Program-made: the position numbers and the translations under genes
Notes under the pieces: model-generated
Databases searched by the model: none
The model's input: the letters and a program-made list of their open reading frames with translations, nothing else
Told to the model about the DNA's origin: nothing
NCBI GenBank assembly: GCA_021772775.1
Contig: JAJFLH010000035.1
Span: 1 to 64,000 of the forward strand
DNA from: Mariprofundus sp.
Lineage (GTDB): Bacteria; Pseudomonadota; Zetaproteobacteria; Mariprofundales; Mariprofundaceae
Length of the DNA stretch: 64,000 nucleotides
Reading direction: 5' to 3'
In this document: in pieces, positions 1 through 64,000 of the stretch
Layout of the letters: the number at the start of each line of letters is the position of its first letter
Position numbering within the stretch: position 1 is the first letter of the stretch

Positions 1-132
1 ACTGATGAGGAGGTTGACTTCATCATGCACAGGCTAAATCATCGACCAAGAAAGACGCTGGGCTACAGAACACCCCACGAAGTGTTCTTCAATACCAAAA
101 CTCAACTCACTGGAGTTGCACTTGGGAATTGA
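1..132 (+). mobile_element. IS30-family transposase, C-terminal fragment (left edge cut by window)
   Basis: The open frame from base 1 to the TGA at 130-132 encodes 43 residues, including LNHRPRKTLGYRTPHEVFF. This is the hallmark end of the IS30 DDE transposase (the catalytic E lies upstream, outside the window). The rest of the element is to the left. The terminal inverted repeat must lie within a few tens of bases after the stop, because by about position 150 the sequence already reads as a different, broken gene on the other strand. The element therefore seems to have inserted in, or next to, that gene. Confidence 0.85.
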
Positions 133-149
133 ATCCGCGTCGTATGACT

Positions 150-390
150 TAAGAACGATAATTCGAGTCTCTCCATAAGGCCATTGTTCTGGGGCAGATT
201 AAAGCTAGAAATCTCCTCCATACACTTTCGCCCCATAATTATACAATCAACCTAGCTCATATATTCCTTAAAGCCCATGTCCGCCATGTCGGCATCAGGC
301 CCCCCCCACTCTCTCAAGCCACTCGACACCGCCATCTTTCGTTGCAATATAACCATCAACACTTGTTGCAATGAAAACTGAACACTTCAT
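150..390 (-). pseudogene. Dihydrofolate reductase / RibD C-terminal family protein, broken and truncated
   Basis: From an ATG at 390 with a purine-rich RBS (AAGGAAAGG) the frame reads MKCSVFIATSVDGYIATKDG, the typical start of RibD_C-type reductases that bind NADPH. The reading then hops frame at a run of eight C (about 300-308). After the hop comes PDADMADMGFKEYM, then in another frame VDCIIMGRKCMEEISSFNLP, then EQWPYGETRIIVLKSYD. All pieces are in family order, so at least three frame changes have accumulated. The 3' end stops where the IS30 element begins. A functional product is not possible as written; the C-run could partly be a sequencing error, but the other breaks argue for real decay. 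Confidence 0.7.
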
Positions 391-605
391 GTCGATTTCC
401 TTTCCTTAGTATGTGGAGTTGGTTCTGCTGCTTATCAATACTTGAAAGTACCTTCTTATCCTGGACACATATAAAAACTCTAAAATGTTGTCCAATGACT
501 GCTTTTGGCAATGGTGACAGGCACTCAAACAGAGCCAAGCTCACAAGCGAAGTACCAGCCCCCGTCACATTACAACGAGCAAAGGCTGGCACCGGAAATT
601 CTCTA

Positions 606-1921
606 TCAGCTATGCATGCTATTAAGTTTTTTGGCGATAATATCGTGATTGAGCCACAACACAGGCGCTGATGCCGTCGACATCTGATGGAACATTAACG
701 GCCCTGTTCCTTCCAGAACAAGCGAGCTTAGAAGATCGGTAATCAGAGAACTTTTATCTTTGTGCAGCGCCGTCATAGCACCCGATGTTCCAACCATTAC
801 TTCAGCCAGCTCTTCGTTATTATCCATAGGCCAAGCTTCGTAGTTACGGAACTCGGTAATAACACCATTGGCATTATAATCTTCAATGGTTTTCAGCAGC
901 CCTTCAAGTGTATTGCCTTCGCTTAACAGTTCACGGCACGCATCCCACTGCTTATCAGCCCAGTTACCGCCAGCTTCGCTTTTTAACGCGTTGAGCAATG
1001 GAAACAGTGACAATTCTACCCCTGCAAAAATATCAGATGAGTTGGTACGTATTTCAGGACAGTTGAACACAGTGGCTTTAATGCCCTGACTCCAGGCTGT
1101 CTCGGCGATAGACTCCAGACGTTTCTTCGCATTACCTTGCGTATAATTGCTATAACTCTGCCAACGGTATTCACCATTGATCAGAATTTCAGTGCCGTGG
1201 TAGCCATAGGCACTATAACGAACTTCGGCACCGTTACCTTCTTGCCGTTGACGTAGACCGGCAGTTGCTTCGATCAGATAGTCAAAGGTATTGGCGGAAA
1301 CCTCATCAAAATTCATCAGAATAAACTTGCCCAGGTCACTATCCAGCAGCGCTCTGGAGGACATAAAACGTTTTCCACGTCCTTTATAAATACGATTTGC
1401 GATAGCCAGGAACACTTTCACCTTGGGAATACCACCAGCCATGGTATGGGCAAAATAGACGTTTGCATCATCAGCGATGATCGTTTCCAGCTGGCTGACT
1501 ACCTGTGCCAGAGATGTTTTAAAACGTGCAACACCAACCTCACGACAGCGCTCAACATGTTGCCAGTCGAGTTTATCTTCTTGCCAGCTTTTGATGCCCA
1601 TCTTCGCCAGCATTTCAGTTGGTGTGGCTTCGCCGTCTGGCGCATCAAGATCAAAACCAGCCATCATAGGAACATTGATAATATGACCGCCAAGGTTCTC
1701 TTCAGCTTGTGTCAGCTCTTCATCTGTTAGCGGCCGCAACTGGTTCGCTTCATCCCGACGCCCCACAGTGATGCCTACAATTGTCATGCCCGCAGCACGA
1801 GTTCATCAATCAAACCATTGGCATAACCGCGCCCAAACAGCTCACCAAAAAGGACAAACACATCCCCTTTCTTAAAGATGTTCTCTGTAGGTATTTCACG
1901 AAGTGGATTCAGCTCAGTCAT
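606..1921 (-). pseudogene. FabMG-like (enoyl-ACP-reductase-annotated) protein, interrupted by a one-base frameshift
   Basis: Positions 606-1787 hold a 393-residue open frame (MTIVGITVGRRDEANQLRPL onward). It resembles a conserved family of about 430-440 residues often annotated as enoyl ACP reductase FabMG; I recognise the family but am not sure of its biochemistry. The missing N-terminus lies just upstream in another frame. An ATG at 1921, preceded by AGAGG, starts MTELNPLREIPTENIFKKGD and runs to GYANGLIDE before leaving frame near 1806. One added G there would restore DEARAAGMTIVG, the expected family sequence. Everything else is intact and well conserved, so this is either a very recent loss or a one-base assembly error. 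Confidence 0.6.
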
Positions 1922-1924
1922 CAT

Positions 1925-2227
1925 TGCCTCTTGTTTCTGTATTTTATTTCATCGAATTCCATCATCAATCGCCTCAAGATGCCATGTTTAGCGTGAAATC
2001 ACATAATCAGAAAGCGTGGCGATAAGTTATCTTCCTCAAAAAGGATTGCGTCTCCTTAATAATAGCAACGAGAAGACAACTCAATAACTCATGCCTGACA
2101 CCGTAATAAAATTTGAACTGAAGTAGCCTCTGCTCAGCTCTCCTGCTTGAGCATTTACAAACTCAAATTGGACGCATCAAAGTTGGTTTCCCTGATCTAT
2201 ATCCCTCAACAGATGGGGGATGAGTCA
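1925..2227. other. Intergenic stretch with no gene seen
   Basis: About 300 bases with stop codons in all frames. The only notable item is a short motif near 2084-2108 (AACTCATGCCTGACACCG) that recurs near 54810, listed separately. It lies upstream of the FabMG-like gene, so a promoter for that gene should be here, but no clear sigma-70 boxes stand out. Confidence 0.4.
2084..2108. repeat. Short dispersed repeat, CATGYCTGRCACCGT type, copy 1
   Basis: AATAACTCATGCCTGACACCGT here closely matches AATAACTCATGTCTGGCACCGT at 54808-54829. A weaker relative (AATAACGCATGCCATACCCCG) is at 2891-2911. All three are intergenic. Short repeats with this CTGGCACCG core are common at gene ends in proteobacteria and are often REP-like, but no hairpin is evident here. 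Confidence 0.4.
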
Positions 2228-2854
2228 CTATGCAACCCTCTTTGCCACAATAAATAGTGATTTGTTTTTTCCCGGTTGCCATTGATAGTCAATCTCAAAA
2301 CCAGCATGGGTCAAACTCGTTTCCAACTCTTTTGTGCTAAAGACCGCGACCAGAGGCATCAATCCGAAGAACCTTCCCATCGGCACAATTAGCTTTAAAT
2401 ATTTCATCAACGAATCCCCAAGACATACAGTGCTGCTAACAAAGACTCCACCCGGTTTGAGCATATTGTACACTTTGCTTATCACCTCTTGCCTGTTATC
2501 CAGCAGATGTAAAACAGAAAGTCCCAGCACAGCATCCATACTTTGATCAGGCAAAATAATTTCATCAATGCTTGAACAATTGAAAGTGACATTATCGACA
2601 TTGTTTGTCTGAGCTTTGCCTTCTGCGATTTCAATCATTTTTGGTGATATATCAATCGCCTGGATATGTTTCACATATGGCGCATGTGCAATGGCAGTAG
2701 AGCCAGTACCGCAGCCAAACTCCAACAGCTGCATATCCGGCCGAAAATATTCACGTGTGATCTGCAGTTTCTTCTGATACGCCGCCTCTTCAGCAATCGG
2801 CTGTTTTGAATAACGCTCTGCAATCCTGTCCCAAAATTTCACTGACTTATCCAT
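2228..2854 (-). CDS. Class I SAM-dependent methyltransferase
   Basis: The predicted 208-residue protein contains the SAM-binding motif I LLEFGCGTG (about residues 48-56) and the acidic loop IQAIDISPKM. Post-motif elements DAVLGLSVLHLLDN and LKPGGVFVSSTV follow, a complete Rossmann methyltransferase of the UbiE/Methyltransf_11 type. The ATG at 2854 was chosen because GAGG lies 6 nt before it; an upstream in-frame start exists at 2878 without a better RBS. The substrate cannot be told: small size and lack of extra domains suggest a small-molecule target. It stands alone between degraded genes. Length is normal for the family and no damage is seen. Confidence 0.85.
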   Translation of the reverse strand: MDKSVKFWDRIAERYSKQPIAEEAAYQKKLQITREYFRPDMQLLEFGCGTGSTAIAHAPYVKHIQAIDISPKMIEIAEGKAQTNNVDNVTFNCSSIDEIILPDQSMDAVLGLSVLHLLDNRQEVISKVYNMLKPGGVFVSSTVCLGDSLMKYLKLIVPMGRFFGLMPLVAVFSTKELETSLTHAGFEIDYQWQPGKNKSLFIVAKRVA

Positions 2855-3097
2855 CACACCCTCACAACCACCTAACAATTACAAATAGCTCAATAACGCA
2901 TGCCATACCCCGTCACATTACAACAATAGCAAAACCGTCACCCATTATTACCCCACATCTAGCCTTAGCAAACGGGGCATGTTTCCCAATGAAAAACCAG
3001 TTTATTCCAACTGAAACCCACACGTTTCCGAACCATGATCTCCGGCCAAAACCGGACATTTAGATATGATGAAAACCCAAGATTATATATTGGGATA

Positions 3098-3452
3098 TTA
3101 GTTATTTAGCAGCCACTCTCTCGCCTCTTCATATTTTTTGAAAATTTGAACTTCCTCAAGAGATTTTTCAATCATAGTCTGATACATTTTTGCTACCCGA
3201 AGGGCAAGTCGACTGGAGCATAAATTGCAGTTTTAGTCTTTACAACATTGTTACGTCTGAAGAAGTCTTCTGAAAAGTATGCAACACTTTTAATAGAATT
3301 TACCGATAACTGGGACAGCTCGGATTCACTTAAATCTACCAACCCATTTATTCCGGAAATCCATTCATCTCCAGTTAGGTGTCCCACATTAGAGCTATAA
3401 AACAGCTCATTAGTAATTAATCCAACTTACTTGGAAACGTAATAATTATCAT
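3098..3452 (-). pseudogene. Small unknown cytoplasmic protein gene, two frameshifts
   Basis: Three pieces read in order on the minus strand: an ATG at 3452 giving MIIITFPSKL; a middle frame LITNELFYSSNVGHLTGDEW onward to VDLPFG, ending at a TAG near 3198; and a last frame VAKMYQTMIEKSLEEVQIFK ending EEAREWLLNN at 3098. Joined, they give a protein of about 115 residues whose end (MYQ...E......I.LFK.Y.EA..WL) resembles STAS/SpoIIAA-like small proteins, but this is only an impression. Because the middle part alone is 64 residues, it could be miscalled as a gene; I regard the whole as a decayed locus. Confidence 0.4.
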
Positions 3453-3634
3453 TTTGGTATGTAGTGAATGTTATCGGCAATAGATACCCCATAGCTTATA
3501 AAGTACAAAGAAATTATATGAGTTGTATAGAAAAATCGAACAGAATGTAGAGCCGAACTTTTGAACGCAGCAGTCGTTTACGGCTTCATCCAGATATTCG
3601 TCCACACGAGGGACATTTCTGTTACCGATCTAAG

Positions 3635-3815
3635 TCAGTTCATCATTGCAGTCTCCTTAGATCCATAACGGAAATCAGAGCCATCAATCCGCATCTTATG
3701 TAGAATGATAGCCAGCTTTCGTGACGCTGCGATCATAGCTCGCCCATAACCTTTCGCTTTCATTAGTCGCAATCCCCATTCTAACCCCAGCGCTCAACGC
3801 AGAGTTTTGACTTTC
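3635..3815 (-). mobile_element. IS110/IS116/IS902-type transposase, C-terminal remnant
   Basis: The minus-strand frame ending at the stop at 3635 reads LRLMKAKGYGRAMIAASRKL, then AIILHKMRIDGSDFRYG. This is the pattern seen at the end of IS110-family DEDD transposases (G.KKA.VA.ARKLA.I.H.M...G..FR). A TAG inside the same frame and the lack of any longer frame upstream show that only a fragment survives. It lies in a 500-base stretch between the frameshifted small gene and the RND transporter, which fits the general decay of this end of the window. Confidence 0.6.
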
Positions 3816-3957
3816 AGAGCTTGCCTCTCCGCAGGCTAATGATGCCTCATTTGTCTGCGTTCACGAGATACAAGACTCGATTGACATTTAACTAATTTTT
3901 TTATCCGTGCGAGATTGTCAGAAAGCCGCCGATTAAACATCCATTGCGCGCATTGGC

Positions 3958-6432
3958 TTATTTGGTTGGTTGAAGCTTTCCGTAGGGTTTCAGAGTTCTT
4001 AGCAGGATGGGTAGGACGGTGATATTGGTCAGTAGAGCGCTGATCATGGCAAAGGCGGTGAACAGGCCGAAGTAGATTGATGGTACAAAATTGGAGAGCA
4101 CCATTGCCATAAAGCCTATAGTGATCGTCATTGAGGTGTAATACATCGCCCGCCCGATGCTATTGTGGGCACGGTGTACACAGGCGCGGTAGTCGCCATC
4201 TTTTAACCACTCTTCACGGTAGCGGTAGACATAGTGAATGGTGTCATCCACCGCAATACCGACGGTGATTGCGGCAATGGTGATGGTCATGATATCAAGT
4301 GGAATACCAAGCCCGCCCAAAAGGCCCAGCACCAGAATAACCGGAATGATGTTGGGGATGATGGCGATGGCAGCCACCTTGAGTGAACGGAAGATCAGCG
4401 CGAAGGTGATAAGGATGGCAAAGAAGACAAAACCCAGCGTCTGGATTTGTGATTTGAATAGGCTCTGCAATAGGTTGTTATAGAGCACGACCATGCCGGA
4501 TAGATGTACCGATTCACCGCTATCCGCCCTTTCGCTATTGAGATGATCACGCACTTTGTTCAGTAGTTCGTTGCGGTTAAGGCCTACATCGGTTTCATAA
4601 ACACGCACTGCAATGCGCAACTGCTGACCGTCTTCTGAAAGATAGGGTGAAACCATTTGCGCTTTGACTTCCGGCGGAAGTTTCTTGTAGAGAATAGAGA
4701 GGAAAAAATTATCGATACTGTTCTTGTCATCAAGCTGCTCCAGCACAGCCATGGCAGTATGCAACGAGTTAACTTTACCTGTTTCGGGAAGGTCATCGAT
4801 ATAGCGGTGGATGGAGGCAACATCATCGAGCAAGTGGGTGTTATACCAGTAGCTGATGTTGGCGAAACCTTCATCTTCTTCACCAAAATCATCATCTTCC
4901 CACTCATCTTCAGCTTCCGCCTGTTTGAGTGGCGCATCAATGATCACATCCATTGGTGTGGTGCCGCCCAGCTTTTCATCGATCAATTTCATGCCCTGAT
5001 ATATCTCGGTGGAGCTATGAAAATAGTCGATAAAGCGGTTCTCTACCGTCAGCTTCGACATGCCTAGAGCCCCCATCGCCACAAGCAGCAGCGATACGGT
5101 AATGACTTTACCACCGTGATGCTCAACCAGCCAGGCTACCGACTCGGTGATCATGCCCAACAAATCACGGGAAGGTGGCGCTTTACCCGGCCGAACCAGC
5201 ATCAGCGTGGCAGGATAGAGAGTGAAAGCCAGCAGCATCGAGGTCGCCAGCGCGAAGGCCATGATCCAGCCGAAATCAATCACTGGCCGGATATCACTAA
5301 CCACCAGCGAGGCGAAGGCGACCATCGTGGTGATGGCGTTGAACAGACACGGCTTCGCCTTGCTGCGCAGTGTAATACTGACCAGATGCCGTTGCGACGC
5401 ATCTGGTTCCAGTCGGTGCTGCTCGCGATAACGAACGATCAAATGAATGGTCAACGATAGACTAAAAATCAGCACCAGTGCCAAAAAGTTTGAGGATACG
5501 ACCGTAACTGGCCAGCCCACCATACCGAGAAACCCCGTGGTGACGACAGCGGTGGCTCCGGCAGTCAGCAACGGTAACAATACCCAGTGAATTCTGCGGA
5601 ATACCAAGCTGAGCATCAGCGCCAGAATCGCCAGCACACCAAAACCGAAAACAACCAGATCGTGGCGGATATAACTCATCATATCGGAGATGATCATCGG
5701 TACGCCGCCCAGGTGCATGCGGGCAAAGTCGCGATAGTCGTCCATGATCAGACGAATATCTGCGATCAGTTTAGCCTCCTGCTCTACCAGCTGTTTGCTG
5801 TAGTGATCAAATTGTTCTTCAACCTGATTCAAACGCACTGCTTCTGTAGCCGGCAGTTCACCGGCCAACTTCTTAATCCGCAGCCCGTCACGCTCCTTCA
5901 GCAGGCTCTGATAAGTCTCATCTCGCTTGAGCAGAATCTGGATGGCGCAGGTGTCCCCTTCCGGGCTGACCAGACGATTGCTATAGAGTGGACTCGATAT
6001 CAACTCGCGTCTGGCAAGCTCACGATCTGTCGTTGCTTGCCCCAGCATCGGTGCACCTTCGCTAAACTGATCCAGATTGATCGGCGGGCTCTCGATCAGT
6101 GGCACATCCAGCATGGTCAATACTGATTCAACGCGTGCAACTTTTTTGAAGCGATCTCGCATTTCACCAATACGTTTCAAATTGGCTTCGGAGAAGAGCT
6201 TCTCTTTTGGGGTGTAGGTAACAATCAGGAAATCGTCGGAACCGTAACGGGCACGAATATTGCGGTAGTACTCAAGGTCGGCATCGTTTTCCAACACCAG
6301 CGAATCGGCTGACACTTCGAGCTCAAAATCCGGGATATATGCACCAAACAGAAGCAACAACATGCCCAGCAGAGAGAGCATAAGCACTGGCCGATCCAGC
6401 ACCAGGTTTTCATAGCGCTCAAGCAAGCTCAT
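3958..6432 (-). CDS. RND/MMPL-family exporter (HAE3-like)
   Basis: This 824-residue inner-membrane protein has the RND layout in two halves. A first helix (about 16-33) is followed by a large periplasmic loop and a bundle of helices (about 255-425), then a second loop (about 460-635) and a second helix bundle (about 640-815). The sequence AAITVGIAVDDTIHYVYRYR in the second half is the conserved helix-4 region with the acidic residues that carry protons. Length and lack of a partner adaptor gene fit the single-protein HAE3/MMPL exporters, thought to move lipids or hopanoid-like molecules. The second loop has a strongly acidic insertion (EDEWEDDDFGEEDEGF, about residue 510). No operon partner: neighbours are degraded genes and a divergent region. 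Confidence 0.85.
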   Translation of the reverse strand: MSLLERYENLVLDRPVLMLSLLGMLLLLFGAYIPDFELEVSADSLVLENDADLEYYRNIRARYGSDDFLIVTYTPKEKLFSEANLKRIGEMRDRFKKVARVESVLTMLDVPLIESPPINLDQFSEGAPMLGQATTDRELARRELISSPLYSNRLVSPEGDTCAIQILLKRDETYQSLLKERDGLRIKKLAGELPATEAVRLNQVEEQFDHYSKQLVEQEAKLIADIRLIMDDYRDFARMHLGGVPMIISDMMSYIRHDLVVFGFGVLAILALMLSLVFRRIHWVLLPLLTAGATAVVTTGFLGMVGWPVTVVSSNFLALVLIFSLSLTIHLIVRYREQHRLEPDASQRHLVSITLRSKAKPCLFNAITTMVAFASLVVSDIRPVIDFGWIMAFALATSMLLAFTLYPATLMLVRPGKAPPSRDLLGMITESVAWLVEHHGGKVITVSLLLVAMGALGMSKLTVENRFIDYFHSSTEIYQGMKLIDEKLGGTTPMDVIIDAPLKQAEAEDEWEDDDFGEEDEGFANISYWYNTHLLDDVASIHRYIDDLPETGKVNSLHTAMAVLEQLDDKNSIDNFFLSILYKKLPPEVKAQMVSPYLSEDGQQLRIAVRVYETDVGLNRNELLNKVRDHLNSERADSGESVHLSGMVVLYNNLLQSLFKSQIQTLGFVFFAILITFALIFRSLKVAAIAIIPNIIPVILVLGLLGGLGIPLDIMTITIAAITVGIAVDDTIHYVYRYREEWLKDGDYRACVHRAHNSIGRAMYYTSMTITIGFMAMVLSNFVPSIYFGLFTAFAMISALLTNITVLPILLRTLKPYGKLQPTK

Positions 6433-6885
6433 TGCTTCCCTTCTGAGTCGCCTGAGCGCCTGCCAGATAGCCTATCGCTATCGTTAAGCGGCCAAACATT
6501 TAGGATAAACTCGTATTTTACGCATTTTCATGCCCCCCTATGATCAAGAAGTCCGAGAGGAAAATAGGATACCCCTAATTCAACAGTGCATCAAATTGTG
6601 ATGCGTTTTTAACTCTCGTCACAAATATTTGAATAACTGAACAGCATCAGAATGCGAGAGAAAATGGTATCGCCACTCCTGCATCATATACTCTGCTTCT
6701 GATCATACCTAAAGCTACTGTAGAGAATGTGAAGCACCGTTTCCCTACTCCACAGATGAAAGCTATTTATAAGACTTTCACTCTGCCTCATCGCTACTTC
6801 TCTTTGTCATCCTGCTTTGCATAGGTAGGTTGCCGCCCATTAAAGAGTGGTTGATCCGAGAAATCATCCGTTCAAGGAGATAAAC
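6433..6885. other. Divergent intergenic region between the RND exporter and slyD
   Basis: About 450 bases without a credible gene. It should hold promoters for both flanking genes, but I see no strong sigma-70 match. TTGTGA and TCACAA occur in inverted order at about 6596 and 6620, 17 nt apart, which is too far apart for a normal CRP site. Confidence 0.4.
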
Positions 6886-7410
6886 ATGCAGATTGTTGAC
6901 CATAAAGTTGTTTCATTTGAATATAGTTTAAGCAACGAAGCCGGTGAAGTACTCGATTCATCCGAAGACGGAAAACCATTGCTTTACCTGCATGGTGAAG
7001 AGAACATTGTTCCTGGTTTGGAACTCGCGCTGGAAGGCAAAAGTGTTGGCGATAAGCTGAAAGTTTCACTCGAAGCTGCTGATGCATATGGTGAGCTCGA
7101 TCCAGCTATGATTGAAACTGTTTCAGCTGATATGTTTGACGGTGTCGATAATGTTGAAGTAGGCATGGAATTTCAGGCCGAGCTGCCTGATGGTCAAGGA
7201 TTTCAATTTGTACGCATCACTGAAGTCGATGGTGATAATGTGACTGTAGACGGTAACCATCCGATGGCTGGTATGAGCCTCCATTTCGATGTCAAAATCA
7301 CAGATATTCGTGAAGCAACTGCAGAAGAGCTGGAACATGGTCATGTGCATAATGATGACGACTGCTGTGGCGAAAAAGAGTGTTGTGGTGAAGGAAATTG
7401 CTCCGACTGA
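6886..7410 (+). CDS. slyD: FKBP-type peptidyl-prolyl isomerase, SlyD-like
   Basis: A 174-residue cytoplasmic folding helper that isomerises X-Pro bonds. The FKBP core with its inserted IF chaperone domain is visible: YLHGEENIVPGLELALEG (about 41-58), DAYGELDPAMI, then VDGNHPMAGMSLHFDV and IREATAEELEHGHVH. The tail is Cys- and His-rich (HGHVHNDDDCCGEKECCGEG), like the metal-binding tail of E. coli SlyD, which delivers nickel; here it is shorter and leans to Cys. The start at 6886 is fixed by AAGGAG five bases upstream; a longer frame from 6847 has no RBS. A hairpin terminator follows at once, so it is probably transcribed alone. Confidence 0.93.
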   Translation: MQIVDHKVVSFEYSLSNEAGEVLDSSEDGKPLLYLHGEENIVPGLELALEGKSVGDKLKVSLEAADAYGELDPAMIETVSADMFDGVDNVEVGMEFQAELPDGQGFQFVRITEVDGDNVTVDGNHPMAGMSLHFDVKITDIREATAEELEHGHVHNDDDCCGEKECCGEGNCSD

Positions 7411-7438
7411 TCGACTAAACGCATTATCATTCGAAAAG

Positions 7439-7466
7439 AGGCTACCCATTCGGGTGGCCTTTTTTG
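7439..7466 (+). terminator. Rho-independent terminator after slyD
   Basis: AGGCTACCC and GGGTGGCCT form a 9-bp stem (one G-T pair) around the loop ATTC, followed by a run of T. It begins 28 bases after the slyD stop. Confidence 0.85.
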
Positions 7467-7557
7467 TTCCCCCTGCTTCAGCTTTATCTATTGCCTTCAG
7501 AGCTAAAGAATCAAGAATTTGCTTCAGTTGTTACAGCATTAAGCGATAGATAACTGA

Positions 7558-9270
7558 ATGAGCCTGGTAACCGGTAAAACTACCCTAGGATATATACTCA
7601 CCACGGTGTTTCTCTCGGTTGTTATGTTAAGCACATGGTTTGCCCTTGAACGTATTGAATTTGAGACAAAGAAAAACATTCGCGAATCGCTGCATGTCGT
7701 TATTCATACAACTCAAGAGTCTTTACATCTGTGGTTGAGGCACCGCAAAGAGGCTCTGAGCGAAACGACGAAAAACCCGAAAGTTCTCAAACTGGCAAAC
7801 CTGCTACTTTTAGAACATCAAAAACAACTTGATCCAAGTAAAAGTATCACTTTGACACGTTTACGATTATTACTGGCAGATAAAATGAATCAACACGGTG
7901 ATAAGGGTTTTTTCATTATTGCTCCTGATAGAATAAATGTCGCTTCGATGCGTAATATAAATCTCGGTAAGACAAATGTAATTCATCAACAAAGAAAAGA
8001 GTATTTAGATCGCGCTTTCGCTGGTGAAACACTATTTATACCGACCGTCATCTCTGATGTGCCATTAAAAACACGGTCTGGGGTAATCCGTGATCATTTG
8101 CCTACCATCTTTATTGCATCACCTATCCTTAGTGATAGCGGCGCTGTTATTGCCGTTCTAACTCTACGGCTTGATCCATTTCAAGATTTTTCACGCATCA
8201 CACAATTAGGCCAAATTGGAGCAACCGGCGAGACCTATGCCTTTGATGAACAGGGCACATTGATTACTGAGATCCGATTCAACCATCAGCTTCATTTTAT
8301 CGGCTTAAGCGACCCTGATGGACGAGGCATGATGACGATTCAAATCCGGGATCCTGGTGGTAATATGCTGGAAGGGTTCTCTCCAAGCTTACCTGACAAT
8401 GAGCGGCCACTAACACTTATGGCCAGCAGTGCGATAGCCGGGCAATCAGGATTTAATCTTGATGGCTACCGCGACTATCGGGGAGTCCTCGTATATGGCA
8501 CCTGGGCATGGGATCGTGCTTTGGGTTTTGGCCTGGCAACGGAAATAGATGTTAACGAAGCAATGCGCTCTTATCACGATACCCGCATCACCATCATTAT
8601 TGTTTTGATTCTCACTGTTATGCTTTCACTTGGATTAGTAGTGACGATGTTATGGCTAGAGAGCAAATCTCAACAGAAGTTAATAAATGCTCACAAACAA
8701 CTCACCGATAAAGTTCATGAAGTTGCTCAACTCAACCACGAGCTTGAGATGCTCTCGTTTCAGGATGGGTTAACCAGTATTGCAAACAGGCGCATGTTTG
8801 ATCAGCTCCTAGCGAGAGAGTGGAATCGCGCCAAGCGTAATCATCAGGATATATCATTGATTATGATTGATATTGATTATTTCAAACAATATAATGATCA
8901 CTACGGCCATCAAGAGGGTGATGAATGTTTGAAACGGGTTGCAAAAGTTTTAAGCCTTGTGTCGAAACGAGCCACAGATTTACTTGCCCGCTATGGCGGT
9001 GAAGAGTTCGTCATATTATTGCCTGAAACAGAGAAAGAGATGGCCATTACATTGGCTGAAAAATGTCGCAATGATATTATCGCACAACAAATTCCACATG
9101 TAGCATCACAGATCAATCTGTGCGTAAGCATTAGTGTAGGTGTAAGTACCATCCTGCCTACGGTCAAGATTAAGAGTGCGCAACTTGTTAAGCGGGCCGA
9201 TAAAGCTCTCTATCGCGCCAAAGTTGATGGCCGTAATCGCATTGCATCGGATGAGAGTTCGAATTGTTAG
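7558..9270 (+). CDS. Membrane diguanylate cyclase with extracytoplasmic sensor
   Basis: A 570-residue protein that should make cyclic di-GMP from two GTP. A first membrane helix (about 8-28) and a second (about 343-365) bracket a roughly 310-residue periplasmic region with features of a double CACHE sensor. A short coiled coil (KLINAHKQLTDKVHEVAQLN) leads to a GGDEF domain (about 400-565). The active site is RYGGEEFVILLPE (about 480), an accepted GG(D/E)EF form. RATD five residues before it matches the RxxD inhibitory site, so feedback by c-di-GMP is likely. No EAL domain. The start ATG at 7558 has no good RBS. The PilZ protein at 53.9 kb could be one of its receptors. Confidence 0.92.
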   Translation: MSLVTGKTTLGYILTTVFLSVVMLSTWFALERIEFETKKNIRESLHVVIHTTQESLHLWLRHRKEALSETTKNPKVLKLANLLLLEHQKQLDPSKSITLTRLRLLLADKMNQHGDKGFFIIAPDRINVASMRNINLGKTNVIHQQRKEYLDRAFAGETLFIPTVISDVPLKTRSGVIRDHLPTIFIASPILSDSGAVIAVLTLRLDPFQDFSRITQLGQIGATGETYAFDEQGTLITEIRFNHQLHFIGLSDPDGRGMMTIQIRDPGGNMLEGFSPSLPDNERPLTLMASSAIAGQSGFNLDGYRDYRGVLVYGTWAWDRALGFGLATEIDVNEAMRSYHDTRITIIIVLILTVMLSLGLVVTMLWLESKSQQKLINAHKQLTDKVHEVAQLNHELEMLSFQDGLTSIANRRMFDQLLAREWNRAKRNHQDISLIMIDIDYFKQYNDHYGHQEGDECLKRVAKVLSLVSKRATDLLARYGGEEFVILLPETEKEMAITLAEKCRNDIIAQQIPHVASQINLCVSISVGVSTILPTVKIKSAQLVKRADKALYRAKVDGRNRIASDESSNC

Positions 9271-9419
9271 ATTTTCGTTAATTTCAATTGTTAGTTCATT
9301 AAAATTAGTGGACTATTCATCCTTTAGTTTCATAGACTTAGTGGATAAGTCTTAACAATGTCTGGCACATGTTTTGCTACAATTCAAAAGGTATCAACGA
9401 TGATTGGGAGATCAACACA

Positions 9420-11150
9420 TTGCTAATAAGCATGCTGAGTAAGATTCTGTTACCAACAATATTTATAGTATTGGCATACGGCTTCTGGGTTAGTCCGGAT
9501 TTCAAAGAGATCGCAGCAGGAGTCGCCATATTCCTCTTCGGTATGCTGGCACTGGAAGAGGGCTTCAAAGCTTTTACCGGTGGCATACTTGAACAAATTC
9601 TCAAACGCACCACCAACCGCTTATGGAAGAGTCTCTCTTTCGGGGTCCTGACTACCACGATTATGCAATCGAGTTCACTGGTCAGCGTGATTGCAATTTC
9701 ATTTCTGGGTGCTGGTCTCATCGGTCTCGCACAAGGGATTGGCATTGTTTTCGGCGCCAATCTGGGCACAACTACTGGCGCATGGCTAGTCGCAGGTTTT
9801 GGCTTGAAGGTGAAAATTTCAGCTTACGCCATGCCGATGCTGGTGTTTGGTGTCATCCTTCTCTTTCAAAGATCACGTCAGCTCAAAGGCATTGGATATG
9901 TATTGCTTGGTTTAGGTTTCCTATTCCTTGGCATCCATTATATGAAAGAAGGTTTTGAAGCATTCAAAGAGACCATTAATTTAGCCGAATATGCTGTTTC
10001 AGGTTACCGTGGACTATTTCTGTTCGCTTTGATTGGTGTGGCTGCAACAGTAATCATGCAATCCAGCCATGCGACTCTTGTGTTGATCATTACGGCTCTG
10101 GCGGCGCAACAGATCACCTATGAAAACGCACTGGCACTGGCCATTGGTGCCAATGTCGGTACAACAATCACAGCCATACTCGGCTCACTCAGCTCCAATG
10201 AACAGGGTAAACGCCTGGCCGGTGCCCACCTTATTTTCAATGCTGTTACAGGATTTATCGCTATACTGCTGATGCAGCCATTGATGCACGCTGTCGATGT
10301 GATCAGTGCCAACGTTGGTATCAACGAAAATGATTATATGCTCAAACTGGCTGTATTTCACACCCTGTTTAATCTTATTGGCATCGTTGTTATGGTACCC
10401 TTTATCAGTCGTCTGGTGAGCTTTCTTGAACGTGTTATCAAGGATGAACCTGACCATTTCGCCAAACCGAAACATCTGAACGATTCAGCACTTGAATTCA
10501 GTGATACGGCAGTTGAAGCCTTACGTCTGGAAACTTTGCATATCTATGACAAAGCCACGGAGGTCATTGCTCGCGGGCTATCGCTGAAAAAGAAAGATAT
10601 TTTCTCAGATGAGAAGTTGAAGAGTTTGATTCGCCGACGAGATACACCCGACCATTATGATGTTGATGATGCATATGATCATTATATCAAAAGCTTGTAC
10701 GGATCACTGCTCGAATTCATTAATCGAATGCCATCAGATATGAATGTATCTCAACCGATTGATAATGTACGTTTCTGTAATGAGTCGATCATTATTATTC
10801 TGAAAGATGTGAAACACCTGCAAAAAAACATGCTCGGGTTTATCGCCTCACTAAATCCTGATATCCGTGATGAATACAATAAGATACGCCGTCGCATCAC
10901 CAAGGTGCTGCGCCGACTGGAGAAGATCAGAGTCGATGATCAATCCGTGCTTACCCATGATGCACTGGATCAGATGCTGGAAAAAAATGATGAGCTATTA
11001 CATCGGCGGCTCGATGAGATGATTCGCCATGGTCAGATCACAGCTGATATGGCCATCTCATTGATGAATGACAGTAACTATGCTCACAGCATCATTCGTA
11101 ACCTGATTGAAGTGAACCGCAGACTTATCCTGCCTGCTAAAGCTGCCTAA
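9420..11150 (+). CDS. Na/Pi cotransporter-family protein with PhoU-like C-terminal domain
   Basis: About 576 residues. The first two thirds carry two repeats of the Na/Pi symporter unit with the signature QSSS (TTTIMQSSSLVSVIAIS) and its partner QSSH (TVIMQSSHATLVLIITALA). Each is followed by a glycine-rich GANLGTT or GANVGTT motif, as in NptA/YjbB proteins that move phosphate with sodium. The last 200 residues are helical with PhoU-like heptads (KEDIFSDEKLKSLIRRRDTP region onward), thought to regulate transport. I chose the TTG at 9420 because GGGAG lies 9 nt upstream; an ATG at 9432 and a longer frame from 9369 are alternatives. Stands alone after the diguanylate cyclase. Confidence 0.85.
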   Translation: MLISMLSKILLPTIFIVLAYGFWVSPDFKEIAAGVAIFLFGMLALEEGFKAFTGGILEQILKRTTNRLWKSLSFGVLTTTIMQSSSLVSVIAISFLGAGLIGLAQGIGIVFGANLGTTTGAWLVAGFGLKVKISAYAMPMLVFGVILLFQRSRQLKGIGYVLLGLGFLFLGIHYMKEGFEAFKETINLAEYAVSGYRGLFLFALIGVAATVIMQSSHATLVLIITALAAQQITYENALALAIGANVGTTITAILGSLSSNEQGKRLAGAHLIFNAVTGFIAILLMQPLMHAVDVISANVGINENDYMLKLAVFHTLFNLIGIVVMVPFISRLVSFLERVIKDEPDHFAKPKHLNDSALEFSDTAVEALRLETLHIYDKATEVIARGLSLKKKDIFSDEKLKSLIRRRDTPDHYDVDDAYDHYIKSLYGSLLEFINRMPSDMNVSQPIDNVRFCNESIIIILKDVKHLQKNMLGFIASLNPDIRDEYNKIRRRITKVLRRLEKIRVDDQSVLTHDALDQMLEKNDELLHRRLDEMIRHGQITADMAISLMNDSNYAHSIIRNLIEVNRRLILPAKAA

Positions 11151-11234
11151 CCAAGAGTACTCAGACCGCCTGATTTTACTATTAGCAGCAGCGAATAGGC
11201 TCCACTCATCAGAGCAATCGCATTAAACTGGTAA

Positions 11235-11359
11235 CGTCATCCTCGCGAATGCGGGGATCCATTCTTTTTACCTGCACTTTCCAGCTTAAACGTTGTTTTA
11301 AGAGAGGCTTGATCTCCGCCCCACGCCTTCGCGGGGGCAGGGCATTCGCAAAGATGACG
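11235..11359. repeat. 125-bp MITE/REP-like element with inverted ends
   Basis: The left end CGTCATCCTCGCGAATGC and the reverse complement of the right end CGTCATCTTTGCGAATGC match at 16 of 18 bases. The interior is GC-rich (GCGGGGATCC, CGCGGGGGCAG) and has no gene. Motifs of the form CGTCATCCCCGCGAATGCGGGGATCC are widespread repeats in proteobacterial genomes. It sits in a 440-base gap between the Na/Pi-type gene and the first hybrid kinase. Confidence 0.7.
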
Positions 11360-11595
11360 AAAAAAGTCCCGTTATAAAGCTAAGTGACAGAAATAATACC
11401 TATCACTCTGAATAAATGGGTAAAAAACTGGATGCTTTAAGGCGATCACCCTGCTCAGTCATGAATCTATCATACTGTTTCGTTCGCTAACAAACCCGGT
11501 TTGTAAAACACCGCAAAACAGCTTTACTCAAAATTATAATCAACAAATCATATGAAATAGACTATATTGCATTCTATGAATGTTAAAATAGAGAT
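11360..11595. other. Intergenic region before the first hybrid kinase
   Basis: AT-rich stretch with no gene. ATATGAAATAGACTATATTG around 11550 is promoter-like in composition, but no paired boxes with proper spacing are clear. Confidence 0.3.
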
Positions 11596-14500
11596 ATGAC
11601 GAAGCAACGTCGCGATGTGTTAGTCGAAGAGAATCAGCGTCTCAAGCTGGAGCTTGCTCGTCTGCGCAGTCAAAACACACCCAAAAGCTCTGTTAAGTTC
11701 AATTGTGAAACAGGTCGTTGTCCACTGGCTGTTACAACTCATGCTGTGTTATGGAAAATGGATAGTAATACCAGAAAGTTTACCTTCATCAGCCCCCATA
11801 TAGAGCAGTGGTTAGGCTATCCAGCCGATTCATGGATCGGCCTTGAGACCTGTAATGAACGCCTGCATCCCGATGACCGGCATATCATTGATAAGATCCA
11901 TAATGAAGCAATAGAGCATGGTAGCGAGGCAACGGTAGATTACCGTCTGATCAGAGCCGGTGGAGAGATAGTCTGGGTCAGAGATGTCATTTCGATCGAT
12001 AGATGCAATCCTTCTACACCATCATTGATCGGCTTTATGATCGACATCAGCGATCACAATAAAATAGAAAAGGCGCTTAAAGAGTCTGAGGAGAAGTATC
12101 GCTCCCTCATGCAGAGTGCCGGAGATGCCATCTTCGTTGCAGATGCAGAGACAGGTATCCTCGTTGATGCCAATCGGCAGGCCAGTGAATTGATTGGCTG
12201 GAACCAGAACGAGTTAATCGGCATGCATCATACTCGGCTTCATCCAACAGCTGAGAGAGAGTATTATAACCGTCAATTTATCAGTCAAATTGGCGGCAGA
12301 AGCAGCGGTATAAGTCTAAGCTCTGAAGTTCAACATAGGAATGGGAGCCTTATCCCGGTTGAGATAAATGCAGCTAGTTTTATGGCTGGTGACAGGAGAC
12401 TGGTGCAAGGTATTTTCAGGAATATTAGCGAACGCAAACAGACTGAAATCGCACTGCAAAAATCGGAAGAGAATTTGCGAACCATTTTCGACAATATACA
12501 AGACACCTTTTACCGCAGTGATCTAAGCGGAAAAATCATTGATCTGTCCCCTTCCGTCGCAGAACTCATCTCCATACAAGCCAAAGATCTAATCGGCAAG
12601 CAACTGGCGGACTACTATGTTGATCCGCATGGTCGTGAAAAATTTCTTTCAGCTCTTGTAGATGCGGGCGGAGAAGTGCGCAATTATGAGGCATTGATTC
12701 GTAAAGGTGATGGCCAACAGATTTGGGTTGCTACGAATGCGCAGTACTATCGCGATGAGATGGGTGAGATAGCAGGTATTGAAGGCACTATCCGTGATAT
12801 CACAGAGCGCAAACTGAGTGAGGAGAAAAACCTCACCCAAATTCGTACGCTGGAGAGCCTGCAAAAAATAGCCGATGCCATTAATAGTCCACTACCATCC
12901 AATAAAGTCATGGATGATGTCATTGCAATTATTCTTGAAATTTTCACTGCCGACCGTGCATGGCTGCTCTACCCCTGTGATCCAGAAGCCGATTCTTGGG
13001 AAGTACCCGTGGAAGCAACGCTGCCACAATACCCGGGAGCACTGGCCTTAAAACAAAAGATTTCGCTTTCTGCCGAAGTAACACAGGTATTCAGAGAGGT
13101 TTTGGCGTCAGATCAACCTGTTGTCTGCTGCCCTATGCTAACAGGTGATCCAAATACCGATCCGTTTGCAGTTAAATCGCAAATCATTATGGCCATCCAT
13201 CCAAAACATGGCAAAGCCTGGGCACTGGGCCTGCATCAGTGTTCATATGAACGCCAATGGAGTGATGAAGATCAACAGCTGTTTGCCCAGGTTGGCAAGA
13301 GAATGACCGTCCTGCTGGGTTCCACACATCAGGACAACAGACTGCGCAAACTCTCCTCTGCCGTACAGCAGGCTGGCGAATCGGTACTTATTACGGATCG
13401 GACAGGCAGCATCGAATATATCAATCCGGCCTTCACAGCCATCACTGGCTACTCTGCTGAGGAGGTCATAGGCAAGAGCCCTTCCATCCTTAAAAGTGAT
13501 GCTCAGGATCCAGCTTATTACAAAGAGCTCTGGGAAACGGTTACACGTGGTGATGTATGGCATGGTACACTGATCGACCGAAAAAAAGACGGTAGCTTCT
13601 ATCCCGCCCTCATGACAGTCGCTCCTGTTCACGATGATCATGACAATATCACCCATTTTGTCGCGACTCAGCAGGATATGACGGAATACAAACGGCTTGA
13701 AGAACAGTTCTTTGAAGCACAGAAGTTGCAGGCCATCGGAACACTGGCAGGCGGTATTGCGCATGATTTCAACAATATGCTAGCTGCTTTACAGGGCAAT
13801 CTGTTTCTGGTGCGACAACACAGCAAGCTCAGCCAAAAAACAGAGTCCCGACTAAACAGTGTTGATATGATTATCGTTCGTGCTGCCAGCATGGTGAGAC
13901 AGCTTTTAACCTATGCGCGCAAAGATCGGGTCACGATGACCCCCTTCTCTCTCAACTCATTTATGAAAGAGGGGTTCAAAATGCTAAAAACTGCCATCCC
14001 TGAAAATATCGAGCACGTTTGCGATCTCTGTCAGGATGAGTTGATTATCCATGGTGATGCTATGCAGCTGCAACAGGCGCTGATGAATCTACTGATCAAT
14101 GCCCGCGATGCTGTTGAAGGTTCACGACAGCCGAAAATCAACTGTTCACTTGCCCCCTACTCCGCCAGCATTGATTTTCTCAACAGACATCCCGAACTGA
14201 TTAAAACCAACTTTGCCCGTCTAACAGTATCCGACAATGGCAGCGGTATTAACCATGACAAACTGAATAAGATTTTCGAACCCTTTTTCACCACCAAGGA
14301 GGTCGGCAAGGGGACCGGACTTGGACTAGCTATGGTTTACGGCTCGATTATAACCCATGGCGGCGTTATTGAGGTGGAGAGTGAAGCGGGAAAGGGTTCG
14401 GCATTTCATATCTACCTGCCACTGGAAGAACAGTCTGAACCAGAACAAACGAAAACTAAACCGGCCATATCACAGGGAGAGTCGGAAACTATTCTACTGG

Positions 14501-14841
14501 TGGACGATGAAGAGACACTACGCATAGTCACAGCAGAAGTACTCAGAGACATGGGCTATGTAGTACTGGAAGGCGTAGATGGCAAGCAAGCACTGCGTAT
14601 TTTCAACAGTCACCATATCGATTTGATTTTGACCGATATTGTCATGCCAATATTGGGCGGCATCGAGCTGGCCAGAGAGGTACGCAAGCAGCATGCGAAT
14701 ATGCCAATTATTTTTATGACCGGTTATGACAAAGCTCAAACGTTGGGATATCAAAAGGAGTTTGAGCATAGTAATGTACTCAATAAACCCTTCGAGTTCG
14801 AAAACCTTAGCCATATGATCCGGCAACTGCTGAGTAATTAA
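11596..14841 (+). CDS. Soluble PAS/GAF hybrid histidine kinase with receiver domain
   Basis: 1081 residues, no membrane helix. Order seen: a short N-terminal leucine/charged coiled coil (about 8-26), PAS (about 45-155), PAS (165-283), PAS (290-405), GAF (420-575), PAS (580-700), then the kinase. The phospho-acceptor box is [12 protein letters not shown] (His about 723). ATP-binding boxes are [19 protein letters not shown] and [14 protein letters not shown] receiver domain closes the protein, with acidic pocket LLVDDEE and phospho-Asp in LTDIVMP (about 1015). Such AHDFNN kinases pass phosphate to their own receiver; no DNA-binding output is attached, so a separate phosphotransfer protein or response regulator must exist elsewhere. 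Its neighbour at 14964 has the same kinase-receiver half, suggesting duplication. Confidence 0.9.
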
Positions 14842-14963
14842 AGGTAATGAGCGTTGCGTGCAGGAAATATTTTTATAATAAGAGATACATTGAGAGAGTT
14901 CAAAGTTATTCATTTATAAGGTAGGGAACTTAATAAATCAGTATATTGCCCATGAGGCCGCAT

Positions 14964-17900
14964 ATGAAAAAGGGCATCGACCAAAAACAGACATTGGAAA
15001 GACTACAGGAATCACTTTCCCTTCAACAGGCCACTATCGAGTCCACAGCCGATGGTATTCTGGTGGTCAACAACGATGGACACTGGTCATCGTTCAATAA
15101 AAAATTTATTGAAATGTGGCGGATCACGCCTGAAATCATGGACTCCGGCGATGACAAACAGGCATTAAGCCATGTGCTGGATCAACTCTCCGATCCACAA
15201 AGTTTTATCGACAAAGTGATGTCGCTCTACTCCCATCCTCAAGATACCAGTTTCGACGTGTTACCGTTTAAGGATGGACGTCTATTTGAACGTTATTCAA
15301 TGTCACAGAAGATTGATCACCAGACCGTTGGCCGGGTCTGGAGTTTTCGTGACGTGACAGATCGACATCAGGTTGAAGAAAAACTGCGACTCAGCGAAGA
15401 ACGTTTTGCGCTGGCCATGGCTGGTGCCAACGACGGCTTATGGGACTGGAATCTAGAGACCGATGAGGTCTATTACTCTCCACGCTGGTTAGAAATGCTT
15501 GGTTATGAAGCCGATGTATTTCCTCAAACGATCAATACCTGGGCACAACTTGTACATGCAGATGACAAGCATTGGGTACTGCAACGGGTAACAGATTACC
15601 TGCAGGGGGATGCTGATAGCTTTGAAGTAGAGATGCGCATGCATCACAGGGATGGCCATGACGTTATTGTTCTGTCTCGCGCATCCAAAGCAGTAAGGCA
15701 GTCCGATAACAAACCTATTCGTCTGGTCGGCACGCATGTCGACATCTCAGAGCGAAAACAGGCAGAGCAAAAGGTGCTAGAGAGCGAACGGAGTTATCGC
15801 GGCATCTTCAATAGCCTGAACGAAGCGGTATATATTCAGAATGAAAATGGTCTCTTCCTGGACGTTAACGATGGTGTAGTGCGCATGTATGGCTTGCCGC
15901 GCGATCATTTCATTGGTCATACGCCTGAATTCCTAGCGGCTCCTGGCCGAAATGATTTGGAGAGCATTGCTCATCTGGTCGATCTGGCATTTAAGGGCGA
16001 GCCCCAGAGTTTTGAGTTTTGGGCCATTCATGCAGATGGTACAGAGTTTCCCAAGGAGGTGCATGTTTATCCCGGTGAATATTTAGGCCAAAAAGTTATC
16101 ATCGCCGTAGCATCCGGTATTTCAGAGCGTAAACAGGCAGAAACTGCGCTCAGGGAGAGCGAGGAACGTTTTCAACAAGCCCAAGCTGTCGGCCATGTCG
16201 GCGTCTGGGATTGGAATCCGCTCACCGGTGCTCTGGTCTGGACGGAAGAGACATTTAAGATATTTGGCTATAAGCAGGGTGAAGTTGAGCCCAGTTACGA
16301 ACTTTTTCTCGAACATGTGCATCCCGATGACCGCGAAATATTAAACAACGCAGTCGAATCGGCACTTCATAATGGCAAAAAATATGACATTGACTGCCGC
16401 TTCAGCCGTAAGGATGAAAGCGAAGGCACAGCCTATGCCCAAGGTCAGGTCAGCTATGATACTGAAGGCAACCCGCTCCGCATGCTTGGCACATTCCAAG
16501 ACATCAGTGAACGCAAGCAACAACAAGCTCTACTGGAAGCAAGTCAGAAAAAATTCAGTACACTATTTGAATCATCTACCGATGGACTGTTCATTCTCAA
16601 CATGCAGGGCAACTTTATCGATATCAATAAGACCGCACATCAGCGACTGGGTTATTCCAATGATGAAATGATGGCCATGAAGGTAACCGAATTGGACCCG
16701 CCTGAATTTGCCGCCAAAGTACCTGAACGCATGGCGCAGATTCATAAGAAAAGTACGATTACATTTGAGAGCGCGCATTACCGTAAGGATGGCTCCATCA
16801 TGCCGGTCGAAATCAGTGCCCGTATCCTGGAACTGGCTGGAGAACAGGTCGTTTTCTGTGTCGTCCGCGACATCAGCGAGCGCAAAGAGTTTGAGGAGCA
16901 GCTACGCCAATCACAAAAGATGGAAGCGATTGGCACACTGGTTGGTGGCATCGCCCATGATTTCAATAATATGCTGGCTGCTATGCTAGGTAATATTTAT
17001 CTGGCGAAGCTCTTGTTGCAGGAGCATCCAATGGCTACAGATAAACTGGCCAATATCGAGAAACTGGGTAACCGCGCCGCCGAAATGGTGCAACAACTAC
17101 TGACCTTCGCTCGTAAAGATAGTGTCGCCATGCATACGTTCAGCCTGAATTCCTTTATGAACGAGGGTTATAAACTGGCTACAGCAGGCATCCCTGAAAA
17201 TATCGATCACCAGACTTCGATTTGCAAAGAAAAACTTAGCATTAAAGGAGATGCCACTCAGCTGCAACAAGTACTGATGAATTTGTTAAATAATGCGGTG
17301 GATGCCGTTGCTAATACCCCCCACCCTAAGATTCACTGCACTCTCACACCATTTGAAGCAGATGAACCATTCAGAAAAAAACATCCAGAGCTGAGCGGCA
17401 ATCTATTTGCCTGCATTTCAGTGCATGATAATGGCCGTGGAATTCCTGGCAAACAACTGGATAAAATTTTTGAACCTTTCTTTACAACTAAGGAAGTTGG
17501 TAAAGGAACAGGGCTTGGGCTAGCCATGCTCTATGGAGCTATCCAGACGCATGGCGGTGTTGTCGAAGTAGAAAGCAATGTCGATATTGGCTCTCTATTT
17601 CGTGTCTATCTGCCGCTAAACAGAGATGCGCCGGAAGTAGCTACCGAGACCAATGAAACCGGCAGTATGGGTCGCGGAGAAACTATTCTATTGGTTGATG
17701 ATGAAGATGATGTTCGCAGCACCACCAGTGAAGTATTGAACATGATGGGATACCATGTTGTAGAAGCCAGTGATGGCGAAGAGGCGCTGGATATATTCAA
17801 GACTAAACAGGAACATATCGACCTGATTATTTCCGATATTATCATGCCTAAAATGGGCGGTACCGCCCTACTCAAAGCCGTTCTACAACGCGATGAAAAG

Positions 17901-18044
17901 ATACCGTTTATCCTAGTTAGCGGCTACGACAAAGATAATGTTATTGATAAAAAATCCGATTTTCCTGTACTCAATAAACCGTTTGATTTCGATGAACTTT
18001 CCCGATTAATACAGGGATTGATTCATAAACGACACGATGACTAA
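14964..18044 (+). CDS. Soluble multi-PAS hybrid histidine kinase with receiver domain
   Basis: 1026 residues with five PAS modules in a row (roughly 15-135, 140-265, 270-390, 395-515, 520-640), several ending in the DISERKQ type linker. Then the kinase box [15 protein letters not shown]-site boxes [19 protein letters not shown] and [13 protein letters not shown], and a receiver (LLVDDEDDV, phospho-Asp in ISDIIMP). The kinase and receiver halves align closely with the preceding gene and with the 38.0-40.3 kb kinase, while sensor parts differ. The ATG at 14964 was chosen because GAGG lies 6 nt upstream; TTG 14946 and ATG 14952 are in frame but have poorer sites. It lies 122 bases after the previous kinase, possibly cotranscribed, and converges on the next gene with an 11-bp gap. 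Confidence 0.88.
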
Positions 18045-18055
18045 AAAACTTTAAG

Positions 18056-20515
18056 CTAAGAGGATGAGCTATTCGGTTTAATCCATTTCGCCATGGTGTT
18101 AAACATGGCATTGAAATTAATGGGTTTGGTGATGTGGTCATTCATGCCTGCAGCTAGCACTTCTTCTCTTGCACCTGCCATGGCATTGCCGGTCAGCGCT
18201 ATAATGGGCAGCTCTTTGAACCGTTCCTGTTGACGAATTTTTCGGCTCGCACTGTAACCATCCATAACCGGCATCTGACAATCCATCATGACACAGTCAA
18301 AAGATTTTTTCTCCAATAAATCCAGAGCTTCTTGCCCATTATTCGCCACATCAACCATGATCCCATTACAATTGAGAACCTCCAAAAATATCTCCTGATT
18401 GATTAGGTTATCTTCAGCTAAGAGGATCACTGCCCCATGCAATTTACGAATTGATTCAGAGCCATCGTCCTGCCCACTCGCAATCATAGAAGAGTAGGAT
18501 GAACCACTACCCTGCTGCTTCTGTAGCGGTACAGTAAAATGAAAGGTGCTACCCTCACCCGCTTCGCTCTCAACCCAAATCTCACCCCGCATCATCTCGA
18601 CCAGTTGTTTTGAAATCGCCAGGCCAAGGCCCGTACCACCATATTTTCTGGTGGTGGAGCTATCTGCCTGACTGAACGATTGAAATAATTTTTGTTGCTC
18701 TTCATCGGTCATACCTATTCCCGTATCATTGACTAAAAAGTGAAGCAATACTGAATCATTAGAGGATTCTTTTAATGTTATTTCGATGCGTACTATGCCT
18801 TCTTCAGAATTGAATTTCAGCGCATTACTGACCAGATTGGTGAGTATTTGCCCCAAACGCAGTGGATCACCGATCAGAGCAGTAGGCACATCGGAATCAA
18901 CATTGAGCAACAGCTCTTCACCTTTTTCCTCCACCTTTATATCAACCAGACTAATGAGGTTATCCAGCATATCATCCAGTCTGAAGTTGATGATTTCAAT
19001 ATCCAGTTTACCTGATTCGATCTTACTGAAGTCAAGAATATCGTTAATGATACCAAGCAGATTCTCAGCTGAAAGGTGTACTTTACTAATGTAGTTGTGC
19101 TGTTTTTTATTCAGTTCTGTTTGAAGAGCCAAATATGACATGCCAATAATGGCATTCATCGGTGTACGAATTTCGTGAGACATATTGGCAAGAAAATCGG
19201 ATTTAGCTCGACTTGCAGATTCAGCAGTCTGTGTTGCCGCCTTTAGTTGCCTGGTGCGCTCTTCCACCATTGACTCCAGCTTATTACGATAGGTGTTCAA
19301 TTCCCGTGCCGAATAGATGCGGGCAGTGACATCAGTGACGGCAGCCACCATAAGCACCTCTTGCGCTAACTCGATCTTGGAAAGACTGATATCCAGAAAT
19401 AGTTCGTTGCCATTTTTATTCAACGTTCTGACCGGAGTCCTCTTCATTTGAGGTATATAATCAATATCACTGTTGGCAAATTCATCCACATAAATATCAT
19501 GTTTCTGATGAGTGCCTTTCGGCATTAAGTGATGAATAGGAAGACCTATCATCTCCTTTTCCTGATAGCCGAACACCTTTTCTGCCGCCTTGTTAAACAG
19601 CACAATCTCCTGCTGATAATTGATTACAACAATGGCTGTTGCAGTGACATCCAGAATCCCCTGATAACGGCGTTCACTATCCTGTAGTTGTTCAAAACTA
19701 TGCTCCAGATCAATTTGATGTTTTCTATTCGCCAATAACACATATCTGAATGTTCCCAGTGCATGCTGCTGCTCCAGCAAATGAGTGTCCGACAAGTTTG
19801 GCAAGGTTACATCGAGATCCCCTTTTGCCAGTTTCACCATAGCGTGACTGATGCTGCTTAATCCTTTTGATAAACGACGCGATATATATAGAGAAATAAT
19901 AATCATGGTAACAAGTAAAATAACAGCAAACAGGTTTACCCATTGGTTTTTAGATGAAGTTGCATCAATCATAGACGAGGCATTTGCCATCTCTTCAATG
20001 AAGTGTTCAGATAAGGTTAACAACTCCCCATTTAATCTCACCAAGACACGCTCTGCTTCAATCAGTTCTTTAATGGCACGATTTGAATCCACTGTAGATA
20101 GTTCAATCGAATGGATTACGGTCTCTCTATAACTGGCAAAAGCAACAGGAATATCCTTGAGATATTTGGCTTGTTTCTCTTCCCAAGCGTGTTGAGATGA
20201 GATCGCTTCAAAACTTTTTTCCAGTTCATGCAGTTGATTAAGCTGTTTTCTGCCCTGCAGATAGACAATCTCTTCATCTCCATGTTCAATAGCTGAAAGC
20301 AGAACGATTGAGATCTTATTATGCAAATCAGCCAGAGAGATCGTGAGCTGATTGAGTTGCCCTATTTGAGGTAGATTAGTGGCGGCTAAATTTTTAAGAA
20401 TATCAGTATGCGAACGAATAGTATTAAAACCGACGACATACAACAGTGATGCCAAAACGACACCGACCAGCGGTGCCACCAGAAAACGGGCCTGAATTGA
20501 TAGTCTATTGAGCAT
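18056..20515 (-). CDS. Membrane hybrid histidine kinase (HAMP-PAS-HisKA-HATPase-REC)
   Basis: 819 residues. Helices at about 10-30 and 193-213 bracket a helical periplasmic sensor of about 160 residues; HAMP follows ([20 protein letters not shown]), then a PAS domain (about 278-395) and a classic HisKA box [21 protein letters not shown]-site motifs are [20 protein letters not shown] and [12 protein letters not shown]. The receiver has ILLAEDN and phospho-Asp in [11 protein letters not shown]. This is the BarA/LuxQ-like class, distinct from the two AHDFNN kinases on the opposite strand beside it. It stands alone with a 9-bp gap to the histidine phosphatase gene upstream, so the two are probably cotranscribed. 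Confidence 0.9.
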
Positions 20516-20524
20516 GTTTGAACG

Positions 20525-21145
20525 TTATTCCTGTTGCTCTAGGGCAACAGACCATTGCCCCGGTTTAATCATACCCAGAAATGTTAGATTATTGCCCTGC
20601 TTCTGAAAAATCACAGCAACCCCCTCCGGTTTAGGAAATACGCCCAAACCATCACGCAAATTCGATGTGTGACCAACAAAGACATCATTGTGTTGGCTGA
20701 CATCAGCCATCTGCATTTTTGATAGTAGATGCTGGCCTAGCTTATCAGACGTCTCCCTGTCTTTTTTGATCGAGAATTGGAGATTCTGATCTATCTTATA
20801 TCTATCAAAAATAAGTTGAGCAGTGTCTTTACAGCGACAATAAGGGCTAGAGTAAACATCTCCAATTGGAATCCCCAATCTCTTGATGACCAGCCCGATA
20901 TCTTTTGCCTCGGTTCGGCCAATATCAGAGAGATTACGTTGTCTGTTACAGTCAGACAGATCGGTATCTTTAGATTCAAGGTCAGTGGATGCATGACGGA
21001 TGTAAATGATATGCCCCCCACTCTTTAGAGCCGAGATTAACTCAGAAGTTGAGTGCTGCTGTTTGGAAACAGGTTCTGCCTCTAAAGAGGAGAGACAACC
21101 AAGAATAAGAAACATCAGACCAATAATCGAAATATACTTTTTCAA
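20525..21145 (-). CDS. Exported histidine phosphatase-family protein (possible lipoprotein)
   Basis: 206 residues. A signal peptide MKKYISIIGLMFLILGCLSS is followed by the phosphatase signature IIYIRHASTDLE (RHA form of the RHG motif, catalytic His about 52) and VYSSPYCRCKDTA. The second conserved His is in FVGHTSNLRDGLG. LILGC resembles a lipobox, so it may be lipid-anchored. Members of this branch act on phosphate esters in the periplasm; the substrate is unknown. The gene ends 9 bp before the hybrid kinase at 18056-20515 on the same strand, so they likely form an operon and the phosphatase may serve the same pathway as the sensor. Confidence 0.82.
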   Translation of the reverse strand: MKKYISIIGLMFLILGCLSSLEAEPVSKQQHSTSELISALKSGGHIIYIRHASTDLESKDTDLSDCNRQRNLSDIGRTEAKDIGLVIKRLGIPIGDVYSSPYCRCKDTAQLIFDRYKIDQNLQFSIKKDRETSDKLGQHLLSKMQMADVSQHNDVFVGHTSNLRDGLGVFPKPEGVAVIFQKQGNNLTFLGMIKPGQWSVALEQQE

Positions 21146-21371
21146 TCCTCACCTCCACAGCCTGATCAACACGCCTTAGTCCATAGGGAAAACTATGCCG
21201 ATGAAAAGCTGTTCAATCAGCTTTAGAAAAAGGTAAGCAAGTAACAGGCCTATTCGTTGTTCATTACTGAAGAGTTTAGAACGATCAATGATTATTCTCC
21301 CTCAGTAGGGGACAAAAACATCGATTCAAACAGCCATTTGCATCATCAAAACATAAAATATTTAGCTGTTG

Positions 21372-22772
21372 CTACAGAGGCTCTGAACGAACACAACGCG
21401 CATAGTTATCAATACGTACTGCGTCACGCTGTCCACCCATCGAGCCAAAAGATGAGGCATTGCCACTTTTGGGGTCACTACGTTGGGCACCGGCTCCATG
21501 TACATCTACCCCATCAACCGAAACACAATGACCAAAACAGACATATGCAGCATGAGTGATATTGTCGCCATGGGTCGTGGAAGACCAGAACCAACCATCT
21601 TTATCACGCTGCCTGAAGTAACGTTGATTAATCGCCGGATCATGTTTTGAATAGTCGATAATGCTCTGCAACTCTTTCACATTAGGTAGTCGCCAATCCG
21701 ATTGGCCGGCCAGCTCGAGATTTTCGCAATAAGCCAATGCCGCTTTCCAATTTCGTCTTTTTCCATCATCAGCCTGCATCCAGGTCAGCATAGAGTTTCG
21801 ATCACTGACCGTACCATTATGGTTCGCAACAAAATCATTCCCCCCCCAAATATCTCCTCTCACACAGCGGTAAAATAGCCCATTTCTACCGTGAGTGGGA
21901 GCCTGCTTGATGCGACCATCGAGGAAATTGAAAAAGAACGCAGCCTCAACACCTTTGCGATCCCAATGATCACCACTATAGATCGTGTTCGACCATGTCT
22001 GCCCCATCATTTCGGTGCGATGAGTCGCAGCAAAACGATCACCTTTCAGAATTTCAGCACTCGGCTTCTGAATCTCGAACACACTGTTCAAATACGCTTT
22101 TCTACCCACACCGCCACTGAAATCAGCAATCGAGAACAGTTCTTTGATTTCAGGCAGCCGCCAGTCGCTGTAGCCGCCAAGCTTGAGATTGGAGCAACTC
22201 CGGGTTGCTTCAAAGAACCCCAGCCGCTGTTCATTGTGTGCCTGCTGCCATATCAGCCCTGTTACAGCATCGGAAACCGTGCCATTATGATGATCAATAT
22301 AATCAGCTTCTGTGCCTGAATACTCCCCATCCTGCCCAAAATATGACTTCCCTATTTTCGGGCAATCAATTTTACCGTCACCATCAAAACAGCTTCCCTG
22401 CCCTGTATCCGGTATGTTACTCTGCACCTTCTGAGCCAAACTATTTTCACTACTAATCTCGACTCTTAGTGCTCTTGTTGGATGACTAAAAGCTGAACCC
22501 GATTGATTCTCACTCGTGCCCCGCCCCATACGATATGACGGTACGCAGAGCAGACGGTTCTCCCGCTTCCTGCTACACAAACCTGTAACAGTACCGTGTG
22601 GTGCAAAAAAGCTACACTTGCTACCACTGCTTTTAGCAGAGCAGGCACGAATAGCCTGCTCCGGTGGTGCCGCAAACGATTGTGTGATTGCAAAAAATGA
22701 ACTCGAAAGAAAAATAACAAACATCAAAGAAACGCGTAAACAGATGGCAGCACCTCCAAAGTGATCAAACAT
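21372..22772 (-). CDS. Exported DUF1566-domain protein with two copies of the domain
   Basis: About 466 residues. After a hydrophobic export signal (VSLMFVIFLSSSFFAITQSF, cleaved after a FAA-type site) come two DUF1566 (Lcl C-terminal) units. The first centres on VTGLIWQQAHNEQ...GGYSDWRLPEIKELFSI, the second on LTWMQADDGKRR...GQSDWRLPNVKELQSIIDY. These W..A...C..L...G..DWRLP.. units are C-type-lectin-like folds of unknown ligand found in secreted proteins. Six or more Cys suggest disulphides. The start is uncertain: ATG 22772 lacks a clear RBS, TTG 22811 is in frame, and ATG at the core of the signal peptide is a third option. No operon partner. Confidence 0.8.
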   Translation of the reverse strand: MFDHFGGAAICLRVSLMFVIFLSSSFFAITQSFAAPPEQAIRACSAKSSGSKCSFFAPHGTVTGLCSRKRENRLLCVPSYRMGRGTSENQSGSAFSHPTRALRVEISSENSLAQKVQSNIPDTGQGSCFDGDGKIDCPKIGKSYFGQDGEYSGTEADYIDHHNGTVSDAVTGLIWQQAHNEQRLGFFEATRSCSNLKLGGYSDWRLPEIKELFSIADFSGGVGRKAYLNSVFEIQKPSAEILKGDRFAATHRTEMMGQTWSNTIYSGDHWDRKGVEAAFFFNFLDGRIKQAPTHGRNGLFYRCVRGDIWGGNDFVANHNGTVSDRNSMLTWMQADDGKRRNWKAALAYCENLELAGQSDWRLPNVKELQSIIDYSKHDPAINQRYFRQRDKDGWFWSSTTHGDNITHAAYVCFGHCVSVDGVDVHGAGAQRSDPKSGNASSFGSMGGQRDAVRIDNYARCVRSEPL

Positions 22773-22905
22773 GGATTTGCCGATTTTAGACCTCTGCAAG
22801 TGATCTACCAAGCATCATACTTTCTTTACCTTTGTTCAGGTTGCGCCCATAGACGGAATCACCAGAATGGCATCGATTTCATCAATCGTATTTATCGGAG
22901 CAATA

Positions 22906-23505
22906 ATGAAAATAATTTATCTACACGGCTTTGCCAGTTCCGGCAACAGCAGTAAAAGTGACTGGCTGCGTGAGCAGTTCAGCAGTGATTCTTGTTCCGT
23001 CCAAGGCATTGAATTTATTTCGCCCGACCTGCCTAACAAATCTCGTGATGCAGCTCTCTTTCTGGATGATTTTCTAGCCAACCTTGCTGATGAATCGGTC
23101 TGTCTGATTGGTACCTCACTGGGAGGTTTCTTTGCAGCCTTTTATGGTGCGAAACATGGCTGGCCTGCTGTATTAATAAACCCCCTTGCCGACGTTCAGG
23201 ATCTCATTGGATCAGCCATGGGCGAGAATAGTAACTACGCCACTGGCGAAACGTTTATCATGGACGAATCAGATGGAGTGCAGCTTATCCGGATGAATGA
23301 CGAGATGAAGACTCCAGTCAAATCAACGCTATTGCTAATCGATAAAGCTGATGACGTGCTCGATTATCATAAGGCCGTACTCCGTTACGGTGAACATGCC
23401 ACAACTCATCTTTTCGAAGGCGGCTCTCATCGCTTTGATCATCTGCCTAAATCAATGCCGGAAATTATGGCATTGATTGCACACAAAAATGACCATCAAG
23501 GCTAG
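22906..23505 (+). CDS. YqiA/YcfP-family alpha/beta-hydrolase (esterase)
   Basis: 199 residues. Visible parts are the opening IIYLHGFASSGNSSKS (oxyanion loop HGF), the nucleophile elbow LIGTSLGGFFAAFYG (Ser about 80), the aspartate in LLLIDKADDVLDY and the histidine in FEGGSHRFDHL. These are the full serine-hydrolase triad in YqiA order; E. coli YqiA is an acyl-CoA/ester hydrolase in vitro. The ATG at 22906 has GGAG five bases upstream and starts right at the first beta strand; a longer frame from 22867 would add 13 residues without an RBS. Divergent from the DUF1566 gene. Confidence 0.85.
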   Translation: MKIIYLHGFASSGNSSKSDWLREQFSSDSCSVQGIEFISPDLPNKSRDAALFLDDFLANLADESVCLIGTSLGGFFAAFYGAKHGWPAVLINPLADVQDLIGSAMGENSNYATGETFIMDESDGVQLIRMNDEMKTPVKSTLLLIDKADDVLDYHKAVLRYGEHATTHLFEGGSHRFDHLPKSMPEIMALIAHKNDHQG

Positions 23506-23966
23506 AGTATGCCGAGATTCTTTAGCAACTCCTCCCTATACTCATCAATGCTAGAATGGCTTCAGCTTGGCTTGAATAAAATCAAATCGTAACTATTCAG
23601 CATACTCACAAAACACCCTTCCAGACCTTAAGAAACGTCACTCCCAACTACTTGTATTCGCAATACAATTATAGAAGTGCCTGTTTATCAATGAACCTTA
23701 GATACAATCATTCGATGATGACAAATGAAGTGAAGATATCTCATAACTAGTCGTGAGCTGAATAGTTACATAAAACCTACACCTGTTTCCGGAATGATTT
23801 TGATATCTCCCCAATCTCTCATTAACGCCTCTCTCTTACATACATCTCGCCATCACAAACAATACACATAATAACATTAGACTTTACTAATTTACTAATT
23901 ATACTATTCTCGGTTTACTCAATCTTTTCCACCATCATAAAGTGGAAACAACAAGGACGGGACAAC
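23506..23966. other. Intergenic region upstream of the CoA-disulfide reductase-like gene
   Basis: About 460 bases without a gene. Near 23880-23905 a tandem TTTACTAA TTTACTAA leads into TATACT, a possible -10 box, about 65 bases before the start codon. No good -35 box is at the right distance. Confidence 0.3.
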
Positions 23967-26477
23967 ATGAAAGTCATTATTATCGGTGGTGTAGCAGGCG
24001 GCGCAACAGCGGCAGCACGCTTGAGACGTAACGATGAAACGGCCGAGATTCTTATGATCGAACGTGGCCAATATATCAGTTTTGCCAACTGTGGCCTGCC
24101 CTACCATATCTCAGGCATTATTGAAGAGCGCAAACAACTTCTGGTCACTTCTGAAGCGGCATTTAAGCAGCGTTACCGAGTTGATGTGCGCAGCCATACC
24201 GAAGCGATTGCCATTGATCGCAAAGCCAAGACTGTGCGCCTGCGTGACCTGGTGACTAATGATGAATACGATGAAACTTACGATAAACTGCTGCTCTCTC
24301 CCGGTGCAGAACCCATTCGCCCGAAATTACCTGGCATCGACTCCCAACATGTATTTGGTCTGCGTAACATCCCCGATCTCGATCGTATTATGGATCGCCT
24401 AAAAGAGCAGAAACCACGCCGTGCTGTCGTTATCGGTGGCGGTTTCATCGGCATCGAGGTTGCTGAGAATCTGCATGACAAGGGAATCTTCACCACCTTG
24501 GTAGAAGCAGCCGACCAAATTCTTATGCCGCTCGATTATGAGATGGCGGCCATCGTGCACGCCCACATGCGCGATAAAAATGTAGAACTCTACCTGAACG
24601 ACAAGGTTGAGCAGTTTGAGGACAAGGATGATCACAGCATAGTTTATCTCTCCAGCGGTCGCCGTATTCAGGCCGACCTGATCGTATTAGCCATTGGTGT
24701 TCGTCCTGAAACCACTTTGGCTCGTGGCTGCGGACTGGAGCTGGGTGAAACCGGTGGCATGAAAGTTAATGCACATCTACAGACCTCCGACCCTGATATT
24801 TATGCCGTTGGTGATGCCATCGAAGTCACTCAAAGCATCGGTGAAAAACGGGCACTGATTCCACTTGCAGGTCCAGCCAATCGTCAGGGACGCATGGCAG
24901 CCGATAACATCATATTCGGTAACAACAAGGAGTACCGCGGCACACAAGGTACTGCGATTCTCAAAGCCTTCGATCTTGCTGCTGCAAGTACCGGCCTGAA
25001 TGAGAAACAGTTGAATGCAGCAAACATCCCGTTCCAGGCATGCATCACCCACAGCGGTTCACACGCCAGCTATTACCCCGGTGCTAAGCAGATCAGTCTG
25101 AAACTACTATTCACCGAAGAGGGAGAGATTCTCGGAGCTCAAGCGGTCGGTGCCGATGGTGCGGACAAACGTATTGATGTGATTGCCACTGCCATCCATG
25201 GCAAGCTAACAGTCGAGGATCTGGCTGAACTGGAACTTGCCTATGCCCCGCCCTTCGGCTCGGCCAAAGATCCGGTCAACATCGCCGGCTATGTCGCCTC
25301 CAATATACTCAACCACTCCCACGACATGATTGAGTGGCGCCAGCTGCGCGATCAACTCAATGCCAAAGATTCCGAGCTGCAATTGATTGACGTACGAACT
25401 GCTGATGAGTTTGGCTTGGGCTCCATTGCCAGCGCCCGCAATATCGATGTGAATCAGCTGCGGGAACGACTGGATGAACTCGACCCAAACAGACCGATCA
25501 TCCTCTTCTGCCAGATTGGACTGCGGGGTTACCTAGCCTATCGTATTCTTATGCAGCATGGCTTCACTCAGGTCAAGAACCTATCAGGCGGTTACAAAAC
25601 ATATGCATGGGCGATTGAGAAACAGGCCAATCCAGACATTTTTGATTATGAAGATATCAAACGTCGTGATCCGAATGAGATTGAAGCCGAGCGCAGTGCT
25701 AGTTGTGCTGTCAGTGCCGCACTGATTGGGGCTGATTCAACAGGTGAGTTACACAGCCTCAATGCCGTAGGCCTGCAGTGCCCCGGCCCGATCATGAAAA
25801 CCTATAAGGCGATGGAAGCTCTCGATGCCGGTGAACTACTCGAAGTTACCGCTTCAGATCCTGCTTTCGGACGTGATATCCGGGCATGGGTCAAGAAAAC
25901 CGGCAACGACCTGTTATCGGTCAAAGCCGAAAAAGGCTTGGTCATCGTGCTACTACGCAAGGCCGCTGCGATACCAACCGCCGCGACAGCTCCAAGCGTA
26001 GAAAAAGATAAATTCACACTGGTTGTCTTCTCCGATGATCTCGACAAGGTGATGGCCAGCATGATCATCGCCAACGGTGCGCTCGCCATGGGTAAACCGG
26101 TCAGCCTCTTCTTCACCTTCTGGGGACTCGATGTGATACGCAAAGTGGATGCGCCACATCTGAACAAGCCGATGATGGATCGTATGTTCAGTACCATGTT
26201 ACCTAAAGATGCCGATCATCTGAACACCATCTCCAAAATGGACATGCATGGTTTAGGTGCAAAAATGATCCGCAAGGTGATGCATGACAAGGGAGTGGAG
26301 TCACCGGGTAAGCTGCTGCAGAGTCTGGTTGAAGGTGGTGCACAGCTTATCGCCTGCCAGATGTCGATGGATGTGATGGGTATTCAAAAAGAAGAACTTA
26401 TTGATGGCGTTGAACTTGGTGGTGTTGCCGCATTCCTCGGTGAAGCCGGCGAATCAGGAACGACGTTGTTTATCTAG
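23967..26477 (+). CDS. CoA-disulfide/persulfide reductase fused to rhodanese, TusA and DsrE domains
   Basis: 836 residues in four modules. (1) A pyridine-nucleotide-disulfide reductase (about 1-445): FAD site IIIGGVAGGATAAARLRR, single active-site Cys in SFANCGLPYH (C42), NAD(P) site VVIGGGFIGIEVAENL, second FAD motif DIYAVGDAIE. (2) A rhodanese domain (about 455-555) with Cys in LFCQIGLRGYLAYRIL. (3) A TusA/SirA sulfur-carrier domain (about 590-665) with LQCPGPIMK. (4) A DsrE-like domain (about 680-836; FTLVVFSDDLDKVMASMIIA). CoADR-rhodanese fusions reduce CoA-persulfide or polysulfide with NAD(P)H; the two extra domains would pass bound sulfur along. AAGGACGGG precedes the ATG. Likely roles: sulfane-sulfur respiration or detoxification. 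No operon partner. Confidence 0.9.
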   Translation: MKVIIIGGVAGGATAAARLRRNDETAEILMIERGQYISFANCGLPYHISGIIEERKQLLVTSEAAFKQRYRVDVRSHTEAIAIDRKAKTVRLRDLVTNDEYDETYDKLLLSPGAEPIRPKLPGIDSQHVFGLRNIPDLDRIMDRLKEQKPRRAVVIGGGFIGIEVAENLHDKGIFTTLVEAADQILMPLDYEMAAIVHAHMRDKNVELYLNDKVEQFEDKDDHSIVYLSSGRRIQADLIVLAIGVRPETTLARGCGLELGETGGMKVNAHLQTSDPDIYAVGDAIEVTQSIGEKRALIPLAGPANRQGRMAADNIIFGNNKEYRGTQGTAILKAFDLAAASTGLNEKQLNAANIPFQACITHSGSHASYYPGAKQISLKLLFTEEGEILGAQAVGADGADKRIDVIATAIHGKLTVEDLAELELAYAPPFGSAKDPVNIAGYVASNILNHSHDMIEWRQLRDQLNAKDSELQLIDVRTADEFGLGSIASARNIDVNQLRERLDELDPNRPIILFCQIGLRGYLAYRILMQHGFTQVKNLSGGYKTYAWAIEKQANPDIFDYEDIKRRDPNEIEAERSASCAVSAALIGADSTGELHSLNAVGLQCPGPIMKTYKAMEALDAGELLEVTASDPAFGRDIRAWVKKTGNDLLSVKAEKGLVIVLLRKAAAIPTAATAPSVEKDKFTLVVFSDDLDKVMASMIIANGALAMGKPVSLFFTFWGLDVIRKVDAPHLNKPMMDRMFSTMLPKDADHLNTISKMDMHGLGAKMIRKVMHDKGVESPGKLLQSLVEGGAQLIACQMSMDVMGIQKEELIDGVELGGVAAFLGEAGESGTTLFI

Positions 26478-26502
26478 AACATCGTATAACGGCAAAACTC
26501 CA

Positions 26503-26538
26503 AAAAGGGTATGCAGGGGATTGCGGGCCTTTTTTCGA
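26503..26538 (+). terminator. Possible terminator after the CoA-disulfide reductase-like gene
   Basis: CAAAAAGGG and GGCCTTTTTT can pair at the base of an imperfect hairpin ending in a T run, 26 bases after the stop. The stem is interrupted, so this is tentative. Confidence 0.4.
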
Positions 26539-26697
26539 TCATCAAATAAACGGCTGCCTTTGACAAAACGGGACTAGGCACCTCTCGGCTCTAAGGACTA
26601 AGTTAATCGACTCATACCAGCCCGACATAATGCTTTTACTGATGAGTAACTGTTCACAAAAGTAGACCAGGCAGAAAATTCTTTAGAGACTGCGGGT

Positions 26698-26895
26698 ATG
26701 AATCCTGAAAACCTGAGTGAGGAAGCACTAAGCATCTTTAATAATCTACCTGGTGATCTACAGCAGCAGGCCGTACATCTGTGCCAATTACACTCTGAGG
26801 ATGAAGCAGTTTATCTGATCGCGCTACGCAACATGAACGAACGTGAACGCCGCAAATTCCTTTTCCGGTTGAGTAAGAAAAAACACGGCCTTTAA
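26698..26895 (+). CDS. Small hypothetical protein (65 residues)
   Basis: The product (MNPENLSEEALSIFNNLPGD onward) is charged and helical, rich in Glu, Leu and Arg, and ends in a basic tail (RRKFLFRLSKKKHGL). No signal peptide or membrane helix. The composition looks like a real soluble protein rather than a chance frame. The RBS is weak (GCGGGT close to the ATG). I do not recognise a family. It lies between the sulfur-reductase gene and a dispersed repeat. Confidence 0.45.
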   Translation: MNPENLSEEALSIFNNLPGDLQQQAVHLCQLHSEDEAVYLIALRNMNERERRKFLFRLSKKKHGL

Positions 26896-26914
26896 GCACG
26901 CTGAACCGCAACGC

Positions 26915-27018
26915 CTTACAACTACCATTTCACCCCGAAAAAGAAGCTTTTAAGCCCTAAACCAGGTCATATTTCTGCACTAATGCAAACAAATCAAAAC
27001 CTTAGCTTGGTCCGACCA
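26915..27018. repeat. 104-bp dispersed repeat, copy 1
   Basis: Begins CTTACAACTACCATTTCACC and ends CCTTAGCTTGGTCCGACC. The whole length aligns with 54874-54977 in the same orientation with roughly one difference in five bases and a few single-base gaps. TTTTAAGCCCTAAA, ATTTCTGCA and TTAGCTTGGTCCGACC are conserved. It has no open frame and lies in a gene gap upstream of nhaD. Confidence 0.8.
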
Positions 27019-27137
27019 GTTCCACGGTAAAATAATCTGTTATGTTGAACTAGGCACAGGACTTGCTTGGCATAATGAGTAGCTAGTTGTTCATTCCATA
27101 TTTTATGATCACTACAAACAGAGGGGAAACTTTGATT

Positions 27138-28553
27138 ATGAATCGAATATTATTACTATTTCTTACTTTATTGGCGCCATTTGAGGTCTTAGCAAGTGAA
27201 TTAAATCAAGCAAGTCCACTGGATTTTACCGATACTTGGCTTGGTTTATCAGCTCTGATCATCTTTGCATTCTCCTATGCACTAGTGATTGGTGAAGAGG
27301 TCATACACCTTAGAAAATCTAAGCCCGTGATGATTGCAGCTGGTGTAATTTGGGTTCTCGTGGCCCTTGCTTTCAATCAGCAAGGAGATACAACCAGCGC
27401 ACACCAGCTGGTTCAACACAACATTCTCGAATATGCAGAACTACTACTCTTCCTGCTAGCTGCGATGACCTTCGTTAATACGATGGAAGAACGCAATGTG
27501 TTCGCCACTCTCCGCTCTTATTTAGTATCAAAAGGGCTCTCGTTAAAGTCTATTTATTGGCTAACCGGGCTATTGGCCTTTGTTCTTTCCCCTATCGCTG
27601 ACAACTTAACGACTGCACTGGTCATGGGTGCTGTTGTGATGGCTGTCGCAAAAGATAATGCAAAGTTTGTGACTTTAGGCTGCATTAACATTGTTGTAGC
27701 TGCAAATGCTGGAGGTGCATTCAGCCCATTTGGAGACATCACCACCCTGATGGTATGGCAGAAAGGATTAGTTGAATTCACTGAATTTTTTGTACTATTC
27801 CTGCCGTCGCTGGTTAACTGGCTTATCCCGGCTGCAATTATGGCGATGTTCTTACCCAATGGTAAGCCTCAAAAAATATCTGAAAGTGTTCAAGTCAAAC
27901 AAGGTGGCTACATCATTATTGCTCTGTTTTTAGCCACTATTGCAATGGCTGTAGCGTTTCACAGCTTTCTTCATCTACCGTCTATGCTTGGAATGATGAC
28001 CGGAATGGGAATATTAAAACTATACGGATACTGGCTTAAGAAACGCAGCACTAATCAGTCAGATGCGTTTAACGGAGCCGACCAACTCAATGCTAGCGAG
28101 AACGACAATAGTTTTGATGTTTTCCACCAATTACAACGCGCCGAATGGGATACACTTATGTTTTTCTATGGTGTTATATTATGTGTGGGTGGGCTGGGAG
28201 CCTTAGGTTATTTGAACCTGGCATCACATCTAATGTATGATCAACTTGGTACGAGCTGGGCCAATATCTCTGTAGGATTTCTTTCTGCAATTCTGGATAA
28301 TATTCCTGTCATGTTTGCTGTTTTAAGCATGATGCCTGAAATGGATATCAATCAATGGCTCTTAGTTACCTTGACCGCAGGAGTCGGTGGTTCAATGCTC
28401 TCCATAGGCTCTGCAGCCGGCGTGGCCTTAATGGGTCAGGCAAGAGGTGTTTACACCTTCTTTGGCCATCTAAAATGGTCATGGGCAATTTTACTAGGAT
28501 ATATTGCTTCTGTTGCGACCCACTTTTGGCTTACGGGATTAAGCTTAGGATAA
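27138..28553 (+). CDS. nhaD: NhaD-type Na+/H+ antiporter
   Basis: About 471 residues with a cleavable-looking N-terminal hydrophobic segment and some 11 more membrane helices. Diagnostic stretches are SPIADNLTTALVMGAVVMAV, AGGAFSPFGDITTLMVWQKG, and AILDNIPVMFAVLSMMPEMD near the end. They carry the buried Asp and Asn residues expected for ion exchange in the ArsB/NhaD (IT) superfamily. The protein would expel Na+ (or Li+) in exchange for protons, fitting a saline habitat. ATG 27138 was chosen because GAGGGG lies about 11 nt upstream; TTG 27132 is also possible, and a longer frame from 27087 has no RBS. Confidence 0.9.
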   Translation: MNRILLLFLTLLAPFEVLASELNQASPLDFTDTWLGLSALIIFAFSYALVIGEEVIHLRKSKPVMIAAGVIWVLVALAFNQQGDTTSAHQLVQHNILEYAELLLFLLAAMTFVNTMEERNVFATLRSYLVSKGLSLKSIYWLTGLLAFVLSPIADNLTTALVMGAVVMAVAKDNAKFVTLGCINIVVAANAGGAFSPFGDITTLMVWQKGLVEFTEFFVLFLPSLVNWLIPAAIMAMFLPNGKPQKISESVQVKQGGYIIIALFLATIAMAVAFHSFLHLPSMLGMMTGMGILKLYGYWLKKRSTNQSDAFNGADQLNASENDNSFDVFHQLQRAEWDTLMFFYGVILCVGGLGALGYLNLASHLMYDQLGTSWANISVGFLSAILDNIPVMFAVLSMMPEMDINQWLLVTLTAGVGGSMLSIGSAAGVALMGQARGVYTFFGHLKWSWAILLGYIASVATHFWLTGLSLG

Positions 28554-28771
28554 AGCTACACAGGCTTAACTCCCTACCCCAATGTTTTGGAAGCCCTGAG
28601 AGACTTTTACTTTATAGTTGTTGATCTCTGATACGATACGCATCCAGCTCCACTGGCAAAATTGCGCTGGCATGGCTGCCAACAATTGATTTGAAACAAT
28701 GGACACATCCGGCATATCAATCCATCCGATTGATCGCAAGCGCTTCCCCTGCCCTGATTATCTCCAAACTG

Positions 28772-31700
28772 TTATTGTGTAATCTCTTTCCAGAGTTTCT
28801 GCAGACGTTTGACTGATATAGGCACCGAGGTTTTCAGGCTTTGGGCAAACAATGCGTTTCTTAACTCTTCTAACAACCAGCGGAACTCAGTCAGCGAGCC
28901 TGTCTCTTCGTGATGCAACTGACGCTGTTTCACTTCTGTTTGATAAGCACGCCACAACGATTGCACCGCTTGAGCATTGATTTGATCCTGTTTGAGGTTG
29001 GGCCCTGCCCTGCCCAGTCTGATCTCGGCGGCCTGAATATAACGGGGTAGATGCTCCAGCCAGTGAGCTGGGGTCTGAGCGACAAAACCATCATAAATCA
29101 GTGCATCCATTTGTGACTGAATATCATCTACAACCGGCATTAAGGCTGCTGCACGCACATTAGTAATGGCTTGTTGCAACGATGCATAGGCTTTGAGTGA
29201 TTCAAACACATAGCTCGCCCCTCTTTCACCCTGGGCCACCACTTTTGATTTTCTGGTTTGAATCAGGTGTTCAAAATCGTGCTGTTTGCGCGGCAAGGGC
29301 TGGCCGTTTAAAAATACCGCATCAAATGCGTTACAGATGATATCCTCTAACAGCTTCTCGCTTTTGCCGATGGTGGCGTAGTAGAGGCTGATTTCACGCT
29401 GTTTCGGCATGCTCTGTTTTAACATTTTCACCTGTGGATGCAGGCTCAACATGATCAAACGACGCAGCCCTGCAAACATGACATCCGTGGCGGCTGCTTC
29501 ACTTTCAAACAGCTCAATCGCAACACTCCGTTTCTGATCCACCAAGGCGGGAAAAAACTGAATGATGGAACGCCCCTGTTGGCGCTGGATGGATTCGGGC
29601 AGCACATCAAAATCCCAACGCGTAATACCGCTACGGCTGATATCTGATTCAGCCGAACTCTGTTGCAGATTATCGCGCACCTGTTGTGCATAGCGGTGCT
29701 GCAACAGCTGTAGATTCGTATCCTGAGCGATACTGGTACCATGTTCATCCAGCACAGAGAAATTCATCGAGAGATGTTTGGGTAAAGCATCGCTGTTCCA
29801 ATCTTTGCTCAACAGCTCAACACCGGTCATGCGTTTTAACTCTCTGGCGAATGCCAGCAGCAACGAACCCTCATCATACGCCATGCTTTCTACACACGCT
29901 TTAGCAAATTGAGGTGCTGGTACAAAGTTCTTACGCAGCGACTTAGGCAGTCCTTTAATCAGCAGCGTAAGCTTCTCCTCCAACATACCCGGTACCAACC
30001 ATTCAAAACGACTGACATCCAACTGCCCCAGCGCCAGCATCGGCACACGCAGCGTGATGCCATCTGCCTTATGGCTCGGATCAAAATGATAACTAAGTTT
30101 CAGTTTGAGCTTACCCTGCATCAAAAAGTTAGGAAACAGCTCACCACTCACGGCCTGAGAGTCATCCTGTAAGAGAATCTCTTTGGTGAGAAACAGAATG
30201 CTAGGCTGCTTCTGTTCAATGGTTTTACGCCACTGCTCAAACAGCTTACCGGTACAGATATATTCAGGCAGTAGCGCATCAAAGAAATCAAAACGTACCT
30301 GCTCTTCTGTAAGCAGATCTCTACGGCGCGTTTTGTGTTCCATCTTTTCAATATCGGAGATCAGCTTTTGATTATGTTTGAGAAACTTGCCCGTCGTATG
30401 GTATTCGTGCTGCACCAGCGCGTGCCTGATAAACATCTCCCGAGATATAATCGTATCAATCGGGCCATAATGAACACGCCTGTTGGCTGCAATAACCAGA
30501 CCATAGAGTGATACTTTTTCAAACACAGAAACTTGCGCCAGTTTCGATGACCAGTGCGGTTCAGAGTATTGGCGTTTAATCAGATGCGGTGCCAACTCTT
30601 CCAGCCAGTCAGGATTAATTGGGGCAATACTGCGTGCAAATAGCCGTGATGTTTCCACCAGAGAGCCTGCCATCAACCATTTTGGTGGTTTCTTCGCTAA
30701 AGGGGAACCGGGGAATATGGTCAGCTTCAGATTACGCGCGCCCAGAAACCCTTTTTCAGGGTGTTTCAATGCAATATGACTCAATAGCCCAGCCAATACG
30801 GCTTTATGAATCTCATCGGGTTTTGCAGCTTCTCTGTTCGGCGTCATATCCAATTCACGAATCACGGCCAATAGCTGGCCATGCAGATCATGCCATTCAC
30901 GCATGCGCATATAAGCCAGATAGTGTTGCTGGCAAGTTTTCTTAAGCTTGGAATTACTCAGGTGACGAGACTGTTCATGATACCAATTCCACAGCTTAAT
31001 CCATGATAAGAAGTCAGATGTTTTATCACTGAACAGACGATGTTTTTCATCGGCCTGGGCTTGCGACTCTGTCGGCCGCACACGCGGGTCCTGAACCGAC
31101 AGAGCCGATACGATAATCAGCACTTCATGCAGGCTGCGTTCACGATCAGCCTGAATCAGCATGCGCGCCAAACGGGGATCAATCGGCAACCGAACCAGTT
31201 TTCTGCCCATTGGTGTCAGCTGCTCTTTCTCTATCGCCTGCAGCTCTTCGAGCAGGCGATACCCATCAGATATGGCGCGTTTTTCAGGTGGCTCCATAAA
31301 GGTGAAGTCATAAATCTTACCCAGACCAAGACTGACCATCTGCAAAATCACACTTGCCAGATGCGTACGCCTGATTTCAGGATCGGTATGTTCAGGGCGA
31401 TTATTAAATTCTTCCTCAGAGTAGAGACGGAAACAGATACCTGCTGCCACGCGACCACAACGACCGGCGCGCTGATTAGCACTGGCTTGTGAGATCGGCT
31501 CAATCGGCAAGCGCTGTACCTTGCTCTGAGCGCTGTAACGGCTGATACGAGCCACACCTGAATCAATCACAAAATGGATACCGGGCACAGTCAACGATGT
31601 TTCGGCCACATTCGTTGCCAGCACAATGCGGCGACCACGATGAGTTTTAAACACCCTGTCCTGCTCGGCTGGAGATAAGCGTGAATAGAGCGGTAAAATT

Positions 31701-32677
31701 TCAGTATCTCGCATGCTGTGCTCTTGTAGGGCATGGGTGGTCTCTCTGATCTCACGCTCACCGGGCAAAAAGATCAAGATATCACCCAGCGCATCATAGG
31801 TGGCGGCTTCATCCACAGCATCAATCACTGCACTAAAGAAGTTTTTATCCGGATTGCTCTCATCTACCACGATGGGACGATAATCGATATCCACCGGATA
31901 ACTGCGGCCGGATACTTCAATGATCGGTGCCTGATCAAAAAATTCAGAGAAACGTTGGGTATTGATAGTCGCTGATGTAACAATCACATTCAGATCAGGT
32001 CGTTTAGGCAGGATGTTCTTCAGATAGCCCAGTAGAAAATCAATATTCAGACTGCGCTCATGCGCTTCATCAATGATAATTGTATCGTAATTCAACAACT
32101 TCGGATCACGCTGAATTTCAGCCAGTAGAATGCCGTCGGTCATCAACTTGATATAGGTATTACGCTGGGTGTGATCAGAAAAACGAACCTTGTATCCGAC
32201 ATCCTTACCAAGAGGTGAATTCAGCTCTTCTGCAATGCGCGTTGCCACGCTGCGGGCCGCAATACGACGCGGCTGGGTATGCCCGATCATACCGTGAATA
32301 CCACGACCCAACTCCAGACAGATTTTAGGGATTTGGGTGGTTTTACCCGAGCCCGTTTCTCCGGCAACAATCACCACCTGATGTTTTCTTATCGCGTCAG
32401 AAATCAGCTGACGCTTTTGAGAAATAGGCAGCGATTCCGGATAAGTCACCGCCGGCATATTCTTTTTTCGCTCAATAAGCATCTGCTTTGATTGCTCAAT
32501 ATCTTTCACCAAAGCATCAAAACCAACCGATATATTCTTCTTTTGTTTCAATCGTATACGCATTCTCTTTAAACGATTACGAAAAGAAACCTGCCTGCCC
32601 ATCGCACAGCCTTGAATGGCTGAAGAGAGCATATTTAACTGATCTGCCTGAGTTTGAAGTTCTGCTTGAATAGTCAT
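28772..32677 (-). CDS. hrpA: ATP-dependent RNA helicase HrpA (DEAH family)
   Basis: 1301 residues, the normal length for proteobacterial HrpA. Motif I is VAGETGSGKTTQIPKICLEL, motif II IIIDEAHERSLNIDF, motif III VTSATI, and motif VI SQASANQRAGRCGRVAAG. The DEAH-specific HA2/OB region (KGFLGARNLKLTIFPGSPL) and the long HrpA-only C-terminal region follow. Such helicases help mRNA processing and rescue of stalled ribosomes. The ATG at 32677 starts MTIQAELQTQADQLNMLSSA. No strong RBS. Single gene; the coding frame is intact throughout. Confidence 0.95.
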   Translation of the reverse strand: MTIQAELQTQADQLNMLSSAIQGCAMGRQVSFRNRLKRMRIRLKQKKNISVGFDALVKDIEQSKQMLIERKKNMPAVTYPESLPISQKRQLISDAIRKHQVVIVAGETGSGKTTQIPKICLELGRGIHGMIGHTQPRRIAARSVATRIAEELNSPLGKDVGYKVRFSDHTQRNTYIKLMTDGILLAEIQRDPKLLNYDTIIIDEAHERSLNIDFLLGYLKNILPKRPDLNVIVTSATINTQRFSEFFDQAPIIEVSGRSYPVDIDYRPIVVDESNPDKNFFSAVIDAVDEAATYDALGDILIFLPGEREIRETTHALQEHSMRDTEILPLYSRLSPAEQDRVFKTHRGRRIVLATNVAETSLTVPGIHFVIDSGVARISRYSAQSKVQRLPIEPISQASANQRAGRCGRVAAGICFRLYSEEEFNNRPEHTDPEIRRTHLASVILQMVSLGLGKIYDFTFMEPPEKRAISDGYRLLEELQAIEKEQLTPMGRKLVRLPIDPRLARMLIQADRERSLHEVLIIVSALSVQDPRVRPTESQAQADEKHRLFSDKTSDFLSWIKLWNWYHEQSRHLSNSKLKKTCQQHYLAYMRMREWHDLHGQLLAVIRELDMTPNREAAKPDEIHKAVLAGLLSHIALKHPEKGFLGARNLKLTIFPGSPLAKKPPKWLMAGSLVETSRLFARSIAPINPDWLEELAPHLIKRQYSEPHWSSKLAQVSVFEKVSLYGLVIAANRRVHYGPIDTIISREMFIRHALVQHEYHTTGKFLKHNQKLISDIEKMEHKTRRRDLLTEEQVRFDFFDALLPEYICTGKLFEQWRKTIEQKQPSILFLTKEILLQDDSQAVSGELFPNFLMQGKLKLKLSYHFDPSHKADGITLRVPMLALGQLDVSRFEWLVPGMLEEKLTLLIKGLPKSLRKNFVPAPQFAKACVESMAYDEGSLLLAFARELKRMTGVELLSKDWNSDALPKHLSMNFSVLDEHGTSIAQDTNLQLLQHRYAQQVRDNLQQSSAESDISRSGITRWDFDVLPESIQRQQGRSIIQFFPALVDQKRSVAIELFESEAAATDVMFAGLRRLIMLSLHPQVKMLKQSMPKQREISLYYATIGKSEKLLEDIICNAFDAVFLNGQPLPRKQHDFEHLIQTRKSKVVAQGERGASYVFESLKAYASLQQAITNVRAAALMPVVDDIQSQMDALIYDGFVAQTPAHWLEHLPRYIQAAEIRLGRAGPNLKQDQINAQAVQSLWRAYQTEVKQRQLHHEETGSLTEFRWLLEELRNALFAQSLKTSVPISVKRLQKLWKEITQ

Positions 32678-32835
32678 GAGTGAGGCGAGTATATATTTTT
32701 AGATTCACAAAACAAAAAAGCATGCCGTTTGCGTAAGCATATTGAGAGTAATCAGCGTAGAATAGATGAGCGAAGTCATTCGCCGATACGTAACACATTA
32801 GTCATCGCCTACGCATTTTGCCAACCATGAAACGT

Positions 32836-33087
32836 TTAGAGAGTGCTCTTTTGTATCGTAAGCTCTTCTAGTCGGGCATCTATTTTTTCGGCGGTTGCTT
32901 CGTATATAATGCTCTCATCAACCTGAACACATGGCGCATTACCACACTGACTGCGGCAACCACTGACAACAACTTTTACACCTTTGGCTTCAAACGCACT
33001 GGCAAGATGTGGGCTGCCCAAATCACTGCATACGGGGCCGTGACATACTTGAATGGTTGTCTCTTTAGTCTCTTCAGTTGTTTTCAT
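32836..33087 (-). CDS. Thioredoxin-like [2Fe-2S] ferredoxin (NuoE-like)
   Basis: 83 residues. Four cysteines in the NuoE/TRX-fold pattern are seen: CHGPVC then SGCRSQCGNAPCVQVDE, which bind a 2Fe-2S cluster. ATG 33087 is preceded by AAAGGATAAT, a good RBS; the longer frame from 33156 lacks one. It follows the cytochrome c gene on the same strand after 83 bases, so both probably share the strong promoter upstream of the cytochrome. That suggests a small electron-transfer unit. Confidence 0.85.
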   Translation of the reverse strand: MKTTEETKETTIQVCHGPVCSDLGSPHLASAFEAKGVKVVVSGCRSQCGNAPCVQVDESIIYEATAEKIDARLEELTIQKSTL

Positions 33088-33170
33088 ATTATCCTTTGTC
33101 TGATGTAGTAGTTTTTGTACTGGCTCTGAAAAAGGCGTTCCAAAGGCCGCCTTCACCTGCTCTTCTCTAC

Positions 33171-33539
33171 TTATTTAAGACCATTGAGGAATGCGATGAG
33201 CTTGTCGGCCTTTTCGCCTTTTATTTTCTGCTTACCCATTTTGGTTTTAGCACCAGCTGCTTTTGCAACGGCTTTTGAATCTGCAAGCCATGCCCTCATA
33301 TTCTCTTCATTCCATGTGAAATCAGCACCTTTCAGATAACTGCCATACTTGTAACCCTCTACAGTTCCAGCTTTTTTACCCATGATACCGAAGAGATTAG
33401 GGCCTGATTTCTTTTTTCCACCTTGGTCAAATGTGTGACAGCTTTTACATTTTGATTCAGCCGCAGCAACAGCTTCCGTAATCGCAAATCCGCTTAACAA
33501 TATCGTGGTTGCACTCGCTATCATCAACATCTTCTTCAT
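33171..33539 (-). CDS. Class I cytochrome c (periplasmic)
   Basis: 122 residues: signal peptide (MKKMLMIASATTILLSGFAI, cut near AVAAAES), one haem site CKSCH, a Gly-Pro-Asn-Leu-Phe-Gly segment typical of mitochondrial-type c-552 proteins, and a candidate Met ligand in KTKMGKQK. Lys-rich surface. It carries single electrons between respiratory complexes in the periplasm. AAAGGAG lies 8 nt before the ATG, and a perfect consensus promoter lies about 30-55 bases upstream, so expression should be high. Confidence 0.93.
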   Translation of the reverse strand: MKKMLMIASATTILLSGFAITEAVAAAESKCKSCHTFDQGGKKKSGPNLFGIMGKKAGTVEGYKYGSYLKGADFTWNEENMRAWLADSKAVAKAAGAKTKMGKQKIKGEKADKLIAFLNGLK

Positions 33540-33567
33540 AACTCATCTCCTTTGATATAAGATATGC

Positions 33568-33595
33568 ATTATATTATGTTATGTTAATATGTCAA
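33568..33595 (-). promoter_or_regulatory. Consensus sigma-70 promoter for the cytochrome c gene
   Basis: On the minus strand TTGACA is followed after 16 bases by TATAAT, both boxes matching the consensus exactly. The -10 box ends about 28 bases before the cytochrome start codon, leaving a short leader with AAAGGAG. Confidence 0.85.
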
Positions 33596-33693
33596 ATAGT
33601 GAAAACAGATAATAGGTTGATCTATCTTTCATAAAGCAGTGGGATACGCCCTTTCCAAGCTTAGTTACTACTACAAAGGAGACAGATCATCAT

Positions 33694-33975
33694 ATGTTGA
33701 AATCATTTAGAATCCTGAGTTTAATCGAAGGATTATCACTCATTGCTCTACTTCTGATTGCCATGCCAGCCAAATATCAGTTTGACCTTGATCTAGTGCG
33801 CTTTGTCGGCCCCGTTCACGGATTTCTGTGGCTGGCTTATCTACCTTTACTGGAGATCGTCAGCCGTAAAAATAACTGGTCCACATCTGAGTGGAACTTC
33901 GCTTTCATTACATCGGTTCTGCCCTTCGGCTGCTTCTTCCTGGAAAAAAGATTCAGGAACAGTGCCCTGACGTAG
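33694..33975 (+). CDS. DUF3817 small membrane protein
   Basis: 93 residues with three hydrophobic helices (about 8-25, 38-58, 68-85). The pattern LIEGLSLIALLLIAMPAKY ... VGPVHGFLWLAYL ... LPFGCFFLEKRF is that of DUF3817, an inner-membrane family of unknown role. AAAGGAG is upstream of the ATG. Divergent from the cytochrome c gene. Confidence 0.85.
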   Translation: MLKSFRILSLIEGLSLIALLLIAMPAKYQFDLDLVRFVGPVHGFLWLAYLPLLEIVSRKNNWSTSEWNFAFITSVLPFGCFFLEKRFRNSALT

Positions 33976-34184
33976 GCCTGAATAGGAAAAAAACGATTAG
34001 CTAACTTCTCAGCATTGCACACCTGAAGAGTTATTCTTTCCGGCTAAGTGACTTCAAGTCACGGCATCTTCTCCCACTCGATCTGATAAGATACGCCCTA
34101 CAGAAGATCAAACAAGTGTTGAATCCGGGTATTACGCCCTACATCATATAATATATTTTATTTAGCAGTTTCAATAACTTAACG

Positions 34185-34589
34185 ATGATATCTCACGATA
34201 AACAAGAGCTTCACCTTGCCGCATTCAACGCCCTTAAATATAGCCTAGCATCAAAGCTGCTATCATTAGAAAAACAATACTTTTTCAATGCACCGATGTG
34301 TTTTGAAAGTTTCACCGCTTTTGAGCAGTTGATTCTTAAAGTCACCTACTGCAATCATAGCTTCTCCGATGAACTTGCTTACGCAGGTAAGAAAGATGCT
34401 GCACACTTCCAGATGCACATCTGCATTGTTCCTCTACGCAATGAGCACTCATTCATGGCAATGAAAACCTTTCTCCCTTCTCTTATCGCTCATCAAGTCA
34501 GCTGCTGTGAGCACGAATACGAGCAGATAAAACCGATTCTAACAGCTTTGAGCCTCCATCAACTGATGCTGGCCACCCATTCTGCCTGA
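34185..34589 (+). CDS. Hypothetical protein, 134 residues
   Basis: Soluble, mixed composition (MISHDKQELHLAAFNALKYS start), several Cys and His (HFQMHICIVPL, QVSCCEHEYEQ). No known motif recognised. There is no good RBS at this ATG. The ordinary codon use and lack of a competing frame make it a plausible gene, but support is modest. Confidence 0.4.
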   Translation: MISHDKQELHLAAFNALKYSLASKLLSLEKQYFFNAPMCFESFTAFEQLILKVTYCNHSFSDELAYAGKKDAAHFQMHICIVPLRNEHSFMAMKTFLPSLIAHQVSCCEHEYEQIKPILTALSLHQLMLATHSA

Positions 34590-34754
34590 AAACATTTCTT
34601 TTATATTACCGATCTACACACAAAGGTTGAGGATCTAAACGACTATCTACAGCCACTCACAATCCGATTTGGCAACCGGTCTTGGTGTATGCAGCACCCT
34701 TCTTCCTAACGAAACTCATCAATAACAGAATCAATAATTAATACAGGTGGCATC

Positions 34755-35389
34755 ATGGCTCATCCTCTAATCGACGAAAGAGGTTCGCCGAGTAAATTTG
34801 ACCGAATCGTGACGGAACTGACAGAAACTGTTTTTTTCAATCTACGATGACTTCGTTTCACCACTGTTGGTCAACAGCATCGCCCATGAAGCCAGAGCTT
34901 TATGGCAGCAGGGTGACTTTCGCCGTGCCCGTGTCGGTAAAGGTGCTTCACTGCAGATTCGGCCAGAGATACGCAATGACAATATCTGCTGGCTTGATCC
35001 AGATGATCCGACGCCCATACTTCAATGAGCTTGAAATATTAAGACACCATATCAACAGCAAACTGTTTCTGGGCCTGTTTGAATTTGAGGGCCATTTTGC
35101 CCTCTATCCACCGGGTAGTTTTTACAACGTCCATTATGACCGTTTCATCGGCGCGCTTGAACGGGTGGTCACCTGCATTCTCTATCTCAATCACGAATGG
35201 AAAAGCGAAGATGGCGGTGCACTGCAAGTGCATGAAGGTACAACCGCCTCTGCTTTGCCACTACCCTTGCAGGTGTTACCGCAGGGTGGACGGCTGGTCT
35301 GCTTTCTCAGCGAAGAGTTCCCTCATGAGGTATTGGCTAGTAACCGGGACCGCTTATGCCTGACCGGCTGGTTTCGTATTCGTTCGTAA
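34755..35389 (+). pseudogene. 2-oxoglutarate/Fe(II) oxygenase (prolyl 4-hydroxylase-like), two frameshifts
   Basis: Translation starts well (ATG 34755, AGGTGG upstream): MAHPLIDERGSPSKFDRIVT. It leaves frame at a run of seven T (about 34830-34836), continues in a second frame (IYDDFVSPLLVNSIAHEARA, then VGKGASLQIRPEIRNDN), and shifts again near 35020. The third frame holds the catalytic core: PPGSFYNVHYDRF (Fe ligands H and D), YLNHEW, GGALQVHE and the distal His in FPHEVLASNRDR. The joined product has normal length, about 210 residues, for the P4Hc/2OG-FeII_Oxy_3 family. The catalytic residues survive, so this is either a recent pseudogene or homopolymer sequencing errors. Confidence 0.65.
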
Positions 35390-35460
35390 CACTCCACCCC
35401 AGCTACTTATTTTTATGCTGACTATATATGATTTAAACAATGAAAAAGGATAATAGGCAT

Positions 35461-35928
35461 ATGATCATTAATATTGTAAATATAAAAGCTATTCAAGTCG
35501 CAGCATTAGAGCATGTGGGTTCACCTGAAAAACTGGAGCAATCCATTGAGACTTTCAGAGAGTGGCGTAAAGAGAGCGGCTACTCCCCTGTAGCTAAAAA
35601 ACGAACATTTGGCGTTGCTCACAGCAACCCAGAGGCCAGACCAGTTCAAAAATTTCACTTCGATATTTGCGGCGAAGTCGATGTTACCGTATCCGATAAT
35701 GCATATGGCGTGACGAATAAAGAAATTCCTGCTGGTCGCTATGCCAAGCTGCGCCACAGTGGTTCGCTCGGCAGCATCAATCTAAAAGTAAATGCCATCT
35801 ATCGTAACTGGCTACCCGGTACGCAGGAATGTAAGCGCGATTCCCCCGTCTTTTTTGAATATCTAAATATTGGGGATGAAGCTCAAGACAGAGAACTAAT
35901 TACAGACATCTATTTCCCTTTAAAATAG
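35461..35928 (+). CDS. GyrI-like / AraC effector-binding-domain protein (SbmC-like)
   Basis: 155 residues without an attached DNA-binding domain. The GyrI-like small-molecule-binding fold is visible as two SHS2 halves: VNIKAIQVAALEHVGSPEKL near the start and KEIPAGRYAKLRHSGSLGSI in the second half. The end SPVFFEYLN...ELITDIYFPLK is the family signature. Stand-alone members bind hydrophobic or cationic drugs or inhibit gyrase (E. coli SbmC). ATG 35461 has AAGGA upstream; 35440 does not. No regulated partner gene is adjacent. Confidence 0.8.
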   Translation: MIINIVNIKAIQVAALEHVGSPEKLEQSIETFREWRKESGYSPVAKKRTFGVAHSNPEARPVQKFHFDICGEVDVTVSDNAYGVTNKEIPAGRYAKLRHSGSLGSINLKVNAIYRNWLPGTQECKRDSPVFFEYLNIGDEAQDRELITDIYFPLK

Positions 35929-36119
35929 ATCGACACCGTTCTCAGCACCTATGCTTGATGTCAACGCATGACGTTCTCATTTCGCATGCTCTTAGCTATG
36001 CCGGTGATGGTGATTGAATCAACTGCCAATACGTGGATCATGGCTGTCCATAACTGGAAAGCTGCATTGAACTGTTTTATGATTGAGATATAGGGGTTTA
36101 ACATGATGGATAAGAATAA

Positions 36120-36557
36120 ATGAAAGACCTGCTGGGAATACTCAAGAGGCTTTTGATTGGTAAATCCAGAGCCGATAAAATAGTCACTGGAATCGTGCTG
36201 GTGATGGCTAGTATCATTGCACTCACATATTCCGGGCGTGTGATTAGTGGTGTTCAGGGTTATTCAATGAAGAGCTGTCCTGATGTAACTGTCGAAAAGT
36301 TATTTGAAGATTTTGGTAGCACTGAACACGATTGGGATATCAACCACTTCGGAAAACTCCAGACGGTAACCCTTACAACCACCAATGATGACGAAGAACA
36401 AGTTATCGTTTCACTTCTAGCCGATAGTGGTTATCTGATGGAAGTTCAGATTGGCGACACTTATATGAGCTCCACAGGGCGAGCGCAATTGATCAGCGAG
36501 CTATGCAAACAAGCTACAAAAAAAGAGCGCGACAATAAATTAAACGTATCAGAGTAA
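36120..36557 (+). CDS. Hypothetical single-pass membrane protein, 145 residues
   Basis: A short cytoplasmic start with a basic stretch (KRLLIGKSRADK) leads into one membrane helix (IVTGIVLVMASIIALTYSG, about 21-39), then a mostly extracytoplasmic domain of about 100 residues. No family recognised. The start overlaps the TGA of a tiny 6-codon frame (ATG 36103) as ATGA, and GGAT lies upstream. Followed by a shared terminator. Confidence 0.55.
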   Translation: MKDLLGILKRLLIGKSRADKIVTGIVLVMASIIALTYSGRVISGVQGYSMKSCPDVTVEKLFEDFGSTEHDWDINHFGKLQTVTLTTTNDDEEQVIVSLLADSGYLMEVQIGDTYMSSTGRAQLISELCKQATKKERDNKLNVSE

Positions 36558-36602
36558 TCCTGCCACTATAGCCACTCCCAGAGTCAGCAATTACTATGCA
36601 TA

Positions 36603-36645
36603 AAGAAAAAAAGCCCCCTGCTTTTGCAGAGGGCTTTGATTTTTC
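36603..36645. terminator. Bidirectional terminator between the 145-residue gene and serC
   Basis: AAGCCCCCTGC and GCAGAGGGCTT pair around TTTT with one mismatch. On the minus strand the hairpin is followed by eight T, so it serves serC well; on the plus strand a shorter TTTTT serves the convergent gene. Confidence 0.88.
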
Positions 36646-36675
36646 GAATCGAGCGGTTACTTCAGCTTATCTATC

Positions 36676-37758
36676 TTATCCCTGCTGGCTTTTAAAGTCC
36701 TGCATATAGGCAACCAACGCATCCACACCCTCTTCCGGCATTGCATTGTAGATGCTGGCGCGCATGCCACCAACTGAGCGGTGCCCCTTCAAAGTTACCA
36801 GGCCACGCTCTGCAGCACCTCTAAGGAAAGCAGCATCCAGATCAGCATCGGCCAGGGTGAATGGTACGTTCATCCATGAGCGGCCATTGATTGCCACAGG
36901 ACTGCCATAAAAATCACTGCTGTCGATCTCGGCATACAGCTTATCAGCCTTGCGTTTGTTGACCTCAGCCATCGCCTCAAGTCCGCCCTGCTCCTTGATC
37001 CACTCAAAAACCAGCCCCGCCATATACCAGCTGTAGGTCGGTGGCGTATTATACATCGAATCATTGCTAGCAAGGGTCTCGTAGTTAAACATAGTTGGCG
37101 TACTTGCTGCTGCCTTACCCAATAGATCCTCACGGATAATCACAATGGCCAGACCTGCAGGCCCGATGTTTTTCTGTGCACCGGCATAGATCATGGCAAA
37201 TTTGGATACATCTAGCGGACGTGAAAGAATCGTTGAAGACATATCAGCGATCAGAGGCACATCGCCCGTTTCCGGAATATAATCAAACTCAAGGCCACCG
37301 ATGGTTTCGTTCGGTGTATAGTGCACATAGGCGGCATCAGGATTCAGATTCAGCTCGGCCTGTGTCGGTACAGTCGTAAAACCATTGCCTGATGTGTCTG
37401 CAACAATATTCACAGTGCAGTAGCGTTTGGCTTCAGCAATCGCTTTCTTCGACCACATACCAGTATTGATATAGTCAGCACTCTCTTTATCACCCAACAG
37501 ATTCAGCGGAATCGCGGCAAACTGAGAAGAGGCACCGCCCTGAAGAAAGAGCACCTTATAGTTATCAGGAATCGTCATCACTTCACGCAGATCTTTCTCT
37601 GCTTTGGCCGCAATAGACATATACTCTTTGCCGCGATGACTCATCTCCATTACAGACATGCCTGAGTCGTTCCAATCCAGCATCTCCTGCTGCGCACGCT
37701 CGATCACGGCTGTCGGCAACATTGCCGGTCCCGCGCTGAAATTAAACTTTCTAGCCAT
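36676..37758 (-). CDS. serC: Phosphoserine aminotransferase
   Basis: 360 residues, normal length. It converts 3-phosphohydroxypyruvate to phosphoserine with glutamate (serine synthesis; also used for vitamin B6 in many bacteria). Seen: the opening FNFSAGPAMLPTAVIE, MSVMEMSHRGKEY, FLQGGASSQFAAIPLNLL, the PLP lysine in YAGAQKNIGPAGLA and the end segment LKGHRSVGGMRASIYNAMPE. An AAGGATAGG element precedes the ATG. It ends in the strong bidirectional terminator and appears to be a single transcription unit. Confidence 0.97.
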   Translation of the reverse strand: MARKFNFSAGPAMLPTAVIERAQQEMLDWNDSGMSVMEMSHRGKEYMSIAAKAEKDLREVMTIPDNYKVLFLQGGASSQFAAIPLNLLGDKESADYINTGMWSKKAIAEAKRYCTVNIVADTSGNGFTTVPTQAELNLNPDAAYVHYTPNETIGGLEFDYIPETGDVPLIADMSSTILSRPLDVSKFAMIYAGAQKNIGPAGLAIVIIREDLLGKAAASTPTMFNYETLASNDSMYNTPPTYSWYMAGLVFEWIKEQGGLEAMAEVNKRKADKLYAEIDSSDFYGSPVAINGRSWMNVPFTLADADLDAAFLRGAAERGLVTLKGHRSVGGMRASIYNAMPEEGVDALVAYMQDFKSQQG

Positions 37759-38001
37759 GGTTACCTATCCTTTTTCTCGGTTCTTCCGGGGATATTCAAT
37801 CTAGCCCCCTCCGATTTTTTCAACGCCGAGGAAGATACCTCTGCAATGATGATTCCTCAATGAGCGAGAAAGAAAAGCCCCTGTTTTCGCACTAAAATTT
37901 ATGGGTAGGTTCATTATAAAACCAAGCAAAGCGTTATCAGGCCCCCTATATTGAACATAAGCTTAAAACCGTACCGCTTTCAACACAGAGCTATCGCGCC
38001 C

Positions 38002-40314
38002 TTAGTTCTTCAGCATGGTCCGAATCATATTGTTCATCTCTTCAAAGGCGTAAGGCTTGGTAAGAACCATCTCATTCTCCATGCCTTTTAACAGACTTTT
38101 ATCGTAACCTGTTGCAAAGATGATTTTAACAGCTGGATCAAACTGACGAATATTCACAGCAGCCTGATCGCCACCCATGATTGGCATAACAACATCGAAA
38201 ATACAGAGATCGATCTCTTGCGCATGGGTCTTGTATAGTTCAACCGCCAGCTGCCCGTTTTCTGCAACCAGAACGTTGTAACCCATGGATACGAGTACCT
38301 CTTTCGCAATGGCGAGTACCTCCGGTTGATCATCGGCCAACAGTAATGTTTCACCCTGGCCTGCAGTATTTGCATGCATCTGCGGCCTGGCAGGGACGAC
38401 GAGATCCAACTGCTGGAGCGGCAGGTAAATATGAAAACAGAGGCCCTGAGCATCAGTGTTCTCAACCTCAACACAGCCATGGTGATTTTTTACCGCACCA
38501 TAAACCATGGATAGGCCAAGTCCGGTTCCTTTTCCCTGCTCCTTGGTCGTGAAAAACGGATCAAACAACTTCTCCATCTGATCTTCAGAAATACCACAGC
38601 CATTATCCTGAATGCTCAGATGTGCATAACGCTCAGAGTTGAAATATGCATGCCTAGTTATCAACTCATCATCTGGCTGGAACGATTCAAGTTTAATGCT
38701 AATGCATGGATCATCCACATCTTCAATAGCATCACGGGCATTGTTGATCAGATTCATTAACACCTGTTTCAGTTGCGTGACATCACCAACAATTGGCAAG
38801 GCATCCGAAGTGATTTCCAGCTTGAGACGGATATTTTTAGGGATCGAGGCAGTTAAAAAGTTGATTGCTTCCCTGATCATGGCTGAAAGCTGCACAGGTT
38901 TTAAAGCAACAATGTCTTTGCGCGCAAAGGTAAGCAGTTGCTGGATCATATCGGCAGCATTGAAAGAGAGCTGTTCAATGGTTTCCAGTTTTTTCACGGC
39001 CCTGGGATTTTCCTGCATCTTTTTCAGCAGATATAGATTACCGGTGATACCTGCCAACATATTATTGAAATCATGGGCGATCCCACCCACCAGTGTGCCA
39101 ATCGCCTCCATTTTCTGGGACTGGTGAAATTGACGTTCCAGTATCTCAAGTTCAGTCAGGTCGGAATGGATGCCGATATTGTGAGTATGGTTGCCTGAAT
39201 CGTCAAAAATGGGTGAGATGGTGAGTGCTGAGGTAAAAAAGCTGCCATCCTTTTTCTTGTCGACTACTTTTCCATGCCAGGTATCACCATTGATAATCGC
39301 CTGCCACATCTGTTGATAAAAATCACGATCCTGCTCGCCACTTTTGAGCAAGTTGATAGATTGGCCAATGGCCTCTTTACTTGAATAACCGGTGAGTATG
39401 CTAAAGGCCGGATTTACATATTCGATAACCCCGGTTGTATCCGTCACCAAAATCGATTCGCCTGCCTGTTCGACAGCCTGTGATAATTTGCGCAGAGAAC
39501 TCTCGGTCTCCTTGATCGCAGTAATATCCCTCAGTGTTCCCTCAACACCCTTAATCTGGCCTTCATCATCATAAATAAAATGTGTGTTGGCAGATAACCA
39601 GATCGCCACACCATCTTTGCGCCACACCTGCGTCTGGAATCCATCCACCTTACCATCAGGTGAAGCTGCCAGCATCTGAAGCAGGCGCTCACGGCCTCCG
39701 GGATCGACATAATAATCGGATAGATTATCGCCAATTATTTCACCTGGATCACAGTGCATCAGCTGTTCGATTGATGGCGATGCAAAGATCAACCTACCCT
39801 TGATATCCGTTCGGTATAAACAGTCCTGAATATTATCAATAAGGCTGTGATATTCCCGTTCAATATTATGAAATTGCCCCTCTGCCCGCCTGGACTTTGT
39901 TACATCCATTAAGCAACCAACACGAAGTATCTCATGCCCGTGCTCGTTATAATGACTCTGCCAACGGTTTTCCAGATAACGGATTTCGTTTTCAGTTTGA
40001 CGAATGCACAGGCTAAACTGACCATCTGGATGAGTTTGTCTGCTGCCGGGTTCAGCTATTTCAAGGATCTCAATATGTTCTGAAATGTAGATGGCGTTGA
40101 TATCGGCTTCCGTTAGCGATTCCTGCTTGTCGATAGCGAGCAGAGAAAACATCTGATCAGACCAGTAAATTTCATCTGTTTGTAAATCGTGCCACCAGTC
40201 CGCCGTTTGTGACAGTGCCTGAGATAGCTTCAGCTTTTCCTGATCAGTTAAATGTCTGTCCGATAAGTCCAAAGTTCCGCCTCCCAACTTTGAATTAGTC
40301 ACCACTACATCCAA
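38002..40314 (-). CDS. Soluble PAS hybrid histidine kinase with receiver domain
   Basis: 770 residues, no membrane segment. Three PAS modules (about 25-140, 150-270, 275-395), then the kinase box [15 protein letters not shown]-site boxes LMNLINNARDAI, QDNGCGI and [13 protein letters not shown], and a receiver (LLLADDQ, phospho-Asp in IFDVVMPIMGG). The kinase and receiver parts match the 11.6 and 15.0 kb kinases closely. The second PAS (IQDCLYRTDIKGRLIFASPS ... YYVDPGGRERLL) resembles a PAS of the 11.6 kb gene ([12 protein letters not shown]), so these arose by duplication. No output domain and no response regulator next to it. The start has no clear RBS. Confidence 0.88.
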   Translation of the reverse strand: MDVVVTNSKLGGGTLDLSDRHLTDQEKLKLSQALSQTADWWHDLQTDEIYWSDQMFSLLAIDKQESLTEADINAIYISEHIEILEIAEPGSRQTHPDGQFSLCIRQTENEIRYLENRWQSHYNEHGHEILRVGCLMDVTKSRRAEGQFHNIEREYHSLIDNIQDCLYRTDIKGRLIFASPSIEQLMHCDPGEIIGDNLSDYYVDPGGRERLLQMLAASPDGKVDGFQTQVWRKDGVAIWLSANTHFIYDDEGQIKGVEGTLRDITAIKETESSLRKLSQAVEQAGESILVTDTTGVIEYVNPAFSILTGYSSKEAIGQSINLLKSGEQDRDFYQQMWQAIINGDTWHGKVVDKKKDGSFFTSALTISPIFDDSGNHTHNIGIHSDLTELEILERQFHQSQKMEAIGTLVGGIAHDFNNMLAGITGNLYLLKKMQENPRAVKKLETIEQLSFNAADMIQQLLTFARKDIVALKPVQLSAMIREAINFLTASIPKNIRLKLEITSDALPIVGDVTQLKQVLMNLINNARDAIEDVDDPCISIKLESFQPDDELITRHAYFNSERYAHLSIQDNGCGISEDQMEKLFDPFFTTKEQGKGTGLGLSMVYGAVKNHHGCVEVENTDAQGLCFHIYLPLQQLDLVVPARPQMHANTAGQGETLLLADDQPEVLAIAKEVLVSMGYNVLVAENGQLAVELYKTHAQEIDLCIFDVVMPIMGGDQAAVNIRQFDPAVKIIFATGYDKSLLKGMENEMVLTKPYAFEEMNNMIRTMLKN

Positions 40315-40473
40315 GCTACGATAATTAAACCGCTGTGATATGCAAGGTTATAAGCTGGTATTAGCTGAGTAGATTCACTCTGCGCGCCAATATTCTTATG
40401 CACATACAATAAGAAGAACTACAACAGAGATACAGCCATTGCTAAGATCACAATTTAAAAATAACATATTCAT

Positions 40474-41136
40474 ATGAAAATAATCTGCTTAACTCTCCTA
40501 CTCCTATCACCATTAATTGGATGTAAATCTGTCATTGTAAACATTCCAGCTGCTTACCCATTATCACATATAGAAACCTTGAATATCAAGCCGTTCACTG
40601 GCCCACATGGGGAAAACCTTCGTGGAAAGCTCAGGGCATTGTTACGCCAACATTTGCCAGATATTACTATTCAGCATGATACTCACTCCTTAAATGCAGA
40701 AGCAGATATGATTATGGAGTGCCATATACATAGCCTGAACATTTCTGAACCCATCATAAGCTGGGGATATTTCGACAAACAAAATCATATTCAGCACGGT
40801 CAAGTCAGGCGCGATGGTAATATTTCTGTTACCCTAACTTTACTTGGAGATGACCAGAAAGAGCTCTGGTCAAGTCATTACAGGGTAAATATTAGTGAAT
40901 CTGAATCACTTCAAATATCGAAAAATGATGATGAAAACGATATCGCAGAGGATATCAATGAGGGAAAATGGCTCGATGCCCTAGAAGACTTTATAAGCCT
41001 TGGAGACCCTCATGAACAAGCGATGGCTGAAGCTCCCAGCATTACACTCCTGCAAGAAAGAGTCATATCACAATTAGCCAGGGAGATCAGTATCACTTTT
41101 TATGACCGCCAGGAGAAACAGTGGAAATCATTATGA
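40474..41136 (+). CDS. Lipoprotein of unknown function, 220 residues
   Basis: A lipoprotein signal peptide (LTLLLLSPLIGC) gives a lipobox LIGC with Cys 17. The rest is a soluble domain (SHIETLNIKPFTGPHGENLR early on; VSVTLTL-like strands in the middle) resembling uncharacterised DUF-type outer-membrane lipoproteins; no family named with confidence. No RBS is clear before the ATG. It opens the block of lineage-specific genes at 40.4-46.9 kb and is followed, 68 bases on, by the ankyrin gene in the same direction. Confidence 0.7.
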   Translation: MKIICLTLLLLSPLIGCKSVIVNIPAAYPLSHIETLNIKPFTGPHGENLRGKLRALLRQHLPDITIQHDTHSLNAEADMIMECHIHSLNISEPIISWGYFDKQNHIQHGQVRRDGNISVTLTLLGDDQKELWSSHYRVNISESESLQISKNDDENDIAEDINEGKWLDALEDFISLGDPHEQAMAEAPSITLLQERVISQLAREISITFYDRQEKQWKSL

Positions 41137-41204
41137 ATATGCTCCGCATCAAAATGTTTACGTCGATTCACTCACAAGCCACAAAACTGGAGAAAATTTA
41201 GCAT

Positions 41205-41819
41205 ATGAAGAGTGCAGAAGAAAATCTAAACGAACTTCTCATTAAGGCTGTTAATGACAATAACAGTGAAATATTAAAGTCACTCATTTCAAGCAATCAA
41301 TACTTCATAGACAAAACATATGATTGCCTCCCCATTCTCACTCCCTTGCAATATGCCGTAAAAATTAATCACGAACGAGCCGTACAGATGCTCTTAGAGC
41401 TCGGTGCTGATGTGAATCAGGAATCAGCTTATTATGAAACCTCCCCTCCAAAAGAGGAGGAGATGTGGGATGACAACCCTCATATCGAGATAGCAACCCG
41501 GTTTACAGCATTACATCAAGCCGCTGAACTTGGTTTTTGTAACATCACCAGACAACTTCTCAATGCTGGAGCCGATGTTAACGCACAAACGTTCAATTAT
41601 GACCGAACCTATATTTGGACACCCATTTGTCTGGCAGTTTTAGCAGGTCATCTTGAAATGGTGCAGATACTACTCGATGCAGGGGCCCGGCTGGATCTTG
41701 ACCAACATACCGAACATAAATCTCCGTTAGGTGCAGCAGAACACAACCGCCACAGTGAAATTGTTAAACTCCTTCGCAACACATTACGCAACGCTAAAGA
41801 GATCAGAGAGCAGCAATAG
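41205..41819 (+). CDS. Ankyrin-repeat protein
   Basis: 204 residues, cytoplasmic. About four ankyrin repeats are visible: LTPLQYAVKINHERAVQMLL, FTALHQAAELGFCNITRQLL followed by NAGADVNAQ, WTPICLAVLAGHLEMVQILL followed by DAGARLDL, and SPLGAAEHNRHSEIVKLL. Such repeats bind other proteins. No enzyme or toxin domain is attached. GGAG lies about 12 bases before the ATG. It may share a transcript with the lipoprotein upstream. Confidence 0.88.
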   Translation: MKSAEENLNELLIKAVNDNNSEILKSLISSNQYFIDKTYDCLPILTPLQYAVKINHERAVQMLLELGADVNQESAYYETSPPKEEEMWDDNPHIEIATRFTALHQAAELGFCNITRQLLNAGADVNAQTFNYDRTYIWTPICLAVLAGHLEMVQILLDAGARLDLDQHTEHKSPLGAAEHNRHSEIVKLLRNTLRNAKEIREQQ

Positions 41820-41839
41820 CAGCAACTTACTTAATATCG

Positions 41840-42799
41840 TCAAGGATGCTCATAGGCAAAGCGATTCAGGTTAACTGTAAACGCGGCATATTCACCCCAC
41901 CAACTGCAATTGGTACATAAGTTTAAATTTAGCGTATCCCCATCAAGGCTCACATCACTCGGCAAAAACAGATAACGCTTAGAGCTATCTCCTTTCGGTA
42001 CATCGTAAAAAGATATCAACTTGCCTTTTACTTTATCCTCTGCAAACAACACGCCCCACGATCTATCTAGATCCTCTTCAAAATAGATAACCACTATACG
42101 CCAGCGCTTATTCTCAGCCATAACATCAAGTTGGATAGCTACTTCCCCTGAATCCTTTTGTTGTTTCAGAAACTCATATCTATGCTGAAAATCAAATTCG
42201 ACAACTTTAGGGGAAAAATGAGTTGCACTTTGGGCTGGCGGTTGCAGCCTTTGATACAGCTTTTCAGCAATGAGCCTTTTATCTTCTGCCAATTGATATC
42301 GTGCCCTTGTTTTAGCTAACGAACACTCTTTGCCTGCAAAACGCCCCTCAAATGCCTCACTTGAAAAGCCCTGTTTCTCTCTGTCATAAAAAACGAACAG
42401 TACATTCACACTGTCACCGGCAGCAGTGCCACCCTGAGAACGTGTCATCACCAACTGATCCAGGCCACTCTCGGGATCACGACATACCCTGGCATCATCG
42501 GTATAGGCGTAAGTATTCAGAACCTCATCCGCTATATTCAACTTCTCAGCATGTTGAGAAGGAGCACCATAATAAAGCGTAAAATTCATTGTTCTAAAAT
42601 CAACTTCATCACAGTGGGTCGCCTCCTCTAAAGGGGCGGGAACATGGCGAACATAGATATGCCCTACTTTGTCCACCTCCACAAAATGACCAGACAATTT
42701 ACTTTCACAAACCTCCGCAAAAGCCTGGGAAGCAAGCATCATACAACTCACTAAAATAGAACTCTTAATCAACACAATGATCCTAAGCACCCAGTGCAT
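41840..42799 (-). CDS. Exported hypothetical protein, about 319 residues
   Basis: N-terminal signal peptide (LIKSSILVSCMMLASQAFA, cut before EVCES) and a periplasmic part with few hydrophobic stretches; Cys pairs (VCESK, CRDPES, CTNCSWWGEY) may form disulphides. No family recognised. It overlaps the end of the gene upstream by 17 bases if the ATG at 42799 is used; a TTG near 42775 just before the signal peptide is an alternative. It ends the minus-strand trio 41840-43816. Confidence 0.65.
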   Translation of the reverse strand: MHWVLRIIVLIKSSILVSCMMLASQAFAEVCESKLSGHFVEVDKVGHIYVRHVPAPLEEATHCDEVDFRTMNFTLYYGAPSQHAEKLNIADEVLNTYAYTDDARVCRDPESGLDQLVMTRSQGGTAAGDSVNVLFVFYDREKQGFSSEAFEGRFAGKECSLAKTRARYQLAEDKRLIAEKLYQRLQPPAQSATHFSPKVVEFDFQHRYEFLKQQKDSGEVAIQLDVMAENKRWRIVVIYFEEDLDRSWGVLFAEDKVKGKLISFYDVPKGDSSKRYLFLPSDVSLDGDTLNLNLCTNCSWWGEYAAFTVNLNRFAYEHP

Positions 42800-43256
42800 C
42801 CTGTAGCTTTAAAGAACGTTCCGTATTCACGCGTTGAAGGTCATCTTTGAAATACCAGGCAGGCTTCTCGGTCAATTGAGTAACATGGCTTCCTTCTATC
42901 AGCGCTCTAAGTACATCAAATGCGCCATCATGCTCGAAATGGATCAGGCCGGAAACGGCGTCGGTCAGAATGTTTTCATCCTCTGATTGAAGCAGCGGCT
43001 CAAGCATAGGAATCACTTCTTTAATGCCAGCTCTGGCAAACCAGTACAACTCATAGGAGTCTGCCTTATAAAACTCTACGGCATGTTTCAGAACGGCTTC
43101 AGCACCATACCTTGCGCACAGCTTCTGAAGCTCATCACAACACTGCTTTTCAACCCGCAAAGCCATATCCTCAGGCAGATCAAGGAAAACGCCTTCATCA
43201 AATATATGCTGCAGTTGTTCCTGAATATGCGCTGCTTCGCTCATTTCTGCCGTCAC
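42783..43256 (-). CDS. HEAT-like repeat protein (157 residues), cytoplasmic
   Basis: All-helical, acidic protein. Paired-helix units such as ARAGIKEVIPMLEPLLQSED and ILTDAVSGLIHFEHDGAFDV, with an ending SLKLQDALGA, look like HEAT/armadillo repeats and resemble some immunity or scaffold proteins. The start GTG at 43256 has no good RBS; ATG 43244 is in frame. It lies between two exported proteins in a tight minus-strand run (14-base gap upstream, overlap downstream). Confidence 0.65.
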   Translation of the reverse strand: MTAEMSEAAHIQEQLQHIFDEGVFLDLPEDMALRVEKQCCDELQKLCARYGAEAVLKHAVEFYKADSYELYWFARAGIKEVIPMLEPLLQSEDENILTDAVSGLIHFEHDGAFDVLRALIEGSHVTQLTEKPAWYFKDDLQRVNTERSLKLQDALGA

Positions 43257-43270
43257 TTCAAACTGCTCTA

Positions 43271-43816
43271 CTACTTAACCGAGACACGCCTAAGCTTTCC
43301 TTCCGGGAGTTTAAACGCGTAAAAATACTCCCCCTCATGTTGAGAATCTTCATAGGATTCACTTTCCAAGTCAAAATGGCTACGTAGAATCACCACATCA
43401 TCCTTCTGCCACTTATGCAGACCTGCCTCTCCGGGGTTCCCACTAAAACCAGTTAATGCCTCCACCTGACCTGTGGATTGCAACAAAAGGGGCAGATCAT
43501 AAATCGCAATAGCAAGATGACCTTCTTCTGCATAACTGACGGCAAGATAGCTACCGGCTGGAGAGATAAGGAATTTGTCAAAGCTGAAACCAGGCACGCC
43601 AAAAACAGACAGCGATTCTAGTAGCCGATAAGACTTCCACTTTTCGTTCACCACAAACCACAGGTCACCCCGATTCACAGTCATCAACAAACAGAGCTTT
43701 TCGCCATGCACACTTTGAGGCAAAGGCTGGCAGATCATTGGGTTGGATTCTGATGCCCATGATTGATAACTGTTTAATAGTAAAAAACAAGCACCTAACA
43801 AAAGAAGTTTTGTCAT
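43271..43816 (-). CDS. Exported hypothetical protein, 181 residues
   Basis: Signal peptide MTKLLLLGACFLLLNSYQSW, then a beta-rich domain (VHGEKLCLLMTVNRGDLWFV, YLAVSYAEEGHLAIAIYDLP) that may be a small propeller or lipocalin-like fold; no family recognised. The start at 43816 is fixed by AGGAGG eight bases upstream; an in-frame ATG at 43840 lacks an RBS. First gene of the minus-strand trio. Confidence 0.7.
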   Translation of the reverse strand: MTKLLLLGACFLLLNSYQSWASESNPMICQPLPQSVHGEKLCLLMTVNRGDLWFVVNEKWKSYRLLESLSVFGVPGFSFDKFLISPAGSYLAVSYAEEGHLAIAIYDLPLLLQSTGQVEALTGFSGNPGEAGLHKWQKDDVVILRSHFDLESESYEDSQHEGEYFYAFKLPEGKLRRVSVK

Positions 43817-43999
43817 ATTTAAAACCTCCTGTTTTTTCATGAAAGTGGAATACTGCCAACTTGGATCAGAAGATGAAATGATTACCCATCAAACAAAAGG
43901 TATGAACACCACGCTCATACCTTTCAACGTCTTTCTGAAGAATCAATAGTGCTATCTGAAGAGGAAATAAAATATCTAACACCTTATAAACCAATGATT

Positions 44000-44971
44000 T
44001 TAATGATATGTTTTGTGTAAAATGATTCCAGCCCCACCGCCTGAGAATGGACATTTTTCACCTAAATCAAGAACCTTATCACCTTGCTTGTTAATTACTG
44101 CTCTATGATAACAGCGATCCTTTTTTGATTTAGGAAATGAAACCGTAGCTAGCCCTTTATGAAATGATCCAGCCCAATCATATTCCCCTGGTACAACTTG
44201 CCTTCCCTGCTTATCAATATAAATCAATGCATCACCATAGCTAAGTCCCACACTAGCCACTCCGTTACTGTATGAAGAGGCCTCATCATATTCTCCAGGT
44301 ACAGCTTGCCTTCCCTCTTTATCAATAAAAATCCATTTACCTCTCCTGCTATTTTTCACGCGAGCCACTCCGTCACTGAAGTTTCTTCCGTACCTATATT
44401 TAAATGGCAGCAAAAGCTTTCCTTCTGAATTGATATACCCTACCTTATCAAGCGTTTCATGCCGTACAGGAATTAGCTGTTGATTACTAATTGATAATAA
44501 TGAAAGTCTTGAAAGAAGCTTTGGATTCAGTCCTGCCTTTTTCAAATCAGAAGTGGAAAACTTCTTTTGCACCAATTTTATTTTTAATTGCGTTTCCTTA
44601 GACATCTTTTTACCAGTCTCATTTTCAAGGTCATTGGAAATAGATGCAATCGCAGGCTCTAAATCGAGCAGTATTTTATTCTTCCAATAGGCTTGCCGAC
44701 TATTCTCCCACATGTTGCGGGCTGTTTTACTCAGCTTGGGTTTAAGCATCTGGTAGGCACGCTCGGTCAACTTTTTGCGACGTGTTAGCTCAGACAAAGC
44801 CTGCGAATCGCCAGACTCCGCCACCAGCTTTGCTCTTCTTAGATACTGCCCTGTCATGGCCATCATCTGCCTGTCGGCATTACTGACTGCCTCTGATTTT
44901 GCGAACAGATCAGGATTTAATTCGAGTACTTTTGCGAACAGATCGCGCTCATTAATCTTGATACCATGCAC
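44000..44971 (-). CDS. WG-repeat protein with helical N-terminal half
   Basis: 323 residues. The first half is helical and Lys-rich (LSELTRRKKLTERAYQMLKP). The second half holds about three WG/KWG-type repeats: VGYINSEGKLLLPFKYRYGR, WIFIDKEGRQAVPGEYDEAS and LIYIDKQGRQVVPGEYDWAG, each followed by a ...G.A.V unit. Such beta-repeats are common in bacterial proteins of unknown role. No signal peptide. The GTG start at 44971 has no clear RBS, so the true start may differ. Confidence 0.75.
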   Translation of the reverse strand: MHGIKINERDLFAKVLELNPDLFAKSEAVSNADRQMMAMTGQYLRRAKLVAESGDSQALSELTRRKKLTERAYQMLKPKLSKTARNMWENSRQAYWKNKILLDLEPAIASISNDLENETGKKMSKETQLKIKLVQKKFSTSDLKKAGLNPKLLSRLSLLSISNQQLIPVRHETLDKVGYINSEGKLLLPFKYRYGRNFSDGVARVKNSRRGKWIFIDKEGRQAVPGEYDEASSYSNGVASVGLSYGDALIYIDKQGRQVVPGEYDWAGSFHKGLATVSFPKSKKDRCYHRAVINKQGDKVLDLGEKCPFSGGGAGIILHKTYH

Positions 44972-45003
44972 TATTAGGCTTACATGATGCTTTTCATTAG
45001 CGA

Positions 45004-45630
45004 TTACTTTAAACGCTTCTTTTGCCGTTTCCTTATCCAGCCAGCGCCCCCCCCTTCAAGAATATCTTGCCTCCCGCTGCCCTCCACAAATACTTTCTTC
45101 CAACTTGGGCTACCCGGCACATCCCAGCCAAACTCACCACTTTTACCTAGAATTCCTGCGTATTTACGTACCACACTGATAGTGTCTATATTCCAAGACT
45201 TTGATCTATTCGTTGGAATATTAGAAAATCTTAATTCAAAATCTAGACCGATTAACTTCACTTCTTTCATCAGCTTTTCAGAAACATCGATATAGTTCTC
45301 ACACATCCCTATTCCAGAAGATATTTCTGGCATTCCACTAGGAGTCCATCTTGGCGCAATTGACCATTGGCAGCCGGATTTACTATGTATCAATACACTA
45401 TTAACTTCGTAATAGGGGCGGAACACTTCGACTGGCTCACCCCACAAAGTGTATAACTTATAATCCATTTTCAGGCTTAAACCCACTTCTACACTGGTGC
45501 CATCTGATCTCTTTTCAATGGCCTTATAGGAGCCCTTCTTTGCTGAACCCTGAATAGTTTCTGCAATTGCAGGGCTAGTGAGTGTGAACGAAGCAGCCAA
45601 AACGAATATAATGGTAAATATATTCCTCAT
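45004..45630 (-). CDS. Exported hypothetical protein, 208 residues
   Basis: Signal peptide MRNIFTIIFVLAASFTLTSP with cleavage near AIAETIQ, then a soluble domain with two central Cys (SGCQWSIAP, GIGMCENY) and a basic end (WIRKRQKKRLK). Not recognised. Its ATG overlaps the stop of the membrane protein gene upstream (TAATG), so the two are translationally coupled and probably work together. Confidence 0.7.
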   Translation of the reverse strand: MRNIFTIIFVLAASFTLTSPAIAETIQGSAKKGSYKAIEKRSDGTSVEVGLSLKMDYKLYTLWGEPVEVFRPYYEVNSVLIHSKSGCQWSIAPRWTPSGMPEISSGIGMCENYIDVSEKLMKEVKLIGLDFELRFSNIPTNRSKSWNIDTISVVRKYAGILGKSGEFGWDVPGSPSWKKVFVEGSGRQDILEGGGAGWIRKRQKKRLK

Positions 45631-46853
45631 TATAAACCCCTCATCGCTTTAGCCTGATTATTCAGCATCGCCTCTAATGCATCCAAATCATCCAGTTGCC
45701 CTGCGGCAATGGCTGCATCGCTAAATGCTTTTGAAGCTTTGGAGTATTTCCCTTGCTGCATAAGTTTTTCACCTTGCGATGGAGCTATGGCAAGTTTCTC
45801 CACTGCGACCTCTGTGGTCGTCTCGAGAGGGTCACCAACAAGCATTTCACTACTATCATATATGGCCGCCCTTACATAATCGAACACAATATTGTCATCT
45901 TTGGATGAAACGCTGAGATGAAAGAATATAAAGCTTGCTAAAATCATAATGATACAAGCAAGAACTCTCTCTTCATCAAAAGGTAAGTTATCTGAAATAA
46001 CGTTGCTCAACACACCACCTATCCCAATGATTAACAGGTATACACCGAAATCTAACTCTTGCGATGACAAATAAAGAGCAGCTGCAATACCAAGAGCTGC
46101 ACCAATAAAAAAGACTGGATAGCGGTAGGCAAATAGTAATACAAGTGGAATAAGCCAGTAACCAGCTGAAATCTCATTCGATGAGGAAAACAGTGTTGTC
46201 CATATTGCATAAGCAGCAATAAGAGTAACAAGTGAAATAGACCAGCTGGAGTTATATTTATCCTGAACAAACCATTCAAGCCAATTCCACACCCCCAGCA
46301 ATATCACAATCCAATAGCAGTACCCTGGCAACGGCGAAGGGAGTTCTGAATATATCTCGATAGTCCCAATATCGTGAAAGTGGATTAATACCGCAGCGAT
46401 AAATAAAAGTATTGAATAAACATTTGCGTGTGATTTGCCAAATTCAGTTGCGACCCCTTTGCCAGCCGCCTTACGACTCTTAGGCTTTCTGATAGTGCCT
46501 TCCGTAATATGTCTCTGCAGCTGCGGTTTCCAATCGGGAAGTTTAATATAGAGAAACTGAGTGGCAGGATACTCTTCTGATTCATCAGCTGGATCATACT
46601 CCAATGTAAAAAGCCGATCATCGGCGCTAATAGTGTCACCAGGATATTTCAGTTTTGATATAACCTTCGCATCAAGCGGAGAAACAACACCGACATATCC
46701 TTTCTGGGTCTCTAGAACATAAATCCCTTCCAGTTGATCAACCATCTCCCCCTCTTTTTTGCATACATGATCAATTTTAGCGGGCAAAAGCTCTAATAGG
46801 GATTGATTGCTATCAGCAACATATTTGTGTTGAATTACTTTATTTGATGCCAT
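45630..46853 (-). CDS. Membrane protein with N-terminal lipoyl/biotinyl-like domain and C-terminal helical repeat
   Basis: 407 residues in three parts. Residues about 18-85 resemble a lipoyl/biotinyl carrier fold: a KEGEMVDQLEGIYVLETQKG core (compare IETDKA in true lipoyl domains) and a second half SPLDAKVISKLKYPGDTISA. Next come about seven membrane helices (140-300). The end (MQQGKYSKASKAFSDAAIAA) is TPR-like. I do not know this architecture. Whether the Lys in ETQK is modified cannot be told. Coupled by a 1-nt overlap to the exported protein downstream. Confidence 0.65.
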   Translation of the reverse strand: MASNKVIQHKYVADSNQSLLELLPAKIDHVCKKEGEMVDQLEGIYVLETQKGYVGVVSPLDAKVISKLKYPGDTISADDRLFTLEYDPADESEEYPATQFLYIKLPDWKPQLQRHITEGTIRKPKSRKAAGKGVATEFGKSHANVYSILLFIAAVLIHFHDIGTIEIYSELPSPLPGYCYWIVILLGVWNWLEWFVQDKYNSSWSISLVTLIAAYAIWTTLFSSSNEISAGYWLIPLVLLFAYRYPVFFIGAALGIAAALYLSSQELDFGVYLLIIGIGGVLSNVISDNLPFDEERVLACIIMILASFIFFHLSVSSKDDNIVFDYVRAAIYDSSEMLVGDPLETTTEVAVEKLAIAPSQGEKLMQQGKYSKASKAFSDAAIAAGQLDDLDALEAMLNNQAKAMRGL

Positions 46854-47173
46854 CTTTCTCCCTCATAAACAAACAGATACAAACAATACCTGAGTAGCGA
46901 ATGGTTCTACTATAGTTCAAATTACAACATAGTGATAATATAAGGTTTATTCAAATATGACATCATTACCATTGTGCATATAAAAACGACTAGAATGAAA
47001 GTTCCGCAAGCGATGGGAGATGAATTCACCGCTATAAGAGTGGCATACATCTGGGTGCCAAACAGTTTCCCCCTTTTCTAAGCCTAGGTATTTACTGACT
47101 CATTTATCTACAACTTTAAAAACTGCGGGGCACTTTTCTTTGATCCGAGTTATGTTTTGCTAAAAATTGCGAC
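46854..47173. other. Intergenic region between the membrane protein and topoisomerase genes
   Basis: About 320 bases with no gene. AT-rich near 46920-46960, where promoter elements for the membrane protein would be expected; none is clear. Confidence 0.35.
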
Positions 47174-50100
47174 TCATACAATCAACATTCCATTTACACA
47201 TGCCATCGGTAACGGATGTGCGGGACGGCCACGATCAATAATATAGGTTTCAGCTTGTTCGGCCGGATCAAATGCAGTTGAGCGTTTCTCTGTGCCTACA
47301 CGGATTTCATCACTGCTGCTCACTGGTGCTGCGTCACGTAAGCCCTTCACACCTTTCTTCATGGCTACAGCTTTTACCCCTTTGCCTTTTCCTAGCAGTG
47401 GGAACTCATCCTTTTTCACGATTGCCAGACAACCATCTTTAGTAATGAAAGCGATTGCATCATGGGTTTTATCCACTTCACGAATAGAGAAAAGCTTTGA
47501 GCCAGCAGGCAAATTGATAAACGCCTTACCTTTCTTGTTGGCCGTTAACATACCCTCGCCTTTCGCCCTGAAGGCATAAGCAAGGGTTGTGATAATAATA
47601 TACTCGGAATCAGGGTTGATCATAAATAGTCGTGTTGGTGCTTCATTGATGCTGAATACAAAGTTTTTGGAGATCGGCTCACCATTACCGCGACCACTGG
47701 GTAGGTCAGCAGCAAGCATATTAAAGGCGCGGCCTGTACGTCCAATAAACACAAGTCGATTGGTTGTATGACCAGCAGCATGGTCGAGGATTTTATCCCC
47801 CTCTCTGAACTTCACGCTCTCCACATCAATATGCAGACCGCGCATCCCCTTCAACCAACCGGCTTTTGATAGTACAGCCGTTACCGGCTCACGTGCCACC
47901 AGCATCTCCTTACTCATGATGCGCGCTCTGGGTGCATCAGGATGCACTTCTGTCCTACGTTCATCACCAAAGGCTCTGCGTGTCTCCATCAGCTCTTTTC
48001 TGATCTTTTTCCAACGGTGGGCGTAATCGTCAATGGTCTGTTTCAATTCAACCGCTTCTGCACTCAGAAGATCATGTTCACCCTGCAGTTTCATCTCTTC
48101 GAGTTTACGCAGCTGAGAGAGACGGATGGCCAGAATCGCCACCACCTGCAGATCAGAGAGTGAGTATTTCTCCATGATGATCGGCTTGGGCTCATCGTTA
48201 TCGAGAATGATATCGACAATGTCTCTGATATTCGGGTAGGCCAACAGCAAACCATCAAGGATATGCAGACGCTTCTCAATTTCAGCCAGTCGAACGGTTG
48301 AGCGGGCAGTCACAAGCCGTTCACGATTATTCAGGAATGAGCGAATCATCTGATCAAGCGTAAACAGCCTTGGCAGCCTGTAACGGTCACCATTGGGTGC
48401 AAGCAGCCAATCTTCAAGCGCATAGGTGGCGTATTCGATGGTCAGTTGCAGATTGGTCACAGAGAAGAGATGCAGCATAATGTCATTTGCATCTAAACCC
48501 TTCGATTTCGGATAAAGAATAATTCGAATATCTATGCCTTCGGATTCATCACGAATATCCTCAAGCATGGGTAGCCGCTTTCTCTCTGGCAGGGTCGGAT
48601 CAGAGATACACTGGCCCATCGAAATCAGCAGTGGCGATTTCTCGATGCCGTAAGGGATTTCGGTAATAACAATTTGCCATGCGCCCCGCTCCAGCTTCTC
48701 CACATGCCATTTGCAGCGTAGCAACATTTTACCGCGCCCTGTCGCGTACATCTTCTCAATATCTTCATGTCTGTTGGCAATAATACCGCCACCTGGAAAA
48801 TCAGGCGCAGATATATGTTTGCGCACCGTTGTGAAATCCAGTGGTGATTCCGATGCACCTGTCCTGATGCGTTTGTCAGCCAGAGCGATGCAGGCCCCCA
48901 TCAGCTCGGTAAGATTATGCGGGGGAATTTCTGATTTAAAGCCAACCCCCGGATTACCGGTCGTGCCGTTCATCAAAACACTGGGGAACGGTGCCGGTAA
49001 CAATAGCGGTTCAATGTCTTCATCATCATAGTTCGGTTGGTATTCTGAGATGCCTTCTTTAAGATCACTGGAGAGCATCGCTTCGGCAATCGCTGTTAAC
49101 TTGGCTTCGGTGTAACGCATGGCAGCAGCACTATCACCATCAATCGAGCCCCAGTTCCCCTGCGGATACACATAGGGGTAGCGCATCTTCCAGGGCTGTG
49201 ACATTCTCACCATGGCATCGTAAACACTGGAGTCGCCATGTGGGTGATATTTACCGATGACATCACCGACCACACGAGCGGCCTTTTTGGTCGGGCCATC
49301 AGAACGCAGTTTAAGCATCTCCATCGCATACAAGATGCGCCTATGCACAGGCTTCAATCCATCCCGTACATCGGGAATCGCACGACCCCCCACTACTTGC
49401 AGACCATAACCACGATACATCTCGCGAAACACAGACTCAAATGGCGCGATAGTGTTATTGCCAGAATCGTACTTCTGGAAGAGATCAAGCTCTTTCACAT
49501 CATCAGTAACATCACAAGGATCATTGGCTGGTTCAAGATAAGCGGCTTCTTCAATCTCTACGCCCATTAACAGATTTTTGCGCTGATCTGCATCACTGCC
49601 CATGAGTTTTGTCATTAGGGCATCCATGCGCGGATCACTTTGCGGCAGCACCTTCACCAACACCCTGTTTTCAGCATCCATACAGGTTTCAGCAAGTTCC
49701 GGAGGATCCATTTCACCCAAACCTTTGTAGCGGGTATAGGTGATCTTTTTCTTTTCAGCCAAGGCCATCGCCTTCAAACCATCGAGCTCATCCTGATCCT
49801 GAGCGTAATGCTTCTGTTTGCCGATGGTGGCGCCATAAAGCGGTGGCTGAACAATGTAGACGCAACCGGCATCAACAAGCGGTTTCATTAAGCGATAAAA
49901 GAATGTGCCGAGCAGGTTCTGGATATGTAGACCATCGACATCGGCATCGGTCATGATAATCACTTTTCCATATCTGCGGTTAGCAGGATCGCAGTTTTCA
50001 CCAACACCTGAACCCACAGCAGTCACCAGATCCGCCACTGCCTCACTGCCAATGGCATCTTCCGGATCAATACCCTCACAGTTTAGAATTTTACCTTTGA

Positions 50101-51442
50101 TCGGGATAACAGCCTGTGTATCCCGATTGCACGCCTGCTTGGCTGAACCACCGGCCGAATCACCCTCCACAATGTAAATTTCAGTACCTTCAATACCATT
50201 GAAGCGACAATCCTGCAGTTTGCCCGGCAGTGGCGTGCGACCGGTATAAGTTTTACGTTCAACCTTCTTCTTTTTGCCACTCTCTAATGCAGCACGAGCT
50301 GAAGCGCGATCAATCACCAGCTTCACCCATGCATCGGAGAGTTCCACATCACGGTGCAATAGGAGGGAAGCGGCATCATGAATCACGCCGCCTACAAACT
50401 TGGTGGCTTCCCTTGAACCGAGTTTCTGTTTGGTCTGCCCTTCAAAGGAGATATCCTTAATGTAGACCGATAGCCCCATCTGGGAGTTGCCCATAATATC
50501 TGAAGGTGCGATGCGCGTATTTTTGGCCAAGGTTTTCTTCAGTTCAGGGCGTAGTTCCAGATACTCACGCACAGCTTTCAGCATGCCGTCGGCAAAACCC
50601 TTTTCATGGGTACCGCCCCTTGGTGTAGGCACAGTGTTCGCATAGGAGCGAACAAAAGTATCAACAGGTTCCTCGAATGAAGCAAAGAACCAGTGCACCT
50701 TTTCAATATCGCCAAGCGCTCCCGAGAATTCAAATAGAGGTGATTCAGCCATATTGGCTTCCATATATTCAGCCAATCCACGTTTGAAACAAAACTTTTC
50801 AGTCTCTAAGCCTGGAGCTTTAAATGTTACTTCAAGTCCGGGGATTAAGATGGCTTTATCCATAGCCTGCTGGCGAACCTGTTGAATGCGGAATTTAGAC
50901 TGTTTATAAACATCAGGGTCTGGAGAAAACCGGATCGATGTACCGCGAGTCCGAGGGCCGCAGTCACCAACCCTTTTCAGCTTTTCAACTACACGTCCTT
51001 TTTCAAGGCGCATGAACCATTCACCACCATCGCGCTTGACCGTTGCTTCCAGAAAAGTTGAGAGCGCATTGGTTACAGTAATACCAACACCGTGAAGACC
51101 ACCTGACACTTGATAGCTGTCATGATCAAATTTGCCGCCGGCTTTATCCTGAGTCAGTACCATTTCGACACCGCTCATACCGGATGCTTCATCGATCTCT
51201 ACAGGGATACCGCGGCCATTGTCGGAGATACAAATAACACTATCGGATTCAACTTCAACAATGATTTTGGAGCAGAAGCCGCCAATCGCTTCATCACCAC
51301 AGTTATCGAGCACTTCCTGCGCGATATGGTGGCAACCAATCTCTGAGCCAATATCAGTATACATCCGTGGCCGTAGCCGGATATGTTCAATACCGTCCAG
51401 ATTCTTTAGCGATTTAATTCCGTATTCTGACCCTGACCCCAT
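47174..51442 (-). CDS. parE-parC: Single-chain DNA topoisomerase IV (ParE-ParC fusion)
   Basis: 1422 residues in one uninterrupted frame. ParE half (about 1-645): GHKL ATPase with EVLDNCGDEAIG, SDNGRGIPV and GGLHGVGITV; transducer with the conserved QTK; TOPRIM with EIYIVEGDSAGGSAKQA and MTDADVDGLHIQNLL. Then a short linker of some 25 residues, and the ParC half (from about 668): VVGGRAIPDVRDGLKPVHRR, KYHPHGDSSVYDAMVRMSQP, and the catalytic tyrosine in AAMRYTEAKLT (about Y777). The C-terminal 250 residues form a reduced ParC-type propeller with no GyrA box. It should decatenate chromosomes as a homodimer, like eukaryotic topoisomerase II. Start ATG 51442 has AGGGAG 5 nt upstream; GTG 51448 is in frame. 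Normally two genes. Confidence 0.93.
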   Translation of the reverse strand: MGSGSEYGIKSLKNLDGIEHIRLRPRMYTDIGSEIGCHHIAQEVLDNCGDEAIGGFCSKIIVEVESDSVICISDNGRGIPVEIDEASGMSGVEMVLTQDKAGGKFDHDSYQVSGGLHGVGITVTNALSTFLEATVKRDGGEWFMRLEKGRVVEKLKRVGDCGPRTRGTSIRFSPDPDVYKQSKFRIQQVRQQAMDKAILIPGLEVTFKAPGLETEKFCFKRGLAEYMEANMAESPLFEFSGALGDIEKVHWFFASFEEPVDTFVRSYANTVPTPRGGTHEKGFADGMLKAVREYLELRPELKKTLAKNTRIAPSDIMGNSQMGLSVYIKDISFEGQTKQKLGSREATKFVGGVIHDAASLLLHRDVELSDAWVKLVIDRASARAALESGKKKKVERKTYTGRTPLPGKLQDCRFNGIEGTEIYIVEGDSAGGSAKQACNRDTQAVIPIKGKILNCEGIDPEDAIGSEAVADLVTAVGSGVGENCDPANRRYGKVIIMTDADVDGLHIQNLLGTFFYRLMKPLVDAGCVYIVQPPLYGATIGKQKHYAQDQDELDGLKAMALAEKKKITYTRYKGLGEMDPPELAETCMDAENRVLVKVLPQSDPRMDALMTKLMGSDADQRKNLLMGVEIEEAAYLEPANDPCDVTDDVKELDLFQKYDSGNNTIAPFESVFREMYRGYGLQVVGGRAIPDVRDGLKPVHRRILYAMEMLKLRSDGPTKKAARVVGDVIGKYHPHGDSSVYDAMVRMSQPWKMRYPYVYPQGNWGSIDGDSAAAMRYTEAKLTAIAEAMLSSDLKEGISEYQPNYDDEDIEPLLLPAPFPSVLMNGTTGNPGVGFKSEIPPHNLTELMGACIALADKRIRTGASESPLDFTTVRKHISAPDFPGGGIIANRHEDIEKMYATGRGKMLLRCKWHVEKLERGAWQIVITEIPYGIEKSPLLISMGQCISDPTLPERKRLPMLEDIRDESEGIDIRIILYPKSKGLDANDIMLHLFSVTNLQLTIEYATYALEDWLLAPNGDRYRLPRLFTLDQMIRSFLNNRERLVTARSTVRLAEIEKRLHILDGLLLAYPNIRDIVDIILDNDEPKPIIMEKYSLSDLQVVAILAIRLSQLRKLEEMKLQGEHDLLSAEAVELKQTIDDYAHRWKKIRKELMETRRAFGDERRTEVHPDAPRARIMSKEMLVAREPVTAVLSKAGWLKGMRGLHIDVESVKFREGDKILDHAAGHTTNRLVFIGRTGRAFNMLAADLPSGRGNGEPISKNFVFSINEAPTRLFMINPDSEYIIITTLAYAFRAKGEGMLTANKKGKAFINLPAGSKLFSIREVDKTHDAIAFITKDGCLAIVKKDEFPLLGKGKGVKAVAMKKGVKGLRDAAPVSSSDEIRVGTEKRSTAFDPAEQAETYIIDRGRPAHPLPMACVNGMLIV

Positions 51443-51915
51443 GAGCACTCCCTACCCTGATCTGACCGAACTACCGTGTTGCGTTGATACTCAAACTACA
51501 ATCCCATACCTTTTCATTCTATTGCTATCGCACATCATAATCGACTTGTGCCACCCGGCTCAAACATAATGCCAGCCCCACCATTTAGGGAGAACCAGCA
51601 CAGCTGTTTTCTGTATCAGCCCAGCTTGATTGGTTTTATGCAAAAATCCAGCACTCCTGCGACTCTCCTTAAAATAGTGGCTTATTGTACAGCACTCAAA
51701 CAGCATTTCATCATCGCGTTTTTGATCTGTTCCTATGATGGAATGAAGCAGACGGAATCGACACTGTGGGCTCAGACCATAACTCAAACTCACTGCAATA
51801 TAACAGCATCACCATGAATAGAACCTCTCGCTTCAGTTACACTAGCGAACAACTCTCTGCCCTGCTTGCATCTTGCTCATACTCTGACAATCGTTAAAAA
51901 ATAGCGCCCAGCAGC
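51443..51915. other. Intergenic region with no gene seen
   Basis: About 470 bases. Frames of up to 89 codons exist on both strands but have Cys/His/Pro-rich, low-quality translations and no RBS. It must hold the promoter of the topoisomerase gene. Confidence 0.4.
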
Positions 51916-52518
51916 TTAGTGTCTGCGTCTGATTTTGTCGTTGAAGGCGTCGGCGATATCGGTAGCAACAACCTTGGCTTCCTTAGGTTTACCGTAGTCT
52001 CCAGTGACTATGAAGATGATTTTACCACTATTGGTATCAATACCTTTCAAGGTGAACTCTTTTACGCCTGAATAAGAGGACTCTCCACCGGTCATTTCAC
52101 CCCACATGCTGCTTGAACTTGCCAGTTTTAAATTACCCTTAACGATAATCTGGAAGCCCTGCTTTCGGTACCCCTCCAGTGAATAGGCATCATTAAAATC
52201 GAAAGAGTCTGCAATTGCTCGGGCATCAAATCCCTGCTTGAGAAATTCGGTCATGATCATATCGGTATAGACATTATTGGAAATTGATCCATTACGCATA
52301 GAAGTGCCTGCGTCCAAGGTCACCCCTTGGTTATTGGCAATATTGGTAGAGACAGCAATGCGACTGTTGGAAAACTGGTTAATGTTATAGCCGTTGGTAA
52401 CACTGATTTCGATATCTTTCATACCGCTTCGTATGGCCTGACCGGCTAACTTTGTTGCAGTACTGCAACCTTGTAGCAGAAAAGTGCAAACACCGATTAT
52501 TATTACCCATTTTTTCAT
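51916..52518 (-). CDS. Lipoprotein, CsgG/DUF799-like fold possible
   Basis: 200 residues; signal MKKWVIIIGVCTFLLQGC with lipobox LLQGC (Cys 18). The mature part has strands and helices reminiscent of stress-related lipoproteins that compute a MAX-type name: NSRIAVSTNIANNQGVTLDA, TEFLKQGFDARAIAD and VKGNLKL, ending in GDYGKPKEAKVVATDIADAF. I cannot name the family with certainty. A strong RBS (GAGGAGGG) precedes the ATG. No adjacent partner on the same transcript is clear. Confidence 0.75.
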   Translation of the reverse strand: MKKWVIIIGVCTFLLQGCSTATKLAGQAIRSGMKDIEISVTNGYNINQFSNSRIAVSTNIANNQGVTLDAGTSMRNGSISNNVYTDMIMTEFLKQGFDARAIADSFDFNDAYSLEGYRKQGFQIIVKGNLKLASSSSMWGEMTGGESSYSGVKEFTLKGIDTNSGKIIFIVTGDYGKPKEAKVVATDIADAFNDKIRRRH

Positions 52519-52756
52519 AGGGTTGTTCCCTCCTCTGATACTCTCATGATTGCGTAAGCTCTATTATTAAGTTGCCAGTTCAAGCTTATTATTAAGCTGG
52601 TGCTGCGGAGTAACGGGGCTGGGCTTTTTTATTTAACCCTGGGCGGGAGCTATCTCGGTCTAGTTTTTCTTCTTTAATCAGATGAATCGACAGCAAAACT
52701 GAATCTATCGAAAACACCATCATTTAATAGAGTGCTAGCTTTCAATAGCTGTTGAT

Positions 52757-53467
52757 TCAGGCCCCTAAATGGCTCAAATGGCGTGCTTCTATCCACCCAG
52801 TCATCCCTGAATAAAAATGTTCACATCCCCGCCATAGAAATATTTCACCGTAAGCTGCTTTCGTGCATATCACTATTTCCCCCGAACCAATCAGAGCAAT
52901 AATAAACCCATCAAGGCTAGGGCTAGTCAGTAATCGAGTATCTAGATTTGCGATATAGCTGCTAATTACAGGTAGGTTGTTGATGGGGAGAGCCACGATA
53001 GCAGCAGGAGCGCCAGCACTAGGCTGATTGATGACATTGCTTGCATTGTTGCCATTAGAATCGCATCTAAAGCTAGAGGTCGAATCAGTTACACCATCTC
53101 CATTCTCATCGTTCGAAGTCGAAATTCGATTACCAGCAGTATCGTAAGTATGCGTGCGAATGATATCTATAATGCCATCGTCATTGTTATCGTATAAGAT
53201 AGTAAACGAGTTATTAACGGTATCGTAAACATATCTGTTTCGAGCATCAATAATCCCGTCAGCATTCCTATCGGCGGTATCCTCTATCCGAAGGCCATTC
53301 GTATCATAAGTTTCGCTATAAATGCCGGCTATAATACCACCTTCGACGCTTCTCCATATTTTATATAGTGAGGCTGTATCCGAGCTACTCGAGCCATGGT
53401 TGTCACTCCCGCAAGTCACTAACAGGTCGGCGACCGTGATGAATAGCAAGTTTATGACAATTTTCAT
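52757..53467 (-). CDS. Lipoprotein with Ca2+-binding DxNxDG loops and SH3-like end
   Basis: 236 residues. Lipobox-like LLVTCGSD near residue 20. Then three regularly spaced acidic loops, DRNADGIID, DNNDDGIID and DENGDGVTD, each in an RHS/YD-like unit (YDTNGLR, YDTAGNR), the pattern of calcium-binding repeats in cell-surface proteins. The end (EIFLWRGCEHFYSGMTGWIE) resembles a bacterial SH3 domain, which may bind peptidoglycan. Likely anchored on the outer membrane. No RBS is obvious. A second copy of the gene is not seen. Confidence 0.7.
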   Translation of the reverse strand: MKIVINLLFITVADLLVTCGSDNHGSSSSDTASLYKIWRSVEGGIIAGIYSETYDTNGLRIEDTADRNADGIIDARNRYVYDTVNNSFTILYDNNDDGIIDIIRTHTYDTAGNRISTSNDENGDGVTDSTSSFRCDSNGNNASNVINQPSAGAPAAIVALPINNLPVISSYIANLDTRLLTSPSLDGFIIALIGSGEIVICTKAAYGEIFLWRGCEHFYSGMTGWIEARHLSHLGA

Positions 53468-53876
53468 ATTAGCTCCCCATTACAATCTATTTTGTTTCAG
53501 GGGCAGCTCTTGCTTGAGGTATACATCAGTATCGCAAGCAACATTTTATTATGATTGTTTAACCATAAAAATTCTAGCCAAACGGCTTACTGCACTAGAA
53601 TGAACGCATTAACATGGCATTGCAAAATCTGGTACGGATTCATGCTTCCACTTAACGACAACAGCGAAACCTGACAGCGTTAATATGTATGATTCATCAA
53701 ACCTCATGATCCATATCTCCTATAACAACTTTGATGTTTCCCATCTTTTATCGCCTAAACGTTAATGATCAGACAGGACAACTATCCTGCTATTGAAGCG
53801 GAAGGCTTTTCTGTTACTAATCGATAAAGACAGGGATGTTGCCTAATACGACCATTATTAATATAATACTGTGCCA
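53468..53876. other. Intergenic region upstream of the PilZ gene
   Basis: About 400 bases without a gene. CTATCCTGCTATTG and an AT-rich run before 53870 may be promoter parts for the PilZ gene, but no convincing box pair is seen. Confidence 0.3.
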
Positions 53877-54308
53877 ATGAAAACTATAAACTCTGAACTC
53901 ATTGATCGCCTCACGTCGATTGCCTCCGAATTCCCCGAAGAAGCCCGTCAGCAACTGTTTGATCTTATTGCTAGCTGGCAAAATGAGACGCGTTCCGCGC
54001 CTCGCATCCCGATTACGGAGCCGTTGAGTCTTTCATCACGTCATGGCGAAGTTCACTATGGAGAAACCTCCGATATAAGTATGAGCGGAGTATTTATTGA
54101 GACCCCGGCCAGCTTCGAACTTGGGGAGTCCCTTGAGCTGATCATCACCTTCTTTTCAGAACCCGAACCCATACATTTTGGTGGAGAAGTAGTCAGGGTG
54201 ACAGATGATGGGATTGGCGTCAGGTTCGACCAACATAGCAGCACACAGTTTGCTAAACTTGAGTCCACGATTTCGCGGCATGCGCTCATTATGCGCAAGT
54301 CCAGTTAA
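53877..54308 (+). CDS. PilZ-domain protein (c-di-GMP receptor candidate)
   Basis: About 143 residues: a short helical N-terminus and a PilZ domain (about 42-130). The second conserved motif is clear as SDISMSGVFIETPAS (D/NxSxxG) and the barrel continues as HFGGEVVRVTDDGIGVRF. The first motif RxxxR is reduced to SAPRIPI, so the usual paired arginines are incomplete and c-di-GMP binding may be weak or lost. GTG 53871 or ATG 53877 could be the start; neither has a good RBS. The next gene (TerB-like) follows after 15 bases on the same strand. Confidence 0.8.
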   Translation: MKTINSELIDRLTSIASEFPEEARQQLFDLIASWQNETRSAPRIPITEPLSLSSRHGEVHYGETSDISMSGVFIETPASFELGESLELIITFFSEPEPIHFGGEVVRVTDDGIGVRFDQHSSTQFAKLESTISRHALIMRKSS

Positions 54309-54323
54309 CAGAGGGCTGTGATA

Positions 54324-54758
54324 ATGTTCGAAAGCCTGTTTAAGAAATTTGCAAAACCCACGGAGAAGCTGAGCTCACTCGAGATGCAGGACCTGATTTC
54401 AAGGTTTCTACTGCATATGGTATGGACGGATGGCAGAGCCGGGCAAAAGGAGCTTGATTTGGTCGTCAAGATTTTGACCCACGATTTCCACGTCGATCCA
54501 GATTTAGTGATTCGCGAAATCAATAACTTCAACCCATCAAAACAAGATATGGATGCCATTGCGGACGCTCTTCGAGAAAATCTTCCGGTGACCGAGCGAA
54601 TCCAGTTGTTAAGGGATATCTGGGCTATCGCGTTGACCCACGAAGGCAAACTGAACTACGAGGAGGAGATGTTTTATCTGGCAGCAGAACACCTAGACAT
54701 CCCCGCAAACCACTTTCTTGAACACTGCGTCAAGGTTATGCCCCGCAACCGACAATGA
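54324..54758 (+). CDS. TerB-like helical protein
   Basis: About 144 residues. The all-helical pattern LLHMVWTDGRAGQKELDLVV (acidic metal-binding turn DGRAGQKE) then LRDIWAIALTHEGKLNYEEE matches the tellurite-resistance TerB/DjlA family, linked to membrane and stress responses. ATG 54324 has GAGGG upstream. It follows the PilZ gene after 15 bases and is likely cotranscribed, so it may act in the same signalling path. Confidence 0.75.
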   Translation: MFESLFKKFAKPTEKLSSLEMQDLISRFLLHMVWTDGRAGQKELDLVVKILTHDFHVDPDLVIREINNFNPSKQDMDAIADALRENLPVTERIQLLRDIWAIALTHEGKLNYEEEMFYLAAEHLDIPANHFLEHCVKVMPRNRQ

Positions 54759-54807
54759 ACGCCAATGGGGCTGAGCGAGAGTCAGTCCTGACATTTAGAG
54801 CTCTAAT

Positions 54808-54829
54808 CGAATAACTCATGTCTGGCACC
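54808..54829. repeat. Short dispersed repeat, CATGYCTGRCACCGT type, copy 2
   Basis: AATAACTCATGTCTGGCACCGT, nearly identical to 2084-2105. It lies 44 bases before the second copy of the 104-bp repeat, beyond the end of the Argonaute operon. Confidence 0.4.
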
Positions 54830-54873
54830 GTTACAAACAGTCATAACCCAACAACCAAAGCCTGGCCCCGATA

Positions 54874-54977
54874 CTTACAGCTACCATTTCACCCCTAAAA
54901 AGGTGCTTTTAAGCCCTAAAAACAGGGTGTATTTCTGCATTAATAAAATGAATCAAAGCCTTAGCTTGGTCCGACCC
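54874..54977. repeat. 104-bp dispersed repeat, copy 2
   Basis: Begins CTTACAGCTACCATTTCACC and ends CCTTAGCTTGGTCCGACC; aligns with 26915-27018 over its whole length. It sits 45 bases beyond the last gene of the Argonaute operon, so it may mark the edge of the inserted segment. Confidence 0.8.
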
Positions 54978-55022
54978 ATTAAGTTACAGAATGAGCCTTA
55001 TGAGTACCGTCAGCAGTAGTAT

Positions 55023-55451
55023 TCATGCACGATTCAAGGCTAGGCGCCGCCTCCGTAATGCATAAATGTCAAGCCAGGCACCTATGTTCCATGGCTTGGC
55101 CCCACGAATGCCTCTTTCTCGTGGAAAGTGGGGCCCAGTTTGAATCATAGTAATTTCAGAATGAGGAAGTGAATCCCGCACAGTAACTGCCATCCCTGTT
55201 ACGAATGACGCGGCAAGACAAATTGGAAGCACCTCATAAAACGCGGAATCCTTCTGAGAAGATCTCGCTTGGTCAGTGGGTAAGTCAAATTCAATCGAAT
55301 ATGTATTTGCACATCTCCCTTGATTCACCCCATCCAGCACTTCATCAAAATGGGAGGCTTTACGAAAAATCCAAACTCCAGCTGGGGTGTTCAATTTAAA
55401 AATTTGTGGTGCATTTGGAGGCAAACAATTTACGAGCCAGAATCCTATCAT
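55023..55451 (-). CDS. Unknown 142-residue protein, last gene of the Argonaute operon
   Basis: The ATG at 55451 has a strong RBS (AAGGAG nine bases upstream) and lies 51 bases after the Argonaute stop, so it is very likely translated from the same message. The product (MIGFWLVNCLPPNAPQIFKL start) has no signal peptide and one mildly hydrophobic segment (VLPICLAASFVTGMAVTVRD). It ends in a basic tail (ALRRRRLALNRA). I recognise no family. The abrupt basic end next to a dispersed repeat could mean a truncated gene. A role as regulator or fifth component is inference. Confidence 0.6.
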   Translation of the reverse strand: MIGFWLVNCLPPNAPQIFKLNTPAGVWIFRKASHFDEVLDGVNQGRCANTYSIEFDLPTDQARSSQKDSAFYEVLPICLAASFVTGMAVTVRDSLPHSEITMIQTGPHFPRERGIRGAKPWNIGAWLDIYALRRRRLALNRA

Positions 55452-55502
55452 TTGATTGTTAATCTCCTTATTTAAATGATTGATGAAAGCAGATGGCTTT
55501 CT

Positions 55503-56930
55503 CTACATGAAAAACCGATAGTCATATATCTCGTTAACTATATCTGGGGCCTGCTTAACAACATCAGCGAATTTTTGAGAATATCCCAAAGTCACAGGCA
55601 TGGTTTTGTACAGAGTATTATTGTTCCAATCGACTTTTGTAAGAGAAAGAACACTCGAACAGCTATCATGCCATCCCCCATCCCCAGAAAATCTACGCAA
55701 CAAGATTGGGTCGGGCAGAGGTTTTAAAGCCGCTTCTTTAAAAACAGACTGCCATGACTTTTGGACATTTACCCCACTGACACTACCTTGTGTCCATAAG
55801 AGGCATTCATTTTCACTAATGGGTTGATAGAAGCCCCTGCCAACAGGATATCCAGCTGGCGCGGCTTTTTGCCCTTGATTCTTAGGAGAATCAATTTTCA
55901 ACCCATACCAACTTGTTCGGCGAACAACCTGAATAAGCTCAATCTCAGTTTCCCCTCCAAATGCATCATATGCACCTTGTATTTCCTCTTCTGTAAAATG
56001 GGATGTTTTGTGAATAAATATCTTCCGAGGAATTCGACCACCATGACTATTCTGATATAGATGAAGGCTTCTGGACAAAACAGACTGCATTTCCTGATAG
56101 CTTAGATACGGATTTCCTTTTCTATCAGTCGTGAATTCACGCGTATCGTATGCAACAAATTGAAACCCTGTTCCATCCGGGTCAAAAACCTGACTGCAAC
56201 ATGTGGTGTAGTCGTTATTACCTTCATGTTTTTTGATAGCGTAACTCAGTCCAATATAAGCCTCATCCTTGTCTAATTCTGCCAGTTTCCAGGGAACCCC
56301 TCCTGCTTTTGCATACAGTGCAACACTCATTCCCCACATTACATTAGCACGACAGGATCGTGTAAAAGCAATGTCATTCACTATTTGAACAGCCACGTTG
56401 GCAGGTGCAAGTTTAGCCTTTATTCGATTATGCAGGTTAAAATCTTCGTATTCAAAAACTTCTTGCCATTCCTTAGGAAGATACATCAACAAAACATCGA
56501 AAGAGTTTTTTTTTCTCATTAGTTGAGCTATTGATTGCAATATACCTTGTACAAGCCCTTCTCCATCTTTTCGCGCCACCAATGCCAAACAATTATCTGG
56601 TGCCGTGCACCTAAGTCCCTCTGAAGGTGCAATCAGAGGGATTCGAAAAACATTTTGAAACCCTGCATATTGAATATAGTAATTGAGCGCTTCTATAGGT
56701 GTTGCATTCCCATTCAATTCCGCCACAAGTTTATCAAGTCTTCCCATTTTCTCGGCAGGAGAAAAATAAGCAAGCCTCACCTGATTCAATATCCCTAGGT
56801 CAGTACTGTAAGGCCCATGATTAGTTAACCCTCTTAGAGGATGAACATCTGTGTTTCGCCCAGAAAACAACAATAATGGTTCAGGCAATATCGAATAGCC
56901 GGGAAGCACATTTGCTTTCTCATTCATCAT
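55503..56930 (-). CDS. Short prokaryotic Argonaute (MID-PIWI only)
   Basis: 475 residues, the normal length of a short pAgo lacking N and PAZ domains. The MID domain occupies roughly the first half. The PIWI half shows [20 protein letters not shown] (the H.Y/K...-type strand), [29 protein letters not shown] and the end [11 protein letters not shown]. The DEDX catalytic tetrad of slicing Argonautes is not evident, as expected: short pAgos use guide RNA to recognise target DNA but do not cut it. It partners the SIR2-APAZ gene, with which it overlaps by ATGA; GGAGG precedes the start. ATG 56927 is an alternative start. Function in the known system: sensing of invading plasmid or phage DNA. Confidence 0.9.
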
Positions 56931-58708
56931 AATACTCCTCCACGACTGTAGGCTGTTCGAGTGTTGATTTTGAACAACGGTGCGTTTTCAGACCCTACGA
57001 AACATGAAATCTGAACGTCTTCATCAGCACCAATTGATCCAAAGAGAATTCGAATCCATGCATCAAGAAGTTGTGATGACTGGGGGTTGTATCGATACCT
57101 CTTTTTATTCCTTAAGAAATCAATTGCACTCACTCGGCTCCTTAAGGGCGTCACCCAAATGTCTGGGCGTATAAGAAGCCATACCTTGCCATCCCGTTCC
57201 TCCAACTTGAGGGACAGGGCTTCCGCCCAAATAGCATCCCTCACTCCAGATACTGATCCAGCTATATAGCCTGGCTTACCTCTAAAGCTCAGCGCATCTT
57301 TAAGAGGCTGCAAAACAGGACTACTCACTCTTTCGCGATCAACAACAGCATAATATGTTCGATTTTTTCGTCTTAGTTGGATTGGTTTCCCCTCACACAA
57401 TGATCGAGCCAGTGCGTGCTCAAAAAACGCATGAATAAAAGTTGATTCTGTAATGCTTTTTACAGGATTATCAAAAGTTTGAGGTTGAATAGATTCAACA
57501 TTCCCTTCCCCAAAGGCCTTGTATATCTCTGTTGCATCCCCCCAAAAAAGCAACTTATCCGTATAGGCAATAACTGCATTTGGTTTATGCTCAAATAAAT
57601 TATCATTAACCTCTTTGTAGGTAATAGAAGCTTTGTGTTCAGCAACATTATAATTCTTTGGAAGTTCAATTACAGGCAGAGCATTTGTTCTTAAAATCGG
57701 GAAACTTTTTCCGGCAATTGGCATTGGAATAGATACTAACGTTGTCTTGGTAGAGCAAACCTTCAAATCCAATTGCTTTGATTTATTTGTTGTTTGTCTC
57801 CATATTTTCGAAAGCATTATGTCAAACGTTCCAGTTTCAACAATATATGCCTTCACTCCTTTTTCTTGAGCCGCAGTAATTAGACCAACAACAGATTCAG
57901 CCACCTCAGAAATTCGAGGCACAGTCCAAAACAGTCCTTGTGGGAATGGGTTATTTTGCTCAAGTGCCTTGTAGAATATTCCCATTACATTTTTATCACG
58001 CCCACTATATCCGCTTACAACCAGCCCGTACCTGTTAGCGGCCGCAAGAAAACACTTTTGTATCTCTTGGTCATTTTCAATCAAATCTTTAGCAAGGTTC
58101 TTGATACTTATATAGCGGAAATCACCGTGTATTTTTGCATAAATGGGAAATTGTTCTGCATTCAAACCATTCAAAGCAGCATAGGAGCCTTCTAGGTGAA
58201 AAGGAGCCAAACTCTTTTCTGCAACATGTGAATAAGCCGTTTCAATTACCTCATCAAAGTTTGTCGTGAAAATTACTCTGGCTTGTCCCATATCGAGTAG
58301 AGCGGCTAATATTCTATGCCCAATATTCAATGATATTTTCTGTGATGATAATTGGCTTTGAATATACCTTTGCTGAGCGCCATAATCGGCTCCAAACAAC
58401 AGTTCAAAATAAAACGAATATTCCTCAGAGCTCCATAAAGCGGGGAAGCCTTTACTACCTAAATAAGACTGAATCTTATCTCTAATTGCCTGATTATTAA
58501 TATCATGAGATTGCAGGTCTTGGTTTTCTTCCCGGCAATAATATTTACGTTTCAAATCCCAGGTAATATCCGTGGCAGTGGGCATTCCAGCTGTTCGAGA
58601 TGTTCCCGCCCCGAGAAACCACATCAGTTGAGGGGAATTCGCAGAGAAATGTGTTAAAAATTCCACTTCTTTCAATAGAAGGTCTTGGAAGACAGAACAA
58701 TTACCCAT
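56927..58708 (-). CDS. SIR2-APAZ NADase effector of a short-Argonaute (SPARSA) system
   Basis: 593 residues. A SIR2 domain (about 20-290) has the nucleotide loop [13 protein letters not shown] (33-41), the catalytic Asn in TTNFDEV (N150) and His in KIHGDF (H194), all intact, so NAD+ hydrolysis is plausible. From about 310 on is the APAZ region ([18 protein letters not shown]..., [20 protein letters not shown]), which takes the place of the missing Argonaute lobes and holds the guide-target duplex. It ends in GGVL and overlaps the Argonaute start by four bases. TAGGAG lies before the ATG. In characterised pairs, target recognition triggers NAD+ depletion and cell death, protecting the population. 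Confidence 0.92.
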
Positions 58709-58735
58709 AATCTTCTCCTAATAACAATGAAGAGT

Positions 58736-59812
58736 TCATGATATTGGGAACCTATCAAGAAAGCCTTCAAATCCATCCGTATGCCAATTAATTCGTTTAC
58801 CAAACAGTGTCACATAACGTCTACCCACCGGATGCTTTTCAGCTAATCGATGGTCTGAATCAAACTCCACAATATCAATGGAATTATCCCCCAAATGAGA
58901 TAGCCCGCGTTTTAATAGGTAGAGCACATCTAGATCATCATCTGGAAGACTGTAACCAATAATGATTACCCTTTTCGCCTTCCTAAGTACTTGATCAGCC
59001 TCATACCATATTCGGCTAATATGTGGATTTCGATAGTCTTTGAAATAAGTGGGCGAAATCATCACCGGCTTAACTTCCGAATGGCAGGATATACATTTGC
59101 GTCCTTGGCAAGTAAGCCGCTGCTCCAAAGTCTCATGTTTTGCCTTTTCCTCTGAATATAATTGTTCGAGGACTTTGGTGAATCCGACTCCCGAATTTGA
59201 TATTCCGACATCCAATCGATTGCAACTCGGGCAATAGAGCCAATTCAGAGAACCATGGAGCTTCAACAACTTACTGTCGCCCATTTTTTTCCGATAGAGG
59301 TCGCTGGCCACATCACAAAGATAATCGGGGAATATGCCCTCATCGTTGCCGGATGCTTCGTTAATTCGAGTTAACGCGTTATCTGCAATGATGTCGTAAT
59401 TTAGAGAAATCGTAACGGGAAGAGTTCCCGCCTTCTTTTTCAGTTTATCATATAATGTATGGTAGTAGTTCTTCTGGAGTTTCTTCAAATCATGTTCCAA
59501 GACAGCAAAGATCACATAATCAAGCGCCCGACGAGCATCAATTAACCTGCCCTGATCCCACTTAGGGCCCAAGGCATGACCTCGATCAATTGCAGTGTCC
59601 AGGAAACTGATCAACAACGGTAAGGGTGGAAGTTCACCAGACTGAGCAGCATAAAAGTTATCACTCAGAAATTCCTCCAGCGTCGGCAGGAATTGTTCAC
59701 GATCAATCTCATACGCTGTATTGAATGCCCGCGTCAAAATCTCATTAGTGAGAGGCCCACCACATGCTTTAGTTGCCCCTGCACCAAAAATAACTACTGT
59801 ATTGCTATCCAT
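58736..59812 (-). CDS. Second SIR2-family protein with embedded Zn ribbon
   Basis: 358 residues. NAD-binding loop GAGATKACGGP (10-20), Asn in SLNYDIIADNA (N138) and His in KLHGSLNW (H186) follow the SIR2-like (SIR2_2) pattern. CPSC (194-197) and CQGRKCISC (235-243) can build a four-Cys zinc site, and the late GYSLPDDDLDVLYLL closes the Rossmann fold. So an active NAD-consuming enzyme is possible. It starts 2 bases after the stop of the hydrolase and ends 27 bases before the SIR2-APAZ start, within one operon. Unlike the next gene it has no APAZ region. Role inferred: an additional NAD-dependent component of the same defence locus. Confidence 0.85.
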   Translation of the reverse strand: MDSNTVVIFGAGATKACGGPLTNEILTRAFNTAYEIDREQFLPTLEEFLSDNFYAAQSGELPPLPLLISFLDTAIDRGHALGPKWDQGRLIDARRALDYVIFAVLEHDLKKLQKNYYHTLYDKLKKKAGTLPVTISLNYDIIADNALTRINEASGNDEGIFPDYLCDVASDLYRKKMGDSKLLKLHGSLNWLYCPSCNRLDVGISNSGVGFTKVLEQLYSEEKAKHETLEQRLTCQGRKCISCHSEVKPVMISPTYFKDYRNPHISRIWYEADQVLRKAKRVIIIGYSLPDDDLDVLYLLKRGLSHLGDNSIDIVEFDSDHRLAEKHPVGRRYVTLFGKRINWHTDGFEGFLDRFPIS

Positions 59813-59814
59813 AT

Positions 59815-61215
59815 CTATGCTTCATCGCCAACTGGATTACCAGAAGGTTTTAATTTCTTGAAGTTATCTGGCCCATCGAAGCGGAAAACATTCTCATCGA
59901 CGAAGCGGTGCAGCACAATATCAATATAGGTGGTTCCATTGGGCTGGATTACTTTTTCCAGAGAAGTTCCATCGGACTGGAACTCAGCTTCATGGTAGTA
60001 GGAGAAACCTTTCTCCGGCCGGGCAACAACCCTGAAACCAATCTTCCCATCTTCAACATCCTTCATCTTGTCGGCATCAAGATAGTAAACGAGACGACCA
60101 CTCTTACTATTCATCTGGCGATCAACGAAGAAATCACGAGGCAGTCGTTCGGGTTTATATGCATTGCCTGCCAACAGGAAGAGATCGAAGTCGTTCTCCT
60201 TGATCTGTTCGCCCTGATCATCACACACATTGAACACCAGCATGCAGTAGCGGCCAATCGTCTTGTTATCCTCTTGCCTTACCATCTGCTGTTGCTGTTC
60301 AGTGAACTGCTTTAGCTCGTTGAAACGACTGTCGTAAGAGGCCTGATCCGATACTTTCAGACAATTGAGAATATCAACAACGATCTGATTATGCCCATCG
60401 GCAGGTGCACTTCGCATGATGCCCATATCATCACCTGAATGGCTGTAACCACTGTATACCCCGAGTGCAACAGGTCTGGAGCCTCGAAGGTCTCCATTCG
60501 ACTCAAGTAGGAACGATGCAGCCCGATTCGGAGTGGGAGCTGATATATTCTGCTTCAGGGAGACGTACTGATAATTCAAACTCGCTCCGGCAACGCGCAC
60601 CACACCATCAGAGCCATCCTCAACCAGATAACTATTGAGGAAATCATAGAAGGTACGGTCAATCCCCTGCCCGGTTAACACAAATGGGTAGAGGCCATGA
60701 GCCGTACAGTCGTAATCGAGATAGTTTTTGTTAAGCCCCCACTGACCATCACTGCCAAGACTCAACCAGTCGAGTACACGCTGGCCTGGCTCCACGCCAT
60801 TGAACCACGCTTTAATACGCCCAACACGCGCTTTACCGAGCTTGGCTAAGGCTGATCCATGATTGGCAGGGGCGAGCATCACCAGATGGCTCAATGGACA
60901 CATATCAAGTCCACCAGCACCGAAATAACGATCAATCCAGTGGCGCACGACCGGGCCACCGGTGGAGTGGGTAATACAGGAGAAGGGCTGAATGCCATTA
61001 CTGTTGCTTGGAAGCTCTTCCAGAGCCTTGTTCATGGCACGAGAGATATCATCCAGCGTCACCTCATCGTGGAAGCTAATATACCTACCTAGATAGATAT
61101 GCTGGATATCAAGTGCGATATCATATTCATCGCTTCGATTTGCCAGCGCCTGCGGAAGATCACCATAGGTATCGATATCGGTAACACTCCAGCCATGAAC
61201 AAATATTAATTGCAT
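59815..61215 (-). CDS. Alpha/beta-hydrolase (lipase/esterase-like), first gene of the Argonaute operon
   Basis: 466 residues. The fold opens MQLIFVHGWSVTDIDTYGDL (oxyanion HGW). The nucleophile elbow is SCITHSTGGPVVRHW (Ser 84; the first Gly of GxSxG is Thr). The acid and His cannot be fixed by eye; DGHNQIVVD is one candidate. It is similar to PGAP1-like/lipase-class proteins that cut acyl esters. The last third (about 320-466) is a separate beta-rich domain. GGGAGGAG precedes the ATG at 61215, so I chose it over the TTG at 61236, in which the RBS would be coding. Its stop is 2 bases before the next start. Substrate unknown; membrane lipid damage is one option. Confidence 0.82.
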   Translation of the reverse strand: MQLIFVHGWSVTDIDTYGDLPQALANRSDEYDIALDIQHIYLGRYISFHDEVTLDDISRAMNKALEELPSNSNGIQPFSCITHSTGGPVVRHWIDRYFGAGGLDMCPLSHLVMLAPANHGSALAKLGKARVGRIKAWFNGVEPGQRVLDWLSLGSDGQWGLNKNYLDYDCTAHGLYPFVLTGQGIDRTFYDFLNSYLVEDGSDGVVRVAGASLNYQYVSLKQNISAPTPNRAASFLLESNGDLRGSRPVALGVYSGYSHSGDDMGIMRSAPADGHNQIVVDILNCLKVSDQASYDSRFNELKQFTEQQQQMVRQEDNKTIGRYCMLVFNVCDDQGEQIKENDFDLFLLAGNAYKPERLPRDFFVDRQMNSKSGRLVYYLDADKMKDVEDGKIGFRVVARPEKGFSYYHEAEFQSDGTSLEKVIQPNGTTYIDIVLHRFVDENVFRFDGPDNFKKLKPSGNPVGDEA

Positions 61216-61274
61216 ATTTAGGCTCCTCCCTTCCAATTGAACCGCACCACTCTACAGCACTCAAACATTCATTC

Positions 61275-61292
61275 ATCATCAATATTGATGAT
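61275..61292. promoter_or_regulatory. Perfect 18-bp palindrome upstream of the Argonaute operon
   Basis: ATCATCAAT and ATTGATGAT are exact inverted halves with no spacer, 60-77 bases before the hydrolase start codon. The position suits a repressor site between promoter and gene. Confidence 0.55.
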
Positions 61293-61334
61293 AAAACGCA
61301 GTTATTTTTGGGAAAAAGTATAAATATGATTTTT

Positions 61335-61356
61335 ATTTTCCCATATCTGGGAAAAT
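61335..61356. promoter_or_regulatory. Perfect 22-bp operator-like palindrome, ATTTTCCCA-TATC-TGGGAAAAT
   Basis: Nine-base arms are exact inverted copies around the 4-base centre. A further half-site, TGGGAAAA, occurs at 61309-61316, 39 bases away, nearer the gene. The minus-strand hairpin is not followed by a T run, so a dinB terminator is unlikely. The pattern of a full and a half site suggests a dimeric repressor of the helix-turn-helix type; its gene is not in this operon. Confidence 0.6.
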
Positions 61357-61385
61357 GAGGCATCCAGAGGCTGACTCGGAGAGTG

Positions 61386-62468
61386 TTATAGTCCGAGCGT
61401 CAGTTGCTCTGAAAGGTGCTGATCATCCTCTCCTTGATCGAAATTACTGGTGGTTAGGCCTATCAGGCGAACTGCTCTCTGTCCTGCTTCTGTCTGCTGC
61501 AGCAGCTTGGGAATCTGTACCTCAATATCAGAGAGATTCGTAAATGGTTGTTGCCGGGTGAAAGAGCGTGTCACCTGTTTGAAATCATCATACTTCACTT
61601 TCAGAGTGATGGTTTTGGGCATGAGTTCCTGGGCGTTCAGTTGCAGGGAAACTTTCTCGGCCAGTTTGGTTGCGTGTTGAAGTAGTTCATCAATATCTAG
61701 GATATCCTTAGCGAAGGTGGTCTCTTTGCCTAATGACTTGCGCACTCGGCTGCTTTTGACTGGGCGGTGATCAATGCCTCTTGCGGCCAGATAGAAGTAT
61801 TCTGCAGATCTGCCCAAAACCTGTTGCAAATCTTCCCGGCTCCAGTTGTGTAGATCTTTGCCAGTATAGATGCCCTGCTTATGCAGCTTCGCTTCTGTGG
61901 CCGGGCCAACACCGTAGAACTTCTTTACCGGCAGCATTGCAACAAATGCCTCCCCTGCTTCTGGTCTCACCACATAGAGACCATCGGGTTTATCCATATC
62001 CGAGGCAATTTTTGCGAGGAACTTATTGTATGAGACACCGGCTGATGCAACCAGTCCTGTCTCGGTAAGGATCTCCTCTTTGATCCTCTGAGCAATCTTT
62101 GTGGCAGAACCATCACATGACTCTGTGTAGGTCACATCGAGATAGGCTTCATCGAGTGATAAGGGCTCAACCTGAACCGCATAGCACCAGAAGATCTCCC
62201 GAATCAGTTTGGATGCCTCGCGATAAGCCTCAAAGCGCGGTGGGACAAACAGCGCCTGCGGACAACGTTTAAAGGCTTGGGCGCAGGACATGGCAGAGTG
62301 AATACCGAATTCACGAGCTTCATAGCTGCATGCAGCCACCACCCCACGACTATTGGGCTGGCCACCGACAATCAGCGGTTTATCGCGATAGTCCGGGTTA
62401 TCGCGCTGCTCCACCGATGCAAAAAAGGCATCCATATCCACATGGATAATTTTCCTTTGGATAGTCAT
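61386..62468 (-). CDS. dinB: DNA polymerase IV (Y-family, translesion)
   Basis: 360 residues, the normal size. Palm motifs HVDMDAFFASVEQRDNPDY and SLDEAYLDVT (the catalytic Asp-Glu pair) are intact. The steric and finger region VVAACSYEAREFGIHSAMS, helix-hairpin-helix FYGVGPATEAKLHKQGI and the little-finger domain follow. It copies past damaged bases at low fidelity. Many bacteria control dinB with LexA; I see no clear SOS box here. It precedes the Argonaute operon on the same strand by about 170 bases but is separated by palindromes, so it is probably not part of it. Confidence 0.95.
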   Translation of the reverse strand: MTIQRKIIHVDMDAFFASVEQRDNPDYRDKPLIVGGQPNSRGVVAACSYEAREFGIHSAMSCAQAFKRCPQALFVPPRFEAYREASKLIREIFWCYAVQVEPLSLDEAYLDVTYTESCDGSATKIAQRIKEEILTETGLVASAGVSYNKFLAKIASDMDKPDGLYVVRPEAGEAFVAMLPVKKFYGVGPATEAKLHKQGIYTGKDLHNWSREDLQQVLGRSAEYFYLAARGIDHRPVKSSRVRKSLGKETTFAKDILDIDELLQHATKLAEKVSLQLNAQELMPKTITLKVKYDDFKQVTRSFTRQQPFTNLSDIEVQIPKLLQQTEAGQRAVRLIGLTTSNFDQGEDDQHLSEQLTLGL

Positions 62469-62549
62469 CGGCTCATTCAGGGGGAGCTACAGATCATAAT
62501 GGTGGCAATCATAAGAGGCAGCTTAAACATTTCATTCCTATCAAACAAA

Positions 62550-62577
62550 CGGGAGCTCCTACAGATAGGAGCTCCCG
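62550..62577. terminator. Strong hairpin terminator between the remnant gene and dinB
   Basis: CGGGAGCTCCTA and TAGGAGCTCCCG are perfect 12-base arms around CAGA. On the minus strand it is followed by TTTGTTTG, matching the direction of the gene remnant and OmpA-family gene upstream of dinB. Confidence 0.8.
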
Positions 62578-62628
62578 ATTTGATGAAGTCAGTAAAGGCT
62601 TATTTCAATCCCTCTACTTACCTCTGTT

Positions 62629-62786
62629 CTAGTCTGACTTTTCTATCATGATCATCATCGTCATGATCTTAATCGTGATGCTTGCATAATGCTTATCGTG
62701 TTTACCGTCACCTTTCTCAGGGAAAACAAACAGCACAGAAGCACTGGCTATGTTGCCGGAAGCATCGGTCGCTGAAACATAAAAAC
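62629..62786 (-). pseudogene. Fragment of an Ig-like/calcium-type surface protein, C-terminal end
   Basis: The minus-strand frame ending at the TAG at 62629 reads SFYVSATDASGNIASASVLF, the typical last strands of a bacterial Ig-like repeat, then a charged tail (PEKGDGKHDKHYASITIKIM). Just upstream the frame meets a TAA (about 62790), so the rest of the gene is gone. Short but characteristic. Confidence 0.35.
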
Positions 62787-62876
62787 TTTAGATCCTGAAC
62801 AAAGCTTCGTAGAGCTGATGTAAATAGTAAGGCTAGAGAGTAACCAATGCAGGCTATTAAGCGCCTGAGCCTTTTA

Positions 62877-64000
62877 CTATTTCGTAACCAGATACACCTC
62901 TACACGACGATTTCTGTCACGCCCTGCTTTGGTACTGTTATCTTCAATGAAGTTTGTAGCGCCAAAACCTTCGCTCTGAATAATGTTTCGATCAATACCT
63001 GCATCCACTAAAGCTTTTGCTACTGCTTCAGCACGAGCTGCACTCAAGGCCTCCTGAGAAGAGAAACGATGGCGAGGTATATGCCTACTTTCTGAATAAC
63101 CGCCAATCGGTTCTGCATCATTATAGCCGCGCACATCGATGGTATGTGATTGGCTATGTGGCAAGAACTCTTTCGCTATCTTCTTCACGACCTGACGTGA
63201 CTTGGCATCTACATTCTTATCTCCGGAACGGAAGGGTATGATGATCCAAAGCTGTTCTTCGGGAGCTTTTTCTACAACCGGTTCGATGCTTGCATCTGCT
63301 GCTGATCCCTCAATAAATGGCTCAACAACAGATTCTGTATCAACGACCGCTTGAACTACAGCCTCTTCCACCGGCTCCACCACTTCTTCCACAGGGGCTG
63401 GCCTCGATGTTATCTCAGCCATGCCAGGTTCAAAACCGCCCACAGCATAGTTTAGTGAAACCATTACCCCAGGTGCAAAAGTATCCATACCAGCATTCTT
63501 TCCTACTAGCGGAAGGTTCGGAATAACTATACCGGCATCAATCATATATTTTGGTGCTAATTTCCAGGATATACCGGCACCAAGCCCTAATCCGATATAG
63601 CTATCGGAGTAGACGATTTTACCAGCAGCATTGGTAAGCCTATGCTCTACAGGGCCAAGTGCCATCAAGCCGTATGCACCAAGCTTATCTGAATCAATAT
63701 TGATACCGTATGCATCAAGACCATCAAGATCAAACCAGCGTTTACGCATATAAGCTTTAGTTGAAGCTGGAACTTTCATGTTGATGCTGTTCAAACCATT
63801 AGAAATATTCTTTTTACTACTATCGAAATACATCAGTCCCAACTCTAGTTCTGGTGTAATAGCATAACCGATGTTCAGCATATAGGTGGGCATCATTGCA
63901 TTAAAGTTACCCTGAGCCGACGTAGTGGTATCCAGGTTAGCCAGCCCAACTCCAGCCCCCAAACGAATATTGTCCCTGTTAAAGTAATCCAGATAATTTT
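62877..64000 (-). CDS. OmpA-family outer-membrane protein (right end cut by window)
   Basis: The frame is open to the edge of the window (NYLDYFNRDNIRLGAGVGLA there), so the start is missing. The N-terminal part is a beta-barrel of OmpA/OmpW type with alternating strands (PELELGLMYFDSSKKN, SYIGLGLGAGISWKLA). A Pro/Glu/Val-rich linker (EVVEPVEEAVVQAVVD) leads to an OmpA_C peptidoglycan-binding domain: TIDVRGYNDAEPIGGY, LSAARAEAVAKALVDAGI and GFGATNFIEDN, ending RNRRVEVYL. It ties outer membrane to cell wall. Ending after the TAG of the Ig-like remnant, in the same direction. Confidence 0.9.
   Translation of the reverse strand, partial: NYLDYFNRDNIRLGAGVGLANLDTTTSAQGNFNAMMPTYMLNIGYAITPELELGLMYFDSSKKNISNGLNSINMKVPASTKAYMRKRWFDLDGLDAYGINIDSDKLGAYGLMALGPVEHRLTNAAGKIVYSDSYIGLGLGAGISWKLAPKYMIDAGIVIPNLPLVGKNAGMDTFAPGVMVSLNYAVGGFEPGMAEITSRPAPVEEVVEPVEEAVVQAVVDTESVVEPFIEGSAADASIEPVVEKAPEEQLWIIIPFRSGDKNVDAKSRQVVKKIAKEFLPHSQSHTIDVRGYNDAEPIGGYSESRHIPRHRFSSQEALSAARAEAVAKALVDAGIDRNIIQSEGFGATNFIEDNSTKAGRDRNRRVEVYLVTK

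Follow-up and report, generated by a model that had tools for sequence, protein, structure and literature searches.

In the 64,000 nt of Mariprofundus sp. DNA analysed here (hereafter the window), a gene for a full-length relative of the Legionella phospholipase PlaB lies directly ahead of a gene for a diverged SIR2 protein with a zinc ribbon (SIR2-Zn), and these are followed by the two genes of a SPARSA system. That plaB precedes NAD-linked immune genes both here and in two other bacteria suggests, without proving it, a membrane defence triggered by loss of NAD. The component families are known; what appears to be new is the combination, and the presence of a PlaB relative beside immune NAD enzymes, neither of which was found in the open-licence papers searched.

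Gene order and surroundings

The four genes lie in one run on the minus strand, in the order hydrolase, SIR2, SIR2-APAZ and short pAgo, with gaps of 2, 27 and -4 nt:

59815..61215, minus strand: plaB-like phospholipase gene, 466 aa, with a THSTGG elbow and S84/D203/H259
59813..59814, minus strand: junction of the plaB stop and the SIR2 start, 2 nt, with equal spacing in the metagenome-assembled genome (MAG) locus L025 described below
58736..59812, minus strand: SIR2 gene with Cys4 ribbon, 358 aa, with N138, H186 and C194/C197/C240/C243
56927..58708, minus strand: SPARSA SIR2-APAZ gene, 593 aa, with N150 and H194, starting 27 nt after the SIR2 gene
55503..56930, minus strand: SPARSA short pAgo gene, 475 aa, with a 4-nt overlap with SIR2-APAZ

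The 2-base spacing of the hydrolase and SIR2 genes reported in an earlier note on this DNA was confirmed (61215..59815 and 59812..58736). Both genes are intact and the hydrolase ATG has GGGAGGAG before it. As SIR2-APAZ and pAgo follow at +27 and -4 nt, the four genes probably form a single operon, in which plaB, SIR2 and the SPARSA genes would be co-transcribed. The SPARSA assignment comes from PADLOC (SIR2-APAZ, Aga_SIR2 Class I, 1.4e-189; short pAgo, pAgo_I, 1.3e-186), and the Asn-His dyad described for the SPARSA SIR2 (PMC10781750) is intact, as N150 and H194. The window differs from other SPARSA systems in the two extra genes that precede it; none of the other SPARSA-like homologues in the sample had them.

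On one side the run is flanked by dinB and an OmpA-like gene and on the other by an unknown ORF, TerB and PilZ. The earlier note had pictured the pair beside SPARSA in a defence island. SPARSA does adjoin it, at 27 nt, but PADLOC found no other defence system or gene among the directly adjacent genes scored; the idea of a multi-system island was therefore dropped and the locus is taken to be one cassette. Rfam and tRNA scans returned no feature.

Several other features were seen in and around the window. Two minus-strand genes 1-5 kb past its end (L019, 5345-9115) have weak to moderate PADLOC matches, one PDC-M43B/SduA-like and the other mad6/PD-T4-6-like with leucine-rich repeats by eye. A single ORF of 1424 aa at 47174-51448 (minus strand) carries GyrB/ParE-type domains (HATPase, GyrB, Toprim) together with GyrA/ParC-type ones, which makes it a one-chain type IIA topoisomerase. 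The same genome also holds a second dinB copy (G000:C25:157009-157670, L146), broken by internal stops and ~70% identical to that of the window, and a further SIR2_2 protein (G000:C36:110064-110471, L178; 540-aa frame).

The phospholipase and its SIR2 partner

PADLOC, NCBIfam and Pfam gave little help in identifying the hydrolase, the only match being to DUF7379, below its cut-off. A PDB sequence search, however, matched it over its full length to Legionella pneumophila PlaB (PDB 6zth/6zti; 1.4e-127, ~45% identity), with an alignment that spans residues 2-464 and includes the C-terminal beta domain. Its AlphaFold2 model (pLDDT 85.6) placed 6zti at the top of the Foldseek ranking, with a TM of 0.86 over the whole chain. 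The Ser elbow that had been noted earlier is present at S84, but in the form T82-H83-S84-T85-G86 (THSTGG) rather than GxSxG. None of S84, D203 and H259 varies among 48 homologues, down to 26% identity, and the three align with residues 100/218/266 of 6zth, which we take to be the PlaB triad S85/D203/H251 if 15 residues belong to a tag. Judged by its sequence and predicted fold, the hydrolase belongs to the PlaB family, lipolytic family XVIII: THSTG elbow, Ser-Asp-His triad and two-domain layout were all found. PlaB is the type of this family, in which the THSTG motif was described (PMC6622161). A lipid target, as the earlier note had supposed, is likely, since the hydrolase is a relative of a phospholipase. 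Where the window protein departs from Legionella PlaB is in heading an immune operon; no SIR2 or TIR gene was matched at the Legionella plaB loci examined.

Further clues to how the enzyme might be controlled come from Legionella. NAD(H) at the dimer-dimer interface reportedly stabilises an inactive PlaB tetramer, which agrees with the title of structure 6ZTI, PlaB 'in complex with thio-NAD', although this is the Legionella relative and not the window protein. By analogy, NAD(H) may gate the window PlaB. Tetrameric PlaB is inactive and dissociated PlaB active (PMC5377070).

The SIR2 residues and Cys4 ribbon claimed for the second gene product proved to be intact: all 13 homologues keep N138 and H186, and ribbon cysteines lie at 194/197/235/240/243. 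With GAG at 10-12, both hallmarks of defence SIR2 proteins, the Asn-His dyad and the GAG motif, are present. SIR2-Zn is a divergent, zinc-ribbon member of the SIR2 group. It scores 22 bits against PF13289, slightly below the cut-off, and 11-20 bits against deacylase models with cut-offs of 221 and above (CobB-type, 19.5 versus 221). The fold model (pLDDT 71.7, built from nine sequences) is nearest to the SIR2 of SIR2-HerA, followed by yeast and human sirtuins, SPARSA and DSR2; as these similarities reach a TM of only 0.5-0.6, we infer NADase activity from the Asn-His dyad and the company the gene keeps. SIR2-Zn shares the dyad and the SIR2 fold with SIR2-HerA/Nezha, DSR2 and ThsA, but it is without HerA or a long C-terminal sensor region, carries a Cys4 ribbon and is paired with a phospholipase.

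Proteins 25-35% identical to SIR2-Zn are encoded by cargo genes of prophage-like contigs, of Rhizobium plasmids and of one Vibrio plasmid, the plasmid-borne ones being single genes without plaB. Distant SIR2-Zn proteins occur on 14 viral contigs, with plaB absent from the eight inspected, and no close homologue was found on the viral contigs searched. A search for a close SIR2 in 78 genomes of the class, 397 of the phylum and a further 369 (class of G366) yielded no second copy.

Recurrence of the pair among plaB loci

A PlaB profile run against 84,980 species, each represented by one genome, gave 117 relatives, of which the best 80 were examined. One of these 80, in a Gammaproteobacteria MAG (L025, JAAEMR010000090.1), has the same pair: its SIR2 is 69% identical to that of the window over 355 residues, the 2-nt gap is the same and DNA homology continues across it. 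SPARSA is absent and a truncated third ORF lies behind. Because the same genes and the same junction recur without SPARSA in an unrelated MAG, plaB and SIR2 can make up an independent unit. In the window, by contrast with the two-gene unit proposed earlier, the run extends into SPARSA and comprises four genes. No Pfam family matched the third-ORF remnant (12483-12707). A Rhodococcus plasmid (L176, 4001-4504) has a 167-aa homologue of this third gene close to a TIR-like ORF, again without a Pfam or PADLOC assignment; this trace is too slight to build on.

A second variant is found in a Mariprofundaceae MAG (L014, the same locus as L022), where a ThsB-TIR gene lies 22 nt downstream of plaB and is followed by a TPR-S gene and a second ThsB-TIR gene (PF08937 at 2e-22 and 1e-14). 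The two ThsB-TIR genes recall Thoeris, but this locus has the TPR-S protein and PlaB, and ThsA was not found on the short, 5.2-kb contig. The other 78 of the best 80 loci (out of 117) have no SIR2 or TIR partner directly downstream of plaB, and most plaB genes among them are solitary or have ordinary neighbours; in L038 a TIR-like ORF lies 2 kb from plaB in the opposite direction. These figures do not support an enrichment of the family near defence genes at large, and neither does the known distribution of the pair itself, which is held by two genomes only (the TIR variant by one more), with no other PADLOC system in the flanking genes.

Phylogeny places the window plaB as sister to the TIR-linked L022/L014 gene (support 100/99) and the L025 plaB within the same nine-row clade (100/97). 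Taken together, tree and loci indicate that related plaB genes of one clade precede different NAD-linked immune genes. The 80 loci contain 1166 ORFs of 100 aa or more, and five of these resemble SIR2-Zn, the SPARSA SIR2, ThsB or TPR-S; they fall in three places, two of them directly behind plaB. SIR2- or TIR-linked loci number 2/8 in the clade of the window versus 0/72 elsewhere (Fisher p = 0.009, a guide and not proof, because the clade was chosen post hoc and the loci are related). Conservation of the plaB-SIR2 pair is thin but real.

The pair is not a general component of SPARSA. In a sample of 397 genomes from the phylum, 18 have a match to SIR2-APAZ, 14 one to plaB and seven one to SIR2-Zn, all but the window's own being distant. 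None of the 17 other genomes with SIR2-APAZ has a SIR2-Zn match (0/17) and one has plaB (1/17). Besides the genome of the window, G049 alone has two of the three, ~870 kb apart. That the other sampled SPARSA genomes are without the pair makes it separable from SPARSA.

The PlaB family has been described as restricted to Legionellaceae (PMC6622161). This is contradicted by the relatives found here in Mariprofundaceae, Desulfobacteraceae, Bacteroidota, Verrucomicrobiota, Acidobacteriota and a KSB1 MAG (L022-L101). Pseudomonas phage Y13 (OQ572414, 37676-38635) encodes a distant relative at 28% identity, the sole one among the phages searched; the viral contigs searched held none. On a Legionella lytica plasmid (L009, 12001-14651), the genes behind plaB encode an Xre antitoxin and a RES-domain (NAD+ phosphorylase) toxin, the latter another NAD-linked neighbour, though on a plasmid this could be due to chance.

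A possible NAD-gated phospholipase

The reading that we tentatively favour is that a rare lineage of plaB has become linked to immune genes that consume NAD, and that plaB-SIR2 is a small immune effector unit, joined here to SPARSA, whose phospholipase is released when NAD falls. While the cell is healthy, NAD(H) would maintain the phospholipase as an inactive higher-order assembly, as it reportedly does with Legionella PlaB. Once infection sets in, NAD would be consumed by SIR2-Zn, as an enzyme destroying or using NAD+, by SPARSA or by both; the freed phospholipase would then cut membrane phospholipids and end the infected cell, giving the operon an anti-phage function. More doubtful is the wider proposal that a PlaB-family phospholipase reads NAD loss, converting NAD+ consumption by unrelated SIR2, SPARSA or TIR enzymes into irreversible membrane damage, so that even phages that rebuild NAD would fail. 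Phospholipases serve as abortive-infection effectors in CBASS, in the form of CapV-type proteins, but CapV is patatin-type with a cyclic-nucleotide trigger, whereas the window has a PlaB fold and no cyclase. A parallel is offered by nuclease-protease gene pairs, which unrelated immune systems have likewise acquired (PMC12799240).

NAD-gated release is consistent with the intact triad and fold of a full-length PlaB relative, with the thio-NAD structure, with the retention of pair and gap in L025, with the TIR genes joined to the sister plaB at 22 nt and with the clustering of SIR2/TIR/TPR-S-like ORFs behind plaB. Against it stand the small number of cases, amid mostly ordinary plaB neighbours, and the ThsB TIRs of L014, such proteins being better known for signal production than for NAD depletion. 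NAD, moreover, is cytoplasmic. The listing of Legionella PlaB as an outer-membrane enzyme (PMC9132575) fits poorly with its sensing there. Base composition raises a further difficulty. The GC content of plaB in the window (0.487) is host-like, close to that of dinB (0.499), whereas SIR2 (0.434) and SPARSA (0.40-0.41) are lower, and L014 shows a similar step (plaB 0.452, downstream genes 0.36-0.37); these steps suggest separate arrival, and the immune genes may have joined a plaB that was already there. A somewhat less probable explanation than NAD gating builds on this: plaB would be a resident membrane-lipid enzyme and its downstream side a hot-spot, where functionally unrelated defence genes gather and use its promoter. 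The mostly solitary or ordinary settings of plaB and the different partners of sister plaB genes agree with such a hot-spot. The recurrence of the same SIR2 and the same 2-nt junction in the distant L025, where plaB (0.388) and SIR2 (0.378) are alike in GC, argues against it, as a chance hot-spot would not retain the same partner.

The 2-nt spacing, with probable translational coupling, and the pair's occurrence on its own in L025 could also point to a guarded toxin, in which SIR2-Zn binds the phospholipase, or ADP-ribosylates or deacylates it, and so holds it off until a phage triggers release, NAD level not being the signal. We consider this unlikely, as the SIR2-Zn relatives found in other settings stand alone, with no plaB beside them, and most plaB genes, evidently tolerated, are without SIR2. 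Very improbable is a metabolic pair, a sirtuin deacylase tuning a lipid-turnover enzyme with no role in defence. SIR2-Zn does retain a zinc ribbon, as deacylases do, and plaB is chromosomal in many bacteria, but the deacylase models score far below their cut-offs, several defence NADases are among the nearest folds of SIR2-Zn, its relatives are phage and plasmid cargo, and plaB-SIR2 is fused into a SPARSA operon. NAD-gated release is preferred to all three, to the hot-spot only slightly.

Bacterial immune responses commonly end in NAD+ depletion, but how the cell is then stopped or killed is not settled. An NAD-binding phospholipase family placed before NAD-using immune genes in separate lineages offers a connection from NAD loss to membrane rupture that can be tested directly. 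To the PlaB family, until now investigated for its part in Legionella virulence, it adds a setting outside virulence and a known range well beyond Legionellaceae.
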